Shown here: positions 1 through 60,812 of the stretch, piece by piece
Position numbering within the stretch: position 1 is the stretch's first letter
Layout: every line of letters starts with the position of its first letter
Assembly: GCA_945890715.1 (NCBI GenBank)
Contig: CAMDCX010000007.1
Span: 1 to 60,812 of the forward strand
Direction: 5' to 3'
DNA: 60,812 nt
Origin: PVC group bacterium
GTDB lineage: Bacteria; Verrucomicrobiota; Kiritimatiellia; CAIKKV01; CAITUY01
The notes under the pieces: model-generated
What the model saw: the letters and a program-made list of their open reading frames with translations, nothing else
Told to the model about the DNA's origin: nothing
The model's database searches: none
Made by a program: the position numbers and the translations under genes

Positions 1-212
1 CCGAGCTTCTGCCCATTCTGCAGCGGGATGCTGGTGATGTCGCCTCCTTCCCGATAGGAAGACGGTTGCGGCTGAAAAATCAGACGATCCGCGAACAGCC
101 AGGCCAGCCCAGCCACGGCGATATAAATTTCAATAAAGGAGATCATCATCCTTCGCCAGGAAATTTCCCCAATTAGCCATCGGCGCCAGCCGCCTGCCCC
201 GCTCTCATTCAT
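1..212 (-). CDS. Partial CDS (N-terminal part only), BEM46-like alpha/beta hydrolase
   Basis: Minus-strand ATG at 212, open to the window edge: MNESGAGGWRRWLIGEISWRRMMISFIEIYIAVAGLAWLFADRLIFQPQPSSYREGGDITSIPLQNGQKLG; TM anchor followed by DRLIFQPQP, typical of this family. Confidence 0.6.
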   Translation of the reverse strand, partial: MNESGAGGWRRWLIGEISWRRMMISFIEIYIAVAGLAWLFADRLIFQPQPSSYREGGDITSIPLQNGQKL

Positions 213-310
213 GGGAGATTTATGATCCCTCGCCAAGTCTGACGCAAGGAAAGAGTTTCGAATCACTTTTTAGGCACAAGAATTGATTCCTTGCCTTATC
301 AATAATCATA

Positions 311-328
311 TGCTAAAACGTTTTAGCA
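311..328. promoter_or_regulatory. Perfect 18-bp palindrome TGCTAAAACGTTTTAGCA, LacI-family-type operator
   Basis: Read directly; core AAAACGTTTT; abuts the ATG of the LacI-like gene at 329. Confidence 0.75.
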
Positions 329-1843
329 ATGCAGGAATCCATTACCAATCAACGCGCTGTGACGATTCAGGACATTGCCGTTTCGGCGGGTGTGTCACCG
401 ACGACGGTGTCGATGGTGCTCAACGGGAAGGCCGCGCAATACCGGATCTGTACGGCGACCCGGCAGCGGGTGGAGGCGGTGATTGCCCAGTCGGGATACC
501 AACCGAACCGGGTCGCGCGGAACATGCGGCTGGGACGCGGAACCCTCGTTGGCCTGATTCTGGCGGAGGGGACACCGGATGTTGGCGAACTGATGGCCGG
601 GCTGGAGCCGGTGCTGGCGGCCGCAGGGTACAGCCTGGTGGTTGTGAGTGGTGGAACGGATCCCGTCACGACGGGGGAAAGAATCCGGCGATTGAATCAT
701 GATGGTCTGGCCGGACTGATCTATGGCCCCGGATTTTCTGTGGGGGCGTCGCCACTTCTGGCCGGACTGGGTCCGACGATGATACTGGGCCTGCCCGTCG
801 GCGGTTTGCCGGGGGTGTACCAAGAGGACGAGGCGGGCGGCCAGCCGTCACTGGTAGGGACGAGACGATCCGAGCGGCAACGTGGACAGGCCGCCGGTGA
901 ACTGTTGCTGGCGCTGTTGGCTGGATCGCCACCCGGTAATCGGATTATTCCTTTGGATCATAGCGCCGGCCAGGCCGTTCCCGGCCCGGCCATACCGGTG
1001 ATAGCGCCGCCAGCGGTAGTTGCGCCTCTTCAGCCGGTCACGCCGCCACCGGTGGTGCCGCCGGTCACTGTTCCGGTCGCCGCGCCTCTTCCGAATCCGG
1101 CTGCGCCGGTCATCGCCACAGTGCCATCTCCGGAAACTCAACCCGCCCCGATCATCATAGAATCCTCTGTAGTAACCGGCGTCTCGCCGGTACCGGCGGT
1201 TGAAGAGGCCATCGACGCAACTTCGATCAGCGAAGCACCAGTCTCGGCGGCACAGGCCCCGGCGATAGAAGACCCGCAACCCCCGGCGGCCATCGAGTCC
1301 GACATTCCCGCCGAGCCGATTGTCGTGGCACAACCGGAGGCGGAGGAGCCTCCGCCGGTTATGGTCGAGCCCATTCCCGAGCCGGAGCCACCAGTGGTAG
1401 TTGCTGAATCGATTCCGGTTGTAGAAACACCCTCTCAGCCAACGCCAGAGGCGCAAGGGTTACCCTCTGAACCCGCCCCGATCATTATCGAGTCGCCTGT
1501 AGTAACCGGCGTCTCGCCGGTACCGGCGGAAGAAGAGGCCATCGACTCGTTTTCGATCAGAACCGTACCAGCGGCACCGGAGCCGCCGGTTATCGTCACC
1601 GAACCGGCGCCACAGCCGGAACCCGTGCCGGTTGTCGAAACACCAGCTCAGCCCCCGCCAGAACCGGAAGGATTACCACTTGAGCCCATTCCACCTGAAG
1701 TGATTGTACCTTCCCCTGCATCAGTTGAAGAAGTTCCTGTGACTGTTCTTGAGCCTGCGGTTGCCCTGGAACCGGAAACCCAGCAGAACCCGCCATCAAC
1801 GGAGGATCAGGCAGAAGTTGTGTCGAATCCAATAACGCCTTAG
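329..1843 (+). CDS. LacI-family DNA-binding protein with abbreviated sensor domain and ~290-aa Pro/Val/Glu-rich tail
   Basis: N-terminal VTIQDIAVSAGVSPTTVSMVLNGKA (LacI HTH), then GTLVGLIL...VVVSGGTD, a jump to a LacI C-terminal-like RQRGQAAGELLLALLAGSPP, then a low-complexity PVE tail. Confidence 0.8.
   Translation: MQESITNQRAVTIQDIAVSAGVSPTTVSMVLNGKAAQYRICTATRQRVEAVIAQSGYQPNRVARNMRLGRGTLVGLILAEGTPDVGELMAGLEPVLAAAGYSLVVVSGGTDPVTTGERIRRLNHDGLAGLIYGPGFSVGASPLLAGLGPTMILGLPVGGLPGVYQEDEAGGQPSLVGTRRSERQRGQAAGELLLALLAGSPPGNRIIPLDHSAGQAVPGPAIPVIAPPAVVAPLQPVTPPPVVPPVTVPVAAPLPNPAAPVIATVPSPETQPAPIIIESSVVTGVSPVPAVEEAIDATSISEAPVSAAQAPAIEDPQPPAAIESDIPAEPIVVAQPEAEEPPPVMVEPIPEPEPPVVVAESIPVVETPSQPTPEAQGLPSEPAPIIIESPVVTGVSPVPAEEEAIDSFSIRTVPAAPEPPVIVTEPAPQPEPVPVVETPAQPPPEPEGLPLEPIPPEVIVPSPASVEEVPVTVLEPAVALEPETQQNPPSTEDQAEVVSNPITP
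1140..1216 (+). repeat. Copy 1 of 77-bp imperfect direct repeat (encodes PAPIIIESSVVTGVSPVPAVEEAID)
   Basis: Near-identical segment at +330 bp. Confidence 0.85.
1470..1546 (+). repeat. Copy 2 of 77-bp imperfect direct repeat (encodes PAPIIIESPVVTGVSPVPAEEEAID)
   Basis: Offset exactly 330 nt (110 codons) from copy 1; both contain the palindrome CGCCGGTACCGGCG. Confidence 0.85.
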
Positions 1844-1931
1844 ACCGAAATTCCTGTAGGTACGGATATTTTTGAATGGGAGTGATTTTTCCTCTTGTTT
1901 CCATCCCCACTCTCATGCTACAAGCCAAATC

Positions 1932-2339
1932 ATGTCTAGACGCAATGAGTCAAGTTCAGGCGCGGAGGAGCTCGGAGGGTGGCTGAGAGAGCTCCGCCAG
2001 GCCAGGGGGTTGCCGCTGCGGTCCGTTGCTGCTGCGGCGGAAATAGATTCAACTCTTCTGAGCAAGATCGAATTGGGGCAGCGACTGCCGACTGAAGACC
2101 AGTCTCGGGCGCTGGCTTCGTTCTTTGGTGTCGCCGCCGACGATCTCGAGGCGAAAAGGATCACCGCCCGGTTCTGGCAGGAGAATAATAGCAATCCCGC
2201 CGCCGCCAAGGCCGCCATGATGATTCGCGAATCGGCGCCAGCTTACTTGGCAGCCCCGGAAAGAGCCAAACCGGCGCGTGCCTCCACACGTTCCATTCAA
2301 TATCCAACAGCAGTCCACTCACGAGGTTCCCATGACTAA
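1932..2339 (+). CDS. XRE-family HTH regulator, likely controller of the downstream type III R-M genes
   Basis: LGGWLRELRQARGLPLRSVAAAAEIDSTLLSKIELGQRLPTEDQSRALASFF; 3' end overlaps the mod start (ATGACTAA). Confidence 0.75.
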   Translation: MSRRNESSSGAEELGGWLRELRQARGLPLRSVAAAAEIDSTLLSKIELGQRLPTEDQSRALASFFGVAADDLEAKRITARFWQENNSNPAAAKAAMMIRESAPAYLAAPERAKPARASTRSIQYPTAVHSRGSHD

Positions 2340-5145
2340 GGAAAAACGGTTTCTCGATGCGCTCCGCGATTTGTTCATTGGCGCCAAGGTTGATGGCCAG
2401 TCAGGCTATATCAACCTTATGCGGATCAAGGCTGCCTATTTCGAGAAGATTGTCGAACCCGCCCTGATGGCGGATGTGGACAAGGCGATCGGCGCCTTCC
2501 CGGACTTCCGGGAGGAACTGTTCGATAAACTCCACGCCTTTTTCAGCCGCTATTTCAGCCGCTCTGGCTCGATCTGTTTCGCCTACACGCCCCAGCATAT
2601 GAGTGTGTACGAGAAGGTCTATTCCGACGAGCAGGACACCATCCTGTTCTGGAAGACCCATATGCTCTATTACGTGAAGACGGACCGCATTTTCCGCGAC
2701 TTGAAGGTCACCGTTGAGGATCAGATTTTCTTTTTTGACTGCACCGCGCTGGAACACAAGAAGGCGAACGAGAAGCGCGAACTGGTCTTTGCTTTTCAGG
2801 GGCTGGAGAAGGACGGCGCCATCCGTCTCGGTGTCATCCATTCGGAACGCGGACGCCAGACCAAGGATGACGAGATCCTGAAGATCCTGAAGAAGTCGGG
2901 GCACCCCGTCAAGGAATCGGTCCTCGAAAAAGCCATGTCGGTCTTCGCCCGGCAGAGCGAGGTTGACTATTTCATCAATAAGGACGCCCGCGGTTTTCTG
3001 CGAGAGCAGTTCGACCTCTGGATGTACCAGTACCTGTTCAAGGATGGTACGTCCTGGACGCAGCCCCGTATCCGGCAACTCCAGTCGCTCAAGGATATTG
3101 CCCTCAAACTGATAGACTTTATTGCCCAGTTCGAGGATGAGCTGGTTCGGATCTGGAACAAGCCGAAATTTGTCCGGGGTTCCCATTACATCATCACCCT
3201 CGACCGTATCGCCGCGCGGGAGGGCGGGCTGGATCTGTTGGCCGACCTGATCAAGCACAAGGGCATGGCCGCCCAGGTGGTGGAATGGCAGGAGCTTTCC
3301 ATCGTGACCGCCGGCTTCAAGGCAAGCGTTATTCTGGAAGGCAAGGGGAAGGATCGCAAACTGGCGGACGCCTGGCGCTCCTTGCCACTCGATACCGTTC
3401 ATTTCAAGTCGCTTGAACTGCGTCTACTGGGACTGTTCGATGACCTGGATGCCGCGATCGATGGGCGGCTGATCAAGAGCGATAACTATCAGGCGCTCAA
3501 TACTTTCAGGGATAAGTTCCGCAGTCGGGTCAAATGTATTTACATTGATCCACCTTATAATACTGGGCAGGACGATTTTCCATACCACGATGCCTTTAGA
3601 CACTCGTCTTGGCTTTCGATGATTCAGGATCGAGTGGAATTGGCCCGTGGTTACCTTGAGCCGAAAGGTGTTCTCTTTGCCAGTATTGATGCGGTTGAAC
3701 GTGGCAACCTGGAGCGGACTCTTGACAATTCTTTTGGTTCGGAGAATCGCGTTGAAGAGCTCATCTGGGTTCAAAACGCCACAAAAAATCGTTCGCCTAC
3801 ATATTCAACTAATCACGAATACGTTGAGGTTTATGCACGGGACCTTTTGAAAGCTAAAAATGATGAGCGGATGTTTCGGGAAGTAAAACCGGGATACGCG
3901 GAAATCAAGGAACTTATTGACCGGATCAACCCTGACTACCCTTCAATATGTGAAATAGAAATTCAGCTTCGACATCTCTATGATCAGCATCGTGAGGATT
4001 TTGCTGCTGAACTTAGGGAACAAAACCTTGAGTACGATAAAACTCTAGACCAATGGAAAGGCCTTTACAACTACTCACATGCTGAATACCGCGCCGAAAC
4101 CGGTGCATTTGTTGCTGAGGCCCAAGCACGTAAAGAAAAAGCGCAAATATGGATCTGGCGCGAGGATAATCCCTCAATGCCTCAGGTGAAGGAGGATTCG
4201 CAGAAGGCGTGTTTTAGAGATTCGAAGGATCTCGCTTTCCGTTTCTTCAAACCAAAACATCCTATTACGGGAAAGCCCTGTCCTCATCCCAAGACAGGAT
4301 GGCGATGGCCCTTCGCCCCACAACAGGGGCAAGCAAATTCATTCAGCTCGCTTGATCGAGATCACCGTATTGCATGGGGGAAAGATGAAACCACAATACC
4401 ACAAACAAAAAGATTTGTTCATGAGGTAGAAACGAATGTCGCGAAATCGGTTGTGTTCGACTATACAGATGGCGAGAAAGAGCTGACTAATGTGTTTGGT
4501 CGGAGTCGTGCTTTCGCTAACCCAAAACCCACAACGTTAATCTCTCGCTTCATTCAGCAAACAACGGATGAGGGGGAATGGGTGATGGATTTTTTTCCGG
4601 GTTCTGGCACAACCGGGCACGCCGTTTTAAATGCATTAGAAGCTGATACGCGCCGCCGCCGTTTTCTCATGATTGAAGTCGCTGATCACTTCGATACGAC
4701 CTTGTTGCCAAGGGTTAAGAAAGTATTCGCCGCTATCAAATGGAAGAATGGTGCGCCAGTCGAACTGGGTGGACCAGGCCTGTTCTGCAAGGTCTGCCGT
4801 CTTGAGCAATATGAGGAAGCTGTAGCGAATGCCGCGTACGCTGGCCACGACGACGATCTTTTCCGGAACACGAAGACTGATCCCTATAGCCAGTACGTCT
4901 TCTTCCAGGACTCAAAGATGGCGCGGGCGATCGAACTGGACTACAAGAAAGACTCGGTTGAGGTGCATCTGGACCGGCTTTATCCCGACATCGATTTGGC
5001 CGAGACGCTTTCCTGTGTGACAGGGAAATGGATTAAGCGAATCACCGCTGATGAGGTCGAGTTTGCCGATGGAACGCGCCAGAGCCTCATTAAGCCGGAT
5101 TGGCGTCTGTTGAAACCACTTATTTTCTGGGGCCCCGTGGTGTGA
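2332..5145 (+). CDS. Type III restriction-modification system methyltransferase (Mod-like, N6-adenine, beta class)
   Basis: DPPYNTG motif, then FPGSGTTGHAVL motif; followed 8 bp downstream by a Res-type helicase-nuclease. Confidence 0.85.
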   Translation: MTKEKRFLDALRDLFIGAKVDGQSGYINLMRIKAAYFEKIVEPALMADVDKAIGAFPDFREELFDKLHAFFSRYFSRSGSICFAYTPQHMSVYEKVYSDEQDTILFWKTHMLYYVKTDRIFRDLKVTVEDQIFFFDCTALEHKKANEKRELVFAFQGLEKDGAIRLGVIHSERGRQTKDDEILKILKKSGHPVKESVLEKAMSVFARQSEVDYFINKDARGFLREQFDLWMYQYLFKDGTSWTQPRIRQLQSLKDIALKLIDFIAQFEDELVRIWNKPKFVRGSHYIITLDRIAAREGGLDLLADLIKHKGMAAQVVEWQELSIVTAGFKASVILEGKGKDRKLADAWRSLPLDTVHFKSLELRLLGLFDDLDAAIDGRLIKSDNYQALNTFRDKFRSRVKCIYIDPPYNTGQDDFPYHDAFRHSSWLSMIQDRVELARGYLEPKGVLFASIDAVERGNLERTLDNSFGSENRVEELIWVQNATKNRSPTYSTNHEYVEVYARDLLKAKNDERMFREVKPGYAEIKELIDRINPDYPSICEIEIQLRHLYDQHREDFAAELREQNLEYDKTLDQWKGLYNYSHAEYRAETGAFVAEAQARKEKAQIWIWREDNPSMPQVKEDSQKACFRDSKDLAFRFFKPKHPITGKPCPHPKTGWRWPFAPQQGQANSFSSLDRDHRIAWGKDETTIPQTKRFVHEVETNVAKSVVFDYTDGEKELTNVFGRSRAFANPKPTTLISRFIQQTTDEGEWVMDFFPGSGTTGHAVLNALEADTRRRRFLMIEVADHFDTTLLPRVKKVFAAIKWKNGAPVELGGPGLFCKVCRLEQYEEAVANAAYAGHDDDLFRNTKTDPYSQYVFFQDSKMARAIELDYKKDSVEVHLDRLYPDIDLAETLSCVTGKWIKRITADEVEFADGTRQSLIKPDWRLLKPLIFWGPVV

Positions 5146-5152
5146 GGAACCT

Positions 5153-8100
5153 ATGTCCTTGAAATCCCTGGAATATCTGGCTGAAAAGGTGCCGTTCGAG
5201 GCGTTGCCCGCGAACTGGAGCACGTTCGCCCTGGATCGTTTCTCGTCTGATAAGAGCCTGTGGGACTACCAGCAGCAGGCGCTGAAGCATGCCTTGGCCG
5301 TCCTCTTCAAATTCTATGAGGAATTTGAGGATTACATCCCCGGTGAGGATGAGACTGCCGATATCGTTCGCCGGAGGAAGTTGGCCGATTGGTATGAAGA
5401 CGGAATGTCGCTTTCCGCGAAGGAGCGGGCCTCCCTCAACCTCTCGCTTGGGCGGGCCAAGCGCCCGCTTCTCGAGTTGATAGGGGAGTTCTTCTCCCTG
5501 GATGACGATAATCCTCGGCTCGATTTCGAGCGCCTTTGCAATCGCATGGGATTCTGGATGGCGACGGGCAGCGGCAAGACTCTCGTCCTGGTCAAACTCC
5601 TTGAAATCCTGCATCTGCTTATGCGGCGACAGGAAATCCCGGCGTGCGATGTCCTGATGCTGACCCACCGGGAAGACCTGATCGTCCAATTCCAGAAGGC
5701 GATTACGGAATATAACCACGCGCCGGACGCGCCTATACACATCGAACTACGCGAACTCCGGGATTACCCCGAAGCCAAGCGGGAGGCGCCGGGCGGTTTA
5801 TTGGGCCGCGACTCGACCCTCCGGGTTTTCTATTACCGTTCTGACAACATGAGCGACGAACATAAGGAGCGCATTGTTGATTTCCGCAACTATGACAATG
5901 GCGGGCGCTGGTATGTTCTGCTCGACGAGGCTCATAAGGGTGTCGCCGAGGATGCGAAGCGAAAACATATTCTCAACATCCTGAGCCGGGCCGGGTTCCT
6001 CTTCAACTTCTCGGCGACTTTCACCGATACGCTCGACCTGACGACAACGGTACATAATTTCAACCTGGCCGAGTTCATTTCAAGCGGGTATGGCAAGCAT
6101 ATCGCGATTCTAAAGCAGGAACTTTCAGCCTTCAAGCGGCGCGGGGGCGGCGACTATACGGATGACGAGAAACGAAAGGTCGTGCTCAAGAGCATGATGT
6201 TGGTGGCCTGCACGGCGAAAAAGGTGCGTGAACTCCGGGCGGAGTCGGGTATACCCGGTTTGTACCATCATCCATTGCTACTTGCCCTGGTAAATTCGGT
6301 TAACACGGAAGACGCCGACCTAAAGTTATATTTCCAGCAGTTGATTGCCATTGGCCGGGGACAAGTATCCGATCCCATGTGGAATACGGCGCGGGAAGAA
6401 CTGTGGGAGGAATTGGCGGGCGAACCGGAATTCCTCTACGAAGACCGGCGAAAACTCCATTTCGCGGAAGACGACATCAAGGGCCTCCGGCCTGCGGATA
6501 TCTGGCGCGATGTCTATAATAGCGAATCGGGCAAGGCCGGGGAGATTGAAGTGCTGGTGCGGCCGGGGAATATCCGGGAGATCGCCTTCAAACTCAAAAC
6601 ATCGGCCCGTCCCTTCGCCTTGATCAAGATCGGGGACATTACGACCTGGCTCAAGGAGAGCCTGACCGGTTTCGACACCATCGAGACGCTGGATGACGAA
6701 AGTTTCTTCGCACAACTGAACCAGCCGGATTCGTCCATCAATATTCTCATGGGATCTCGTAGTTTCTATGAGGGCTGGGATTCAAACCGACCGAATGTGA
6801 TCAACTTCGTCAATATTGGGACCGGTGACGATGCCCGGAAATTCATCATACAGTCCGTGGGGCGCGGGGTGCGCGTCCAGTCCTGGGGCGGGGCGCGCAA
6901 GCGGCTGGAGGAACTCCATGACGCCTTTGATGACAAGGCGTTGTTCCGCCGTCTGCGGGGGAAAGCCGAAGCGCCTGAAACGCTCTATGTTCTCGGAACC
7001 AACCGGGAAGCGCTGAACGTGGTTCTTGAAGAACTCAAGAAAGAGAAGCCCTTGAAGCAGGACTTCCTGCACTTGGAATTGAATCCAGATGCCGGGAAAA
7101 GGTTGCTTCTGGTGCCTGAATATCGGGATCAGGGCAAGCCGCTGATGGAAGAGCGGGCGCCTTCGAAATTCGAGATGACCACGGAAGACTACGATCTGGT
7201 GGCAAAGTATGATGCCGCCGTGAAGGATGACCGGGTATTGCTATTGGCGCACGGTGGGGCACCCAGCCTCGTACAGCATTTTCGGGATTCGATAAAGGAT
7301 TCGGATCGGTATTTCGCCAAGCAGAGTGCCCGCAGTTACCGGAACATGGAAGTCATGGTGGGGCGGGTAATGGATTATTTCGGCCTCCGGATGCGTGAAG
7401 TGGAACGGATGCGAGAGTTGGAGGATGACGACATCGTCCACTTTAGGCAGATGTCGGTCGACAAGGTTCATGCGGAGGAAATCCAGAACCGGGTGAATCG
7501 TGTCATTTTCTCGCAAAAACCGGAGGCCAAAGCGCGTGTTGCGGAGTTGAGTCAAAAAGTTGTGCAGATGGAGCTCGGGTTGCCTGAGGCGGCTCGGGCT
7601 ATGGAGGACGAGGGGCTGACCGGACGTGAAACTTACAATCAGGACCTGACCTTGGAGTATTTGGCAAATCACTATTACCTGCCGACGGTCTATTCCAATG
7701 GGAAGCGGCTCGACTACGTGCGGCACATCATTGACACCGAAAGTGAAGTCAGATTTCTGGGGGTGCTCCGCGACTACGTCAAGAAACCGGACTGTATTCT
7801 TAAGAAACTAGACTGGTGGATGTTCAGCAAGTTGGATCAATACCTCGATGATCCTTTCATTCCGTATTACGATCCCAAGCAGAACCGGGAGGCCCGTTTT
7901 ATTCCCGATTTCATCTTTTGGGGACAGTCAGGAACGAACTACGTCATTCTCTTTGTGGATCCCAAGGGTATGGAACAGATTGACTGGGAGCGAAAGGTTG
8001 ACGGTTACTGCAGGCAGTTCGAGGACGGCAAGGGGAGTCCACGGTTTTTCTGCTACGACAAACTCACGGTTTCCGTCCGGATGTCGCTGTTTACGCGTGA

Positions 8101-8233
8101 CCGCAATAAGTCTCCTGAGGGGAGCTACAAGCGTTTTTGGAACGATAACGCCCGGGATCTTTTTACCGGAATGGTGGACTTTGGCTCACGCAAGCCGATC
8201 CTTACCACTGGTGTTCTGCCCGGAACAATCTGA
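5153..8233 (+). CDS. Type III restriction enzyme Res subunit (SF2 helicase plus PD-(D/E)xK-like nuclease)
   Basis: MATGSGKT (Walker A), LLDEAHKG, FSATFTD, SVGRGVRV; C-terminal PDFIFWGQSGTNYVILFVDPKG nuclease-like motif. Confidence 0.85.
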   Translation: MSLKSLEYLAEKVPFEALPANWSTFALDRFSSDKSLWDYQQQALKHALAVLFKFYEEFEDYIPGEDETADIVRRRKLADWYEDGMSLSAKERASLNLSLGRAKRPLLELIGEFFSLDDDNPRLDFERLCNRMGFWMATGSGKTLVLVKLLEILHLLMRRQEIPACDVLMLTHREDLIVQFQKAITEYNHAPDAPIHIELRELRDYPEAKREAPGGLLGRDSTLRVFYYRSDNMSDEHKERIVDFRNYDNGGRWYVLLDEAHKGVAEDAKRKHILNILSRAGFLFNFSATFTDTLDLTTTVHNFNLAEFISSGYGKHIAILKQELSAFKRRGGGDYTDDEKRKVVLKSMMLVACTAKKVRELRAESGIPGLYHHPLLLALVNSVNTEDADLKLYFQQLIAIGRGQVSDPMWNTAREELWEELAGEPEFLYEDRRKLHFAEDDIKGLRPADIWRDVYNSESGKAGEIEVLVRPGNIREIAFKLKTSARPFALIKIGDITTWLKESLTGFDTIETLDDESFFAQLNQPDSSINILMGSRSFYEGWDSNRPNVINFVNIGTGDDARKFIIQSVGRGVRVQSWGGARKRLEELHDAFDDKALFRRLRGKAEAPETLYVLGTNREALNVVLEELKKEKPLKQDFLHLELNPDAGKRLLLVPEYRDQGKPLMEERAPSKFEMTTEDYDLVAKYDAAVKDDRVLLLAHGGAPSLVQHFRDSIKDSDRYFAKQSARSYRNMEVMVGRVMDYFGLRMREVERMRELEDDDIVHFRQMSVDKVHAEEIQNRVNRVIFSQKPEAKARVAELSQKVVQMELGLPEAARAMEDEGLTGRETYNQDLTLEYLANHYYLPTVYSNGKRLDYVRHIIDTESEVRFLGVLRDYVKKPDCILKKLDWWMFSKLDQYLDDPFIPYYDPKQNREARFIPDFIFWGQSGTNYVILFVDPKGMEQIDWERKVDGYCRQFEDGKGSPRFFCYDKLTVSVRMSLFTRDRNKSPEGSYKRFWNDNARDLFTGMVDFGSRKPILTTGVLPGTI

Positions 8234-8708
8234 CGTTCGCGGGGGGCAGGCTCTTGAGGACTTCCGAAACCGGGCGGGGTTCGCCGGGAAGACGGAGAAA
8301 AGGGCGAACATCCGAAAGAGGCTGGAGCACGAACCGGCGGTGTGCCCACTTGGGATGGGGAAGATCCAGAATGCCGTCGGCCTGACTGATGTTTCCCGCA
8401 TACAGGATATCAATATCGATAGGGCGCGGCGCATTGCGGTCCTCGGTGCGCACACGGCCCATGTCCGCCTCGATTTTGTGGATGGCGTCCGATAACGCGG
8501 CAAGCTCCATCGTGCTTTCGATGATGATGACCGTGTTGAGGTATTCAAGCGGCTTGTATTCCGGTTTTACATCCACCGGCTCGGTTTCATAGAGGGGTGC
8601 CTTGGCCAGAATATGGGTTCCGGGCAGCTCGGCAATCCGGTGAACCGCCTCGCGCAGATTGTCGAGGCGATGATCCAGATTCGAGCCTAATCCCAGTCCG
8701 ATTTCCAT
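8202..8708 (-). CDS. folK: 2-amino-4-hydroxy-6-hydroxymethyldihydropteridine diphosphokinase
   Basis: GLGSNL, YETEPV, RNAPRPIDIDILYAGN; 3' end overlaps the res 3' end by 32 bp. Confidence 0.9.
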   Translation of the reverse strand: MEIGLGLGSNLDHRLDNLREAVHRIAELPGTHILAKAPLYETEPVDVKPEYKPLEYLNTVIIIESTMELAALSDAIHKIEADMGRVRTEDRNAPRPIDIDILYAGNISQADGILDLPHPKWAHRRFVLQPLSDVRPFLRLPGEPRPVSEVLKSLPPANVRLFRAEHQW

Positions 8709-9511
8709 TAGCGTAAACCAAGGACATCTTGCATATCGTACAAGCCGGGTTTTTTCCCGGCGAGCCAGAGGCTGGCCTGGAGTGCACCCTTGGCGAGGGC
8801 GTCACGGCTGGTGGCGCGATGGGTGAGCTCAACGCGTTCGCCCTCGGTGGCGAAGAGGACGGTGTGTTCGCCGACGATGTCGGCCGCTCGAATGGCATGG
8901 ATGCCGATCTCGCCCCGGGGTCGTTCTCCACCGAGTCCTTCACGCCCGAACACGGTCACATCGCGAAAGTTCTGGTTGCGCCCCTGTGCCACCTTTTCGC
9001 CCAGGCGCAAGGCGGTTCCGCTGGGAGCGTCCTTCTTGAATTTATGATGTGCCTCGGTGATTTCGACATCGTAGTCCAAGCCGAGCGCCTTGGCGGCCTG
9101 TTCGACGAGGGAGAAGAGCAGGTTAACGCCGACGCTCATGTTGGGTGCCCAGACGATGGGGATGACCTTGGCGGCCTCATCCACGGCGGCGCGTTCCATT
9201 GGGTTGAGTCCGGTGGTTCCAATCACCACGCCCTTTTTGTGTTGGATGGCCAGCGCGACCGTGACGGGAACATTCTCGTGGAAACTGAAATCAATCAGGA
9301 TGTCGGCGGCCTTCACGGCGGCGGTGAGATCATGGGTGATGGTGATTCCATTTTCCCCGATGCCCGCAATCAGCCCACTATCCTTGCCACACAGCGGACA
9401 GGTAGCCGTATCGACGGCGGCAACGACCTGCATTCCGGTCACAAGTTTCGAACACCGCACCAGCGCCTGGCCCATCCGGCCTGCCGCCCCGACAATAGCG
9501 ACTTTAATCAT
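8708..9511 (-). CDS. dapB: 4-hydroxy-tetrahydrodipicolinate reductase
   Basis: VAIVGAAGRMGQ; ITEAHHKFKKDAPSGTALRLGE; stop overlaps folK start. Confidence 0.92.
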   Translation of the reverse strand: MIKVAIVGAAGRMGQALVRCSKLVTGMQVVAAVDTATCPLCGKDSGLIAGIGENGITITHDLTAAVKAADILIDFSFHENVPVTVALAIQHKKGVVIGTTGLNPMERAAVDEAAKVIPIVWAPNMSVGVNLLFSLVEQAAKALGLDYDVEITEAHHKFKKDAPSGTALRLGEKVAQGRNQNFRDVTVFGREGLGGERPRGEIGIHAIRAADIVGEHTVLFATEGERVELTHRATSRDALAKGALQASLWLAGKKPGLYDMQDVLGLR

Positions 9512-9603
9512 GACATCATCCCTTCAGTGTCTAAGTTGAAATACCCACCCCGGGCACGCGCAAAGTCTCTCACCCCGCGCCCCGACATGCAATCATTTCA
9601 ATC

Positions 9604-10890
9604 TTAATCGACACGTTTGAATTCCGTCAACGATTCGAAGTGGGCGGTTCGAGGGAAGAGGTCGAAAAGTTGTGAAGTGTGGATTGAATAGCCTCCCTCT
9701 TTCAGCCAGGCGGCGTCGCGAACCATGGTGTCGGGGGCGCAGGAGATATAGAGTAGACGACGCGGCGTGTGTTTGAGGATTTCCTGAACCAGTTTTCGAC
9801 CCAGTCCGCTTCGCGGCGGATCGACAATCAGAGTGGCTTGATTGGGATGATCGAGTTCAACATCCAGAATACCCTCATTCGCCGTGGCGGACTTCCAGTG
9901 GGTGTTCTTCAGGCCCAGCTTCCGGGCATTGTACTCCGCCGCCTGGATTCCCGGACCATCCAGATCAATCCCGAGAACCTTCGGAATTCCCAGCGTTGCC
10001 GCAGCCAGGGCAAACACGCCCACCCCGCAATAGAGATCAATCACGGTGTCGGGCAGGTCAGCCTTCAATCGTTCCATAACGGCGGTCACCAGGCGGTCGG
10101 CCATGGCCGGATTCATCTGGTAGAAACTGTTGCGTGGCACGGAAAGCGGCCCGATGACCGATGATTCCACGAGCCACACATCTTTTTCCGATGCCCGGTT
10201 CCGCCACCACTGGGCGCCATCCTGTTCCGTCCACCGGAAGGTGACGGTCATGCCGTCCCTCAAAGTTCGGAAAAACGAGGGGTCACCGCGTCGTTCTTTT
10301 AGGATTTCATTTAACGGAGCTGCGGCCAGAGGACAAGCGGGAACATCCAGGACGGTGGTGTTGTCGGCCATGAAATAGCCCAGTCGCATCTCCTTCCCGT
10401 CCGCCTGAGCATGAAGCGCCATCTTGTTCCGGTAGCCAAGCGGCGAGGGGGCTGCAACGGGCGGGAGGAGGCTGGGTGGACTGCGACCTCCGGGCGCAGG
10501 CAGGGCTTCATAGGCTCCTTCCGGATTCTGACGCCGCCCGGAGGTCGGCGCCCACCTTGCGAGAAGGGCACCGAGCTGGTTGTTCTTAATGCGGACTTCT
10601 TCCTCGTAGTCAGCATGTTGGTAACAGCAACCGGGGCAGCCTCCTTCGCTAAAGCTACGGAGGCCAAGGGAGGAGGCAAGGGGGCAGGTGGGTTTAACGC
10701 GGTGGGGGGAGGCGGTCAGGATTTCGAGAGGTTCGGCTTCCAGGAAATCGCCGCGATCCCGGGTGATCTTGACCCGGACAGTTTCGCCGGGAAGAACGCC
10801 GGGAACAAAGCAAACTTTCCCATCCAATCGCCCGATGCCGCGACCGCCGTAGGGAAGGTCGGTGATGGTAAGAGACGAGGCGGCGGTCAT
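9604..10890 (-). CDS. rlmD: RlmD/TrmA-family 23S rRNA (uracil-C5)-methyltransferase with two in-frame repeat-derived insertions
   Basis: TRAM-like N-terminus, Cys cluster CPLA...GGCPGC, DLYCGVGVFALAAA, VDPPRSGLG, LLYISCAPDT. Confidence 0.85.
   Translation of the reverse strand: MTAASSLTITDLPYGGRGIGRLDGKVCFVPGVLPGETVRVKITRDRGDFLEAEPLEILTASPHRVKPTCPLASSLGLRSFSEGGCPGCCYQHADYEEEVRIKNNQLGALLARWAPTSGRRQNPEGAYEALPAPGGRSPPSLLPPVAAPSPLGYRNKMALHAQADGKEMRLGYFMADNTTVLDVPACPLAAAPLNEILKERRGDPSFFRTLRDGMTVTFRWTEQDGAQWWRNRASEKDVWLVESSVIGPLSVPRNSFYQMNPAMADRLVTAVMERLKADLPDTVIDLYCGVGVFALAAATLGIPKVLGIDLDGPGIQAAEYNARKLGLKNTHWKSATANEGILDVELDHPNQATLIVDPPRSGLGRKLVQEILKHTPRRLLYISCAPDTMVRDAAWLKEGGYSIHTSQLFDLFPRTAHFESLTEFKRVD
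10474..10557. repeat. Palindromic element inside rlmD (arms GGGTGGACTGCGACCTCCGGGCGCA / ACGCCGCCCGGAGGTCGGCGCCCACC)
   Basis: Imperfect ~25-bp inverted repeat around a ~32-bp centre; encodes RWAPTSGRRQNPEGAYEALPAPGGRSPP in frame. Confidence 0.75.
10640..10674. repeat. Short palindromic repeat inside rlmD (CCTCCTTCGCTAAAGCTACGGAGG...)
   Basis: Imperfect palindrome; encodes SSLGLRSFSE between the predicted Fe-S cysteines. Confidence 0.75.
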
Positions 10891-12086
10891 GGTTCTTTGG
10901 GTTGTCGTTTTGTCCCGGCGTACAGCGTAAAGGCCAGGAGGCGACATTCGATGTTGGCATTGAAGAAGAGAATGCGGCGGGAACTGCGGAGGCCGACTTT
11001 CTTTCCGAGAACGAGGTTTCCGGTAAAGACATAGCCAGTGTAGCCGCCGCATTTCTGTTTGAAGAAATCGCCGATCCGGCGATACACGGGCTCGAGTTCA
11101 ATTTCATCACCCATGCGCTCGCCGTATTCCGGGTTGAACAGCACCACGCCGCCGCCTTCAGGCAATGGCGTATCAGCGAAATCGCAGCTGGTGAATTCGA
11201 TCAACTGTTCCACGCCTGCGGTGCGGGCGTTCTGCCGGGCGGCCTCAACGGCATCGGTACGGATATCCGAGGCGATGATTTTTCCGGTGAAGGGCCGCTT
11301 GGGAAGCACCCGGGCTTCCTGTCGGATTTTCTGCCAGGCCACGTCATCAAATCCCTTGAGGTGCATAAACCCGTAATTGCTACGGAGCAGGCCCGGGGGC
11401 CGCCCCTGTGCTAGTAGCGCGGCCTCGATGGCGAGTGTGCCGCTACCGCACATGGGGTTGATGAAGTTGCCTTCCCCGGTCCAGCCCGTGGCGCACACGA
11501 CGGCTGCAGCCAGGGTTTCGGCCATGGGGGCGGCCATGGGGATTTTGCGGTAGCCCCGTCGCGACAGGGCCTCGCCTGAAGTGTCAATGTAGAGTTTGGC
11601 TTCGCTCTGGTTCCAATACAGGAAGACAACCGTTCCGCTCCGCTCATTGCCGGAGTCCGGGCGCACGCCGGTTTTGGCGCGAATCCGATCCACGATGGCA
11701 TCCTTGGTTTTGACGTTGGCAAACCGGCTGTCCCGGATGGCCGGGGTATTGATAAACGAGGTGACGGTAAAGTAGCCGTTGTCGGGGATGATGTCTTCCC
11801 AAGGGAGAATTTGAATCCGGGCGTACAGGTCGTCCGGTTGGTGTGCGGTGAACCGGTCAAGTTCCAGCAGCACCCGGTTGCCGGTATGGAGCACCAGGTT
11901 GAGCCGCATGGCATCGGCGAGGGTGCCGCAGGTTTCCACGCCCGCTTCCAGTTCCGCCTGGATAGGGAATCCGAGCGCCGTGAGCTCCGCCTTTAGGTAA
12001 GGTGGAATGCCCTTTGCGCAGGCAATGAGGAGGGTGAAGACGTTAGACGTGAGAGGTGAGGCGTGAGGGGATTCATCATTCATCAT
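10887..12086 (-). CDS. THUMP-domain class I SAM-dependent RNA methyltransferase (RlmL N-half/YcbY-like)
   Basis: NPMCGSGTLAIEAALLA; FNPEYGERMG; THUMP-like N-terminus; ATGA overlap with rlmD. Confidence 0.85.
   Translation of the reverse strand: MMNDESPHASPLTSNVFTLLIACAKGIPPYLKAELTALGFPIQAELEAGVETCGTLADAMRLNLVLHTGNRVLLELDRFTAHQPDDLYARIQILPWEDIIPDNGYFTVTSFINTPAIRDSRFANVKTKDAIVDRIRAKTGVRPDSGNERSGTVVFLYWNQSEAKLYIDTSGEALSRRGYRKIPMAAPMAETLAAAVVCATGWTGEGNFINPMCGSGTLAIEAALLAQGRPPGLLRSNYGFMHLKGFDDVAWQKIRQEARVLPKRPFTGKIIASDIRTDAVEAARQNARTAGVEQLIEFTSCDFADTPLPEGGGVVLFNPEYGERMGDEIELEPVYRRIGDFFKQKCGGYTGYVFTGNLVLGKKVGLRSSRRILFFNANIECRLLAFTLYAGTKRQPKEP
12036..12069. repeat. Degenerate tandem repeat of the GACGTTAGACGTGAGAGGTGAGGCGTGAGG type at the RlmL-like 5' end
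   Basis: Repeated GTGAG/GACGT words read directly; followed by ATTCATCATTCATCATTCAT. Confidence 0.6.
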
Positions 12087-12093
12087 TCATCCT

Positions 12094-12903
12094 TCATAAT
12101 TTCCTATGCGCCAGCGCAGGAATGCGGCGGCGGGTATTTTCAAGCGTGGTTTTATCGAGCGTTACTGTGATGGCTTGTTCGCCCTCCTCGAGACGTTCCA
12201 TGATCTCGCCCCAGGGGCCGACCACCATGCTGTTTCCGTAGCTGGCGATGCCCGTGTGGGGATTGGTTCCGCATTGATCGGGAGCCACCATGAAACACTG
12301 GTTTTCAATGGCCCGGGCCCGGAGCAGGATCTCCCAGTGATCCTGGCCGGTGCGCTGCGTGAAATTGGAGGGAAGGAAGAACAGGTGGGCGCCCTGTGAC
12401 GAGTAATGCCGGAAAAGCTCGGGGAAACGCAGGTCGTAACAGATAGCCATGCCGCATTGCCAGCCGTCGACATCGGCGATCACGGGGGTCGAGCCGGCGG
12501 TCCAGAGATCGCTTTCGCGAATGACCTCGCCGGAATCGAGTTCCGCCTCGAAGAGGTGGATTTTCCGGTAGGTGGCGGTCACCTCGCCCCTGCGGTTGAG
12601 CAGGACGCTGGTGTTGTAGACCTTGGCTTCACTGGTTTCAACGATGCTGCCAGCCAGCACCCAGGCGTTATGCCGATGTGCCACTGAGGCCAGCAGATTC
12701 AGGAGCGGGCCGGTGAGCGGTTGGGCGGAGTCCTGATAGTCCCGGTCACTGCCCCGGATGGCGAAGACTTCGGGAAGGGCGATCAGATCGGTAGTGCCGA
12801 CTCCGGAAAGGAGCTGCTTGAGGCGGCCCAGATTGGCCTGAATGTCCCGCCCGGCATTGATTTGCACGAGGGTAACGCGAAGATGGTTGGATTGAGTTGT
12901 CAT
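12094..12903 (-). CDS. Carbon-nitrogen hydrolase (nitrilase/omega-amidase superfamily)
   Basis: ALPEVFAI (Glu), YRKIHLFEAE (Lys), GMAICYDLRFPELFR (Cys) catalytic triad. Confidence 0.9.
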   Translation of the reverse strand: MTTQSNHLRVTLVQINAGRDIQANLGRLKQLLSGVGTTDLIALPEVFAIRGSDRDYQDSAQPLTGPLLNLLASVAHRHNAWVLAGSIVETSEAKVYNTSVLLNRRGEVTATYRKIHLFEAELDSGEVIRESDLWTAGSTPVIADVDGWQCGMAICYDLRFPELFRHYSSQGAHLFFLPSNFTQRTGQDHWEILLRARAIENQCFMVAPDQCGTNPHTGIASYGNSMVVGPWGEIMERLEEGEQAITVTLDKTTLENTRRRIPALAHRKL

Positions 12904-12907
12904 TAGT

Positions 12908-13762
12908 CTATACCGAAAACGTCACAGCCCCGTATCCGACCACCCATTGTCCCCGGCTTTCGGGAAAGTCATCGCCACTATTGCGATATCGCAAGAGCGT
13001 TCCCTTCGCGACGCCCCGGAGCTGGGAGTATTTCATGGCAGTGATTACCGGCCCGATTCCGCAGAAAATCTGCTGGCTGTAATCCCAGTCATGCATCACT
13101 CCCATGGTGTCCATGGCAACCACTTTCCGCAATGTGGCCTGATCCGTCTTGCGAACCTTTTCGTAAGAAGAATCGTGGAGCATATCAGAACTGGCGATCA
13201 CCAGAATCTTTTTCTTTCCCGCCAGCGTGTTAAGCGCCTTGGCCAGCGCATCCAGAGAGGCGGAGTCCCGTGCCCCGATCAGCGCCATTACCAGGGAGGC
13301 GGAGGGAAGAACCGTTTGAATGAAGGGAATCTGGTTTTCCAGGGAGTGCTCGCCCATGTGGGGTCGGTAGTCGGGCCGGATGCGCGGATCGGCGGCAGTC
13401 AGAAGCGAGGCGACATCGGTGTCCATCGCAATTTCCCCCAATGGGGTCACGAACGTGGTTCCATCCATAAGCGCCACACCCTGTCCCTCGCCCTTGTGAC
13501 TGAACCCGAGAACAACAACCGTTTCAGGAGCCCCATGCACGGCGATAGTTTCCTGAATGGCCCGATAGGTATAGCCTGCCACCTGGCCGGAATAGAGATA
13601 CCCGGCATGCGGGGCAATTGCCGCAACGATGGGGTCTGTCGCTTCGGGCACAAAAGCCTCCTTAATATAGCCCTGAATGGATTCCGCTAATTCGACCCGA
13701 TTCGACGGAAACCACCTCCCGGCTCCAAGCGCACTTCTGATTACTTTTTGTGCTTTGATCAT
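12908..13762 (-). CDS. AmmeMemoRadiSam system protein B (Memo family)
   Basis: AIAPHAGYLYSGQVAGYTYRAI; MGEHSLENQIPFIQTVLP; VIASSDMLH. Confidence 0.85.
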   Translation of the reverse strand: MIKAQKVIRSALGAGRWFPSNRVELAESIQGYIKEAFVPEATDPIVAAIAPHAGYLYSGQVAGYTYRAIQETIAVHGAPETVVVLGFSHKGEGQGVALMDGTTFVTPLGEIAMDTDVASLLTAADPRIRPDYRPHMGEHSLENQIPFIQTVLPSASLVMALIGARDSASLDALAKALNTLAGKKKILVIASSDMLHDSSYEKVRKTDQATLRKVVAMDTMGVMHDWDYSQQIFCGIGPVITAMKYSQLRGVAKGTLLRYRNSGDDFPESRGQWVVGYGAVTFSV

Positions 13763-13826
13763 ACGCTACCACCCCATGCTCAATCCCCGCTGATGTAGTG
13801 TAGCGTAGCCGCCCGGGTTGACAAGC

Positions 13827-13974
13827 GGGAAAAGTTGACAGGGTGAACGGTGTGTTTCATCATCGGCTTCTCATGAATCCTACGCGAGAATTAGAAATGC
13901 GTTCGGCGGCCGTAACGCTGTCGGACATGGAGATCTTTGTTTTCCCCGAGCTGATGATGGCGCTCCTGCTGGCC
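13827..13974 (+). repeat. Flanking direct repeat, left copy: 46-bp leader plus first 34 codons of the gene at 18114
   Basis: 148 bp aligned to 18068..18215 at offset 4241 with 11 mismatches. Confidence 0.95.
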
Positions 13975-14049
13975 TTGGCTTTCGATCCGACGTCCTCAAC
14001 CTTCGCGTCGCGGATGCCCTTCAGAGATTCGCGGACGACCATTCGCTGA
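13873..14049 (+). pseudogene. Truncated 5' fragment of the gene at 18114..19826
   Basis: MNPTRELEMRSAAVTLSDMEIFVFPELMMALLLA identical to the N-terminus of the gene at 18114; unrelated after 13974. Confidence 0.9.
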
Positions 14050-14494
14050 CCTTTATCTCAACGACATGCTGAAAACGCGTGACAAGCACATATGTCTCGA
14101 CTTCCACGCCGCACAGGGCTGTCGAGGGTGCTCGGGCGAAGGACTCCAGGTGCGGATGCTTCCGCAGGAAAGCGGCGAGCAGCTGCGACGTCTGCTTATC
14201 GCCCATTTCGGCGGCCCGGCCCATGACCGTCACGGCCGCCCCGGCAGTGAAATCCTCGACGGAATGCGTACGGCTGTCGATCAGCAACGACACCTGCGGA
14301 GCCGCGAACAGGTTGCGGTACTTCGTCGTCGCGCGACTGGTCACGAACGCGAGGCGCCGGAGATCTTCGGAAGCCACAAACGCCACGAGGCTGGTGTAAG
14401 GGTGGCTGTCTTGCTGGGTCGCCACGACAGCGAGACGCTGTGTCGTGAGCAGCGTTCTCAGCGTGTCAACGGCGGTTGACGGGCTCTCAGGCAT
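14021..14494 (-). CDS. Pyridoxamine 5'-phosphate oxidase-family (FMN-binding split-barrel) protein
   Basis: RLAVVATQQDSHPYTSLVAFVASEDLRRLAFVTSRATTKYRNL. Confidence 0.8.
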   Translation of the reverse strand: MPESPSTAVDTLRTLLTTQRLAVVATQQDSHPYTSLVAFVASEDLRRLAFVTSRATTKYRNLFAAPQVSLLIDSRTHSVEDFTAGAAVTVMGRAAEMGDKQTSQLLAAFLRKHPHLESFARAPSTALCGVEVETYVLVTRFQHVVEIKVSEWSSANL

Positions 14495-15434
14495 GGTTAC
14501 GGAGTTTCAGCTCGAGCGGGTGAGGGTTCAGGTAATACTGGTCCTGCAGATACGTGATGCCGTGCTTGAGGACGTAGTGCCTGAGCATGGTCACCGGCAC
14601 GACCAGCGGCACGAGTTCCCGGTGGTAGCCTTCGATGATTCCCGCCAATTCCTTGCGATCCGCGTCATCCACGCCTTCGCGCAGATAACCGAGCATGTGC
14701 TGGAGGATATTCGTGTGTTTGCGAACCGTGGCGAGCGTCTTGAGTGCCCGCATCAACTTGGCCTCGTACTGCGGGATGTGCGCCCGGGCATCCCTAGCCT
14801 TCAGGCCGGCCAGTTCGCGCCCCATCTCCCGCATCAGCGTCTCGTGATGCGATTGGATGAGCAGCTTGTTCTGCGCGTGAAACGTCATCAGCGTAGCGAG
14901 CGTCGGGCTGGCGCGCACGGCTTGACGGAAGCGCCATAGTGTGAAGACCCGCTCGATGAAGTTCTCGCGCAGGTCCAGATCGTTCAGCCGCCCTTCCTCC
15001 TCACAGGGCAAGTTTTGAAAATGCGCCATGAAGGCTTTTCCGAACAGGCCTGGAGCCTTACCGGAAACACCGCCGTTGTCGTTGTAGACCTTGACGCTCT
15101 CCATACCGCTACTGGGGGAGCGAGCCTTAAAGATGAAGCCGCCTAGGTCTTCCTTCTCCAGTTCCACGACTCGGCGCGAGACCCAATTCTGCATGCGCTC
15201 GGTGTGATCAATCTTGGTGCGCGTCGTCATGAGCCGGGGATTGGCGGGGTCGCCGATCAGGCGCATGGACTCACGCGGAACCCCCAGTCCACACTCGACC
15301 TCGGGGCAAACTCCGACATAGTCGAAGTACCGGCCGAGCGTGTCGGTGATAAAGTGATCGTGCTTATGCTGGCCGTCGTAGCGGACCGGTTCACCGAGAA
15401 GGCACTTGCTAACACCAATACGGATTTTGTCCAT
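14487..15434 (-). CDS. DUF523 + DUF1722 (YbgA-like) protein
   Basis: IRIGVSKCLLGEPVRYDGQHKHD; PEVECGLGVPRE; FIFKARSPSSG; MTFHAQNKLLIQSH. Confidence 0.88.
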   Translation of the reverse strand: MDKIRIGVSKCLLGEPVRYDGQHKHDHFITDTLGRYFDYVGVCPEVECGLGVPRESMRLIGDPANPRLMTTRTKIDHTERMQNWVSRRVVELEKEDLGGFIFKARSPSSGMESVKVYNDNGGVSGKAPGLFGKAFMAHFQNLPCEEEGRLNDLDLRENFIERVFTLWRFRQAVRASPTLATLMTFHAQNKLLIQSHHETLMREMGRELAGLKARDARAHIPQYEAKLMRALKTLATVRKHTNILQHMLGYLREGVDDADRKELAGIIEGYHRELVPLVVPVTMLRHYVLKHGITYLQDQYYLNPHPLELKLRNHA

Positions 15435-15547
15435 AATGCACCTCAGCAGCGTGTCAGGCTCCTTTGGTCCAGTTTTGCGTATGTCCGGAACCCGAGAAGT
15501 ACAAGATTGAAACGGTTGTGCTCATAGAGACGCTCCTGTAAGCCTGT

Positions 15548-15900
15548 TTACTTGCCCGCTCCGGCAATATAGCATCCAGTCGACACGGCTGTCGAGTCCA
15601 GAGTCGCCAGTTTGCGGCAATGCGGCAGGGCCATTTCATCTGCATTGGACGGGGGGGGAGAGGGTTGCCGTGTGGGCAACTTAGTTTTCCGTTCGGGCGT
15701 TACGGCCGAGAGCAGTTGCAGCGTTTTGCCATCGGTGCGGGCACTGCCACGCAGCGTCTTTCCGTCAACCGCCAGCCGTGCAAGGATCGAGAGTTCTTGT
15801 TCCAAAAGCCAGTCACCAACTTGAAACCAGCCGTTGATTTTGACCGCGAGAAGGGGATCCGGACGCAACTTGATCCGAAACGAATAGGACCCCGATAAAG
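15548..15900 (-). pseudogene. Remnant of ISAs1-family (H-repeat-like) transposase
   Basis: LAVDGKTLRGSARTDGKTLQLLSAVTPE motif in a short ORF; no full-length transposase. Confidence 0.7.
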
Positions 15901-15958
15901 GGGCTGTATCATTTCACGTATCTTGACTTCCCCTTCCCGATTCAGGTACATCCTCTCC

Positions 15959-16933
15959 ATGAAATCGCTTTTTCAGGAAGGTCCCGGCGGCGTGCCCGTA
16001 GTGCCAGGAAAGTGTTTCCCTATCAGACCAGGAAGGGCCCTGCGCCTGTTCGGCCTTCTGCTCGTGGTCGCCGCGGCGGGGGGCTGCATGACCTGGCAAC
16101 CATACTGGCCGGAAGCCGGCGCCGGAACGAAGGCCGACGCCGGAGAGGTGGCCCGGTTGACGGCCGAAGCCGGACGCCTGCGCGCGGCGGCGGACACGCG
16201 GGAGGGGATCGAGGCTGCTGCGGAAGCCTGCCGTCGCGTGCTGGCCGTCGATCCGGGTCACAACAACTCGCATCTGACCCTCTCTCATCTGCACCTGTTG
16301 CTCGGGGACGCTTACTCCATCCGTGTGGCGGACAAGCGCACGCACTTCCGACAAGCCATGGTGCATGCCGAGTGCGCCATGTTCGTGCATGCCGGCTTCA
16401 GGGAGCGCGTACAGCGGGGTGAGCCGACCTGGGAGGCCGTGCAGGCCCTGAGCGGGAACGAGATGGAAGCCATGCTGCACTGGGTGGACGCCGTCTTCTA
16501 CCTTTTTAAAGACGGACAGTCCCATGCCGCCCAGGTCTTCAACCTGCGTTGGATCGGGAGGGCGCGCGTGGTCATGGATCGGATGAGCACCGTGGCCCCG
16601 GACTGGCATGGAGGCGCGGTGCATTTCGTCTGGGGCCTGTACTATCTGTCGCTTCCCGAGCGGGCCGGGGGAGACCGGGCGCGTTCGGCGGCCTGTTTCG
16701 AGAAGGCCATCGAGTTGGGTCCCGACCAGCTCATGCACCGCTGGGGGCGCGGGAAGTACTACCAAGTCAAGATGCGCAACGCGCGCGGGTTTGAGGAAGA
16801 CCTGCGCTGGGTGATCTCCCGCGACCCGCGCTCGAGTCCGGGCGAGTACGCCTGGAATGCTTTCTTCGTGCAAGATGCGCGGCGCCTGCTCACCCTGCGG
16901 GCGCGGCTTTTTCAGGAAGGCGGGGTGCCGTGA
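15959..16933 (+). CDS. TRAP transporter TatT-component-family-like lipoprotein
   Basis: Lipobox-like LLVVAAAGGC; TPR-like helices; HFVWGLYYLSLPERAGGDRARSAACFEKAIELGP. Confidence 0.65.
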   Translation: MKSLFQEGPGGVPVVPGKCFPIRPGRALRLFGLLLVVAAAGGCMTWQPYWPEAGAGTKADAGEVARLTAEAGRLRAAADTREGIEAAAEACRRVLAVDPGHNNSHLTLSHLHLLLGDAYSIRVADKRTHFRQAMVHAECAMFVHAGFRERVQRGEPTWEAVQALSGNEMEAMLHWVDAVFYLFKDGQSHAAQVFNLRWIGRARVVMDRMSTVAPDWHGGAVHFVWGLYYLSLPERAGGDRARSAACFEKAIELGPDQLMHRWGRGKYYQVKMRNARGFEEDLRWVISRDPRSSPGEYAWNAFFVQDARRLLTLRARLFQEGGVP

Positions 16934-17895
16934 ACGTCGCGCGCGCCGCCGCCGTGGCCGGGCTGCTTCTGGCCGCTGCCGGGTGCCTGTCCGGCGGGCG
17001 CCCGCCCACCGCGGCTTCGTCATACGAGCTGTCGGAAACGCTCGATCTGCGCACGGGGTCGTACCGCCGCCGCTTTCTGTTGCATGTGCCCCCGGAGGTG
17101 CCGACCTCGCGCGCGCTGCCGCTGGTCGTGGTGCTGCACGGCGCTTTCAGCACGGCGCGGGACATGGAGGCGTGGACCGGCTGGAGCGCCCTGGCCGATC
17201 GCGAAGGGCTTGTGGTTCTCTATCCCGAGGGAATCGGGCTGCTGGGTTATCTGCAGCACTGGAACGCCGGGCACTGCTGCGGCCGGGCGGTACAGAAAGG
17301 CTGGGACGACATCGCGTTTCTCGACGCCGCCATCGACGGGGTCTGCGCGAGCCTGAACATCGACGCGTCCCGGATCTACATGGTGGGGCTCTCCAACGGC
17401 GGGATGCTCACCTATCGGTACGCAACCGAGCGCACGGCGCGGCTGGCGGCCTGCGCCGTGGTGTGTGGCGCCATCGGCAGCCGGAATGACGCAGATGAGC
17501 CAGTCTGGACCCTTCCGGTTCCCAGCCTGCCGCTGCCGGTGCTGATCCTGCACGGCGACGCCGACCTGACCGTGCCGTACGACGGCGGGGTGCCCATCGA
17601 CCGGAAGAGCGGACGCCGCTACAGCCCGGTCTCCGAGGCCGTCGCCTTCTGGCGGGCCGTCAACGGCTGCGGGCCCGAGCCGCAGCGCGAGGATTCCATC
17701 CCAGGCGGCATGGAGGAGGCCTGGTGGACGGACCCCTCAGGCACCCGCGAGGTGCGCCTCTGTCGGCTGCGCGGCTGGGGGCATCAGTGGCCGGGCGGCT
17801 CTTTCACCGCGGCCCTGTCGCCAGAGCATCCGCTACACGCCTTCGAGGCGGCGCCGTTTATCTGGGAGTTCCTGCGCCGCCATCGGGCAGACTGA
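16930..17895 (+). CDS. Polyhydroxybutyrate depolymerase/LpqC-like esterase
   Basis: LPLVVVLHGAFSTARDME; IYMVGLSNGGMLTYR (G-L-S-N-G); LILHGDADLTVPYDGG. Confidence 0.85.
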   Translation: MNVARAAAVAGLLLAAAGCLSGGRPPTAASSYELSETLDLRTGSYRRRFLLHVPPEVPTSRALPLVVVLHGAFSTARDMEAWTGWSALADREGLVVLYPEGIGLLGYLQHWNAGHCCGRAVQKGWDDIAFLDAAIDGVCASLNIDASRIYMVGLSNGGMLTYRYATERTARLAACAVVCGAIGSRNDADEPVWTLPVPSLPLPVLILHGDADLTVPYDGGVPIDRKSGRRYSPVSEAVAFWRAVNGCGPEPQREDSIPGGMEEAWWTDPSGTREVRLCRLRGWGHQWPGGSFTAALSPEHPLHAFEAAPFIWEFLRRHRAD

Positions 17896-18067
17896 TCGGG
17901 CTAGAGCGAAAACGTCTCGTCGTGGATAGCGGGCTGCGGCAGGCGGAGGTCGCGCAGTAAAGTGCACCCCATTGGCTAGACAAAATATTCCTGAATTAAG
18001 ATAGATAAACGGGGGCGTAATAGCGGACTGTGATAATTGTGTTCGGCTGCCTCCTTCTGTGTTTCGA

Positions 18068-18215
18068 GGGAAAAGTTGACAGGGTGAACGGTGTGTTTCA
18101 TCATCGGCTTCTCATGAATCCTACGCGAGAATTGGAAATGCGTTCGGCGGCGGTAACGCTGTCGGATATGGAAATCTTTGTTTTCCCGGAACTGATGATG
18201 GCCTTGTTACTGGCC
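18068..18215 (+). repeat. Flanking direct repeat, right copy (attached to the intact gene)
   Basis: See 13827..13974. Confidence 0.95.
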
Positions 18216-19826
18216 AATCTGATGTCGCCGCGCCTTTGGAAGTGGCGGGAGGATCCCTGGTTCAGTGGATTGGCGAAGATGAAGCCCTATCGCCGCATTA
18301 CCCGCCTGAAGCAGTACATCATGGATCACTATGCTTTCAATCTCGATCTGGACACCTGGGGTCTGACAACCCAGGAGCGGGAAATGGCGCGGTTCCGGCC
18401 CTTTCTGGACGAGACGACCCTGCGTCAGTCCAACGCCCTGTTCGGCTATGAAGGTGATAAATATTATTTCGATATCGATATCCGGACCCATTTCGGGTTG
18501 CACAAGTATAACAGTGAGACCATTCCTTACTGGAAGACAGAGACGGTGGAGGCCATGGATGCCTTCCGTTACAAGGAGGGCTATTCGACCGGCGCAGGGG
18601 AGTGCGTTTCCCTGGCCGCATTGTATGCGGCGGCTTTGTTTGTTGTGGCTGGAATCCCGCTGAAGGATATCTACCTTATGGCCACTCCGCTCCATTCCCA
18701 GAATTATGTGGATTTGGACGACGGGATCCTGACGAATAACCGGCGGCTGGTGACCAAGAAGATGTGGTGCAACGGGACGGCGCTCTCGGCTCAGGCCCGA
18801 CGCGCCCTTGAAAATGAGCATGTGACGGTTGTGGCTCATGAAACCGGCTGGATCCACACGGTCTATCCGGAGGCGACGATCAGTCCGGAGGTGTATCAGC
18901 GGTTTGCCGGAAAAGTGAAGGCCTTCCTGGATACGCCGTTGACTGATGAAGTAATGGGGAATTTCCTGCGCCACAAGCGGGATATGCAGAAGTGCTTCCA
19001 GCTTCGTCATGCGATCCGTGGGGTGAATCATTTTGTTCCCCTTGAGGTGGCCTTCCAATACGAGGAGGGAAGTTCCGCGTTGGTCACCGATACGACGCGT
19101 GACGCGCTGCTGGCGGAGATCGATATGGATCAGTTTGTGCCGGGGCCGCTTCCGGGGCGAATCATGCTGAATGACCTGGAGGATTTTGTGCGCCGGGAAA
19201 AACCCGATCTGAACAGTCCTGAGGATAGTGCCCGACTGAAAACCCAATTCGCGTGTTCCTGCCTGAATGCCGAGTGGGCGATGGAAAGCCTGATCCGGTT
19301 TTGTCACATCGAGCCTCGTCTGCCCGTTGCCGCGGAACGTACCTTTACGCCTTTGGGTGAACCGCTGGCGATTACCCGCGAGATGACGCGGGAGTCGGTG
19401 ATTGCGCGGCTGGAGTCGTTGCGCGCCTCGCTTCCCGTTGCCGACCTAGCCTTTTATGCCTACCGGGATTTGAGCCGCACGGAGCCCGCTCCTTTTCTAA
19501 AGGCCGCGCTTGAGAGGAATCCCGTATCGGTTGCGGGAACGAAGCTCATGACGGACGATGAGGTGGAGGCGGTGATTGCCGCCATGCCGGGCGACTCGAT
19601 TTATGATGAGCCCGGCCGGTTGGCGCAACCGGACGAAGTGTGGAACTATGGCCGGGGCGATGGGGTGGAGAAAGCCCTGTTGCTGGCGACTATCCTCAAG
19701 GCGCGTTCGGCTGGAGTGTCTGCACGGATCGACGTGGCACCGGACAAAGCGGCGCTGGTGATGAAGGATCGGCGAATTGAGTTTGTTTCGGCCAAGGGAT
19801 TGCGGGAACAAACATGGGAAATCTAA
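18114..19826 (+). CDS. Conserved hypothetical, possible transglutaminase-like protein
   Basis: GAGECVSLAALYAAALFVVAGIPLKDIYLMATPLHSQNYVDLDDG resembles a Cys-His-Asp transglutaminase-like core; weak call. Confidence 0.5.
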   Translation: MNPTRELEMRSAAVTLSDMEIFVFPELMMALLLANLMSPRLWKWREDPWFSGLAKMKPYRRITRLKQYIMDHYAFNLDLDTWGLTTQEREMARFRPFLDETTLRQSNALFGYEGDKYYFDIDIRTHFGLHKYNSETIPYWKTETVEAMDAFRYKEGYSTGAGECVSLAALYAAALFVVAGIPLKDIYLMATPLHSQNYVDLDDGILTNNRRLVTKKMWCNGTALSAQARRALENEHVTVVAHETGWIHTVYPEATISPEVYQRFAGKVKAFLDTPLTDEVMGNFLRHKRDMQKCFQLRHAIRGVNHFVPLEVAFQYEEGSSALVTDTTRDALLAEIDMDQFVPGPLPGRIMLNDLEDFVRREKPDLNSPEDSARLKTQFACSCLNAEWAMESLIRFCHIEPRLPVAAERTFTPLGEPLAITREMTRESVIARLESLRASLPVADLAFYAYRDLSRTEPAPFLKAALERNPVSVAGTKLMTDDEVEAVIAAMPGDSIYDEPGRLAQPDEVWNYGRGDGVEKALLLATILKARSAGVSARIDVAPDKAALVMKDRRIEFVSAKGLREQTWEI

Positions 19827-19833
19827 GCTCCTT

Positions 19834-20721
19834 ATGATTGCCCTGGTTGAACAATTTCTGGATCATGTTTCCTTTGAGCAGGGGTTGAGCCCGAAGACCC
19901 GGGAAGCCTACGGCAATGACCTGGCGAATTTTTCGGGCTTTGCCCAGGCGGCGGGAGTGCATGCGCCGCGGGAGGTCACGCGGAAACTGTTGCTCGACTA
20001 CCTGGAGCACGAGCGGGACAGGGGACTCGCCATGAATTCCATTTCGCGACGCCTGGTGGCCATCAAGGTGTTCTTTCGATATCTGGTTCAGGAAGGGTTG
20101 CTGGAGAAAGACGTCACGGCCGTCATGGAGTCGCCCCGTCTCTGGAAAGTGCTTCCCGGCACGCTTTCGGTCAAGGAAGTGGAGCGTCTTCTGAATGCCG
20201 TAATCGGCGACGATCCCCTGTCGGTTCGGGATCGGGCGATGATGGAACTGCTGTATGCTTCCGGGTTGCGGGTTTCTGAGCTGGTGAATCTGACTCTGGA
20301 AGACCTGCATCTTGACAGCGGATATTTGCGGTGCACGGGAAAAGGGAACAAGATGCGGGTGACGCCGGTGGGGGGGAAGGCGGACGCGGCTATTGACCGG
20401 TATCTGGCCGAGGTCAGGCCGATTTTTGCGAAGAACCCGGCGGTGCGGCAGGTCTTTCTGACCCGGCGCGGAACGGCGTTCAGTCGCAAAACGGTATGGA
20501 AGCAGATCGGGCTTTTTGCGCGGCGTGCGGGGATTACGAAGGCGGTGTCACCCCATACGATGCGACATTCGTTTGCCACACATTTGCTCGCCAATGGCGC
20601 GCCCTTGCGTATGATTCAGGAAATGTTGGGGCACGCGGATATTGCCACGACCCAGATCTACACCCATGTGGATCAGAGCCGGCTGAAGTCAGTGCATCAG
20701 CAATTTCATCCACGGGCATAG
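19834..20721 (+). CDS. Tyrosine recombinase XerC/XerD-like
   Basis: SPKTREAYGNDL; LLYASGLRVSELVNL; HTMRHSFATHLLANGAPLRMIQEMLGHADIATTQIYTHV. Confidence 0.93.
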   Translation: MIALVEQFLDHVSFEQGLSPKTREAYGNDLANFSGFAQAAGVHAPREVTRKLLLDYLEHERDRGLAMNSISRRLVAIKVFFRYLVQEGLLEKDVTAVMESPRLWKVLPGTLSVKEVERLLNAVIGDDPLSVRDRAMMELLYASGLRVSELVNLTLEDLHLDSGYLRCTGKGNKMRVTPVGGKADAAIDRYLAEVRPIFAKNPAVRQVFLTRRGTAFSRKTVWKQIGLFARRAGITKAVSPHTMRHSFATHLLANGAPLRMIQEMLGHADIATTQIYTHVDQSRLKSVHQQFHPRA

Positions 20722-20774
20722 GGAAAAATAAATGCAAACCACGGAGGGACGGAGGTTGAGAGAGAGAAGAAAAT

Positions 20775-20826
20775 GTTTCGCGATTTTCAAGGAGGGCGAG
20801 TACTCCCTCCTTGAAAATCGCGAAAC
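20775..20826. repeat. 52-bp perfect hairpin GTTTCGCGATTTTCAAGGAGGG-CGAGTACT-CCCTCCTTGAAAATCGCGAAAC
   Basis: 22-bp perfect arms. Confidence 0.95.
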
Positions 20827-20881
20827 ACCACTTTCCGAGAAAGAGGGAGTATTGGCTTCTCCTGATTTCCTCCAGGAAGGC

Positions 20882-20929
20882 GTTGCGGGATCTGAAGGCG
20901 GAGTACTCGCCGCCTTCAGATCCCGCAAC
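20882..20929. repeat. 48-bp perfect hairpin GTTGCGGGATCTGAAGGCGG-AGTACTCG-CCGCCTTCAGATCCCGCAAC
   Basis: 20-bp perfect arms; same AGTACT centre as the previous hairpin. Confidence 0.95.
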
Positions 20930-21006
20930 ATTTGCATTTTCCTCCTCTCTCCCAATCCTCCTTGTCTCCGTGGTGATGAATTCTTTGGTTTACCAGGGAG
21001 GTTGTT

Positions 21007-21720
21007 ATGTTGTTGAGGTTAAGAAAACCGAATCCGTACCGGGAGTTGGAGAAGCGGCTGGGGTATAAATTCGGGAAGCGTGAGCTACTGGAAATGGCCT
21101 TGATGCACCGGTCTTACCGGTATGAAGCCAAGGATGTGGCTGCTGACAACCAGCGCCTCGAATTTCTGGGCGATGCCGTGGCGGGATTCCTCGCGGCGGC
21201 GCACCTCTACCGGATGAACCGGGACGGGGATGAGGGAACCCTGACGGAATTGAGAAGCCGCGTGACGAGCGGAAAAGCGCTGGCGTCGGTTGCCCGCGAG
21301 ATCGGGCTGGGCGAGTTTATCCGACTGGGCAAGGGCGAGGAGCGGGCAGGCGGGCGGGAACGGGAAGCTCTTCTGGCCGACGGCCTGGAGGCCGTGATTG
21401 GCGCCGCCTACCTGGATGGCGGCGTCAAGGCAGCGGAAAAGATTGTGGCCAAACTGTTGATCCCCCTTCTTGGCGCAGTCCCCTATCAGGAGTGGGAGGA
21501 GAACCCCAAGGGGAAATTACAGGAACTCTCCCAGCGGCTCTACGGGCACGGCCCGGAATACCGGTGTGTTTCCGAGGTAGGCCCTGCACACCAGAAACAC
21601 TTCGTTGTTGAGGCGATTGTGGGTGGAGCGAAATTGGGCACCGGCGAAGGTGCCAGCAAGCGCGCCGCCGAGACCCTGGCCGCCACGGCGGCGGTTCGGA
21701 AGCTGATGGCCGGGAAATAA
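21007..21720 (+). CDS. rnc: Ribonuclease III
   Basis: NQRLEFLGDAVAGFLAA signature; C-terminal dsRBD. Confidence 0.93.
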   Translation: MLLRLRKPNPYRELEKRLGYKFGKRELLEMALMHRSYRYEAKDVAADNQRLEFLGDAVAGFLAAAHLYRMNRDGDEGTLTELRSRVTSGKALASVAREIGLGEFIRLGKGEERAGGREREALLADGLEAVIGAAYLDGGVKAAEKIVAKLLIPLLGAVPYQEWEENPKGKLQELSQRLYGHGPEYRCVSEVGPAHQKHFVVEAIVGGAKLGTGEGASKRAAETLAATAAVRKLMAGK

Positions 21721-21736
21721 ATTCTCGATTTTCGCC

Positions 21737-21754
21737 ATCTGAAACGTTTCAGAT
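21737..21754. promoter_or_regulatory. Perfect 18-bp palindrome ATCTGAAACGTTTCAGAT, LacI-family-type operator
   Basis: Core TGAAACGTTTCA; just 3' of rnc. Confidence 0.6.
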
Positions 21755-21809
21755 CGATTTCTGACAGCGAAAGTCTAAAAGGCGGTCGTATGCGATAGCG
21801 CCCCGATCG

Positions 21810-22085
21810 AGCAGGGTATCCTGCTGCTGCGCGGCCCAAAAGTGATTTTGGATAGAGACTTGGCGGCGCTTTACGGGGTGCCTACCAAAAACTAAACCGG
21901 GCTGTTAAGCGTAACCTTGATTGCTTTCCGGCCGATTTCATGATTCAACTTACAGCCGAGGAGGCGGCGGCTTCAAGGTGCCAATTTGGCACCTTGAAGC
22001 GCGGCCAGAATATCAAGCACCTTCCCTGCGCCTTCGCGGAACAAGGTGTGGCCATGCTATCGAGCGTGTATCGAAGTTCATTGAG
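21810..22085 (+). pseudogene. ORF6N-domain protein remnant, frameshifted and truncated
   Basis: ILLLRGPKVILDRDLAALYGVPTK, frameshift at the A5 run (CCAAAAACTAAAC), then LNRAVKRNLDCFPADFMIQLTAEEA...TLKRGQNIKHLPCAFAEQGVAMLSSV, then loss of homology. Confidence 0.8.
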
Positions 22086-22117
22086 AATGGCTAGGCGTTC
22101 CGCTACAGTGCCGGGCC

Positions 22118-22894
22118 ATGACAACAACAGAAATCCTGGCGCGCGTGGATCGGCTTGCGGTGGCCTTACGTGAGTTGACGGAGCAGCAGTTCCACCTGAT
22201 CGAGACGGTGGTAACGCAGTTTCGCAAACCCTTCCTGAAGATCGAGCTGGATCCGGGCTCCGACATCGTGGACGCCCGGTTGTTGCGTGACTTTGGCGAC
22301 GTGCTACGTATCCATCATTGCTTCTCAAAGGAGGCGCTCTCGAAGGACCGGTTCGAGTATGCCCTCGAAAAGACGCTCACCCTGTGCGGCAAGACGGCGG
22401 CGCTGGCGGCCTCGCGAACCAATCACGGCCATGATCTCACCGTGGACGGCGTGTCGTTCTCGCTGAAGACACAGGCGGACAAAGGCATCAAGGAAACGGA
22501 AATCCACATCTCAAAGTTCATGGAAATGGGCAAAGGGAAATGGCCCAAGACCGCTGACGGTCTCAAGGTTTTGCGCGAGACGTTTCTACGGCACATGGAT
22601 GCGTATGAGCGAATCTTCATGTTGCGCTGTCTGTCCAAGGATCCGGCTTGCTGGCGGTACGAACTGGTGGAAATCCCCAAGGCATTGTTGCGGGAAGCCG
22701 GGGAGGGCAAACTCGAAATCCAACGTAAGACCAGACAGGAAACCCGGCCAGGGTATTGCCGTGTCAAGGATGCTGCCGGGGACCTGAAGTTCGAACTATA
22801 TTTTGATGCCGGTTCGGAGCGGAAACTCCAGGTGCGGCATCTTCGCAAAGACCTGTGCCAGGTCCACGCTCAGTGGGAATTCGCTACGGCGTAG
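22118..22894 (+). CDS. SmaI-like type II restriction endonuclease
   Basis: Matches recalled SmaI protein: ASRTNHGHDLTVDGVSFSLKTQADKGIKETEIHISKFMEMGKGKW, YERIFMLR, YELVEIPKALLREA, FELYFDAGSERKLQVRHL. Confidence 0.88.
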   Translation: MTTTEILARVDRLAVALRELTEQQFHLIETVVTQFRKPFLKIELDPGSDIVDARLLRDFGDVLRIHHCFSKEALSKDRFEYALEKTLTLCGKTAALAASRTNHGHDLTVDGVSFSLKTQADKGIKETEIHISKFMEMGKGKWPKTADGLKVLRETFLRHMDAYERIFMLRCLSKDPACWRYELVEIPKALLREAGEGKLEIQRKTRQETRPGYCRVKDAAGDLKFELYFDAGSERKLQVRHLRKDLCQVHAQWEFATA

Positions 22895-24075
22895 AGCGGT
22901 AGCGCAGGACCGGCCTTGCTGAGCCGATCCAGGGCAATATTCACATACTCCGGGTTGAGTTCAATCCCTGCACACTCGCGGCCATACTCGCGACAAACCA
23001 AGCCGACGGTTCCGGATCCAAAGAATGGATCCAGCACTTTGGTTCCCGGCTTCGACCCGGCCAGCAGACACATACGCACAAGTTCCGGAGGGAAGACGGC
23101 GAAATGTGCGCCGTGGAAACCGTTCGTGTTGATGTTCCAGACCGTGCGGCGGTTCTTAGGGTCCTGGCCGTTCGCGGAAGGCTCACGGATGGCCTCGAAA
23201 TCGTAGAAATACGACTCCGCCTTGCTCATCAGAAAGACATACTCATGTGCCCGTGTCGGACGATCCTTAACGGACTCCGGCTGGCAATTGGGCTTGTTCC
23301 ATACAATATCTGACCGAAGAAACCAGCCGTCCGCCTGAAGGGCGAGAGCCAACCGCCACGGTACGCCGATCAGGTCTTTTGGTTTGAGGCCTTTTGGGGT
23401 CGGAGGGCGGTAGCTCATGGCGCGGCCCGCATTCTTCTTGTCCGGAGCGCGCCAGCGCCGGTCTCCGCTGGTGTAGGAATCGCCGATGTTGAGCCAGAGT
23501 GTTCCGTCTTCGCGAAGCGTGCGCCGGACTTCGCGGAAGACGCCGACCAGATCGGCGATATAGGCGTCGGGGTCATTCTCCGCACCAATCTGGCCGTCGA
23601 TGCCATAGTCACGCAGACCCCAGTAGGGCGGACTGGTGATGCAACACTGGTAGGTGTTGTCAGGGATCTGTGAGAGAGCTCGGCGGGAATCCCCCTGGAC
23701 GATCCGGATATCGCCCTCGTGATAGACTTCCCTGACGCGTGTCTTTCGCGCCACCCCCTCTGCCGTCGGATAGATCGTTTTCATGTTTGCCTCTACAGTT
23801 GCTCCAACTTGCGTTGCAGCAGGCTGCGGGCTGGTACTGGTGTCGCGTTCGCCTCCACCTTTGAGGAGTTCATCGGCAGAAATGCCGAGCACTTTGGCCA
23901 GGCGTGGCAGGATTGTGGTGGGCGGGTGCTCGGTCTCGCCTTCGTAATAAGCGATCATGCGCCGCGATACGCCGAGTTTCTGGGCAAGTTCTAGTTGCGT
24001 GAATCTCCCAGCCTTGCGCAGTTCGACCAATCTTGCTCCAAATCCTGAAGTATCCGTCATGCTCTTTTTGGGCAT
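22870..24075 (-). CDS. N-terminal XRE HTH fused to N4-cytosine DNA methyltransferase, partner of the SmaI-like REase
   Basis: GARLVELRKAGRFTQLELAQKLGVSRRMIAYYEGETEHPP (HTH); TSPPYWGLRDYG; DPFFGSGTVGLVCREYGRECAGIELNPEY; AAGGAGAG RBS 5 nt before the ATG at 24075. Confidence 0.88.
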   Translation of the reverse strand: MPKKSMTDTSGFGARLVELRKAGRFTQLELAQKLGVSRRMIAYYEGETEHPPTTILPRLAKVLGISADELLKGGGERDTSTSPQPAATQVGATVEANMKTIYPTAEGVARKTRVREVYHEGDIRIVQGDSRRALSQIPDNTYQCCITSPPYWGLRDYGIDGQIGAENDPDAYIADLVGVFREVRRTLREDGTLWLNIGDSYTSGDRRWRAPDKKNAGRAMSYRPPTPKGLKPKDLIGVPWRLALALQADGWFLRSDIVWNKPNCQPESVKDRPTRAHEYVFLMSKAESYFYDFEAIREPSANGQDPKNRRTVWNINTNGFHGAHFAVFPPELVRMCLLAGSKPGTKVLDPFFGSGTVGLVCREYGRECAGIELNPEYVNIALDRLSKAGPALPLYAVANSH

Positions 24076-24110
24076 AAGACTCTCCTTGGGTTCGATGACG
24101 TTCGAAGCAT

Positions 24111-24178
24111 ATGAAAAAGTTTTTTTCATCGTGAAGGTTTTTACAAACCTCAGTAAAAATGTACGTTATTCGTACATT
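24111..24178. promoter_or_regulatory. Cluster of three perfect palindromes upstream of the XRE-MTase
   Basis: ATGAAAAA-GTT-TTTTTCAT (24111-24129); AGGTTT-TTAC-AAACCT (24135-24150); AATGTACG-TTATT-CGTACATT (24158-24178). Confidence 0.7.
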
Positions 24179-24234
24179 GCGCCATTGTTAAAAGCAAGCC
24201 TTCTTTCGAGCGAGAAATGTCAGATGAAGCAGTC

Positions 24235-25476
24235 TTACTGAATCAGGGTCATGACGACCATGATGATGCTGATGGAGGCGGTGATGATGGCGCCGGACCA
24301 GGCAACGATGTTGAAGCCCCGGCTGTTGACGTGGGCGCCCATGATGGTTTTGTCGCTGGTGATTTTCAGCATGAAAAAGATGATCACAGGCAGCAGGACG
24401 CCGTTGATGACCTGCGAGAGGAGCATGATGGGGACGAGCATTTTGCTGCTGGCGGCCAGCGCCACGGCGGCTCCGGCAAAAATCACCACCGTGTACAGGG
24501 AATAATACTGCGGAGCCTCGGTAAATTTCCGGTTCACTCCCCGCTCCCAGCCCATGGCCTCGCAAATGCTGGTGGCCGTGGAAATCGGCAGAATGGCCGC
24601 TCCAAACAATGAGGCGCTCATCAAGCCGAATGCGAAAAGACCGGCGCAATAATTTCCCGCGACCGGCTTCAAGGCCTTGGCGGCATCCCCGGCGGTTTCG
24701 ATGGTGATGCCTTCCTTGTGAAGGGTCGCGGCGCAGGCGAGCACGATGAAATAACAGACAATCGTGACGACAATGGCCCCGGCGATGGTGTCCCACTTGG
24801 AGTAGCGGTAGTGCTTCAGCGGAATGCCTTTTTCCACAACACTGGCCTGCTGGTAAAACTGCATCCAGGGCGCGATGGTGGTGCCCACAATTCCCACGAT
24901 CATGTAGAACGAGGCACTGTTCCAGGAATTGGTCGGAACCACGCTCTGATAGGCCGCCGTCGACCAGTCCGGTTTGGCGAGGAATCCTGAAATCAGGTAA
25001 GACACATAAAAGACGCAGGCTACGAAAAAGACCCGCTCAATGGTTTTGTAGGATCCCTTGATGACCATGTGCCAGAGTAGGAAGGCCCCGATCGGGACGG
25101 CCCAGAACCGGTGCAAACCGAAGATTTCAGCGCTGGCGGCAAGCCCCGCGAAGTCGGCGATAACGTTTCCGAGATTGGTGAAGAACAGCGCAATCATCAG
25201 ATAAAAAGACACGCCCAGTCCGAACCGTTCCCGGATCAGGGCTGACAGGCCTTTTCCGGTTACAACACCCATGCGGCTGCACATTTCCTGGACGAGAACC
25301 AGGAGCAGGCAGGTGGGTGCCAGCACCCACAACAATGAATAGCCGAACGTGGCGCCTGCCACGGAATAGGTGGCTATTCCGCCAGCATCGTTGTCCACAT
25401 TGGCGGTGATAATGCCGGGCCCCACGACCAGGGCGAACAGAGCCAGATGCGCTTTAAAGTTTTTCCACCGTGTCAT
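24235..25476 (-). CDS. NRAMP-family divalent metal (Mg/Mn) transporter
   Basis: VVGPGIITANVDNDAGGIATYSVAGATFGYSLLW; multiple TM segments. Confidence 0.88.
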   Translation of the reverse strand: MTRWKNFKAHLALFALVVGPGIITANVDNDAGGIATYSVAGATFGYSLLWVLAPTCLLLVLVQEMCSRMGVVTGKGLSALIRERFGLGVSFYLMIALFFTNLGNVIADFAGLAASAEIFGLHRFWAVPIGAFLLWHMVIKGSYKTIERVFFVACVFYVSYLISGFLAKPDWSTAAYQSVVPTNSWNSASFYMIVGIVGTTIAPWMQFYQQASVVEKGIPLKHYRYSKWDTIAGAIVVTIVCYFIVLACAATLHKEGITIETAGDAAKALKPVAGNYCAGLFAFGLMSASLFGAAILPISTATSICEAMGWERGVNRKFTEAPQYYSLYTVVIFAGAAVALAASSKMLVPIMLLSQVINGVLLPVIIFFMLKITSDKTIMGAHVNSRGFNIVAWSGAIITASISIIMVVMTLIQ

Positions 25477-25483
25477 AACACCC

Positions 25484-26797
25484 TTATGAATCCTTTAGAA
25501 AATCAGCCAGTTGTGACAGCACGCTATCGTAGCGGACAATCCCCTGGAATAACCCGTTTTCGTCGACTACGGGAAGAGCTTGGAATCCGTACTTGGCAAA
25601 TTCCCGGGCCACTTCCTTGAGGGGGGTGTCCGGCGAAACCTGAACCAGTACCTCGTCCATGATCGTTCCCAGAAAAGCCTCGGGTGTGGCGCGGAAGAGT
25701 CCGCGAAGGCTGATGACGCCCTTGAGCGCCCGGTTTTCGTCCACGACGTAAATCAAATTATAGATTTTAACGTCCTCGGGGAGTACTCGAAGCTTTTCCA
25801 GGATGGAGGCGGCTGTTTCGGTGGTCAGAGCCTCCAGGCAGTTGGTATCCAGTACGCCGCCAGCGCTTTCCTCCTTGTGCGCCAGAAGTGTCTGAACCTC
25901 GGCGGCCGACTCGTGATCCATTTGATTAATAAGCCCCTGGGCATCGGGTCCCAGATCGCGCAACACCTCGGCGGCCTCATCGGGAGGCATCTCTTCCAGA
26001 ATGTCCGCCACGCGGCCGGGTTCCCCCTGCGAGACCAGAGTTCGCTGGAACTCAGGATTGATCTCCTCGAGCGTGTCGGCAGCGGTTTCGACTGACAGGG
26101 AATTGAAGAGAACCTGACGATCCTTGACGCCCAATTGCTCGAGAATGTCGGCCAATTCCGCCGGATGAATGTCGGCAAGCCGTTCCTCGGATAATTTGGA
26201 TACTTTAACGCCTCCGGGACTTCCGCCGGGTGACATGACCTGGATATTGCGCCAGGTCACAAAGGTGTCCTTGAGAGTATAGTCAAAAAGCCATTGCGCG
26301 AGAAAGGCAACGAACCGTTCAAAACGAAGCCGACGCAGGATGCCACGCAGACCCACCTCTACATGACCGAAGATCAGTTTATTTTCGGAATAGATGAGAT
26401 GGACATCGTTGACCCGTAACACCTGGGCGCCTGACACATCCACGACCTGATCGTCCAGCACATCGCGGCGCGCCCAGAAATCCGCTGGCGGTGCTGTCTC
26501 TGACACTCGTGTGAGGATGATTTCTTTTCCCGTCATCATCTTCACGGCGCTCCAGGGCAGGATCGTGTGTCCGTCGCGGGTTGAAACATCCAGACTGATG
26601 GAGAGTGGATAGGAGGTGTGGGTGGATGCTCCGATGTCGTACAGTTTTCCGAACGGGCGGATTTCATCCTCGTAGCGCACCGGTTGACTCAACAGGTCGG
26701 AGAAGTTGTAAAAGACAACCGCTGGCATGGCGTTTTCGCCGATGCCGTTGATCCGCGGTGAGGCGGCGTTTTCCATTGTTTTGACGGTTTCTGTCAT
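25484..26797 (-). CDS. PRC-barrel + MgtE N-terminal domain + CBS-pair protein lacking a transmembrane domain
   Basis: LADIHPAELADILEQLG; ILEEMPPDEAAEVLRDLGPDAQGLINQM; CBS IYVVDENRALKGVISLRGL and FQALPVVDENGLFQGIV. Confidence 0.85.
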   Translation of the reverse strand: MTETVKTMENAASPRINGIGENAMPAVVFYNFSDLLSQPVRYEDEIRPFGKLYDIGASTHTSYPLSISLDVSTRDGHTILPWSAVKMMTGKEIILTRVSETAPPADFWARRDVLDDQVVDVSGAQVLRVNDVHLIYSENKLIFGHVEVGLRGILRRLRFERFVAFLAQWLFDYTLKDTFVTWRNIQVMSPGGSPGGVKVSKLSEERLADIHPAELADILEQLGVKDRQVLFNSLSVETAADTLEEINPEFQRTLVSQGEPGRVADILEEMPPDEAAEVLRDLGPDAQGLINQMDHESAAEVQTLLAHKEESAGGVLDTNCLEALTTETAASILEKLRVLPEDVKIYNLIYVVDENRALKGVISLRGLFRATPEAFLGTIMDEVLVQVSPDTPLKEVAREFAKYGFQALPVVDENGLFQGIVRYDSVLSQLADFLKDS

Positions 26798-26894
26798 GGC
26801 TTGGTTTCCGGCCTTTTCCGAAGGGTGGAAATGAAGGCAGGGATGCTATGCAAGAGGCTGAACCTGAACAAGGAAAAAGGGAGAGATCAGGTAT

Positions 26895-27065
26895 GGGGTC
26901 ACTAACGAGGGGGTAATGGCTTTCTCAAGGCTCCGTGGGAGGGGCGCTGTGCGCCGCGACCTTCTCCCGAGAGCCTGTAGAGTCCCTGTCGCGGCGCACA
27001 GCGCCCCTCCCACAAAGAACAAAGTTTGGAGCCGAAGACGGTTCTACCCCCTCGTTAGTAACCCC
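26895..27065. repeat. MITE-like element, 21-bp TIRs (GGGGTCACTAACGAGGGGGTA / TACCCCCTCGTTAGTAACCCC)
   Basis: TIRs differ at one position; flanked by GAGATCAGG on both sides. Confidence 0.8.
26936..27012. repeat. Internal perfect 25-bp inverted repeat TGGGAGGGGCGCTGTGCGCCGCGAC...GTCGCGGCGCACAGCGCCCCTCCCA
   Basis: Read directly; 27-bp loop. Confidence 0.95.
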
Positions 27066-27073
27066 TTACGAGA

Positions 27074-29593
27074 TCAGGGAATGGGGTGGGTGTCGAGTGT
27101 TCCTGTTGAGAGGGGACGCTGGATCCGGCTTTCCTGCTGGAGGGTGGCTAGAACGCTGGATCCACAGGAAACCAACAGAATCAGACACAGAGTGCTCATG
27201 GCCTTCGCCGTTCTCCGCGCTCCCAGGATGAACAAAGTCCATGCCAGCCAAAGCCCGGAAAAGGCGACCGCCGCCAGAATGGACCGTGAGGCGCAGGCCA
27301 ATCCATAATGCCAGAACAGGATCATCCTGAGCCAGGAAACAACCGGGGTTTTGAGGCCGTCTTTTTTGGCCTGGGCGATGGCAAGGTTTCTCTGAATGTC
27401 CGCGGCGCTTCCCCCGTAGCGTTCGGCACGCAGGAGAACCGTAATGGCGTCCGACGGCTTATCAGCCATCAACAGGGCGGTTCCCTGGTTGTAGAAGAGC
27501 GGAGCATTACGGATTCCCAAGTCTACCAGCTTCTGGCAGGTTTCCGCCGCCACCAGGAAATCCTTTGGAGCCTTCGCCGAGCCCAGTTCCGCTGCGGCCT
27601 CATCACGGATAAAGGTTCGTTCCGCAGGAGTAGAGGCGCTCACGGGCTGGATGGCGAGGAGAACGAACATGAGGGAAAGAATTTCAGGCGTGCCGGTTTT
27701 TGTTCCGGTTGTGTTGAGATGCCGCTCAATTTCAGCGAGCAGGGATTCCAATTCCGCCGAGCTTCTGGGCGCATCCGCCGGAGTGGTTTCGAAGGCGGCG
27801 TTGAAGTGATGTTGCATCAGGGTGGCGAATTGTTCCGCTAGAGAGGCGGGAATGCCCTTTTGAGCCAGAAGATTTTTTGCATCCGATGGGGTCATGGATT
27901 CGGTTCGGGTGTTAAACCGATCCGCAAGATACCGCCGCAGGATCAGGCAGGAATCGGTTCGATTTCCGGATTTCAGGGCTGTTTTGGCGTGAGCAAAGGC
28001 GGCCCGGCGTCGACGCGATTCCTGAAAGGCGGGCCGATGACGCCGGACCAGAATCCACAGGAGGCTCAAGCCGAAAAGCACCGGGCCGGTGAGGGCGATT
28101 CCCAGCAACCGGAGCGGGGAGCCAAGCAGGGGTGTCGTTTCGGCGATGGCCGGATCCATGCGCATTCCGGCGGGGCGCATGCTGGCTTCCTCCTGCCGAT
28201 GAAGAATGATGGTTTGATTGGTTGAGCCACCCACCACTTGGGCGGCGGTTACTTCAGCCGTTTGACGAACCTTCAGAGGAATAGGCTCGGTTCTGACGGT
28301 TCGGTATTGGCGGGAGGTGACATCATAGAAGGATACCTCAACCGGGGGGAATTCGAATGAACCGGAATGGCGGGGACGAAGGGTATAGGAATAACGACGT
28401 TGGTTGTCCTGCTTTACGGTCTGAACGGATTCGTCATAGAAGTCGAAATGATCCAGCAGATTGGTTTGAAGACTGAGTTTGGGCGGGGTGAGGTTGCGCA
28501 TCTGGATGGCGCCCGAAAGAGTCAGGGTCAGCTTGAGTGGATCCCCCACATTGCAGGTTTGTGCGTCCAGCGCGGCCTCCGCCACAAGATTGCTACCAAT
28601 CGCCCCGCTGTAGGAAGTGGGCCGGGTTTCTTCGGGAGGGGGAATAACCCGGACGATTGCGGCGTTGCCCACAGCGAAGATGGATTCCCCTTTGGCGTTG
28701 CCCGTTTGGTCGACCGAAATGGGGACATTCCCCTTGAAGATGGCCGGGCCGAACGTGTAGGAGCCTTCCGAGAGCGGGGAGAAGGGAATAGTGATGCCGT
28801 ACTCCCAATAAGCCTTTCCGTTTTCCGTAATGGCTCGACGATCCAGCTTAAAGCGGGCGGGCGTTCCCTGCTGCCCCATCATCGCGCTGAAGTCAAACAT
28901 GTCGGTCTGGGCCGTATAGTTATTCAGAGTGAATCCGGGTTGATTGCGTTGGACAAGCCGTTCATTCAAGAGGCGCTGGTAATCCGGGCCCTTCAGTCCG
29001 TCAATTTCCTTGGCGTTGAGGTAGTCCGCCTCAAGATGCGGGGGATCGGCGGGGAAGAGCGGATCCACCTCCGCGAATGGCCCGGGCAGCCGGCGTATTT
29101 TGATTGAGAGCCGGATCTCAAAAGGCTCATCAACGAGAACGGTGTTTCGCGAGGCGATGACGGCGAGGGAGACGGTGTCCTGCCGGGTGATGCCGGTGAC
29201 CGTCACGGTCGGGCCGATTGCGGTCAAAGGGGTTCCGGCCACGGTGGCGGTGATGGGGCCGGTGTTGATCGTTCCTTCGGTGGCGGGGGTTAGTTTGTAG
29301 GTGAAGCGTCGCCCGGTAAAGCCTGTCTTGGTCATCCGGCCGTTGACGATGGTGATGCTGTACTGGCTTGCCGATTGGCTTCCCAGTAGCTCAATGGCGC
29401 AATTCCGGATGGCGGAAAGATCAGGGGCGTCCGGATTGTCGGCGCCGCCGACTTTTAGCTCCAAAAGAAAAGATTCCCCGAGATAGACCCGGTCGCGATT
29501 GATAGTCACCTCAAGCGTGGGGGATTCGGCGAAGGCGGCGAGGGGAGCGAATAAGAGAAGCGATAAAAAGAGAAGATGACGCATGCTCCTCAC
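27074..29593 (-). CDS. BatD-like protein with C-terminal BatE-like TPR region
   Basis: Signal peptide; LEVTINRDRVYLGESFLLELKVGG (BatD/oxygen-tolerance family); C-terminal APLFYNQGTALLMADKPSDAITVLLRAERYGGSAADIQRNLAIAQAK. Confidence 0.8.
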   Translation of the reverse strand: MRSMRHLLFLSLLLFAPLAAFAESPTLEVTINRDRVYLGESFLLELKVGGADNPDAPDLSAIRNCAIELLGSQSASQYSITIVNGRMTKTGFTGRRFTYKLTPATEGTINTGPITATVAGTPLTAIGPTVTVTGITRQDTVSLAVIASRNTVLVDEPFEIRLSIKIRRLPGPFAEVDPLFPADPPHLEADYLNAKEIDGLKGPDYQRLLNERLVQRNQPGFTLNNYTAQTDMFDFSAMMGQQGTPARFKLDRRAITENGKAYWEYGITIPFSPLSEGSYTFGPAIFKGNVPISVDQTGNAKGESIFAVGNAAIVRVIPPPEETRPTSYSGAIGSNLVAEAALDAQTCNVGDPLKLTLTLSGAIQMRNLTPPKLSLQTNLLDHFDFYDESVQTVKQDNQRRYSYTLRPRHSGSFEFPPVEVSFYDVTSRQYRTVRTEPIPLKVRQTAEVTAAQVVGGSTNQTIILHRQEEASMRPAGMRMDPAIAETTPLLGSPLRLLGIALTGPVLFGLSLLWILVRRHRPAFQESRRRRAAFAHAKTALKSGNRTDSCLILRRYLADRFNTRTESMTPSDAKNLLAQKGIPASLAEQFATLMQHHFNAAFETTPADAPRSSAELESLLAEIERHLNTTGTKTGTPEILSLMFVLLAIQPVSASTPAERTFIRDEAAAELGSAKAPKDFLVAAETCQKLVDLGIRNAPLFYNQGTALLMADKPSDAITVLLRAERYGGSAADIQRNLAIAQAKKDGLKTPVVSWLRMILFWHYGLACASRSILAAVAFSGLWLAWTLFILGARRTAKAMSTLCLILLVSCGSSVLATLQQESRIQRPLSTGTLDTHPIP

Positions 29594-32193
29594 CAGTCTC
29601 TTTCCGCAGGAGACATGGGGATTGCATTGTTACGCTCGCGCTTTTCCTGCTCGTGTTCCTTCTCCCGCTGCTTGGCTTTTTCCAGCATCCGTTGAAGATC
29701 GTCCTTCGACATCTCGCCTTTTTGAGGTTCCGGCTTGTCAGGTTTTTTCTGTTCCTTGGGTTGCTCTTTGGGAGGATCCTTGGGTTGGTCCTGTTTCTGC
29801 TGATTGTCTTTCTGATCCTGTTGTTGGGAATTATCCTGAGGCTGTTTTTCCTTGGGCAGGAGTTTTTCGATTTCCTTAAGCAAGGCGTACGCCTTGCGCT
29901 GGTGGGGCAGGGCGGTCGTGAGATTGGTGGCGGCTGTTTGAGTGGCAAGGGCCTGGTCGGTCAGGGTGACAATTTTTGCGCGATCTTCGGCGGAGAGGAT
30001 CACTTCGGTGGTATTGGTGCCGGCAGGCTGGTTCGTCGAGGTGTTCTCGATGGGCTTACTGATTCCTTCTGGCGGCACGGTCTGCTCAAACCGTTCCTTG
30101 AAGAGGCCGGTGAGGACGAGGGCTTCCGACTGGTCATCCTGACGGGTTTTGTCTTGTAAGGCGATCATGGCATTGGTCTGGCGCGCAATGTCTTCCCGAA
30201 GCAGTTGTTGATACCCGGCGATTCCTTTCCAGAGGGTGTAGAGAGAGGATTCTGCCTGTGCGGCGGACGGGGCGGCGGAGCGATCCAGGTCGCGTAGCGC
30301 GGTTGATACCCCGAAAAGCTGATCCCGTATGGCTTCGGCGAAGGCGTTGACCTGGGCGAGTTGTTGCTGGGCATTGGTGTTGTTGCCCGAGGATTGCGAT
30401 TGTGAAATGGCCTGAAGCAGCTTTCCCTTGAGCGGGATCATGAGGTCTGCGGTTTGATCCTGTTCATCGGCCAGAGATTCCAGATCCCGGATCAGGGTGG
30501 GGGTGGTATTGGTGAAGGCGGCGGGGATGGACTGGAGGAGTTTGCGTTGCTGGAGGAGCATGGTATCGGCGAGGGACCCGGGCTGTGCCTGGCCATGCTC
30601 GGCCATCAGGCGGGCAATTTTTGCCTCCTCTTTTACGGCGGGCGCGAGGCTCGCCACGACGGCCAGATTCTTTCGGGTTTCCGGGTCGTCGAGTCCCTGA
30701 TAAAGCGCTCTTTGAAAGGCTAAACCGGCCTGATTAACGAGTTTATCACGCTTTTCTGGCGCAGCAGCGTCGGGTGGCTTGGCGTCAGATTTCGGTTGGG
30801 TGGAATCTGCGAAAAGTGCACAGCCGAGGTTATAAGCGGCGAGTGAACCGCGTTCCCCTTCCACGCTGGTTATGGAGCGGAACACATCGGCCGCCTCCCC
30901 GGCTTTTCCGGCCTTGAGAAATGAACAGCCGGCGTTAAAAAGATACTCGTCCCGGGTGGCGTTGGCGGCTGTTTGTGCGGCGCTCTGGTAGGCGGCAGCC
31001 GAGTCGTCATATTTCCCGAGGAGATAGAGCTTTTGGGCCAGGCGCGCCCCTTCCCGGCCTGGGGGAGTATTCGTGACGGCACCGGAAACAGGAAACCCAC
31101 AGCCCAAGACTCCAAGTCCACAGACCAGTAAAACAGCAGAGCCTGTCCGACTTCTGATTTCCGACTCCTGACTTCTGACTCCTGACTTCTGACTTCTGAC
31201 CGAAATCTGGCCCCGGCTGAAGAAGGCGACGGCTAGGAAGCAAAGCATGGCAGGAAACAGGAACCACTGGTAACGCTCGACGGTGCGGCGCTGCACGGAT
31301 TCTTCCAGGTCGCGAGCCGAGATTCGGCTGAGATGATTGCGATAAAGATCGCCCAGTTTGACATTCGCCAGGCCGACTGGAACATAGGCGCCGCCGGTCT
31401 TTTCTGCGATATCCCTCAGGATTTCATGGTTCAGCTTCGAAACAACGGCTTGTCCCTGAAAGTTCATGGTTTCCTTCTTGTCGGTGGCCGAGGGGACGGG
31501 TGCGCCTTCGGTGCTGCCGAAGCCGACGGTGAAGATGGCCACTCCTTGTTCCTTGGCCTTGGCGGCCGCCTCGGCTGATTTCCCCGCCAGATCCTCGCCA
31601 TCGGAAACCAGGACGATGGCTTTATGGGAACCCGTGTCGCCCTGAAAGGTTTTAAGCGCCTCCAGAATGGCGTCGCCGATATCTGTTTCGCCCGGGGGCG
31701 CGGAGTCCACTCCGGTACCTTCCAGGGTTTGGGAGAGAAATCCGTAATCGGTGGTGAGTGGGCAGAGCAGGAGCGGGCGACCCCGGAAGGCGAGAAGGCC
31801 GACCCGGTCGCCGCGCAGTTGCCGGATCAGGTCAAGCAGATCCACCTTGGCCCGGCCCAGGCGGCTGGGATGAACATCGGTGGCGAGCATGGAGCGGGAC
31901 ACATCGAGTACCACCAGAAGATCACGACCCCGCTGATACACGGTTTCCTCTTTCGTGCCCCACTGGGGACGGGCCATGGCAAGCAGCGCCAGCAACAGAC
32001 CGGTCATCAGGAAGGCCAGTTGCCAGTCCCGGCGGACGGGCGATGACGGAGGGGCGAGTTTGGCCGCCATGAATGGGGAGATGAAGGTACGGCCGAGGGT
32101 TTGGCGTTTGGACAGGAAGCGCCAGACGAGACCGACCACGGGGACAATCCAGAGGAGAAGCAAAATCCAGGGATATTGGAATTGGAGGTTCAT
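29590..32193 (-). CDS. BatB-like VWA protein fused to BatC-like TPR/charged C-terminus
   Basis: LLVVLDVSRSMLATDVHPSRLGRAK; TPR-like GKYDDSAAAYQSAAQ; Lys/Glu/Gln-rich C-terminus. Confidence 0.85.
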   Translation of the reverse strand: MNLQFQYPWILLLLWIVPVVGLVWRFLSKRQTLGRTFISPFMAAKLAPPSSPVRRDWQLAFLMTGLLLALLAMARPQWGTKEETVYQRGRDLLVVLDVSRSMLATDVHPSRLGRAKVDLLDLIRQLRGDRVGLLAFRGRPLLLCPLTTDYGFLSQTLEGTGVDSAPPGETDIGDAILEALKTFQGDTGSHKAIVLVSDGEDLAGKSAEAAAKAKEQGVAIFTVGFGSTEGAPVPSATDKKETMNFQGQAVVSKLNHEILRDIAEKTGGAYVPVGLANVKLGDLYRNHLSRISARDLEESVQRRTVERYQWFLFPAMLCFLAVAFFSRGQISVRSQKSGVRSQESEIRSRTGSAVLLVCGLGVLGCGFPVSGAVTNTPPGREGARLAQKLYLLGKYDDSAAAYQSAAQTAANATRDEYLFNAGCSFLKAGKAGEAADVFRSITSVEGERGSLAAYNLGCALFADSTQPKSDAKPPDAAAPEKRDKLVNQAGLAFQRALYQGLDDPETRKNLAVVASLAPAVKEEAKIARLMAEHGQAQPGSLADTMLLQQRKLLQSIPAAFTNTTPTLIRDLESLADEQDQTADLMIPLKGKLLQAISQSQSSGNNTNAQQQLAQVNAFAEAIRDQLFGVSTALRDLDRSAAPSAAQAESSLYTLWKGIAGYQQLLREDIARQTNAMIALQDKTRQDDQSEALVLTGLFKERFEQTVPPEGISKPIENTSTNQPAGTNTTEVILSAEDRAKIVTLTDQALATQTAATNLTTALPHQRKAYALLKEIEKLLPKEKQPQDNSQQQDQKDNQQKQDQPKDPPKEQPKEQKKPDKPEPQKGEMSKDDLQRMLEKAKQREKEHEQEKRERNNAIPMSPAERDW
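31148..31202. repeat. In-frame tandem degenerate repeat (TGACTTCTGACTCC type) inside the batB-like gene
   Basis: GACTCCTGACTTCTGACTCCTGACTTCTGACTTCTGACC; encodes VRSQKSGVRSQESEIRSR between the TM segment and the TPR region. Confidence 0.8.
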
Positions 32194-32197
32194 GGTC

Positions 32198-32252
32198 AGG
32201 AGTTAAGGGGTTAGGTCCTGAGGGGTTAAGGGGTTAAGGGGTCGAGGGTTCA
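32198..32252. repeat. GGGGTTAA-type tandem repeat between batA and batB
   Basis: GTTAAGGGGTTAGGTCCTGAGGGGTTAAGGGGTTAAGGGGTCGAGGGTT. Confidence 0.85.
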
Positions 32253-33281
32253 TAAGACTTGCCTCCCTAGCCAGGTGTTCAGGGCGGCGCCGAGGAACAC
32301 CAAGGCGAGGCCGGGAATGAGGAAGAAGAGAAAATGCTCGTCATACTTGTTGAAGAGTTCGGTATTGATGGTTGTTTTTTCAAGCTTGCTGATGGTCTCC
32401 AGGGTTTGTGCCAGACCTTTCGGGTCGGTAACATTGAAATAGCGTCCGCCAGTGGTTGTGGCAAGACTGCGGAGCTGGGTTTCGTCCAGTGTGACATCTC
32501 CATAGCCGATGGTCTGGCGGCCGAACATATCGCGGGTTAGAAAAGGCGCCCTGCCGGTAGTGCCGATTCCAATGGAGTAAACCTTGATTCCCATGGTCTT
32601 GGCGGCCTTGGCGGCGTCCTCGGGTTTAATGAGGCCGGTATTGGATTCACCATCGGACAGGAGCACCATGATTTTCGATTTAACCTCCGCGTTTTCCATC
32701 CGGGCGCAGCCGGTAGCGAGTGCGTCGCCGATGGCCGTCAGCATTTCCTCCTGATTGAGGAGCTGGCCGCCCTTGTCGAATTGTTCACGCGGGGTCTCGA
32801 CGCCCTTCAGGCTGTGAAGCAGGGCATCGTGATCCAGTGTGAGGGGAGCCCGGCTGGAGGCGAATCCGCCGAAGGTGATCAGGCCGATCAGGTCGCCCGG
32901 CCGTTTTTGGATAAATTGGGCAAAGGTCTCCTTGACCATATCGAGCCGGGTGCGTTGTTTATCCCGGGTGGAAAAGTCGAGCGCCTGCATGGAGCCTGAG
33001 CAATCCACGACCATCTGGATGGCGATGGCGTCGGATTTCCGGAGGGTGCGCGAGAAAATGGTTTGCGGGCGGGCCAGGGCAACGATGGCCAATGCGGCAC
33101 CCAGGAGATACAGGATTGGCGCCAGCGGCCGGAGCCGGGTTCGCCAGGTGGCGCGATTCGCAGGCAGTCGGTGGAAGGGCGAAAAGACAAGCGCCTGCTG
33201 AACACGACGGCGGTAAATGAACCAGGCTGCCGCCGCAAGGGGCAGGAAGAGCAGTAACGCGATGGGAGTTCCGAATGTCAT
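32250..33281 (-). CDS. BatA-like VWA-domain membrane protein
   Basis: IQMVVDCSGSMQALDFSTRDKQRTRLDMVK; GLITFGGFA; VLLSDGESNTG. Confidence 0.88.
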   Translation of the reverse strand: MTFGTPIALLLFLPLAAAAWFIYRRRVQQALVFSPFHRLPANRATWRTRLRPLAPILYLLGAALAIVALARPQTIFSRTLRKSDAIAIQMVVDCSGSMQALDFSTRDKQRTRLDMVKETFAQFIQKRPGDLIGLITFGGFASSRAPLTLDHDALLHSLKGVETPREQFDKGGQLLNQEEMLTAIGDALATGCARMENAEVKSKIMVLLSDGESNTGLIKPEDAAKAAKTMGIKVYSIGIGTTGRAPFLTRDMFGRQTIGYGDVTLDETQLRSLATTTGGRYFNVTDPKGLAQTLETISKLEKTTINTELFNKYDEHFLFFLIPGLALVFLGAALNTWLGRQVL

Positions 33282-34411
33282 AGGGTTTCAGATTTCAGAG
33301 TTGAGATATGAGATTCATCGGATTCGATGTAGGTGCGGGCGGTTGAAAGGGCGGAGTCCACGGAGGTGTGGTCGGGGCGGAAGCCGGCATATTTCACCAG
33401 GTCGGCGGCCTGCATGAAGTCGCGCAGGCGCTTGACCACATCATGGGAAAAGCGGGGATCGCGGGAAACGATGAGAAGAAATTCCTCCGTGGTTTGTTCC
33501 GGGGCGCGGATGGAGTGAGCCCTCTCGATATACAGGCGCACAATCAGGGTCAGCTCAAAATAGAACTCCTTGACCCGGTCATGGCCAACCAGATCTCTCG
33601 CCATGAGTTCAGCGAGCTCGAACAGGGCGCGCTCCCGAGGCGACATCCGTCGGAGCTTCACGGCACGGCGAAGTTTCCGGAACAGACGCCACGCTCCGTA
33701 GGCGAGCGCGGTAAGGCCAAGAGCCGCCAGGGTATACCCGATGACTCCTTTCAGGCCTGGATAAATCCAAACTGGCCCGCGGGCGACCGCGATTTCTTTT
33801 CCCGGATCGCCTTTCAACAAGGGCTCCGAAACGAGAACGACGGGCTTGGTGGGGAACCACGCCTCAAGGCCTGTGCCCGGTTGTTTCCAGGTCACCGCCA
33901 TGGGGGCAATCCGGTATTCGGAAGCGATTTGGGGAGTGAGCCTGACATTCCGGGTCGCGGTGGTTTTGCCACCGGAAACGACGGGGGGGCTATCGAAACT
34001 ACCCGCTACCGTGAATCCCTTGACCCGGGTTTCGAGAGGAGGCAGTTTCACCGTCACATTGGTCGGGGATGTGATTTGGATGGTCAGGAGAGTATCCCGG
34101 TCAAGTCGGACCACCGGGGGATCAAACGTGAATTTGACGGAGACCGGTCCGCGTGAGGATTCCTCAATACGGGGAGTATTCGAGGGAGCGGGGGTCGACT
34201 CAGAGGGTTTGGAACAGGCGGAGAGGAGGAGGGGAATTATGAACACAAGTGAGGCTCTTGCAAAACCCCGGCGGACGGCGAGGCCGCCGTCCCTCCCATC
34301 GCGGAAATCGCCGTTTCTTAATGAATTGGGAGGGGCCGCGGCCTCGCGGACCGTCTGTGGGTGGGGTTTTTCACGAGCCTCTAGATCATGATTATGTGAC
34401 TGGTTCATCAT
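33278..34411 (-). CDS. Bat-locus lipoprotein/membrane protein (BatD-N/DUF4381-like) with MITE-derived N-terminal extension
   Basis: Stop/start overlap with DUF58 gene; lipobox LLLSACSKP preceded by ~58 residues largely encoded by the palindromic element. Confidence 0.7.
   Translation of the reverse strand: MMNQSHNHDLEAREKPHPQTVREAAAPPNSLRNGDFRDGRDGGLAVRRGFARASLVFIIPLLLSACSKPSESTPAPSNTPRIEESSRGPVSVKFTFDPPVVRLDRDTLLTIQITSPTNVTVKLPPLETRVKGFTVAGSFDSPPVVSGGKTTATRNVRLTPQIASEYRIAPMAVTWKQPGTGLEAWFPTKPVVLVSEPLLKGDPGKEIAVARGPVWIYPGLKGVIGYTLAALGLTALAYGAWRLFRKLRRAVKLRRMSPRERALFELAELMARDLVGHDRVKEFYFELTLIVRLYIERAHSIRAPEQTTEEFLLIVSRDPRFSHDVVKRLRDFMQAADLVKYAGFRPDHTSVDSALSTARTYIESDESHISTLKSETL
34251..34381. 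repeat. ~131-bp MITE-like palindromic element with TIRs GAGGCTC(T/G)TG(C/A)AAAACCCC
   Basis: Left GAGGCTCTTGCAAAACCCCGGCGGACGGCGAGGCCGCCGTCCCTCCCA; right reverse complement GAGGCTCGTGAAAAACCCCACCCACAGACGGTCCGCGAGGCCGCGGCCCCTCCCA. Confidence 0.85.
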
Positions 34412-35301
34412 TATCCCCGAGCCGCGCGAACCTGGCGTTGATGGAACAGTTTATGGATATCTTCAATGAACGGGCGGGCGGTGGAGAGATGGAGGGCGTC
34501 AATCCGGTGCTTCCGGAAGAGCTTCGCCCGGGCTTCCTGCTCCTGTCGGGCATTGTTCCGGAAAGCGTCACGAAGGGAGGTGGAGGAGGTGTCGAGAAGC
34601 TCCAGCTCACCGGTTTCGGGGTCTTGAATTTCCAGGAGACCGACATCGGGCAATTCCTCTTCCCGCGGGTCGGACAGGCTGCAGCAGATGACATCATGGC
34701 GGCGCGCGGTGACGCGCAGTTCCCGTTCAAACCCGGTATCCATGAAATCTGAGATGATGAATACCACAGCCCGGCGCTTCTGGACCTGGTTGAGAAAGCG
34801 GAGGGCTCCGGCGAGATCGGTGCCGCGCCGGGTTTCCTCGGTGGCGAGAACTTCCCGCACGAGCCGCATGGCGGCGGTTCGGCCCTTGCGGGGCGGGATG
34901 GATTTCTCGATGCGGTCGCTGAAGAGGATCAGGCCGATTTTGTCCTGGTTTTTGATGGCGGACAACGCCAGGACGCAGGTGATTTCCGCCGCCAGTTCAG
35001 ATTTGGCGCGCTGACCGGAACCGAAGGACTGCGAGCCGGAGACATCCACCAGGAAAAGAATAGTGAGCTCCCGTTCCTCGCAGAACCGTTTGACAAACGC
35101 GGTGCCCATGCGGGCGGTGACGTTCCAATCAATGGACCGGATATCATCGCCCGGCGTGTACTCGCGGACTTCGTCGAATTCGATTCCGTGCCCCTTGAAG
35201 ACGGAATGGTATTCGCCGGAGAGATGCTCATCGACGAGTCGGTTGGTGACCAGACGGATCTGGCCCACCTGCTTCATCAATTCTTTGACGTTCAGGGGCA
35301 T
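34411..35301 (-). CDS. DUF58-domain protein
   Basis: GIEFDEVREYTPGDDIRSIDWNVTARMG; LVDVSGSQSFGSG. Confidence 0.92.
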   Translation of the reverse strand: MPLNVKELMKQVGQIRLVTNRLVDEHLSGEYHSVFKGHGIEFDEVREYTPGDDIRSIDWNVTARMGTAFVKRFCEERELTILFLVDVSGSQSFGSGQRAKSELAAEITCVLALSAIKNQDKIGLILFSDRIEKSIPPRKGRTAAMRLVREVLATEETRRGTDLAGALRFLNQVQKRRAVVFIISDFMDTGFERELRVTARRHDVICCSLSDPREEELPDVGLLEIQDPETGELELLDTSSTSLRDAFRNNARQEQEARAKLFRKHRIDALHLSTARPFIEDIHKLFHQRQVRAARG

Positions 35302-35303
35302 GG

Positions 35304-36290
35304 TTACGGGACCGGGATTTCATTCAAAATTTTTGCGATGATATCCTCGCTCTTCATATTCTCGGCCTCGGCTTCATAGGTGAGGATGAGGCGGTGGCGC
35401 AGAACGTCGTAGGCGATTTCCTTGATGTCCTGCGGGGTGGCGTAAGCCCGGCCATGCAGCAGGGCGTTGGCCCGGGCGGCGATGTTCAGGAACAGGCTGG
35501 CGCGCGGGGAGCCGCCGTATTGGATGAAATGGGCCAGATCCAGTTTGTAATCCGCCGGTTTTCGAGTGGCGAAGACAATATCGAGGATGTAGTCGGCCAC
35601 TTTTTCGTCGCAGTACACTTGATCCAGAATGTCCCGGATGGCCAGAATTTGTTCGGCGGACATGACGGGGGAGACCTTGATGTCCGTTTTCCGGCTGAAC
35701 CGGTTCATGATGCGGCGTTCGTCATCCTTCGAGGGGTAATCCACGCGGCACTTAAGCATGAACCGGTCGATCTGGGCTTCGGGGAGGGGGTAAGTTCCTT
35801 CCTGTTCCAGCGGATTCTGGGTGGCCATGACCATGAACGGTTCAGGCAGGGGATAGGTCTGGTTGCCGATGGTGACCTGGTGTTCCTGCATGGCCTCCAG
35901 GAGGGCGGACTGCACCTTGGCGGGCGCCCGGTTAATTTCGTCGGCCAGCAGGAGATTGGTGAAGATGGGACCCAGGCGCGGGGTGAAGGTTCCTTCGCGC
36001 GGGTTGTAGATCATGGTTCCGATCACATCCGCCGGAAGCAGATCGGGGGTAAAGCTGATGCGCTGGAACTTGAGTCCCAGGGCCTGGGCCATCGTCTTGA
36101 CGGCGGTGGTCTTGGCGAGGCCCGGCACGCCTTCCAACAGGATGTGGCCGTTGGAGATCAGGGCGATGAGCATGCGATCCAGCAGGCGTTCCTGGCCGAC
36201 CAGGACTTTATTGACCTCTTGTCGCACGCCGTCAATCAGTGCTTTTTGTTCATTAATGATATTGGTGGTACGGGTGATGTCGGTTGTCAT
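35304..36290 (-). CDS. MoxR-family AAA+ ATPase
   Basis: GHILLEGVPGLAKTTAVKTMA; LLADEINRAPAKVQSALLEAMQE; FMVMATQNPLEQEGTYPLPEAQIDRF. Confidence 0.95.
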   Translation of the reverse strand: MTTDITRTTNIINEQKALIDGVRQEVNKVLVGQERLLDRMLIALISNGHILLEGVPGLAKTTAVKTMAQALGLKFQRISFTPDLLPADVIGTMIYNPREGTFTPRLGPIFTNLLLADEINRAPAKVQSALLEAMQEHQVTIGNQTYPLPEPFMVMATQNPLEQEGTYPLPEAQIDRFMLKCRVDYPSKDDERRIMNRFSRKTDIKVSPVMSAEQILAIRDILDQVYCDEKVADYILDIVFATRKPADYKLDLAHFIQYGGSPRASLFLNIAARANALLHGRAYATPQDIKEIAYDVLRHRLILTYEAEAENMKSEDIIAKILNEIPVP

Positions 36291-36303
36291 GGTGTGCTCC
36301 GGA

Positions 36304-37470
36304 TTACTTGGCGGTTTCCTTTTGATCCTGCGGTTTGGGTTTGTCTTTCAGTATATCTTGAAATCCCTGGGTCAGGGTCTCTGCGGACTCAGGGCTCAGT
36401 AAATAGATCCAGGGACTGAATTTCTCGTTCAGGAGTTTCGCGGAGACGGCCGTTTGGGCGTTTTCCTTTTCCCGGGCCTGGGCAAGCGCCACCTGATTGG
36501 TGTCGGCGCCGGACTGGGGCGGGAAAGCAGGCGCCTCGAAGGCCACCGATACGGAAGCATACCGCTTCGTGTCGCCAGCAGGGGACTTGCCAATGCGGAG
36601 GGTAACCTTTTCGCCTTTCTTGGACGTTGCGTGATAGAGGATCGGCTTATCTAGTCCCGTTTGGTCAGGAGACAGTTTTGGATTCGCCAGGTCATCAAAC
36701 CGCAGATAGTTCAAGGCGGATCCCAATGAAGCCAATTTTTGGGAATCCACTTCCTTGTTGTCGGGGAGGGTGCCCTTCATTTTGAGATCATCCGTTGGAG
36801 TGGCCCGTGTGGCGTGAATGTCGCCGGTGGGTTTGCCGGTGATCTGGACGGAAATGATGTCGATAATGGCCAGAAAATCAGTGTCGAGCCAGTCTTTATC
36901 GCGAGTGGTCACATCGGAAAAAGTGTCCCCGATAAGCGACGTCTGTCCCGCGTCGGTCATGATGAACTGGCTGTCCGGGACTCCTCCCATTCCGGATTCC
37001 GGGCCGGGGCGGGACCGGGTTTTCCCGAGATAGAGTGAGGAGAGGGCGGATCCCTGACTGTCCAGCAATTGAATGCGGGTGGCGCACTGTTCCCTGTTTG
37101 TGGAGCCGGTGTCGGTAGCGGTCAAGAGTTGCAGTTCACCGCGTTCAGAGGGGGTTGTCTGGACGGTTTGGAGGATTTTGGTGTCTGTCAGTTTCCGTAA
37201 AAGATCCCGGATTTTTCCGAAATCGGCGGGGTAATTCCATTTTCCAGGCACCCGCCAGATGCCGTCGACCCGGGTGACCGTTGCGGTTTCCGCCGGAGAC
37301 TGAATCCGGATCGAGGTGATCTCATTGACTTGCGTTTGAAGCGTTGGAAAGGCTTTGTTTCCCAGTGACGCGGCCTCTGTTTTTCGGGTTTCTTTCCGGG
37401 AGCTCCAGGTCGCGAGTCCGATCATAACGGCCGCGATCCCGGTCAGGGTGATGAGAGTCTTAACGTTCAT
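36304..37470 (-). CDS. DUF4340-domain protein
   Basis: N-terminal TM then VNEITSIRIQSPAETATVTRVDGIWRVPGKWNYPADFGKIRDLLRKLTDTKI. Confidence 0.8.
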   Translation of the reverse strand: MNVKTLITLTGIAAVMIGLATWSSRKETRKTEAASLGNKAFPTLQTQVNEITSIRIQSPAETATVTRVDGIWRVPGKWNYPADFGKIRDLLRKLTDTKILQTVQTTPSERGELQLLTATDTGSTNREQCATRIQLLDSQGSALSSLYLGKTRSRPGPESGMGGVPDSQFIMTDAGQTSLIGDTFSDVTTRDKDWLDTDFLAIIDIISVQITGKPTGDIHATRATPTDDLKMKGTLPDNKEVDSQKLASLGSALNYLRFDDLANPKLSPDQTGLDKPILYHATSKKGEKVTLRIGKSPAGDTKRYASVSVAFEAPAFPPQSGADTNQVALAQAREKENAQTAVSAKLLNEKFSPWIYLLSPESAETLTQGFQDILKDKPKPQDQKETAK

Positions 37471-37520
37471 GTGTTCTCCTACTGTAGGTCATCCTTTTGA
37501 CTGATTCGAATAGAAACGGT

Positions 37521-39449
37521 TTATTTTTTCATCCTTCTGAAAGCGGCAAACAAAATTCCCACCAGAATCACGAGGGCAGGAACGAGCAGAATGTTGATGG
37601 CTTTGATCGTCATGCCCAGGGATTCGATATCCTCCCTGAGATTGCGGCGAACTTGTTTAAGTTCCTGCTTGGTGTTCAGAACTTCGGTCCGTATTTTTTG
37701 CAGTTCGCGGGTCTGTTCCGGGCTCATGATGAACCGCTGTTTTTCATCTTTCTGACGCTGAAGTTCATCGATCCGGCGTTGGGAGGCCTGAAGTTTTTCC
37801 TCCAGCCTCTGCTCCTGTTCCATCCAGCGTGACTGGGCTTCGGCCTGGAGGGCCAGAACGCGGGTGAAGGGGCGGTTCAGGGTACCCCGGCATCGGATGC
37901 CGATGAGGTCAGCACTGCCAGCCATTTGTTCCACCATATTGGCGAACAGATTGATGTTGTCATTGAACGGCTGGAATCCCCGATAGCCGAACAGGTTGAG
38001 CTCCTGCACGCAGAAGTCATTGAACAGCATGTCGACATCCGCCACCAGGATCACATGTCCCTCCTGCTGGCTCTCCTTGAGGAATCGGGCGTCGGTGGTT
38101 TTGACACTGTTGGTATTGGCGGGATCCTCGGAGGGGGCGCCATTCGGGAAAGCGGACTTGAACTTGCCCTGGAGGCGGACGGCCAGTGAGCAGGGTTTCG
38201 GGTTATTTTTAAGCTCGCGGCGGAAGGCATTGGGATCGAACTGCATCATCATGGCATCGGTCAGGGTGCTTCTTGCCGAGGTGGTGACGAGAGGCGTCAT
38301 TCGAAGTCCTTCGGCTGGGGTGCCCGAGAAGGAGCCCGCCATGACCATCATGAGCGAATTGACGGGCGCGGTGAGCACATCGTTGGCGGTCAGGTTCTTT
38401 TTGGTCAGACTCAGGTAAAGCGGGCTTTGCTCGATGGTGTTGTTCTGGCTTCGGAGCGGGGTGGTGGCGTCGATATCGGCCACGATTTTTCCGGCCTCGA
38501 ATGTGACGCCCCAGGCGTCAAGCAGTTTGCCGAGGGTCGAGGAGCGTTGGGCGCCCATACCGCCGTAAGGATCCATTGGGGAAGAAGCCGGCTGGTCGGC
38601 GACGCAAAAGGGATCCATGAAGGCCAGAAGACGTCCGCCGCCATGAATCACGAATTGGTCGATGGCGTAGAGCGTTTTATCAGAGAGGGACTTGGGGTGA
38701 ACCACGACCAGAGTGTCCAGATCCGGATCCAACGTCTCGACTGAAGGGGGGATGGAACGGACTTCATAATCCTGGCCAAGATCACGGAAGGCGGCCCAGG
38801 ACTGGGATTTCGGCTGGCGACCCGGGGGCATGTAGGGCGACGGTTGTGCTCCCAGAACGGGAAGCGGGCTCAGGACGCCCACGACCGGCTTTTTGACGGT
38901 GATGACGCGATGGATCATCCGGGTGATGTTGTATTCCAGGAGATCCCCGGTACGCGGGTCAATCAGCGGAATGATGTCCTGTTGTTCACCGGAACGGGCG
39001 ACGAGCCCAAGGAACAGGCTCGGGCCCGCGGGAGGAAGCATCTGCCCCTGAAGGCCGTAGCGCTGGGCGAGATCCTCGGCGTCGGAATCGGGTTTGGGGT
39101 CATATTTTTCAATATGGATTTTGCCGCCGCTGGCGAGTTCATATTCTTTCAGGAGATCCTCCACCTGTTGGGCGAAGGTTTTCAGGGGAGCGGGAACTTC
39201 CGGTGCGCTTCCGGTAAAGAAGAACATCAGGGTAACCGTCCGATCCATTTTTTGCAGAACAGCCCGGGAGCCGTCCGACAGGGTGTATAATTTTTCAGCC
39301 GTCAGATCCTGCCGAAGCCGGAACTGGCTGAGGATAATGTTGGCGGCGACCAGGATGGCCAGAACCATGATCAGTCCCAGGGTGCCCCCGCTGAGTTTCC
39401 AGAATCGGGATAGTTTGGTGTCCATAGTAAGTTTCTCCGGAGTATTCAT
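37521..39449 (-). CDS. GldG-like auxiliary ABC-transport protein
   Basis: RQDLTAEKLYTLSDGSRAVLQKMDRTVTLMFFFTGSAPEVPAPLKTFAQQVEDLLKEY; C-terminal TM. Confidence 0.88.
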   Translation of the reverse strand: MNTPEKLTMDTKLSRFWKLSGGTLGLIMVLAILVAANIILSQFRLRQDLTAEKLYTLSDGSRAVLQKMDRTVTLMFFFTGSAPEVPAPLKTFAQQVEDLLKEYELASGGKIHIEKYDPKPDSDAEDLAQRYGLQGQMLPPAGPSLFLGLVARSGEQQDIIPLIDPRTGDLLEYNITRMIHRVITVKKPVVGVLSPLPVLGAQPSPYMPPGRQPKSQSWAAFRDLGQDYEVRSIPPSVETLDPDLDTLVVVHPKSLSDKTLYAIDQFVIHGGGRLLAFMDPFCVADQPASSPMDPYGGMGAQRSSTLGKLLDAWGVTFEAGKIVADIDATTPLRSQNNTIEQSPLYLSLTKKNLTANDVLTAPVNSLMMVMAGSFSGTPAEGLRMTPLVTTSARSTLTDAMMMQFDPNAFRRELKNNPKPCSLAVRLQGKFKSAFPNGAPSEDPANTNSVKTTDARFLKESQQEGHVILVADVDMLFNDFCVQELNLFGYRGFQPFNDNINLFANMVEQMAGSADLIGIRCRGTLNRPFTRVLALQAEAQSRWMEQEQRLEEKLQASQRRIDELQRQKDEKQRFIMSPEQTRELQKIRTEVLNTKQELKQVRRNLREDIESLGMTIKAINILLVPALVILVGILFAAFRRMKK

Positions 39450-39463
39450 TGTAAAATAGGGGA

Positions 39464-40222
39464 TTACGCGGCTTTACGGTTTTCCAGAACAAGATGTGTG
39501 GCGAATAACATAAAGAAGATGACGCTGGCGTAATACGCCAGATCCCGCAGGGCGATGACGCCCCGCTGGATGGATTCATAATGCGGCATGAAGCTGAGGG
39601 AGGCCACGCCGGTGACCAGCCAGTTGAGGGAGGCATGATCCTGAGTCGCCCGGATCAATAGATCCGTGACCGGCGGCCACCCGGCCAGAAGCAGGAACAG
39701 GCAGATGACCACGGAAATGACGAAGCTGATCACCTGGTTCCGCGTCATGGCCGATGTCAGCAGGCCGACCGAGAGATACATGCCGGCGAGGAGGAAGCTC
39801 CCGAAATACCCGGCCAGTGCGACTCCGATATCCGGACTGCCGAGATACAGGGTGGTCAGGAGAACCGGGAAGGTCAGGATTAAAGCCAGTGTCAGGAACG
39901 CCCAGGCGGCGAGGAATTTTCCCAAGATGGTCTCGCTCAGCGTCACCGGCAGGGTGAGAAGCAGTTCGATGGTGCCCGAACGCCGTTCCTCGGCCCACAA
40001 TCGCATGGCGGCGGCGGGGACCAGGATCATGTAGACCCAGGGATGCCAGAGGAAAAAGCCCCGGAGGTCGGCCTGTCCGCTTTCATAGAACCGGCCGACG
40101 GCAAAGGTCAGAAAGGCCGTCAGCATAAGGAAAACGACCAAAAAAACATAGGCGACCGGGGATTCGAAATAGGCTTTGAGTTCACGCTTGAAGATGGCTT
40201 TGGTGTTAGGGATAAAATTCAT
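39464..40222 (-). CDS. ABC-2-type permease (GldF-like)
   Basis: FKRELKAYFESPVAYVFLVVFL; RLWAEERRSGTIELLLTLPVTLSETILGKFLAA. Confidence 0.9.
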   Translation of the reverse strand: MNFIPNTKAIFKRELKAYFESPVAYVFLVVFLMLTAFLTFAVGRFYESGQADLRGFFLWHPWVYMILVPAAAMRLWAEERRSGTIELLLTLPVTLSETILGKFLAAWAFLTLALILTFPVLLTTLYLGSPDIGVALAGYFGSFLLAGMYLSVGLLTSAMTRNQVISFVISVVICLFLLLAGWPPVTDLLIRATQDHASLNWLVTGVASLSFMPHYESIQRGVIALRDLAYYASVIFFMLFATHLVLENRKAA

Positions 40223-40233
40223 GGTTTGCTCCT

Positions 40234-40974
40234 TTAGTTCACTTTCCGAAGAGGTTCATCGCCCAGGGTCAGGGTCCGGAACACCTCTTCCAAGGTGCCG
40301 CGTGAATCGGTGCGGGTCTTTAATTCCGCGGGGGTTCCATTGGCGACGATCCTGCCGTTGGCGATGATGATAGCCCGCGAGCAGATGGCCTCGACTTCCT
40401 CCAGGATATGGGTGGAGATGATAATCACCTTGCGGGGGGCCATTTCCCGAATCATGGTGCGCACCACATGCTTCTGGTTCGGGTCAAGGCCGTCGGTCGG
40501 TTCGTCCATGATCAGGATGGGCGGGTCATGCAGGATGGCCTGGGCAAAACAGGTGCGTTGTCTATAGCCTTTGGACAGGGTGCTGATGCTTTGGTTCCGG
40601 ACTTTTTCCAGATGGGCTTTTTCGATGGCGGCATCCGCGCAGCGCAGGCGTGCCGCGCCGGAGAAGCCCCGGATTTCGGCGATAAATCGAAGAAAGTTCA
40701 CCACGGTCATGTCGCTGTAGACCGGCGCATTCTCCGGAAGATAGCCGATCTGATTTTTGGCGGCGATGGGTGCGGCGATCACATCATGGCCGTTAACCAC
40801 CACGGTGCCCGAGGTGGGGGGCAGGAATCCCGTGATCATCCGCATGGTTGTGGATTTTCCCGCCCCGTTGGGACCCAGGAACCCGAGGACTTCCCCTTGT
40901 TCCACCTTGAACGACACTCCATTCACGGCGTGAATGGATCCGAACTGTTTGTGCAGTTCTTTTACTTCCAGCAT
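40234..40974 (-). CDS. ABC transporter ATP-binding protein (GldA-like)
   Basis: GFLGPNGAGKSTTMRMI; STLSKGYRQRTCFAQAILHDPPILIMDEPTDGLDP. Confidence 0.95.
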   Translation of the reverse strand: MLEVKELHKQFGSIHAVNGVSFKVEQGEVLGFLGPNGAGKSTTMRMITGFLPPTSGTVVVNGHDVIAAPIAAKNQIGYLPENAPVYSDMTVVNFLRFIAEIRGFSGAARLRCADAAIEKAHLEKVRNQSISTLSKGYRQRTCFAQAILHDPPILIMDEPTDGLDPNQKHVVRTMIREMAPRKVIIISTHILEEVEAICSRAIIIANGRIVANGTPAELKTRTDSRGTLEEVFRTLTLGDEPLRKVN

Positions 40975-40997
40975 GGTGTTTTCCTTTCTTTCGATGT

Positions 40998-41693
40998 CTA
41001 TCGCACCGGTATTGATTTGGGTTCCGACGCCACCGGGTCTGTTTTTGGGGCGGTGATGTGGAGCACATTATGATCAAAAATCGCCTGGATATCCTCCTGG
41101 TTCCCGGTGGCTCCCGGCAGGCGGAGATGGCGCTCGAACCGGCGGGTTGCAGTCGGGGTGGCTTGATTCACGACCAGGCTGAGGACGGACTCATTCATGC
41201 TGATGTGGATGTCGGACTTATCCACGCCGGGCAGGTGGACCGTGATGACATAGGAATTTCCGGTGTCCCGGATACTGAACCCCGGTGTGATCTCAAGGCG
41301 GGTCCACCCCTCGTCGAAGCCGGGGGACTGGGTGCCCAGGTCGTTCATCGCGCCGGCGAAGAGGGCGTCAATCTGGCGTTGCATTCGACGCATGTGGGCG
41401 AAGGGATCCTCGAGTGAAGCCCCCGGGGTGTCCCCGGGGAGGGGATCCGCCTGTTCGGCCGATGGGGTGCGGAAAGTCTGATCAAACATCCTGTTGATCC
41501 GGGCGTGTAGGGATTCCATTTCATCGGTGGGGCTCCAGACGGGGGCTGCCGCCGGTTTCACAGGGGCAGGACGTGCCCGGTTGAGATGGCGCTGGAGGAG
41601 CAATCCGAGTTGCAGGAGCACTACCAGGCAAAGCAACACGAGTACGGCGGTCAGAAGCCGGGGCGTGCGAGAGGATGTCAGAGGCTCGTTCAT
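40998..41693 (-). CDS. Membrane-anchored Hsp20/alpha-crystallin-family protein
   Basis: N-terminal TM RLLTAVLVLLCLVVLLQLGLLL; C-terminal YVITVHLPGVDKSDIHISMNESVLSLV. Confidence 0.8.
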   Translation of the reverse strand: MNEPLTSSRTPRLLTAVLVLLCLVVLLQLGLLLQRHLNRARPAPVKPAAAPVWSPTDEMESLHARINRMFDQTFRTPSAEQADPLPGDTPGASLEDPFAHMRRMQRQIDALFAGAMNDLGTQSPGFDEGWTRLEITPGFSIRDTGNSYVITVHLPGVDKSDIHISMNESVLSLVVNQATPTATRRFERHLRLPGATGNQEDIQAIFDHNVLHITAPKTDPVASEPKSIPVR

Positions 41694-41789
41694 AACGAAG
41701 GGGATTTTAGCAAGGGTTGTGCCAAGTATGGAAAACCAGAGGAAAGTGAGGGTTAATTCAAAAAAACGGATATCAACGCGAGAATCCGG

Positions 41790-41825
41790 CGGACAGTTTG
41801 TCCGATCCATCGGACAGTTTGTCCG
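41790..41825. repeat. Two tandem 15-bp hairpins CGGACAGTTTGTCCG with 21-bp spacing
   Basis: Copies at 41790-41804 and 41811-41825. Confidence 0.9.
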
Positions 41826-41963
41826 GTGCTTCGTTTTACATGGATTCTGGTTCCCCGCGTCCTCTTTATTTCTTGAATCTCATTTTCAACAGGCTACTAA
41901 GCCACGGTCTGCTCTTTGGTAAAGATTATTGACGAAAAACAAAACCATACATACACTGTACAC

Positions 41964-42248
41964 ATGAATGACATCCGATTCGAATGGGATGAAAAGAAAA
42001 ACCAAGCGGGAAACAAAAAGCACGGAGTCCCGTTTGAGGAAGCTCAGACGGTGTTTCTGGATGAAAACGCAGTGCGGTTTTATGACCCAGACCATTCAGA
42101 AGATGAGGATCGATTCATTATGCTGGGAATGAGTTTTAGGCTGAGAATCTTAATCGTATGCCATTGCTACAGGCAGGACGATACAGTGATCAGAATCATT
42201 TCGGCACGGAAAGCGGATAAGCAGGAAGCAAAAGGATACCCAGGGTAA
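41964..42248 (+). CDS. brnT: BrnT-family ribonuclease toxin
   Basis: FEWDEKKNQAGNKKHGVPFEEAQTVFLD; VIRIISARKADKQE. Confidence 0.92.
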   Translation: MNDIRFEWDEKKNQAGNKKHGVPFEEAQTVFLDENAVRFYDPDHSEDEDRFIMLGMSFRLRILIVCHCYRQDDTVIRIISARKADKQEAKGYPG

Positions 42249-42252
42249 TACT

Positions 42253-42471
42253 ATGAGAGCACATTATGATTTTTCGAATATGAAGGGACAAAAAAACCCC
42301 TACATTGGTCGTTTGAAACAACCAATCACTATTCGTCTGGATAAAGATACAGTGTCCTACTTTAAGGGGCTTGCAACCGAATTGGGCATGCCATACCAAA
42401 ACTTGATCAATCTTTACCTCAGGGATTGCGCGTTCAGTCACAAAAAACTTGAACTGAAATGGGCATCATAA
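42253..42471 (+). CDS. brnA: BrnA-family antitoxin
   Basis: PITIRLDKDTVSYFKGLATELGMPYQNLINLYLRDCA immediately downstream of brnT. Confidence 0.88.
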   Translation: MRAHYDFSNMKGQKNPYIGRLKQPITIRLDKDTVSYFKGLATELGMPYQNLINLYLRDCAFSHKKLELKWAS

Positions 42472-42716
42472 ATTAGCGACTTGCTGTGGCTAAGCGGCAG
42501 TCTGCTGGTTTCTACCGTGTTCGATCTTGGTGAATTCCATTCGAATTTCCCTGACTTCGGACTTTCCCGGCTGCCGTCGCTCCTATACACTCCGCCGCAT
42601 GTCGCTTTCATGGAACGAAGTCCGGATCTTCAAAAAAACCAATGCTGAACAGGTTGTGCAAGAGGGCGTCACCGTTCTGGCGCCTTAGGTGATGCAATGG
42701 AACAGGGGAGTGAGCC

Positions 42717-45131
42717 ATGAATAGTGAAACGATGATTTGGTTGGTTGTGATTCCGGTGGTGTTGGCGCTGGTTGTTGCGCCGATTATTTCGGTGATCCTG
42801 ATGTTCAGGCTCCGGGGTGAGCAAAAGCGGCAGGCTGATGTGCTAGCCCTTCTGCTGGCTCGCCGTGAGACGCCTCCCGCCCTGCCGAAGCCGGTCGTTC
42901 CGGTTCCGGAGCCTGTGATTCCCGTAGCGCAATCTATCCCCGTGCAGAAGCCCGTTCTCGTGGCCCCGTTTGCCCCGAAGGAAAAACCGGCCTCCGCACC
43001 GCCGCCGATTGTGCCGCCTCCACGCGAGCCAGGTGAATTCCAGACCAAGGCGGCGGATATCCTGAGAAAGATTTGGAACTGGATTGTGATTGGTGACGAA
43101 TTCCGCCGGCCCGGCACATCGTGGGAATTCGCGGTGGCTACAAACTGGCTTCTGCGGGCGGGTATCGTTGTTGTGGTCGTCGGCATCGGGTTCTTTCTCA
43201 AGTATTCCATCGAGCACGGAATGCTGGGGCCGCAGGCCCGAGTCGCGATCAGCGTCCTCACCGGCGTTGGGATGCTAGTTGGCGGCGTAAAGATGATCGG
43301 GAAGCCCTACCAGTTGCTGGGGCAGGGGCTAATGGGGGGCGGTCTGGCGACGCTTTATTTCAGCATGTTTGCCGCCTGCAACTTCTATCACTTGATCGGG
43401 GCTCTGGCGGCTTTTGGATTGATGGCGCTGGTGACGTTGGTCGCCGGAACGCTGGCGGTGCGATTGAATTCGCTGCTGGTCGCCGTGCTCGGCATTCTTG
43501 GTGGCTACGGCACCCCCATCATGCTCAGCACCGGAGAAAAGAACTTTCCGGGCTTTTTCGGCTATATGCTGCTGCTTGGGGTCGGTATCTTGGGCATCGC
43601 CCGGCGCCGGCATTGGCCGCTTCTGAATTATCTCGGACTGGTGCTGACCTATGGATTGGCGGCAACGGCGATCGCCAAACAGTATGTCGCCACCGATTTT
43701 GTTGACGTTCTGCCCTTTCTCATCGGCTTCTTTGTTCTCTATGCTGCTGTGATGATCCTGCACAATCTGGCGCATGGCGTGAAGGCTGGCCTGTTGGAAC
43801 TGCTTGGCATCATGGCTAATGCGGTGATGTTCTTCGGCCTCACCCATCGGGTGATCACGACCGGGTATCCTGAAAAGTTTGCGGCCTTTCCAGCCCTGGC
43901 CCTGGCGGTGTTTTTTATTGTACTCACGCGGGTTTTCCTTGTGGGAAAACGGCGAGATCGCGGACTGCTCTACACGTTCCTGGCGCTGGCCGCGCTGTTT
44001 ACGGCCATGACGCCTCCGTTGGCCCTGTCCCGGCAGTGGATTACGACAAGCTGGGCATTGCAGGGCGTGGTAATGCTGTGGCTATCCGGAAAGCTCGAGA
44101 GCCGGTTCCTGCGCCTGCTCGGTTGCGCCGCCTGTCTTCTGGCGGTGGGGCGACTCGCCTTCTGGGATATGCACCGGCAATTTTCCCTGTGGCTGCCGCC
44201 TGATATCACTTGGGTGGCGTACCTGAAGATTGCCGGGGAGCGGCTCCTGTCGATGGGTGTGCCGATCGCCTCGCTCGGGGTGGCGTGGAAATTCCTGCGA
44301 CGGCCTCCGGCCTCCGGACCCCTCGCGGTGACTCCCGAAAATGACCTGGCGTCCGATGCCTGGCAGGGTGCCGCCGGGGGCCTGATCGCGGCCCTGGGCT
44401 GCGGCGTATTGTTTGTCTATGCCCACTTCGAGTTGTACCGAAGTTGCGGGTTTTTCTGGCCCGCTTTGGCGGTTCCGGCGATGACAATCGCGTGGTTTCT
44501 GCTGGGCGCGTTTTTATTGGTGGTGGCGCGGCAGGGAGTCCCCAGGTGGGCCCCACGGGCGCTGGGTCTATTATCGTTCGGGTTGATAATCAAACTGCTC
44601 GGGTTTGATATGGACGGTTGGCGGTTGAACAGCAGTATCTGGTGTTATGGAGGCGACTATCTTCCCGGGCTGGCCCTGATCCGGTTTGTGGATTTCGGGC
44701 TGTGCATCGGCCTGCTCTCCCTGATCTATGTCCAGACGCGGAGTCATGAGCCCGGACGTCGCGTCGGCCTCGCCGTTGGCATTGCCGCACTGGTGCTGCT
44801 GTTTGTGTATTTGTCTTTGGAGATGAACACCGTTCTGGGTCGGTTCGTGCCGGGGCTCCGGGCAGGGGGGATCACGCTACTGTGGGCGGCCTATGCGCTT
44901 ACGCTGTTGCTGTTTGGTCTCGGCCGATCCGTCAAGGCCCTGCGCTTTGCAGGACTTGCCGGGTTTGTGGTGGTAGTCCTGAAGATCTTCTTTTCAGATC
45001 TCGCGCACCTGGACGCGCTCTACAAGATCGTGGCATTCATCGTCCTGGGCCTCATGCTGCTCGGTGCCGCGTTGGTGTATCTGAAGTACCGACAGCGATT
45101 CCAAACCCAGACGGAAGGAGATCCCTCATGA
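42717..45131 (+). CDS. DUF2339 multi-spanning membrane protein
   Basis: WEFAVATNWLLRAGIVVVVVGIGFFLKYSIEHGMLGPQARVAISVLTG; LLGQGLMGGGLATLYFSMFAAC. Confidence 0.9.
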   Translation: MNSETMIWLVVIPVVLALVVAPIISVILMFRLRGEQKRQADVLALLLARRETPPALPKPVVPVPEPVIPVAQSIPVQKPVLVAPFAPKEKPASAPPPIVPPPREPGEFQTKAADILRKIWNWIVIGDEFRRPGTSWEFAVATNWLLRAGIVVVVVGIGFFLKYSIEHGMLGPQARVAISVLTGVGMLVGGVKMIGKPYQLLGQGLMGGGLATLYFSMFAACNFYHLIGALAAFGLMALVTLVAGTLAVRLNSLLVAVLGILGGYGTPIMLSTGEKNFPGFFGYMLLLGVGILGIARRRHWPLLNYLGLVLTYGLAATAIAKQYVATDFVDVLPFLIGFFVLYAAVMILHNLAHGVKAGLLELLGIMANAVMFFGLTHRVITTGYPEKFAAFPALALAVFFIVLTRVFLVGKRRDRGLLYTFLALAALFTAMTPPLALSRQWITTSWALQGVVMLWLSGKLESRFLRLLGCAACLLAVGRLAFWDMHRQFSLWLPPDITWVAYLKIAGERLLSMGVPIASLGVAWKFLRRPPASGPLAVTPENDLASDAWQGAAGGLIAALGCGVLFVYAHFELYRSCGFFWPALAVPAMTIAWFLLGAFLLVVARQGVPRWAPRALGLLSFGLIIKLLGFDMDGWRLNSSIWCYGGDYLPGLALIRFVDFGLCIGLLSLIYVQTRSHEPGRRVGLAVGIAALVLLFVYLSLEMNTVLGRFVPGLRAGGITLLWAAYALTLLLFGLGRSVKALRFAGLAGFVVVVLKIFFSDLAHLDALYKIVAFIVLGLMLLGAALVYLKYRQRFQTQTEGDPS

Positions 45132-46519
45132 AAACAAGCCTGATGACTCTACTCGCCCTTGTGCCCGGTTTGGGGCTTGCGGCCCTGAATCCCGATCATT
45201 TCAAGTTCGACCGGACGCTGGAAGGGGCCGCTCCTTTTCGTACGGAAGCCGCCGCTGTGGCACTGGATTCCGAGTTGCACCGGACGGCGTCCGATGGCTA
45301 CACCGATGTCCGTGTCATCGATGATCGCGGGTTGGAGATTCCCCGTGCGGTTGAGAAGGTTCTCCTCAACGAGACGCGGATTGTTCACCGTTCCGTGGGT
45401 TCACGGGCGGCGTCTGTAAGGGAGTTGCCCGGGAATCGGATTGAGGCTGAATTCGTTCTGGCAAGGCCGGAATACCGTGCGGACGGGTTTGACGTCGTTA
45501 CGCCGTTGCGTGATTTTGCCCGGGCGGTCTCGGTTTCCGGCAGCAGGGATGGCGTGGTTTGGCAACCGTTGGTTCAAAATGCCGACATTTGCGATTACAG
45601 CCGGTATCTGGATGTTCGCCGGACGGAGGTGGTGCTGCCACCCGGATCGGGGCCGAATTTCCGGATTGAAATCGGCAATGCATCGGAGGATCGAATCCAG
45701 CCGCTCGTCAAGCTGGTCAGTCAGAAAGGCGGTCAGGATTCAGGCGCTGAAATCCGGACGCAGGAATTGTTGCGCACCCCGTTCCGCATGGATCGCATCG
45801 CATTCTGGAAGAATGAGTCAGTGGTTGAAAATCAGCAGGAAGCCCGGCGGGAATGGGATCTGCCCCTGCCGATGGTGGTGGAGGATGCCCGCGAGAAAGC
45901 GACGGAAATCACGGTCGACACGGCGCGGTTGCCCCTGAATCGGGTGATGCTGGTGAGTACGTCGCGGAACTTCAGCCGGAGGGCTCGAATTCAAATCCAG
46001 ATTGTTGAGAATGGTGTGGCCCGGTGGCGCGCCCTGACAGAGGCGCGGGTGCGGGATGTGGATCTGCCGGGATTTGTCCGTTCGGATTTGGAGATTGATT
46101 TCCCCGAGCAGCGAGTGCGGCAGTTGCGTGTGACCGTTTTGAATGGCGACAACCCGCCCCTGACAGGGCTGCGGTTGCGCGGCTTCGGGCCTGTGTACCG
46201 GGTGCTGTTGCTGGCCGAGCCGGGCCGTGCGTATCGCCTATTGTACGGGGCTGAGAGGATGGCGCCGCCGGTCTATGATCTCGATTCGGTGCTGACGCCG
46301 GTCCGGCAGGGATTGAAGCCGACAGTGCGGACACTGGGGCCGTCCCGTGAGAATCCCGCCTACCGGCCCGCCCGGGCCGGGCTGGGTGCCTTGCTTAATA
46401 ACCCGGCTTTTCTGACGGGTGCCATCATTCTGGCCGCCCTGGTGCTCCTGGTGGTGCTGGCTCGTTCCTTTAAGCGGGTGGGGGGCTCCCTCGACGGAGA
46501 GGGTGACGATCCTCATTGA
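45128..46519 (+). CDS. DUF3999-like protein
   Basis: Signal peptide; ATGA overlap with the DUF2339 gene (a common pairing); C-terminal TM. Confidence 0.75.
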   Translation: MKTSLMTLLALVPGLGLAALNPDHFKFDRTLEGAAPFRTEAAAVALDSELHRTASDGYTDVRVIDDRGLEIPRAVEKVLLNETRIVHRSVGSRAASVRELPGNRIEAEFVLARPEYRADGFDVVTPLRDFARAVSVSGSRDGVVWQPLVQNADICDYSRYLDVRRTEVVLPPGSGPNFRIEIGNASEDRIQPLVKLVSQKGGQDSGAEIRTQELLRTPFRMDRIAFWKNESVVENQQEARREWDLPLPMVVEDAREKATEITVDTARLPLNRVMLVSTSRNFSRRARIQIQIVENGVARWRALTEARVRDVDLPGFVRSDLEIDFPEQRVRQLRVTVLNGDNPPLTGLRLRGFGPVYRVLLLAEPGRAYRLLYGAERMAPPVYDLDSVLTPVRQGLKPTVRTLGPSRENPAYRPARAGLGALLNNPAFLTGAIILAALVLLVVLARSFKRVGGSLDGEGDDPH

Positions 46520-46554
46520 CACTACCCGCCTGCACTTAGCACACTTGCACCCCT

Positions 46555-47166
46555 ATGGCGGAAATGAATCTTCCAAATAAGATCACGGTCGGGCGCATTG
46601 GCCTGACATTTGTGATGGTCGGCTTCCTGACCTCAGGCGTCCCTTATGGCAAGACCCTGGCGTTGATTACCTTTGGGTTGGCCGGGCTGTCGGACTGGCT
46701 GGATGGGATGCTGGCGCGTCGGCTGGGAAAGATCACGATCTTCGGTCAGCTCATGGATCCGTTGGCGGATAAGATTCTGGTTTGTGCCGCGTTTGTCAGT
46801 TTCGCGGCCATCTCAGTGGTGCCCGCCTGGATTGTCATCACGATCATCAGCCGCGAGTTTGTGGTCACCGGGTTGAGGCTCCTGGCAAGCCAGCAGGGGA
46901 AAGTTCTGCCGGCCGGTCCCTGGGGCAAGCACAAGATGATCTGGCAGACCATCACGATTGTCGTCATCATGCTGGGGGTTGCCTTGCAGGAGGAACTCCT
47001 GCCCGCTTTTCTGTCGGCGGCCGACCATGTCCGGTTTATGCTCGAATTCGAGGTATATTTCATCACGGCGACACTGTTTCTGACCCATCTGGTGGCGGCG
47101 TTGACCGCGATCTCCGGGGTGATTTATCTCTGGGATGGGCGGGATTTATATATGGAGCATACCTAA
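46555..47166 (+). CDS. pgsA: CDP-diacylglycerol--glycerol-3-phosphate 3-phosphatidyltransferase
   Basis: LSDWLDGMLARRLGKITIFGQLMDPLADK (CDP-alcohol phosphotransferase motif). Confidence 0.92.
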   Translation: MAEMNLPNKITVGRIGLTFVMVGFLTSGVPYGKTLALITFGLAGLSDWLDGMLARRLGKITIFGQLMDPLADKILVCAAFVSFAAISVVPAWIVITIISREFVVTGLRLLASQQGKVLPAGPWGKHKMIWQTITIVVIMLGVALQEELLPAFLSAADHVRFMLEFEVYFITATLFLTHLVAALTAISGVIYLWDGRDLYMEHT

Positions 47167-47703
47167 ATGGCACAGGACTGGAATATCAAGTCACGATCAA
47201 CGGCCTGTGCGGGATGCCAGGCGGGGTTTACGGACGGGCAGCCTTATCACACCCGGCTCGTTTTTCAGGAGCATGATTATTCGCGCGGGGATTATTGCGA
47301 AGCCTGCTGGGCTCCGGAAATGGCCGCCAATCCCGGCTACAGCTCGTGGAAGGGGTATTTCAAAATGCCCTCCGCCGAGCCGGATCGGCGGATCAAGAAG
47401 GAAACGGCCGAGACACTGCTCCGGGAATTAATCGAGACGGCGGATGCTTCCAAGACCAGCGTCATTTATATCCTGGCCGTCATGCTGGAGCGGCAACGCG
47501 TTCTGGTGGAGCGTGAGATTAAAACTTTGGAAGACGGATCTCGCGTGGTGATCTACGAGCACAAGAAGACGGCGGAAACCTTCGCCATTACCGATCCCAA
47601 GTTGAAGCTGACCGAGCTGGATGCCGTGCAGCAGGATATTATGGCGTTGTTGACTGGGCAGGAACCGGGAGAGATTCCGGTAGCGGAGCCATGTTCGACC
47701 TGA
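47167..47703 (+). CDS. Conserved hypothetical with two CxxC pairs
   Basis: CAGC...CEAC arrangement; start adjacent to pgsA stop. Confidence 0.65.
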   Translation: MAQDWNIKSRSTACAGCQAGFTDGQPYHTRLVFQEHDYSRGDYCEACWAPEMAANPGYSSWKGYFKMPSAEPDRRIKKETAETLLRELIETADASKTSVIYILAVMLERQRVLVEREIKTLEDGSRVVIYEHKKTAETFAITDPKLKLTELDAVQQDIMALLTGQEPGEIPVAEPCST

Positions 47704-49247
47704 AGATCATCAACGGGATGGTGCTGGACGGCGCGGGAAGTCCGGCGATCCGGACGGACATCGGGATTGTCGGGGATCGCATTACGGCTCTCGGTGATCT
47801 CGGCAAGGTCGAGGCTCGAAAGACTCTTGATGCTGAAGCCCGGATGGTCTGTCCCGGTTTCATCGATACCCATTCCCATTCCGATGCCTATCTCCTGATT
47901 GAGCCCTCGGCGCCGAGTAAAGTGTATCAAGGAGTGACGACGGAGGTGATTGGTAACTGCGGGGCTTCAGCGGCGCCGCGGCTGGGTGAGGCGCGCATGC
48001 CCTCGGATTGGCAGACGCATACTTATCCCGGGTCATGGAACACACAGGCCGAATACCGGAAGTTGCTGGAACAGGTCAAGCCAGCCGTCAATGTGGTTTC
48101 CCTGATCGGTCATAATGTCCTGAGAGCCTCGGTGATGGGCTATGCGGGACGAACTGCCACGGCGGATGAACGGGCCGCCATGGAACGACTGTTGGAGCAG
48201 AGTCTGGACGAAGGCGGGCGGGGGTTGAGCTCCGGCCTGATTTATCCCCCCGGCATGTATGCGACGACGGAAGAAATCACAGCGCTGGCTCGAGTGGTGA
48301 AGCGAAAAGACGGAATTTACACCTCCCACATGCGGAGTGAAAGCAGTCGGTTGATTGAGGCGCTTGAGGAAACGATTGATGTGGGGAGGGCGACCGGGGT
48401 TCGCGTGCAGGTGTCGCACCTGAAGACGTCGGGGTCGGGAAACTGGCATTTGATTGATGCGGCACTCCAGACCATCGAACGAGCCCGCCATGAGGGAATT
48501 CCGGTGGCGGCGGACCGGTATCCCTACCTCTCCTCCTGTACTGAACTGGATGTTATTTTCCCGGATTGGGCTACGGAAGGCGGGCGTGATGCTGAACTAG
48601 CCCGGTTGCGAGAGCCGGCCACCCGCGCCCGGCTGCGGGCCGAGTTGATTGGGAATCGTTCCGAACGGTCCTGGGGCAGCATTACCATCGGATCCACAAG
48701 CGAAGACAACGCGAGGTTTCGCGGGCTGCCCCTTGAGGAGGTGGCGGAACGCCTGGGGATGGAACCGGTCGATGCCGCGCTGTTTCTGATCGAGACCGAT
48801 GCCCTGATGACTAGTGCCTTTTTTCAGGGCATGTGCGAGGATAACCTGTGGAAAATTCTAGCCCAACCGTGGGTCATGATCGGATCCGATGCGTCCCTGC
48901 GGGCGCCCCGGGGGCCGCTGAGTCATGATTATCCCCATCCTCGTGCGTACGGCACATTCCCGAAAATTCTCCGTGCGGCGATCGATGGAAAGACGGTTTC
49001 GCTGTCGACGGCCGTGATGAAGATGACGTCTTTGCCGGCCGGCCATTTCGGCCTCTCCGCCCGCGGTGAAATCAGGGTGGGCTATGGCGCCGATATCACG
49101 ATCTTTGATCCTCAGTCCATCCGTGACGAAGCCTCCTACAGTGACCCGCACCGGTTATCGACGGGGATTTCCCATGTTCTGGTGAATGGGACGCCGATCC
49201 TGGAAGACAGTCGACTTACGGGGCAGCGCTCCGGCCAATGGTTGTGA
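47691..49247 (+). CDS. N-acyl-D-amino-acid deacylase/D-aminoacylase (amidohydrolase)
   Basis: VCPGFIDTHSHSD; VTTEVIGNCGASAAP; VSHLKTSG; MIGSDASLRAPRGPLSHDYPHPRAYGTFPKIL. Confidence 0.9.
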   Translation: MFDLKIINGMVLDGAGSPAIRTDIGIVGDRITALGDLGKVEARKTLDAEARMVCPGFIDTHSHSDAYLLIEPSAPSKVYQGVTTEVIGNCGASAAPRLGEARMPSDWQTHTYPGSWNTQAEYRKLLEQVKPAVNVVSLIGHNVLRASVMGYAGRTATADERAAMERLLEQSLDEGGRGLSSGLIYPPGMYATTEEITALARVVKRKDGIYTSHMRSESSRLIEALEETIDVGRATGVRVQVSHLKTSGSGNWHLIDAALQTIERARHEGIPVAADRYPYLSSCTELDVIFPDWATEGGRDAELARLREPATRARLRAELIGNRSERSWGSITIGSTSEDNARFRGLPLEEVAERLGMEPVDAALFLIETDALMTSAFFQGMCEDNLWKILAQPWVMIGSDASLRAPRGPLSHDYPHPRAYGTFPKILRAAIDGKTVSLSTAVMKMTSLPAGHFGLSARGEIRVGYGADITIFDPQSIRDEASYSDPHRLSTGISHVLVNGTPILEDSRLTGQRSGQWL

Positions 49248-49265
49248 GCCGCCCCCGGGCAAGCC

Positions 49266-52196
49266 TCATGACGCATTCTTAATGGTCTTCGCGGCATCCA
49301 AGGCGTTTCGGATCGCATCGGCGATCTGTCGAAGGACGATGGGCTTCATAAGGACCTCATGAATGCCTTCCGTCAGGAGATCCTGATCGGATACTGTCTT
49401 GCTGAAGCCGGTGCAGAGCAGGGCTGGAATATCGCGCCGGATCGCGTGCATTTCCCGAACCATTTCCATGCCGGTTATCCCTGGCATGATTTGGTCGGTA
49501 ATGATGAGATCGAACCGGTTGGGTTCCTGCTTGAAGATGGCCAGGGCATCCTTGGCCCGCGCGGCGGTCGTCACCTGATACCCAAGCGAGGCGAGCATCT
49601 GGCTTGCCATGGCGACAATGCCGGGCTCGTCATCCACAAACATAATCGATTCGGAGCCCCGCGGCAGGGGATCGTTTGAGGTGGCGACTTGTTCCGCTGC
49701 CTGTTCAATGAGGGGTAGGAAGAGGTGGAACGTTGTGCCCTTGCCGACTTCGCTTTCCACGGTGATGATACCCTGCATGGAGGTGATGATGCCGTGTACC
49801 ACCGACAACCCCATACCGGTGCCTTCTCCGCTCCGCTTAGTCGTGAAAAAGGGCTCAAAAATCCGCTCCATGACGGCGCGTTCCATGCCATGTCCGGTAT
49901 CGCGAATCGTGATTTCCAGGTAGGCTCCGAATCGCAGTCGAGCCAGCGCTCCCCGTGTCCGGCTGTCCACGTTAACCGGATGCATGCCGACTTCCAGGAC
50001 GCCTCCCTTGTCTTTCATGGCGTGGAGTGAGTTGGTGCACAGGTTCATAATCACCTGGTGCATCTGGGTGGGATCGGCTTTCACAATGTCCCGCTCAATC
50101 TGGATCTGGGTGTGCAATTCGATGAGGGGCGGAATGGAGCCCCGGAGCAACTGGATGACTTCCTTGACCAGGGGAATCAGGCGGATGGGTTTTACCTCGT
50201 GTTCCGTCTGGCGGCTGAAGGTCAGGATTTGTTTAACCAGCTCCTTGGCTCGATGGCTGGCCTTGAGGACTTCTTCAAGATTGGGCTGAATGGGGTCATC
50301 GGGCCCGGCGGTCAGCATGGCCATTTCGGTATAGCCGATGATGGGGGTGAGGATATTATTGAAGTCATGCGCGATGCCGCCTGCCAGAGTGCCGATGGCT
50401 TCCATTTTCTGGGCCTGGCGAAGCATCCGCTCATGCTGGTGAAGCGTTTCCTCGGCACGGCGATGTTCGGTAATATCCTGGATTTGGATCATAAACCCTT
50501 TGGGTTTGAAATCCGAATTTAAACCCAGGTTTGTGACCAGAACGTCAAAATAACTTTTCCCTGTCCGGGTGGACGGGTACCGGGTTTCGCGTTTTACGGC
50601 GTCGAAGTCGGTGACATTTTCATAACGGACGGTTCCTCCCTTCGAGATCGTCGTCTGGGATTCCGGAGACAGGTTTTCGGAATCCAACAGCCGGGTAGCG
50701 GAAAAAACGGAGCGTTCGCTTAATCCGAACATGGCCATGGCGGCCTGATTGACCTCAGTCAATTCGCGGGTGGGACTGTACAAGGCGACGCCGATGGGTG
50801 AGCGCGAGAAGAAATCAGAGAAGCGCTGTTCACTTTCCTTGAGTGCCATCTGGGCCTTCCGGCGGGTGGTGATGTCGTGCAGGTGATAATAGATGATGGG
50901 TTTCCCCTCATGGTCGAGGATACGGAGGGTGACCTCAAAGGGCTTTTCCTCACCGCTCTTGGTGCGAAAGGACAGTTCAGTGGTAAGGGCGGCGGGCGGT
51001 CCGGGATCCGGCGATGCATCCGGCAGGCGGGCGTCCTTCCATTTTGACAGCATTTTGGCATAACGGGGGGCGCCACCTCCTTCGGAATTAATTTCGACAT
51101 CTCGAGGAGACAGTGCCAGCAGTTCTTCGCGGCTGAAGCCCAGGCGCATACAGGCGGTTTCGTTGACTTCCAGGAATTTACCCGGAAGGCCTTTCGCATC
51201 CACGCCGTGAATGAGGATGGCATCGGGAGTGTTGTTCAACAGGGCGCGGTACCAGTTCTTGTTGGCCTCGGCCGCCTCTTCGCGGCGAAGATGGTCATCC
51301 ACGGTTTTCAATAATTGACGGTTTGCGGCGGTCACTTTTTCAATGTGTTGTTTGCATTGATTCGACCTTCGGCGGATGATTCCGGCCAGAAGCCCGCCCC
51401 CGAGTAGGACAGCCAGGAGAAACAGGCTGACCTTTGTCATGAAAGAGAGAGGCTCCTGATACCCCGTCCATTGGAAGAGAGTCTGGTAATAGCGGGATTT
51501 CTTGTTGTGTTTGAGGGAGGTGAGTTCCTCTTCAAGTTTAAGGAGAAGGTGACGGTTGGTGTCGCGCGCCACGGAAAAATGAAAATTCACCGGGCCCGTG
51601 CTCATGAGACTGGCGACCAGCCCGTATTGGTCACAATTTTTTGCACTGTAGAAGTGATCGATCAGTCCGCCATCCGCGCGTTTACCCTGAACGGCCTGAA
51701 ACACTTCGGAATAACTTCGCATTTCCAGAAACTGGCATTTTGTTCGAGCGTCCCGGAGGGTTTCCTGAAAAAGGAGGTAATGGATGTCGTCGCGAACCAC
51801 GGCGATCGTTTTTCCGTTCAAATCCTTAAGGGATGAGAACCGACGATGGGGGTGGGCAATGATTTGGGCATGGGAGGTGAGGATGGCGCTCGGCCCATAG
51901 TCTAACTTGTCAGAACCGGCGAGAGGGAGCGGCGTCGGAACGACCAGGTCGACTTCGCCCTTTGTGAGTTTATTGATGATGGAGAGGCGGGAATCCACCT
52001 GGTAGACAAGCTTCCAGCCGGTACGAGTCGCCATATCCTCGAGCAAGTCGATACAAAGCCCCGTCGGCTTTGTTTGATTCTTGTCCAGAGTGGTTAGCGG
52101 GGGTTGCAGGGTCACTCCCACCCGGATCGTTTGGGCGGAAATCGACAGCCCTGCAAACAAGGTCAAGATCAGAAAGAATAACGCTCTTTTTCTCAT
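49266..52196 (-). CDS. Hybrid sensor histidine kinase: periplasmic SBP_bac_3 sensor, TM, PAS x2, HisKA, HATPase, receiver
   Basis: [85 protein letters not shown]. Confidence 0.9.
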
Positions 52197-52264
52197 GGAT
52201 CTACAAGCTAACGTCCGTAAATTAAAACATAATGGGGAAGAAAGTGGAACCAGTAAAGAAAGGG

Positions 52265-53071
52265 TTAGCACCCTTCAAGCTGGGCGATGGCCCGCTTCAT
52301 ACATTTCCCGTCGATGGACCAGGTTCCCGCGACATATCCCGCCAGAAGGGCATTGTCGCAAACGGCATTGATCAGGCGCGGGATTCCTCCTGAATAGCGA
52401 TGGGCGAGGTGAAGAGCCTTGCTTTCAAAAACAAGGCGTTCCCCGGCTCCGGCGGTTTTCAGCCGGTGCGCGACATAGGCCCCAATTTCGCTTTCGTCGA
52501 GCGGCCCGAGGTGATATCGAACCGTGATCCGTTGCCGCAATTGACGCAGGGTATCGTCGTTCAGTTTGTCAGCCAGTTCAGGTTGCCCGATGAGGACGAT
52601 CTGGATCAGTTTCTGGTGGGTTGTCTCGAGGTTGGAGAGCAGCCGTATCTGTTCCATAAGTTTCAGGGAAAGATTCTGGGACTCGTCAATCAGCAGGGCA
52701 ACATTCTCCTTGGCTTCCATTTTGGCCAGCAGGAAGGTGTTGAGGGTCTGGATCAGGGTGAGCATGTCTTTGCCTGTCGTCTTAAGTCCGAAATCCTGAA
52801 GGATGGCCCGGATCAGTTGGGCTTCAGTCAGGCAGGGATTGAGAATCAGGGCCGTTTGGACATTCTGGCCGAGTTCCGCGAGGACGGCGCGGCAAAGTGT
52901 GGTTTTCCCGGAGCCGATTTCGCCGGTAAGTTGAATGAACCCCTTGCGTTCCCGGATGCCATACATGATGTGATTATGGGCCTCCCGGTGTTGACGGGAC
53001 ATGAACAGGTAGTGGGGATCCGGCGTGATGTTGAAGGGCGCTTCCTTGAGCTTGAAAAAATCGAGGTACAT
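52265..53071 (-). CDS. ExeA/GspA-like AAA ATPase
   Basis: MYLDFFKLKEAPFNITPDPHYLFMSRQHREAHNHIMYGI; LTGEIGSGKTTLCRAVL; LLIDESQNL. Confidence 0.9.
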   Translation of the reverse strand: MYLDFFKLKEAPFNITPDPHYLFMSRQHREAHNHIMYGIRERKGFIQLTGEIGSGKTTLCRAVLAELGQNVQTALILNPCLTEAQLIRAILQDFGLKTTGKDMLTLIQTLNTFLLAKMEAKENVALLIDESQNLSLKLMEQIRLLSNLETTHQKLIQIVLIGQPELADKLNDDTLRQLRQRITVRYHLGPLDESEIGAYVAHRLKTAGAGERLVFESKALHLAHRYSGGIPRLINAVCDNALLAGYVAGTWSIDGKCMKRAIAQLEGC

Positions 53072-53072
53072 A

Positions 53073-54848
53073 TCAGGGATATCCCGCCTCTCCGGCGAAA
53101 GTCCAGGTTGATCGGGTGTCGCGGGTGAGGGGCAGGTTCAGTAGCAGGGCCCGGACCAATTCAAGGGGAATGGCGCCTTCAGAAAGCACGGCGTCATGGA
53201 AGGCTTGATTCGTCATTTTTCCTGAAATCACCAGTTCGTGATGAAGAGCTTCCAGTTGAAGGGCGCCCACTGTGTAGGAGGCGGGGTAGAGGGGCGGAAA
53301 GTTATCGCCGATGAAACGCCGGACTTCAGCCGTGGCGCCGAGCCGTTCATGTCCGACGCGAGTGACGAGAAAATCGACCATTTGGGAGGGCGTCATTGTG
53401 CCGAGATGGAATTGGAGGGCCACCACCACACGGGCGGCCCGGTTGATTCGCCAGAAGAGCATTCCGAGCCGGTCTTCCGGAGTGGTGGCCCACCCCAGAT
53501 CCCAGAAGCGCCGTTCGCCGTAGAGTGCCCAGCCCTCGACATAAAAAGGGGTGCTGAAGAGCGCGCGGTGGGGGTGATTGCGGCTTGCCACGAATCGCTG
53601 GAGATGGTGGCCGGGGATGAGTTCATGGGGGGTAACGGTGCGCATGAAGTGACGGTTATTGCCGCGCATGGTCATGAGTTTATCCTCATGATTCATGTCG
53701 TTACGGGCATAGGCAATCATCATGGCCTGCCCGTTGTAGGCGGCGTAGGGAATGGTTTTCAGGGTTTCCGGCGGCATCATGGTCAGGCGCCAGGTCTCCT
53801 CGCACAGGGGGGGGATTGTCACCAATTTGTGGTCTTTGCAGAAACGGATGGCGTTCAGAGCCGTTTCACGGATCAGGGAATCCTGAGCGCCGGGAGCCAC
53901 AAAATCCGACTTCACCCGGGTCAGGGCGGATTTCCAGTCATCACCGCATCCCATGGCCCGGGCCTCTGATGTCATGGCCTTTTCACACCAGGCCATTTCT
54001 TTTTCGGCGAGGGACAGGAGTGCCGGGGCGTCATAGGGCAGGAATTCACGACGGAGGGCGGCGGCCACTGCGGCCTGGCCAACAGGCTGGCCGACAAGAG
54101 GATCCTCGTCTTTGCCCTTGATGCCAGCCGCATTTTCACGAAGCACCTTGATGTAGTCCTCCAGTGCTTTGTCGGCATCTTCGTAGGGTTGTTTCAGCCA
54201 CCAGGAAAATTCCGGGCGGAATCCATCGTAAAACGTAAACCATGATTTCAGGGTTCCCCGGAGGAGCGTGGCTGATGTCGCGGCTTTGTTGGCGAGGGCG
54301 GCGGTGACTTTGAGAGGGGTGCTGGTGAGTGAATGGGCGCTGTTAGAGGGGGCGGAATTCAAACCCAGTTCGATGCGGGTTTTGAGGTCCTTGAGTTGCT
54401 TGGCAAGCTCGCTTACTTGAGAGGCCACGGCGCGGCTGTCGAGAGGCGTGCCCTCCCATCGAGCCTGTTCCAGGGTGTAGAGGATTTTCCTGAAGGGGAG
54501 GAGAGAATCCATTTCAGCCCATTGTTTTCGCTCAAAGGCGATGTCATCGAGTCCGCATTCCAGTTCATTCCGGAGGAGGATGAAGTCCACTTTTCCGGAG
54601 GGGGGAAGCGAATCGAAATCCACGGTACGGCTCCGGGCCAACCACTGGGTGTACAGGGAATTGAGGCGATCAAACCGTATATCGACTCCGGGCAGATCCG
54701 TGGCGTTTAAGACATCCTGCCGGTCGGCGGCAAATTGATGGATCAACCGGGGCAGGACGGGATCCGTGTGGGGTTCGGCCGCTGACGCGGTTTGTGCGGC
54801 GAGACAAAGGGCTGTCGCGATCAATAAGGGAAAACAGGCTTGTTTCAT
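53073..54848 (-). CDS. DUF885-family protein (putative metallopeptidase)
   Basis: TPHELIPGHHLQRFVASRN (HExxxHH-like), FYVEGWALYGERRFWDLG. Confidence 0.85.
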   Translation of the reverse strand: MKQACFPLLIATALCLAAQTASAAEPHTDPVLPRLIHQFAADRQDVLNATDLPGVDIRFDRLNSLYTQWLARSRTVDFDSLPPSGKVDFILLRNELECGLDDIAFERKQWAEMDSLLPFRKILYTLEQARWEGTPLDSRAVASQVSELAKQLKDLKTRIELGLNSAPSNSAHSLTSTPLKVTAALANKAATSATLLRGTLKSWFTFYDGFRPEFSWWLKQPYEDADKALEDYIKVLRENAAGIKGKDEDPLVGQPVGQAAVAAALRREFLPYDAPALLSLAEKEMAWCEKAMTSEARAMGCGDDWKSALTRVKSDFVAPGAQDSLIRETALNAIRFCKDHKLVTIPPLCEETWRLTMMPPETLKTIPYAAYNGQAMMIAYARNDMNHEDKLMTMRGNNRHFMRTVTPHELIPGHHLQRFVASRNHPHRALFSTPFYVEGWALYGERRFWDLGWATTPEDRLGMLFWRINRAARVVVALQFHLGTMTPSQMVDFLVTRVGHERLGATAEVRRFIGDNFPPLYPASYTVGALQLEALHHELVISGKMTNQAFHDAVLSEGAIPLELVRALLLNLPLTRDTRSTWTFAGEAGYP

Positions 54849-54896
54849 GGTCTTGTCCGAGTCTTTCGTTTTCGACGGGATCAGTCGAGTCTAAAG

Positions 54897-55673
54897 TCAA
54901 GGGTTGATCATCGGCGGGCTGAGCCATTTTTGTTCGAGGACATCGAGGGAGGGGGCGTCCTGGGGGTAGGCGGCGGCGAGGGCGGCGGGAAGATCCTTGC
55001 CATCCCGGAGGGCCCGGCAGAAAGCCCCGAAGGCGTCTCCTCCGTAGGTTTTGATCAGGAACCCAACCACGCTGGCCGATTGGGCATAAAAAAGAGTCAC
55101 CCGTTCCCGGTCAGTATCCCGTCGGATATCCAGGTTAAACAGGGTTTTGAGGGGAAATCGACGGGACATCAGGCGGCCGGATGCCGGGGACTTGCGGCCC
55201 CCCTGAACCCATTCGGAAAATCCTTCTGTGAGCCAGAGGGGAACGCGGGATTCTCCGATGAAATCGGAGAGGATCAGGTGGGCCAGTTCATGGGGAAGCA
55301 GGGTGGAGAGGAAGCCTTCGCCACTCTGGTGGTAACTGGCGATTTCGTGGCGTTGCGGGCTGGCCCGGCCGGCCGCCCAAGCCGGGGCGTCACAAGCTTC
55401 TGAAAAGGCTTCAGCAGTGGGGTAGATCAGGATTTTGACCCGGTTGTCCCACAGCCAGAAATTCTGATAGCGCGTGTAGCCGAGATCGGCGGCGATGGTG
55501 GAGTAATAGGATTCAGCGCGTTCTGAAACGGTTTTGGCGAGGGAGTCGTCGCCGATATGCATGACGATAAAATGGGTGGAGCTGACCTTTTGCCAGGCCG
55601 GGGTATTGGCGGCAGGGGAGTGGCTGGCGGAGAATGCCAGAATGCCGGTGAGGATAAGAAAGCGTCCATTCAC
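54897..55673 (-). CDS. Peptidase MA-like secreted protein
   Basis: LPHELAHLILSDFIGESRVPLWLTEGFSEW (HELxH...E). Confidence 0.82.
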   Translation of the reverse strand: MNGRFLILTGILAFSASHSPAANTPAWQKVSSTHFIVMHIGDDSLAKTVSERAESYYSTIAADLGYTRYQNFWLWDNRVKILIYPTAEAFSEACDAPAWAAGRASPQRHEIASYHQSGEGFLSTLLPHELAHLILSDFIGESRVPLWLTEGFSEWVQGGRKSPASGRLMSRRFPLKTLFNLDIRRDTDRERVTLFYAQSASVVGFLIKTYGGDAFGAFCRALRDGKDLPAALAAAYPQDAPSLDVLEQKWLSPPMINP

Positions 55674-55712
55674 GGCTGGATAGTGTTGCGGATAGCCGAG
55701 GGAAGGCGAGAA

Positions 55713-55746
55713 AAAAAAGACCGGCCTGAGGGGGCCGGTCTTTTTG
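55713..55746 (-). terminator. Rho-independent terminator, hairpin AAAAAGACCGGCC...GGCCGGTCTTTTT
   Basis: GC-rich stem flanked by A/T runs on both sides, just 3' of the beta-barrel gene. Confidence 0.85.
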
Positions 55747-55763
55747 GTTTGTGGAGGCTGTGT

Positions 55764-56552
55764 TTAGAACACGTAGGAGGCCTTGAGGCTTCCGGCCACG
55801 AACTCATTATCCTTGTAGAGTCCGGACGCTCCATCCTTGATATCGCCATCCGGCAGGGTGGTGAACTGTACCCCCGGGGTGATGGTGAGTTGTTTCGTAA
55901 CCGGAATGCTGAGCGTGGCGCCGACATTCGCATCGTTCAGCGCGCTCTCGTCCACGCCGAAATAGAAGGCGTTGTATTCGGCGGTGGCCGCACCCAGCGA
56001 GGCGAAGAGCGCCAGAGTGGCTTTCTCCGTGATGCTGTGGCTGTACGCGAGAGACAGCAGGCCGTAGACTCCGTCGGCCTCGTCGAAGTCATAATAGACG
56101 CTCAACGAGGGGACAACCGGCAGGGTGGGCAGGCCAATGGAGGCATAGACTTCGCGGGTGTTCGCGAAGGGGGTATTCGGGAACGAATACTCAATCAAGC
56201 CTGCTCCCAGCGCCACGGCGCCCACGGTCTTCGAGTAGCTGAATGTCAGATCAAGTTCTGAAAAATCCGGAGCGTCCTCGGTCACGGCATCCGTGAGGTT
56301 CAAGTTTCCCCATGTATTGATGGTGAAGGCCCCCTTGCCGAGGGTAAATGAGGGCTGGAGTACCGCCGCATCATTCATCACCTGGCCGCGCCAGACATAT
56401 CCGTTCAATACGGTGGCCTCCGCCAACGCAGTGGCCGGCACCGGGTCTTCGGCCAGGGCGGAGAGGGCTCCCCCCAATATCGCTGTGGACATAAGGCAAC
56501 CCAGGCTGCTGTTCAGTAACCGTCTCATCATTCTGTTTTTATTCATATTCAT
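55764..56552 (-). CDS. Outer-membrane beta-barrel (TIGR02001/gcw_chp-like)
   Basis: Signal peptide; alternating beta-strand pattern ending KASYVF; adjacent to glnK-amt. Confidence 0.75.
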   Translation of the reverse strand: MNMNKNRMMRRLLNSSLGCLMSTAILGGALSALAEDPVPATALAEATVLNGYVWRGQVMNDAAVLQPSFTLGKGAFTINTWGNLNLTDAVTEDAPDFSELDLTFSYSKTVGAVALGAGLIEYSFPNTPFANTREVYASIGLPTLPVVPSLSVYYDFDEADGVYGLLSLAYSHSITEKATLALFASLGAATAEYNAFYFGVDESALNDANVGATLSIPVTKQLTITPGVQFTTLPDGDIKDGASGLYKDNEFVAGSLKASYVF

Positions 56553-56653
56553 GACTGTTTCCTTTGTTTTGTTCTGTTCTGTTTTCCAACTTGCTTCGAG
56601 TATTGCCCGGGTGGCGGCGTCCCGTTTGGGGCCGCCACCTGGGACGAATTTCA

Positions 56654-56995
56654 TTATCCAATCGCTTCGTGACCTGTTTCACCCGTTCGGATGCGAATGC
56701 ACTGTTGCAGATCGAGGACAAAGATCTTTCCGTCCCCGACTTCGCCGGTCCGCGCGGCTCCGGTGATGGCCTCGATGGCCGGCTTGACATAATCGTCATT
56801 TACGGCGATTTCGAGTTTCATCTTTTTCAGCAGGGTCCCGGCCTCCTTATGGCTCCGGTAGACCTGGGCGATCCCGCCCTGGCGGCCGCGCCCCATTACG
56901 CTGGAGGCGGTAACCAGGTGGACTTTGCTTGCCGTGAGCCGTTCCAGGACTTCATCCATCCGGTCGGGCTGTATGATTGCTACGATGTATTTCAT
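56654..56995 (-). CDS. glnK: P-II nitrogen regulatory protein
   Basis: MKYIVAIIQPDRMDEVLERL; T-loop GRGRQGGIAQVYR; TGEVGDGKIFVLDLQQCIRIRTGE. Confidence 0.93.
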   Translation of the reverse strand: MKYIVAIIQPDRMDEVLERLTASKVHLVTASSVMGRGRQGGIAQVYRSHKEAGTLLKKMKLEIAVNDDYVKPAIEAITGAARTGEVGDGKIFVLDLQQCIRIRTGETGHEAIG

Positions 56996-57035
56996 TTTAT
57001 TTCTCCTTCACTTCGTCGTTATGTTGGTTGTTTCC

Positions 57036-58367
57036 TTAGTCCAGAACGGTATAACCGGTTTCACGATGGTCTGTCAGATCCAGGCCGATCCGCTCGGACT
57101 GTTCCGTGGCCCGCAGGCCGATCACCGCATCCACAAGCTTCAGCAGGACGAAGCTGACCACGCCGGAATACGCCACGGTGATCGCCACCGCCTTGAGCTG
57201 GATGATGAACTGAGCCGGGTTCCCGTAGAACAGGCCGTTCGCGCCAGCGCTGTTGACGGCTGTGGTCGCCCACAAGCCCGTGGCCAGCGCGCCCCAGATT
57301 CCGCCCACGCAATGCACCCCGAAGGCATCCAGCGCGTCGTCATACCCGAGCTTCTCCTTGACGAAGCTGACGAACAGGTAGCAGATGACTCCCGCGCCCA
57401 GTCCGATTCCCATGGCACCGCCCACTGTGACAAAACCCGCCGCCGGAGTGATGGCCACCAACCCCGCAACGGCGCCGGAGATCAGTCCCAGCACGGTCAT
57501 GCGCCGGTTGAAAACCACATCCATAACCGCCCAGGCCAGTCCGGCAACAGCGGTCGCCACATGAGTCACCACGAAAGCGTTCCCCGCCAGGCCGTTTGCG
57601 CCCAGGGCGCTTCCGGCGTTAAAGCCGTACCATCCGAACCACAGCAACGCTGCACCCATGACCGCAAACGGCAGGTTGTGCGGAGGAGACAGCTTGTGAG
57701 GGTGACCCAGACGGCGACCCAGCACGAGGGCGGCAACCAGAGCGGCGACGCCTGCATTGATATGCACGACCGTACCCCCGGCGAAGTCCAGCGCGCCCAT
57801 CTTGCGGATGAACCCACCGACGCCCCAGACCCAGTGACAAACGGGATCATAGACGATCGTGGACCAGAGCAGCATGAACACGACAAAGGCAGAGAACTTC
57901 ATTCGCTCCGCAAAGGCTCCGATGATCAAGCCGGGCGTAATCACGGCGAACATCATCTGGAAGATCATAAAGACCTGATGCGGAATCGTGCCGGCATAAT
58001 CGGCGTTCGGTTCCAGCCCCACGGTCTTCAGCATCACCCAGTCCAGATTCCCGATCAGTCCTTTGACGTCAGGTCCGAACGACAGGCTGTACCCGAAGAT
58101 TACCCACTGCAGGCTGACGGCGCACATCAGGAAGAAGCACTGCATGAGTACGGAAAGCACGTTCTTTTTCCGGACCAGACCCCCATAGAAGAAAGCAAGT
58201 CCCGGGATGGTCATCAACATGACCAGTGCCGTGCTGACCAGAACCCAGGCCGTATCGCCCGAATTTACGGCTGACGTGGCGGCGGCCTCTTCCGCCAAGG
58301 CGGGCAACGCGCCCGCCAGTGTCATCCCTGTTCCCATTAATCCCGTTATTAAACCCAACCTTTTCAT
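57036..58367 (-). CDS. amt: Ammonium transporter
   Basis: NSGDTAWVLVSTALVMLMTIPGLAFFYGGLVRKKN; DFAGGTVVHINAG; DDALDAFGVHCVGGIWGALATG. Confidence 0.95.
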   Translation of the reverse strand: MKRLGLITGLMGTGMTLAGALPALAEEAAATSAVNSGDTAWVLVSTALVMLMTIPGLAFFYGGLVRKKNVLSVLMQCFFLMCAVSLQWVIFGYSLSFGPDVKGLIGNLDWVMLKTVGLEPNADYAGTIPHQVFMIFQMMFAVITPGLIIGAFAERMKFSAFVVFMLLWSTIVYDPVCHWVWGVGGFIRKMGALDFAGGTVVHINAGVAALVAALVLGRRLGHPHKLSPPHNLPFAVMGAALLWFGWYGFNAGSALGANGLAGNAFVVTHVATAVAGLAWAVMDVVFNRRMTVLGLISGAVAGLVAITPAAGFVTVGGAMGIGLGAGVICYLFVSFVKEKLGYDDALDAFGVHCVGGIWGALATGLWATTAVNSAGANGLFYGNPAQFIIQLKAVAITVAYSGVVSFVLLKLVDAVIGLRATEQSERIGLDLTDHRETGYTVLD

Positions 58368-58660
58368 AGCTCCTCCTCTTTCTCTTGTTATGGTCACTGT
58401 AACTGTCTTCGGGGACTTGCTAGTACCATTATCCGTGCCAACCAGAGTTATGGATGGTCTGACAACATGCGTAACACATTGGTCTCAAGCAAGATATAGA
58501 AAAAAATAAATCAACCTCCTCGCTGTTTCAAAAAGCTTATAGATACAGTTATGTAGTCGAATGAGAATAAGATGCATATTTGTATCTTTTTGAGTCTCTT
58601 GACACTGGAGCAAGCTTTCTTTAGTTTCAAAATCATCATCGATCAGAGGGGTCTGCGAAG

Positions 58661-60154
58661 GTGGCACCAAAAGCAAAACGACAAGTCCCGGCAAAGCTAA
58701 CGCGGGAGGATTACCGGAGCCTGGTAGAGAATTTCCCCGATATTCTTGACCGGTTTGATCGCGATTATCGTCATCTTTATGTTAATCCGGCCGGGGCTCG
58801 GATTCATGGAGTGAGTCCCGGGCAGATCATGGGCAAGACCATTCGGGAGACGGGGGTTCTTGAGCCCTTCAGCACGCTGTGGGAAAGCCGTATTCGGCAG
58901 GTTTATAAAACAGGAAAGCCTCTTCAGGTGCGGGATACCTTTCCCGGCGTCAATGGCACGCTCTATTACGAATCGCAGTGTAGTCCTGAATGGGCTCCGG
59001 ATGGGACGGTGCGGACGGTTCTGGTGATTTCGCGGGATATCACGTCGTCTGTGCGAATTGAGGAGTCGTTGCGGGAAAACGATCAGTTGTTGCAGAAAAT
59101 CATTGAGCTCTCCCCGATGTCGATGGCCATTGTCGGGATGGATGGAAAGATTGAGTACATCAATCGGAAGGCGATCGAGACGTTTGGGTACTCGCCCGAA
59201 GATATTCCGACGATGGGGGCGTGGTGGGAACTGGCTTATCCGGACAAGGCGTACCGGAAAAAATCCATCGCCCGGTGGATGGGGCATGTCCAGAAGGCGA
59301 TGGTGGAGCAGACTGAAATCACGGGGGGTGAGTATCGGGTGACCTGCAAGAACGGCGACGTGAAGACGATGTTTATTTTCGGAGTTCCGGTCGCCAGCAA
59401 GGTTTTTGTCATGTTCAATGATGTCACCGCCTACAAGACCCTGCAGCGGGAGTTGGAAGGGGTTCGGGACGGGTTGGAGCTTACGGTCAGGGATCGCACC
59501 ACCAAACTTCAGGCACTGGCGGAGGAAATCATCCGGGTTGAACATCGTGAGCGGCAACGCATTGCCTATATCCTGCACGAGGATCTCCAGCAATGGCTTG
59601 TGGCTGCCAAATACAAGGTCGGAGAGATTTGCGAGCACAGTCCAACGACTTCAGCCCAGGCGACGGCGGATCGGGCGCAGCAGCTGTTGGACAGTGCGAT
59701 TGAGGTTGCGCGCAGGCTCACCGTGGATTTGCGGCCGCCCATCATTCATGAACGGGGATTGAAAATGGCCCTTCGCTGGCTGGCGGCGGACATGAAACAC
59801 AAATTCGCCCTGTCTGTTCAGGTCAAAGTGACGGCGGTGGCGGAACGGGTTTCGGAAGAAATGGGGATTTTTGTTTTTGAGGCGGTGCGTGAATTATTGC
59901 TGAATGTCATCAAGCATGCGGGGGTCCGCGCGGCCGTTGTTCAGATCAAGCCTGAGGGGCGGGATCAATTCAACGTGGAGGTTTCCGACAAGGGGCGCGG
60001 GTTTGATCCCTCCCGTGTGGGGAAAAGAAAGTTTGGTCTTTTCAGCATTCGCGAGCGTGCCGATATTCTGAACGGCAACATGACCATGATAAGCAGGCGG
60101 AGGAAAGGAACCCGGATCGAGCTGATTCTCCCCTTAAAATCGAAGCGAACTTAA
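58661..60154 (+). CDS. PAS-PAS sensor histidine kinase, NarX-like kinase domain (GTG start)
   Basis: ERQRIAYILHEDLQQWLVAAKYKVGEI; VRELLLNVIKHAGVRAAVV; DKGRGFDP; FGLFSIRERADILNG. Confidence 0.88.
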   Translation: MAPKAKRQVPAKLTREDYRSLVENFPDILDRFDRDYRHLYVNPAGARIHGVSPGQIMGKTIRETGVLEPFSTLWESRIRQVYKTGKPLQVRDTFPGVNGTLYYESQCSPEWAPDGTVRTVLVISRDITSSVRIEESLRENDQLLQKIIELSPMSMAIVGMDGKIEYINRKAIETFGYSPEDIPTMGAWWELAYPDKAYRKKSIARWMGHVQKAMVEQTEITGGEYRVTCKNGDVKTMFIFGVPVASKVFVMFNDVTAYKTLQRELEGVRDGLELTVRDRTTKLQALAEEIIRVEHRERQRIAYILHEDLQQWLVAAKYKVGEICEHSPTTSAQATADRAQQLLDSAIEVARRLTVDLRPPIIHERGLKMALRWLAADMKHKFALSVQVKVTAVAERVSEEMGIFVFEAVRELLLNVIKHAGVRAAVVQIKPEGRDQFNVEVSDKGRGFDPSRVGKRKFGLFSIRERADILNGNMTMISRRRKGTRIELILPLKSKRT

Positions 60155-60206
60155 CGGGCTGACCGACAGGAGGCGATGCCTGTCGATAGAGTTAACGAGG
60201 GGTGTT

Positions 60207-60587
60207 TTATACCTCGATGGTGTTCAGCCAATCGGTTAATTCATCAAAATTTACGGGTTTATGAAGCACCTTGACGCCGAATTCGGCTGCCCATTTCAGC
60301 GTGATTTCAGTCCACAGGCCTGAAAGCAAGGCGATATGACTGTTGGCGCAGCCTTTCCGTTTCACCTCGTCGATGAACTGGATTCCGTTAACGGTGCTCA
60401 TGATCAGATCGGTGACGATGACATCGGGACAGGGGATGTCCTGGGAGCAGGTTCGTGCCGTGAAGAGCGGGCAGAGGGCGGGATTGGAATACCCCGTAAC
60501 GTCATAGCCGCGCACGGCAAGGTGCTTCTTGAGGATCTCAAGCATGACCGGGTCATCATCTAGAATCAGGGCTTTTTTTACATTCAT
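60207..60587 (-). CDS. Single-domain response regulator receiver protein
   Basis: KALILDDDPVMLEILKKHL; PDVIVTDLIMSTVNGIQFIDEVKRKG; VKVLHKPVNFDEL. Confidence 0.9.
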   Translation of the reverse strand: MNVKKALILDDDPVMLEILKKHLAVRGYDVTGYSNPALCPLFTARTCSQDIPCPDVIVTDLIMSTVNGIQFIDEVKRKGCANSHIALLSGLWTEITLKWAAEFGVKVLHKPVNFDELTDWLNTIEV

Positions 60588-60736
60588 GGCGTGTCACTCT
60601 ATCTGCTTTCTTTTCCCGATCAATAGAGTACTCTTTTAAACCTTCTGGGCTCAAGCTTGAAAAAAGAGAGGGTATTGCGCCGAAAAGGAACTTGACGCCC
60701 CCTCGAAACTTTTAGCATCCTGCCGCTCCGAATTAT

Positions 60737-60810
60737 TGCCGGATTGTGTAATGGTAGCACAGCAGATTCTGAATCTGCTTGTCTAGGTTCGAATCCTAGT
60801 CCGGCAACCA
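60737..60810 (+). tRNA. tRNA-Gln (anticodon CTG), CCA encoded
   Basis: TGCCGGA...TCCGGCA acceptor stem, GCAGA-TTCTGAA-TCTGC anticodon arm, TAGG-TTCGAAT-CCTA T arm, discriminator A + CCA. Confidence 0.92.
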
Positions 60811-60812
60811 AT

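Follow-up and report, generated by a model that had tools for sequence, protein, structure and literature searches.

A REP-like hairpin repeat shared by many bacterial phyla lies in frame in the iron–sulfur cysteine loop of RlmD

In the 60,812-nucleotide stretch of a PVC group bacterium genome analyzed here (the window), the gene for the 23S rRNA methyltransferase RlmD carries two different palindromic elements within its coding sequence (Table 1). The first, P1, lies in frame between the first two cysteine ligands of the predicted Fe–S cluster. A preliminary description of this DNA had proposed an in-frame palindromic insertion in the Fe–S motif, and the proposal is borne out both by the existence of a dispersed, structurally conserved family of such hairpins and by the empty-site-like gene of a relative. 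The second, P2, is a palindrome that the earlier description had overlooked. The account that we consider probable is that P1 is a single REP-like hairpin that entered rlmD once through an HUH-mediated event and was kept, that P2 is a later insertion linked to a RAYT, and that the resulting RlmD is likely functional.

Table 1. Positions in the window of the rlmD gene, its adjacent cluster ligands and the two inserted elements.
Feature	Position	Strand	Basis
RlmD (23S rRNA m5U1939 methyltransferase) ORF, 428 aa from ATG at 10890	9604..10890	(-)	TIGR00479 and PDB 1uwv
P1: CTTG tag plus 26-nt imperfect hairpin, in frame, LGLRSFSEGG between Cys69 and Cys85	10639..10668	(-)	Family consensus, relatives, 1uwv, fold
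CPGC ligands (Cys85-x2-Cys88), directly after P1	10627..10638	(-)	Alignments with relatives and 1uwv
P2: 82-bp dimer of two inverted REPs (GGTGG tag plus hairpin), between cluster loop and central domain	10475..10556	(-)	Imperfect inverted repeat, relatives

The rlmD reading frame scores 230.8 bits (E=2.6e-68) against the curated RlmD model TIGR00479, above the cut-off of 183.55, and matches Escherichia coli RumA (PDB 1uwv) with E=1e-41. The frame remains open upstream as far as an ATG at 11052. Adjoining rlmD is a methyltransferase-like ORF (10887–12086) that overlaps its start by a few bases, and because of this overlap the two are probably co-transcribed. In E. coli RumA, Cys81, Cys87 and Cys90 are held in an extended loop and the fourth cysteine is in the central domain (PMC5614603). 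The window protein belongs to the same family and keeps these ligands as C69, C85, C88 and C186, as well as the catalytic cysteine of the YISCAP motif, just as its relatives and 1uwv do. It differs from the E. coli enzyme in having 10 more residues in the Cys1–Cys2 stretch; the sequence reads C-PLASSLGLRSFSEGG-C-PG-C, with a spacing of x15 instead of the x5 of a C-x5-C-x2-C motif, and these extra residues coincide with a gap of exactly 10 in the 1uwv alignment. The RumA cluster is thought to stabilize the fold rather than to act in catalysis, given that RlmCD has no cluster (PMC5614603). With all four ligands of the cluster and the catalytic cysteine preserved, the window RlmD is, judging from its sequence, most likely still functional. 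The earlier suggestion that the insert is tolerated agrees with these retained residues and with the in-frame copies present in many other enzymes. Structure prediction on three sequences gave a mean pLDDT of 37 and was discarded. Two RlmD relatives (L026 and L028, from G051 and G040) have lost the first three cluster cysteines and are probably natural variants without the cluster.

On the coding strand, P1 consists of CTTG followed by G-CCTCCGTAGCTTTAGCGAAGGAGG-C, which amounts to exactly 10 codons (CTT to GGC). The hairpin includes a GTA/GAA internal loop and a TTTA loop, and in the DNA fold (z = −2.9) the CTTG tag is unpaired. The 24-mer CCTCCTTCGCTAAAGCTACGGAGG at its core occupies positions 10640–10663, and shuffles of the window expect 0 occurrences. 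The inserted segment had originally been drawn as the ten residues SSLGLRSFSE; the length stands, but the edges are two codons off. The boundaries in Table 1 follow from two observations: copies of the family agree in a short tag and a 26-nt hairpin but not in their flanks, and excision at these points yields CPLASSCPGC, matching the CPLASHCPGC of a same-genus genome, G001. There is no obvious target duplication at the ends of P1 in rlmD, and an Rfam search of the region gave no match. A genome-wide count, proposed earlier as a check, finds a single copy in the 2.1-Mb, 89.5%-complete genome, counting up to two mismatches, and that copy is the one inside the rlmD ORF. Two other identities for P1 were rejected: an intrinsic terminator, since no T-run follows the hairpin, and a fixed motif of the DNA-uptake type, since the stem covaries.

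A comparison with relatives had also been proposed. P1 is present and identical at the identical rlmD site in G003 and G005, which are independent MAGs (proteins about 89% identical), and is absent from G001 (RlmD 78%), where the uninterrupted loop is found. We would date the insertion to the ancestor of the window species, G003 and G005, and loss in G001 appears less likely. The P1 flanks of these three genomes differ by about 8–27%, and P1 itself is unchanged. Two further members of the genus, G002 and G004, have other, longer Cys1–Cys2 loops, which leaves the ancestral length of the loop uncertain. The G004 loop is built of a CTCACGT-type heptamer repeat, with an exact match at G004:C32:19612; this repeat occurs 33 times in G004, 26 in G002 and 45 in G003, against 0–1 for the reversed control. 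Taken together with P1, this heptamer loop indicates that the rlmD loop took in unrelated kinds of repeat DNA at least twice. A repeat of the same heptamer type also occurs at window positions 12042–12066. All four cluster ligands are kept in 27 of 29 RlmD relatives, whose Cys1–Cys2 loops span 5 to 26 residues of unrelated sequence, and exact C-x5-C-x2-C spacing is therefore not defining for the family. Removal of 30 bp does restore that spacing, as had been stated, but the spacing is not a fixed requirement. The wording that P1 is inserted in a metal-cluster motif is correct; from the alignments, the motif spacing appears to be no strict constraint in these bacteria.

The exact 24-mer of P1 occurs in at least 118 DNA stretches from about a dozen phyla in a search of data from 84,980 species, in which simple base counting would predict about 0.002 occurrences by chance. 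According to record titles, the matches listed include Patescibacteria, Bacteroidota, Omnitrophota, Planctomycetota, Verrucomicrobia, Kiritimatiellae, Lentisphaerae, Sumerlaeota, Elusimicrobia, Acidobacteriota, Alphaproteobacteria, Deltaproteobacteria and others. These records are mostly MAGs, and single bins may be contaminated, but contamination is unlikely to lie behind the breadth of phyla. One record with several P1 copies (R33, Poritiphilus flavus) bears the title of a strain instead of a MAG. Alignment of the at least 118 stretches defines the unit as the 24-mer enclosed by a closing base pair and preceded by a YYYR tag; outside this unit the flanks are unrelated. Among the matches listed, the tag is CTTG in 23/124, TTTA in 19/124 and CCTG in 18/124, and the closing pair (n=124) is TA in 51, CG in 49, TG in 14, CA in 5, AT and GC in 2 each and TC in 1. 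The inner stem pairs covary (n=57; 38 against 18.8 in shuffles, maximum 28, and 48 against 25.7, maximum 35). Some copies form short tandem arrays. Copy number is low wherever we looked, at 0 to 10 per genome; in a survey of the class with a 20-mer of P1, 29 of 97 genomes had 1–10 copies, and the control gave 2 matches in all. Searches of open-access text for the P1 sequence or its peptides returned three chance matches and nothing on a P1 repeat.

Long open frames contain 35 of the 122 distinct copies among the matches listed, or 29% as compared with 64% of random positions, a depletion that is expected of REPs. Most copies elsewhere are extragenic and, among the matches listed, have no common gene context. 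We assigned intragenic copies by the longest open frame and counted a gene only if it was supported by Pfam with P1 well inside it; L167 and L230, in which P1 is near an uncertain start, were excluded. By this measure, 13 family-supported genes among the matches listed carry P1 in frame, counting rlmD. The Pfam-confirmed hosts are FtsK, TsaD, Rho, CarB, LigA, TatD, UvrD, ThrRS, a class-II aaRS, the tail of FtsZ, a cytochrome c and a kinase. When aligned to PDB entries, TsaD and LigA show a gap at P1 and CarB a longer gap that begins at P1; the alignments of TatD and ThrRS are less clean around the element, and the best alignment of LysRS stops ahead of it. Stops occur in two of the six P1 reading frames and in none of the other four. 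Among the supported genes in the matches listed, the frame encoding SFAKATEG is used in 10, that encoding SVALAKE in 2 and that encoding LRSFSEGG in 1, which is rlmD. In this small sample, the frame bias suggests selection on the peptide. One protein-kinase-domain protein from a deltaproteobacterial MAG (L141:630-2762) carries P1 three times in frame within its Pro/Glu-rich tail.

The second element in rlmD, P2, is missing from the rlmD genes of the nearest relatives, G003 and G005. It adds a net 24 codons, and the window protein has about 24 more residues ahead of the central domain than these relatives. For a unit of 82 bp, this gain presumably requires that some 10 bp of host DNA was lost or that the ends were altered. 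As DNA, P2 folds with z = −4.2 relative to shuffles. Exact core sites of P2 are dispersed through the host genome (17 + 16, or 33 half-sites) and number 72 in G001, 25 in G005, 11 in G003 and 0 in G002, with 0–1 for the control. Four long copies share the 82-bp length, and the other copies in the host genome are mostly shorter dimers. P2 thus has the two inverted, dispersed REPs of a BIME, with GGTGG in place of a GTAG tag. It is also associated with a transposase gene: a RAYT on G001:C176 and its 72%-identical homologue on G003:C56 both carry P2 copies on either side. These RAYT-type Y1 transposases are 165–171 aa long, and their best NCBIfam match is REP_Tyr_transpos (E=5e-20 and 3e-17 for G001 and G003; scores of 71.8 and 62.9, just under the cut-off of 80). 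No close homologue was found in the incomplete host genome. By its layout, as read from sequence, the combination of P2 and RAYT in G001 and G003 is a REPtron.

P1 is likewise a REP-like hairpin, and the earlier label "RPE-like" was right in kind, although P1 is not one of the named Rickettsia families, as far as tested. The Rickettsia palindromic elements RPE-4, RPE-6 and RPE-1 resemble P1 in being short palindromes inserted without a frame shift into conserved-protein genes, some of them for RNA-modifying enzymes (PMC3733652). RPE-4 and RPE-6, however, are CGTC-tagged REPs, whereas P1 has a YYYR tag (most commonly CTTG, TTTA or CCTG), another sequence and hosts other than Rickettsia; RPE-1 is longer than P1. 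Two REP super-families have been described, GTAG and CGTC, and intragenic GTAG REPs are known, most of them in Opitutus terrae and also in Verrucomicrobia (PMC3733652). With the GTAG REPs and BIMEs that occur with a RAYT as REPtrons, P1 shares the design of a short hairpin ending on one side in a conserved tag that stays unpaired, and P2 shares the arrangement of two inverted REPs adjoining a RAYT. Neither P1 nor P2 has a GTAG tag at its ends. P1 further differs from these elements in having no adjoining RAYT, in its very low copy number (1 in its own genome and 0–10 in relatives, where REPs reach high numbers) and in being identical over 24 nt across phyla.

We propose that P1 would have entered rlmD once, in the common ancestor of the window species, G003 and G005, in the form of a single-stranded DNA hairpin that an HUH (Y1) transposase, working in trans, had cut and joined. 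It would have been retained because its length of 30 nt is divisible by three, because four of the six frames are free of stops and because the Cys1–Cys2 loop is tolerant of added residues. P2 would represent a second and later insertion in the same gene, for which the likely mobilizer is the RAYT flanked by P2 copies in G001 and G003. The RAYT route is well supported for P2 by this anatomy, and the transposase route for P1 is suggested by analogy only. Published REPs consist of a hairpin, bulged in one group, with a conserved motif ahead of it (PMC8266576), and CGTC REPs, including RPE-4 and RPE-6, have no dedicated transposase (PMC3733652).

The alternative that survives best, though we regard it as unlikely, is that P1 has no dedicated transposase and spreads through recombination or template switching between hairpins alone, as might happen in replication or natural transformation, reaching new phyla on transferred carrier DNA. 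In its favor, none of 60 transposase loci has P1 nearby: for 30 Y1 transposase genes from P1-bearing genomes of the class, the 1.5 kb around each gene contains no P1 hairpin, and 0/30 RAYT genes in 16 other P1-bearing genomes have one near them. The at least 118 P1 loci include two clear Y1-like ORFs and one marginal match. The tandem arrays and very low copy number also fit with recombination. On the other hand, the flanks of P1 are mutually unrelated outside the 30-nt unit, which argues for insertion of the unit itself, and a tag with a bulged hairpin is the recognized substrate design of TnpA-REP (PMC8266576).

It is less probable still that the hairpin is held at rlmD by a role of the nucleic acid, as an mRNA hairpin or a protein-binding site, rather than by mere tolerance of the peptide. 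The three species show 0/30 nucleotide differences in P1, compared with a mean of 5.85 in other 30-nt windows of rlmD, only 1 of 284 of which is equally conserved. This conservation could equally come from a recent exchange among the species, from selection acting on the ligand region or from hairpin constraint; the lack of an Rfam match and the mostly extragenic copies elsewhere, with no shared gene context, speak against such a role. A third possibility, that this is no more than a variable loop whose ordinary coding DNA resembles the repeat by accident, is very improbable. The range of lengths and the many unrelated sequences of this loop do agree with variability, and we keep that part within the insertion account; the strict chance-match form is refuted by the 24/24 match to a palindrome of at least 118 stretches, with tag and closing pair as well, where shuffles expect none. 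Finally, an assembly or binning artefact, a concern raised earlier and made conceivable by the fact that all the genomes are MAGs, is barely credible with the identical element at a site that agrees to the base among three genomes with 11–16% difference between their genes in the region, two of the three coming from differently named samples.

This kind of event is already known, since intragenic REPs and RPEs that encode parts of proteins, that occur two per gene and that lie in RNA-modifying enzymes have been described (PMC3733652). P1 in RlmD is thus a clear instance of mobile DNA that has become protein, though one with precedents. What is new is the P1 family, its spread, its site in a ligand loop with an empty relative and the presence of two different elements in one gene. 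The rlmD gene provides a same-genus comparison of a mobile hairpin turned into protein in a metal-ligand loop, and it holds a further example of such an event. The family itself is a hairpin repeat common to many uncultured phyla that fits neither of the REP super-families described and occurs in frame in essential enzymes; with it, the passage of REP-like DNA between phyla and the origin of new protein segments can be put to the test. More tentatively, P1 could be the first example of an undescribed, YYYR-tagged class of frame-neutral 30-nt hairpins that circulates among phyla and repeatedly adds a 10-residue peptide (containing SFAKATEG, SVALAKE or LRSFSEGG, depending on the frame) to core-enzyme loops, where selection on the peptide would filter the frame and the nucleotides would then be held constant, at least in rlmD; we put this broader reading forward as a possibility that we would not yet favor.

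Other repeats are present in the window. A 148-nt direct repeat at 13827–13974 and 18068–18215 is 93% identical between its two copies, which are 4.2 kb apart, and a 26-nt perfect inverted repeat at 26935–27013 and a 23-nt one at 20774–20827 each have a short spacer.
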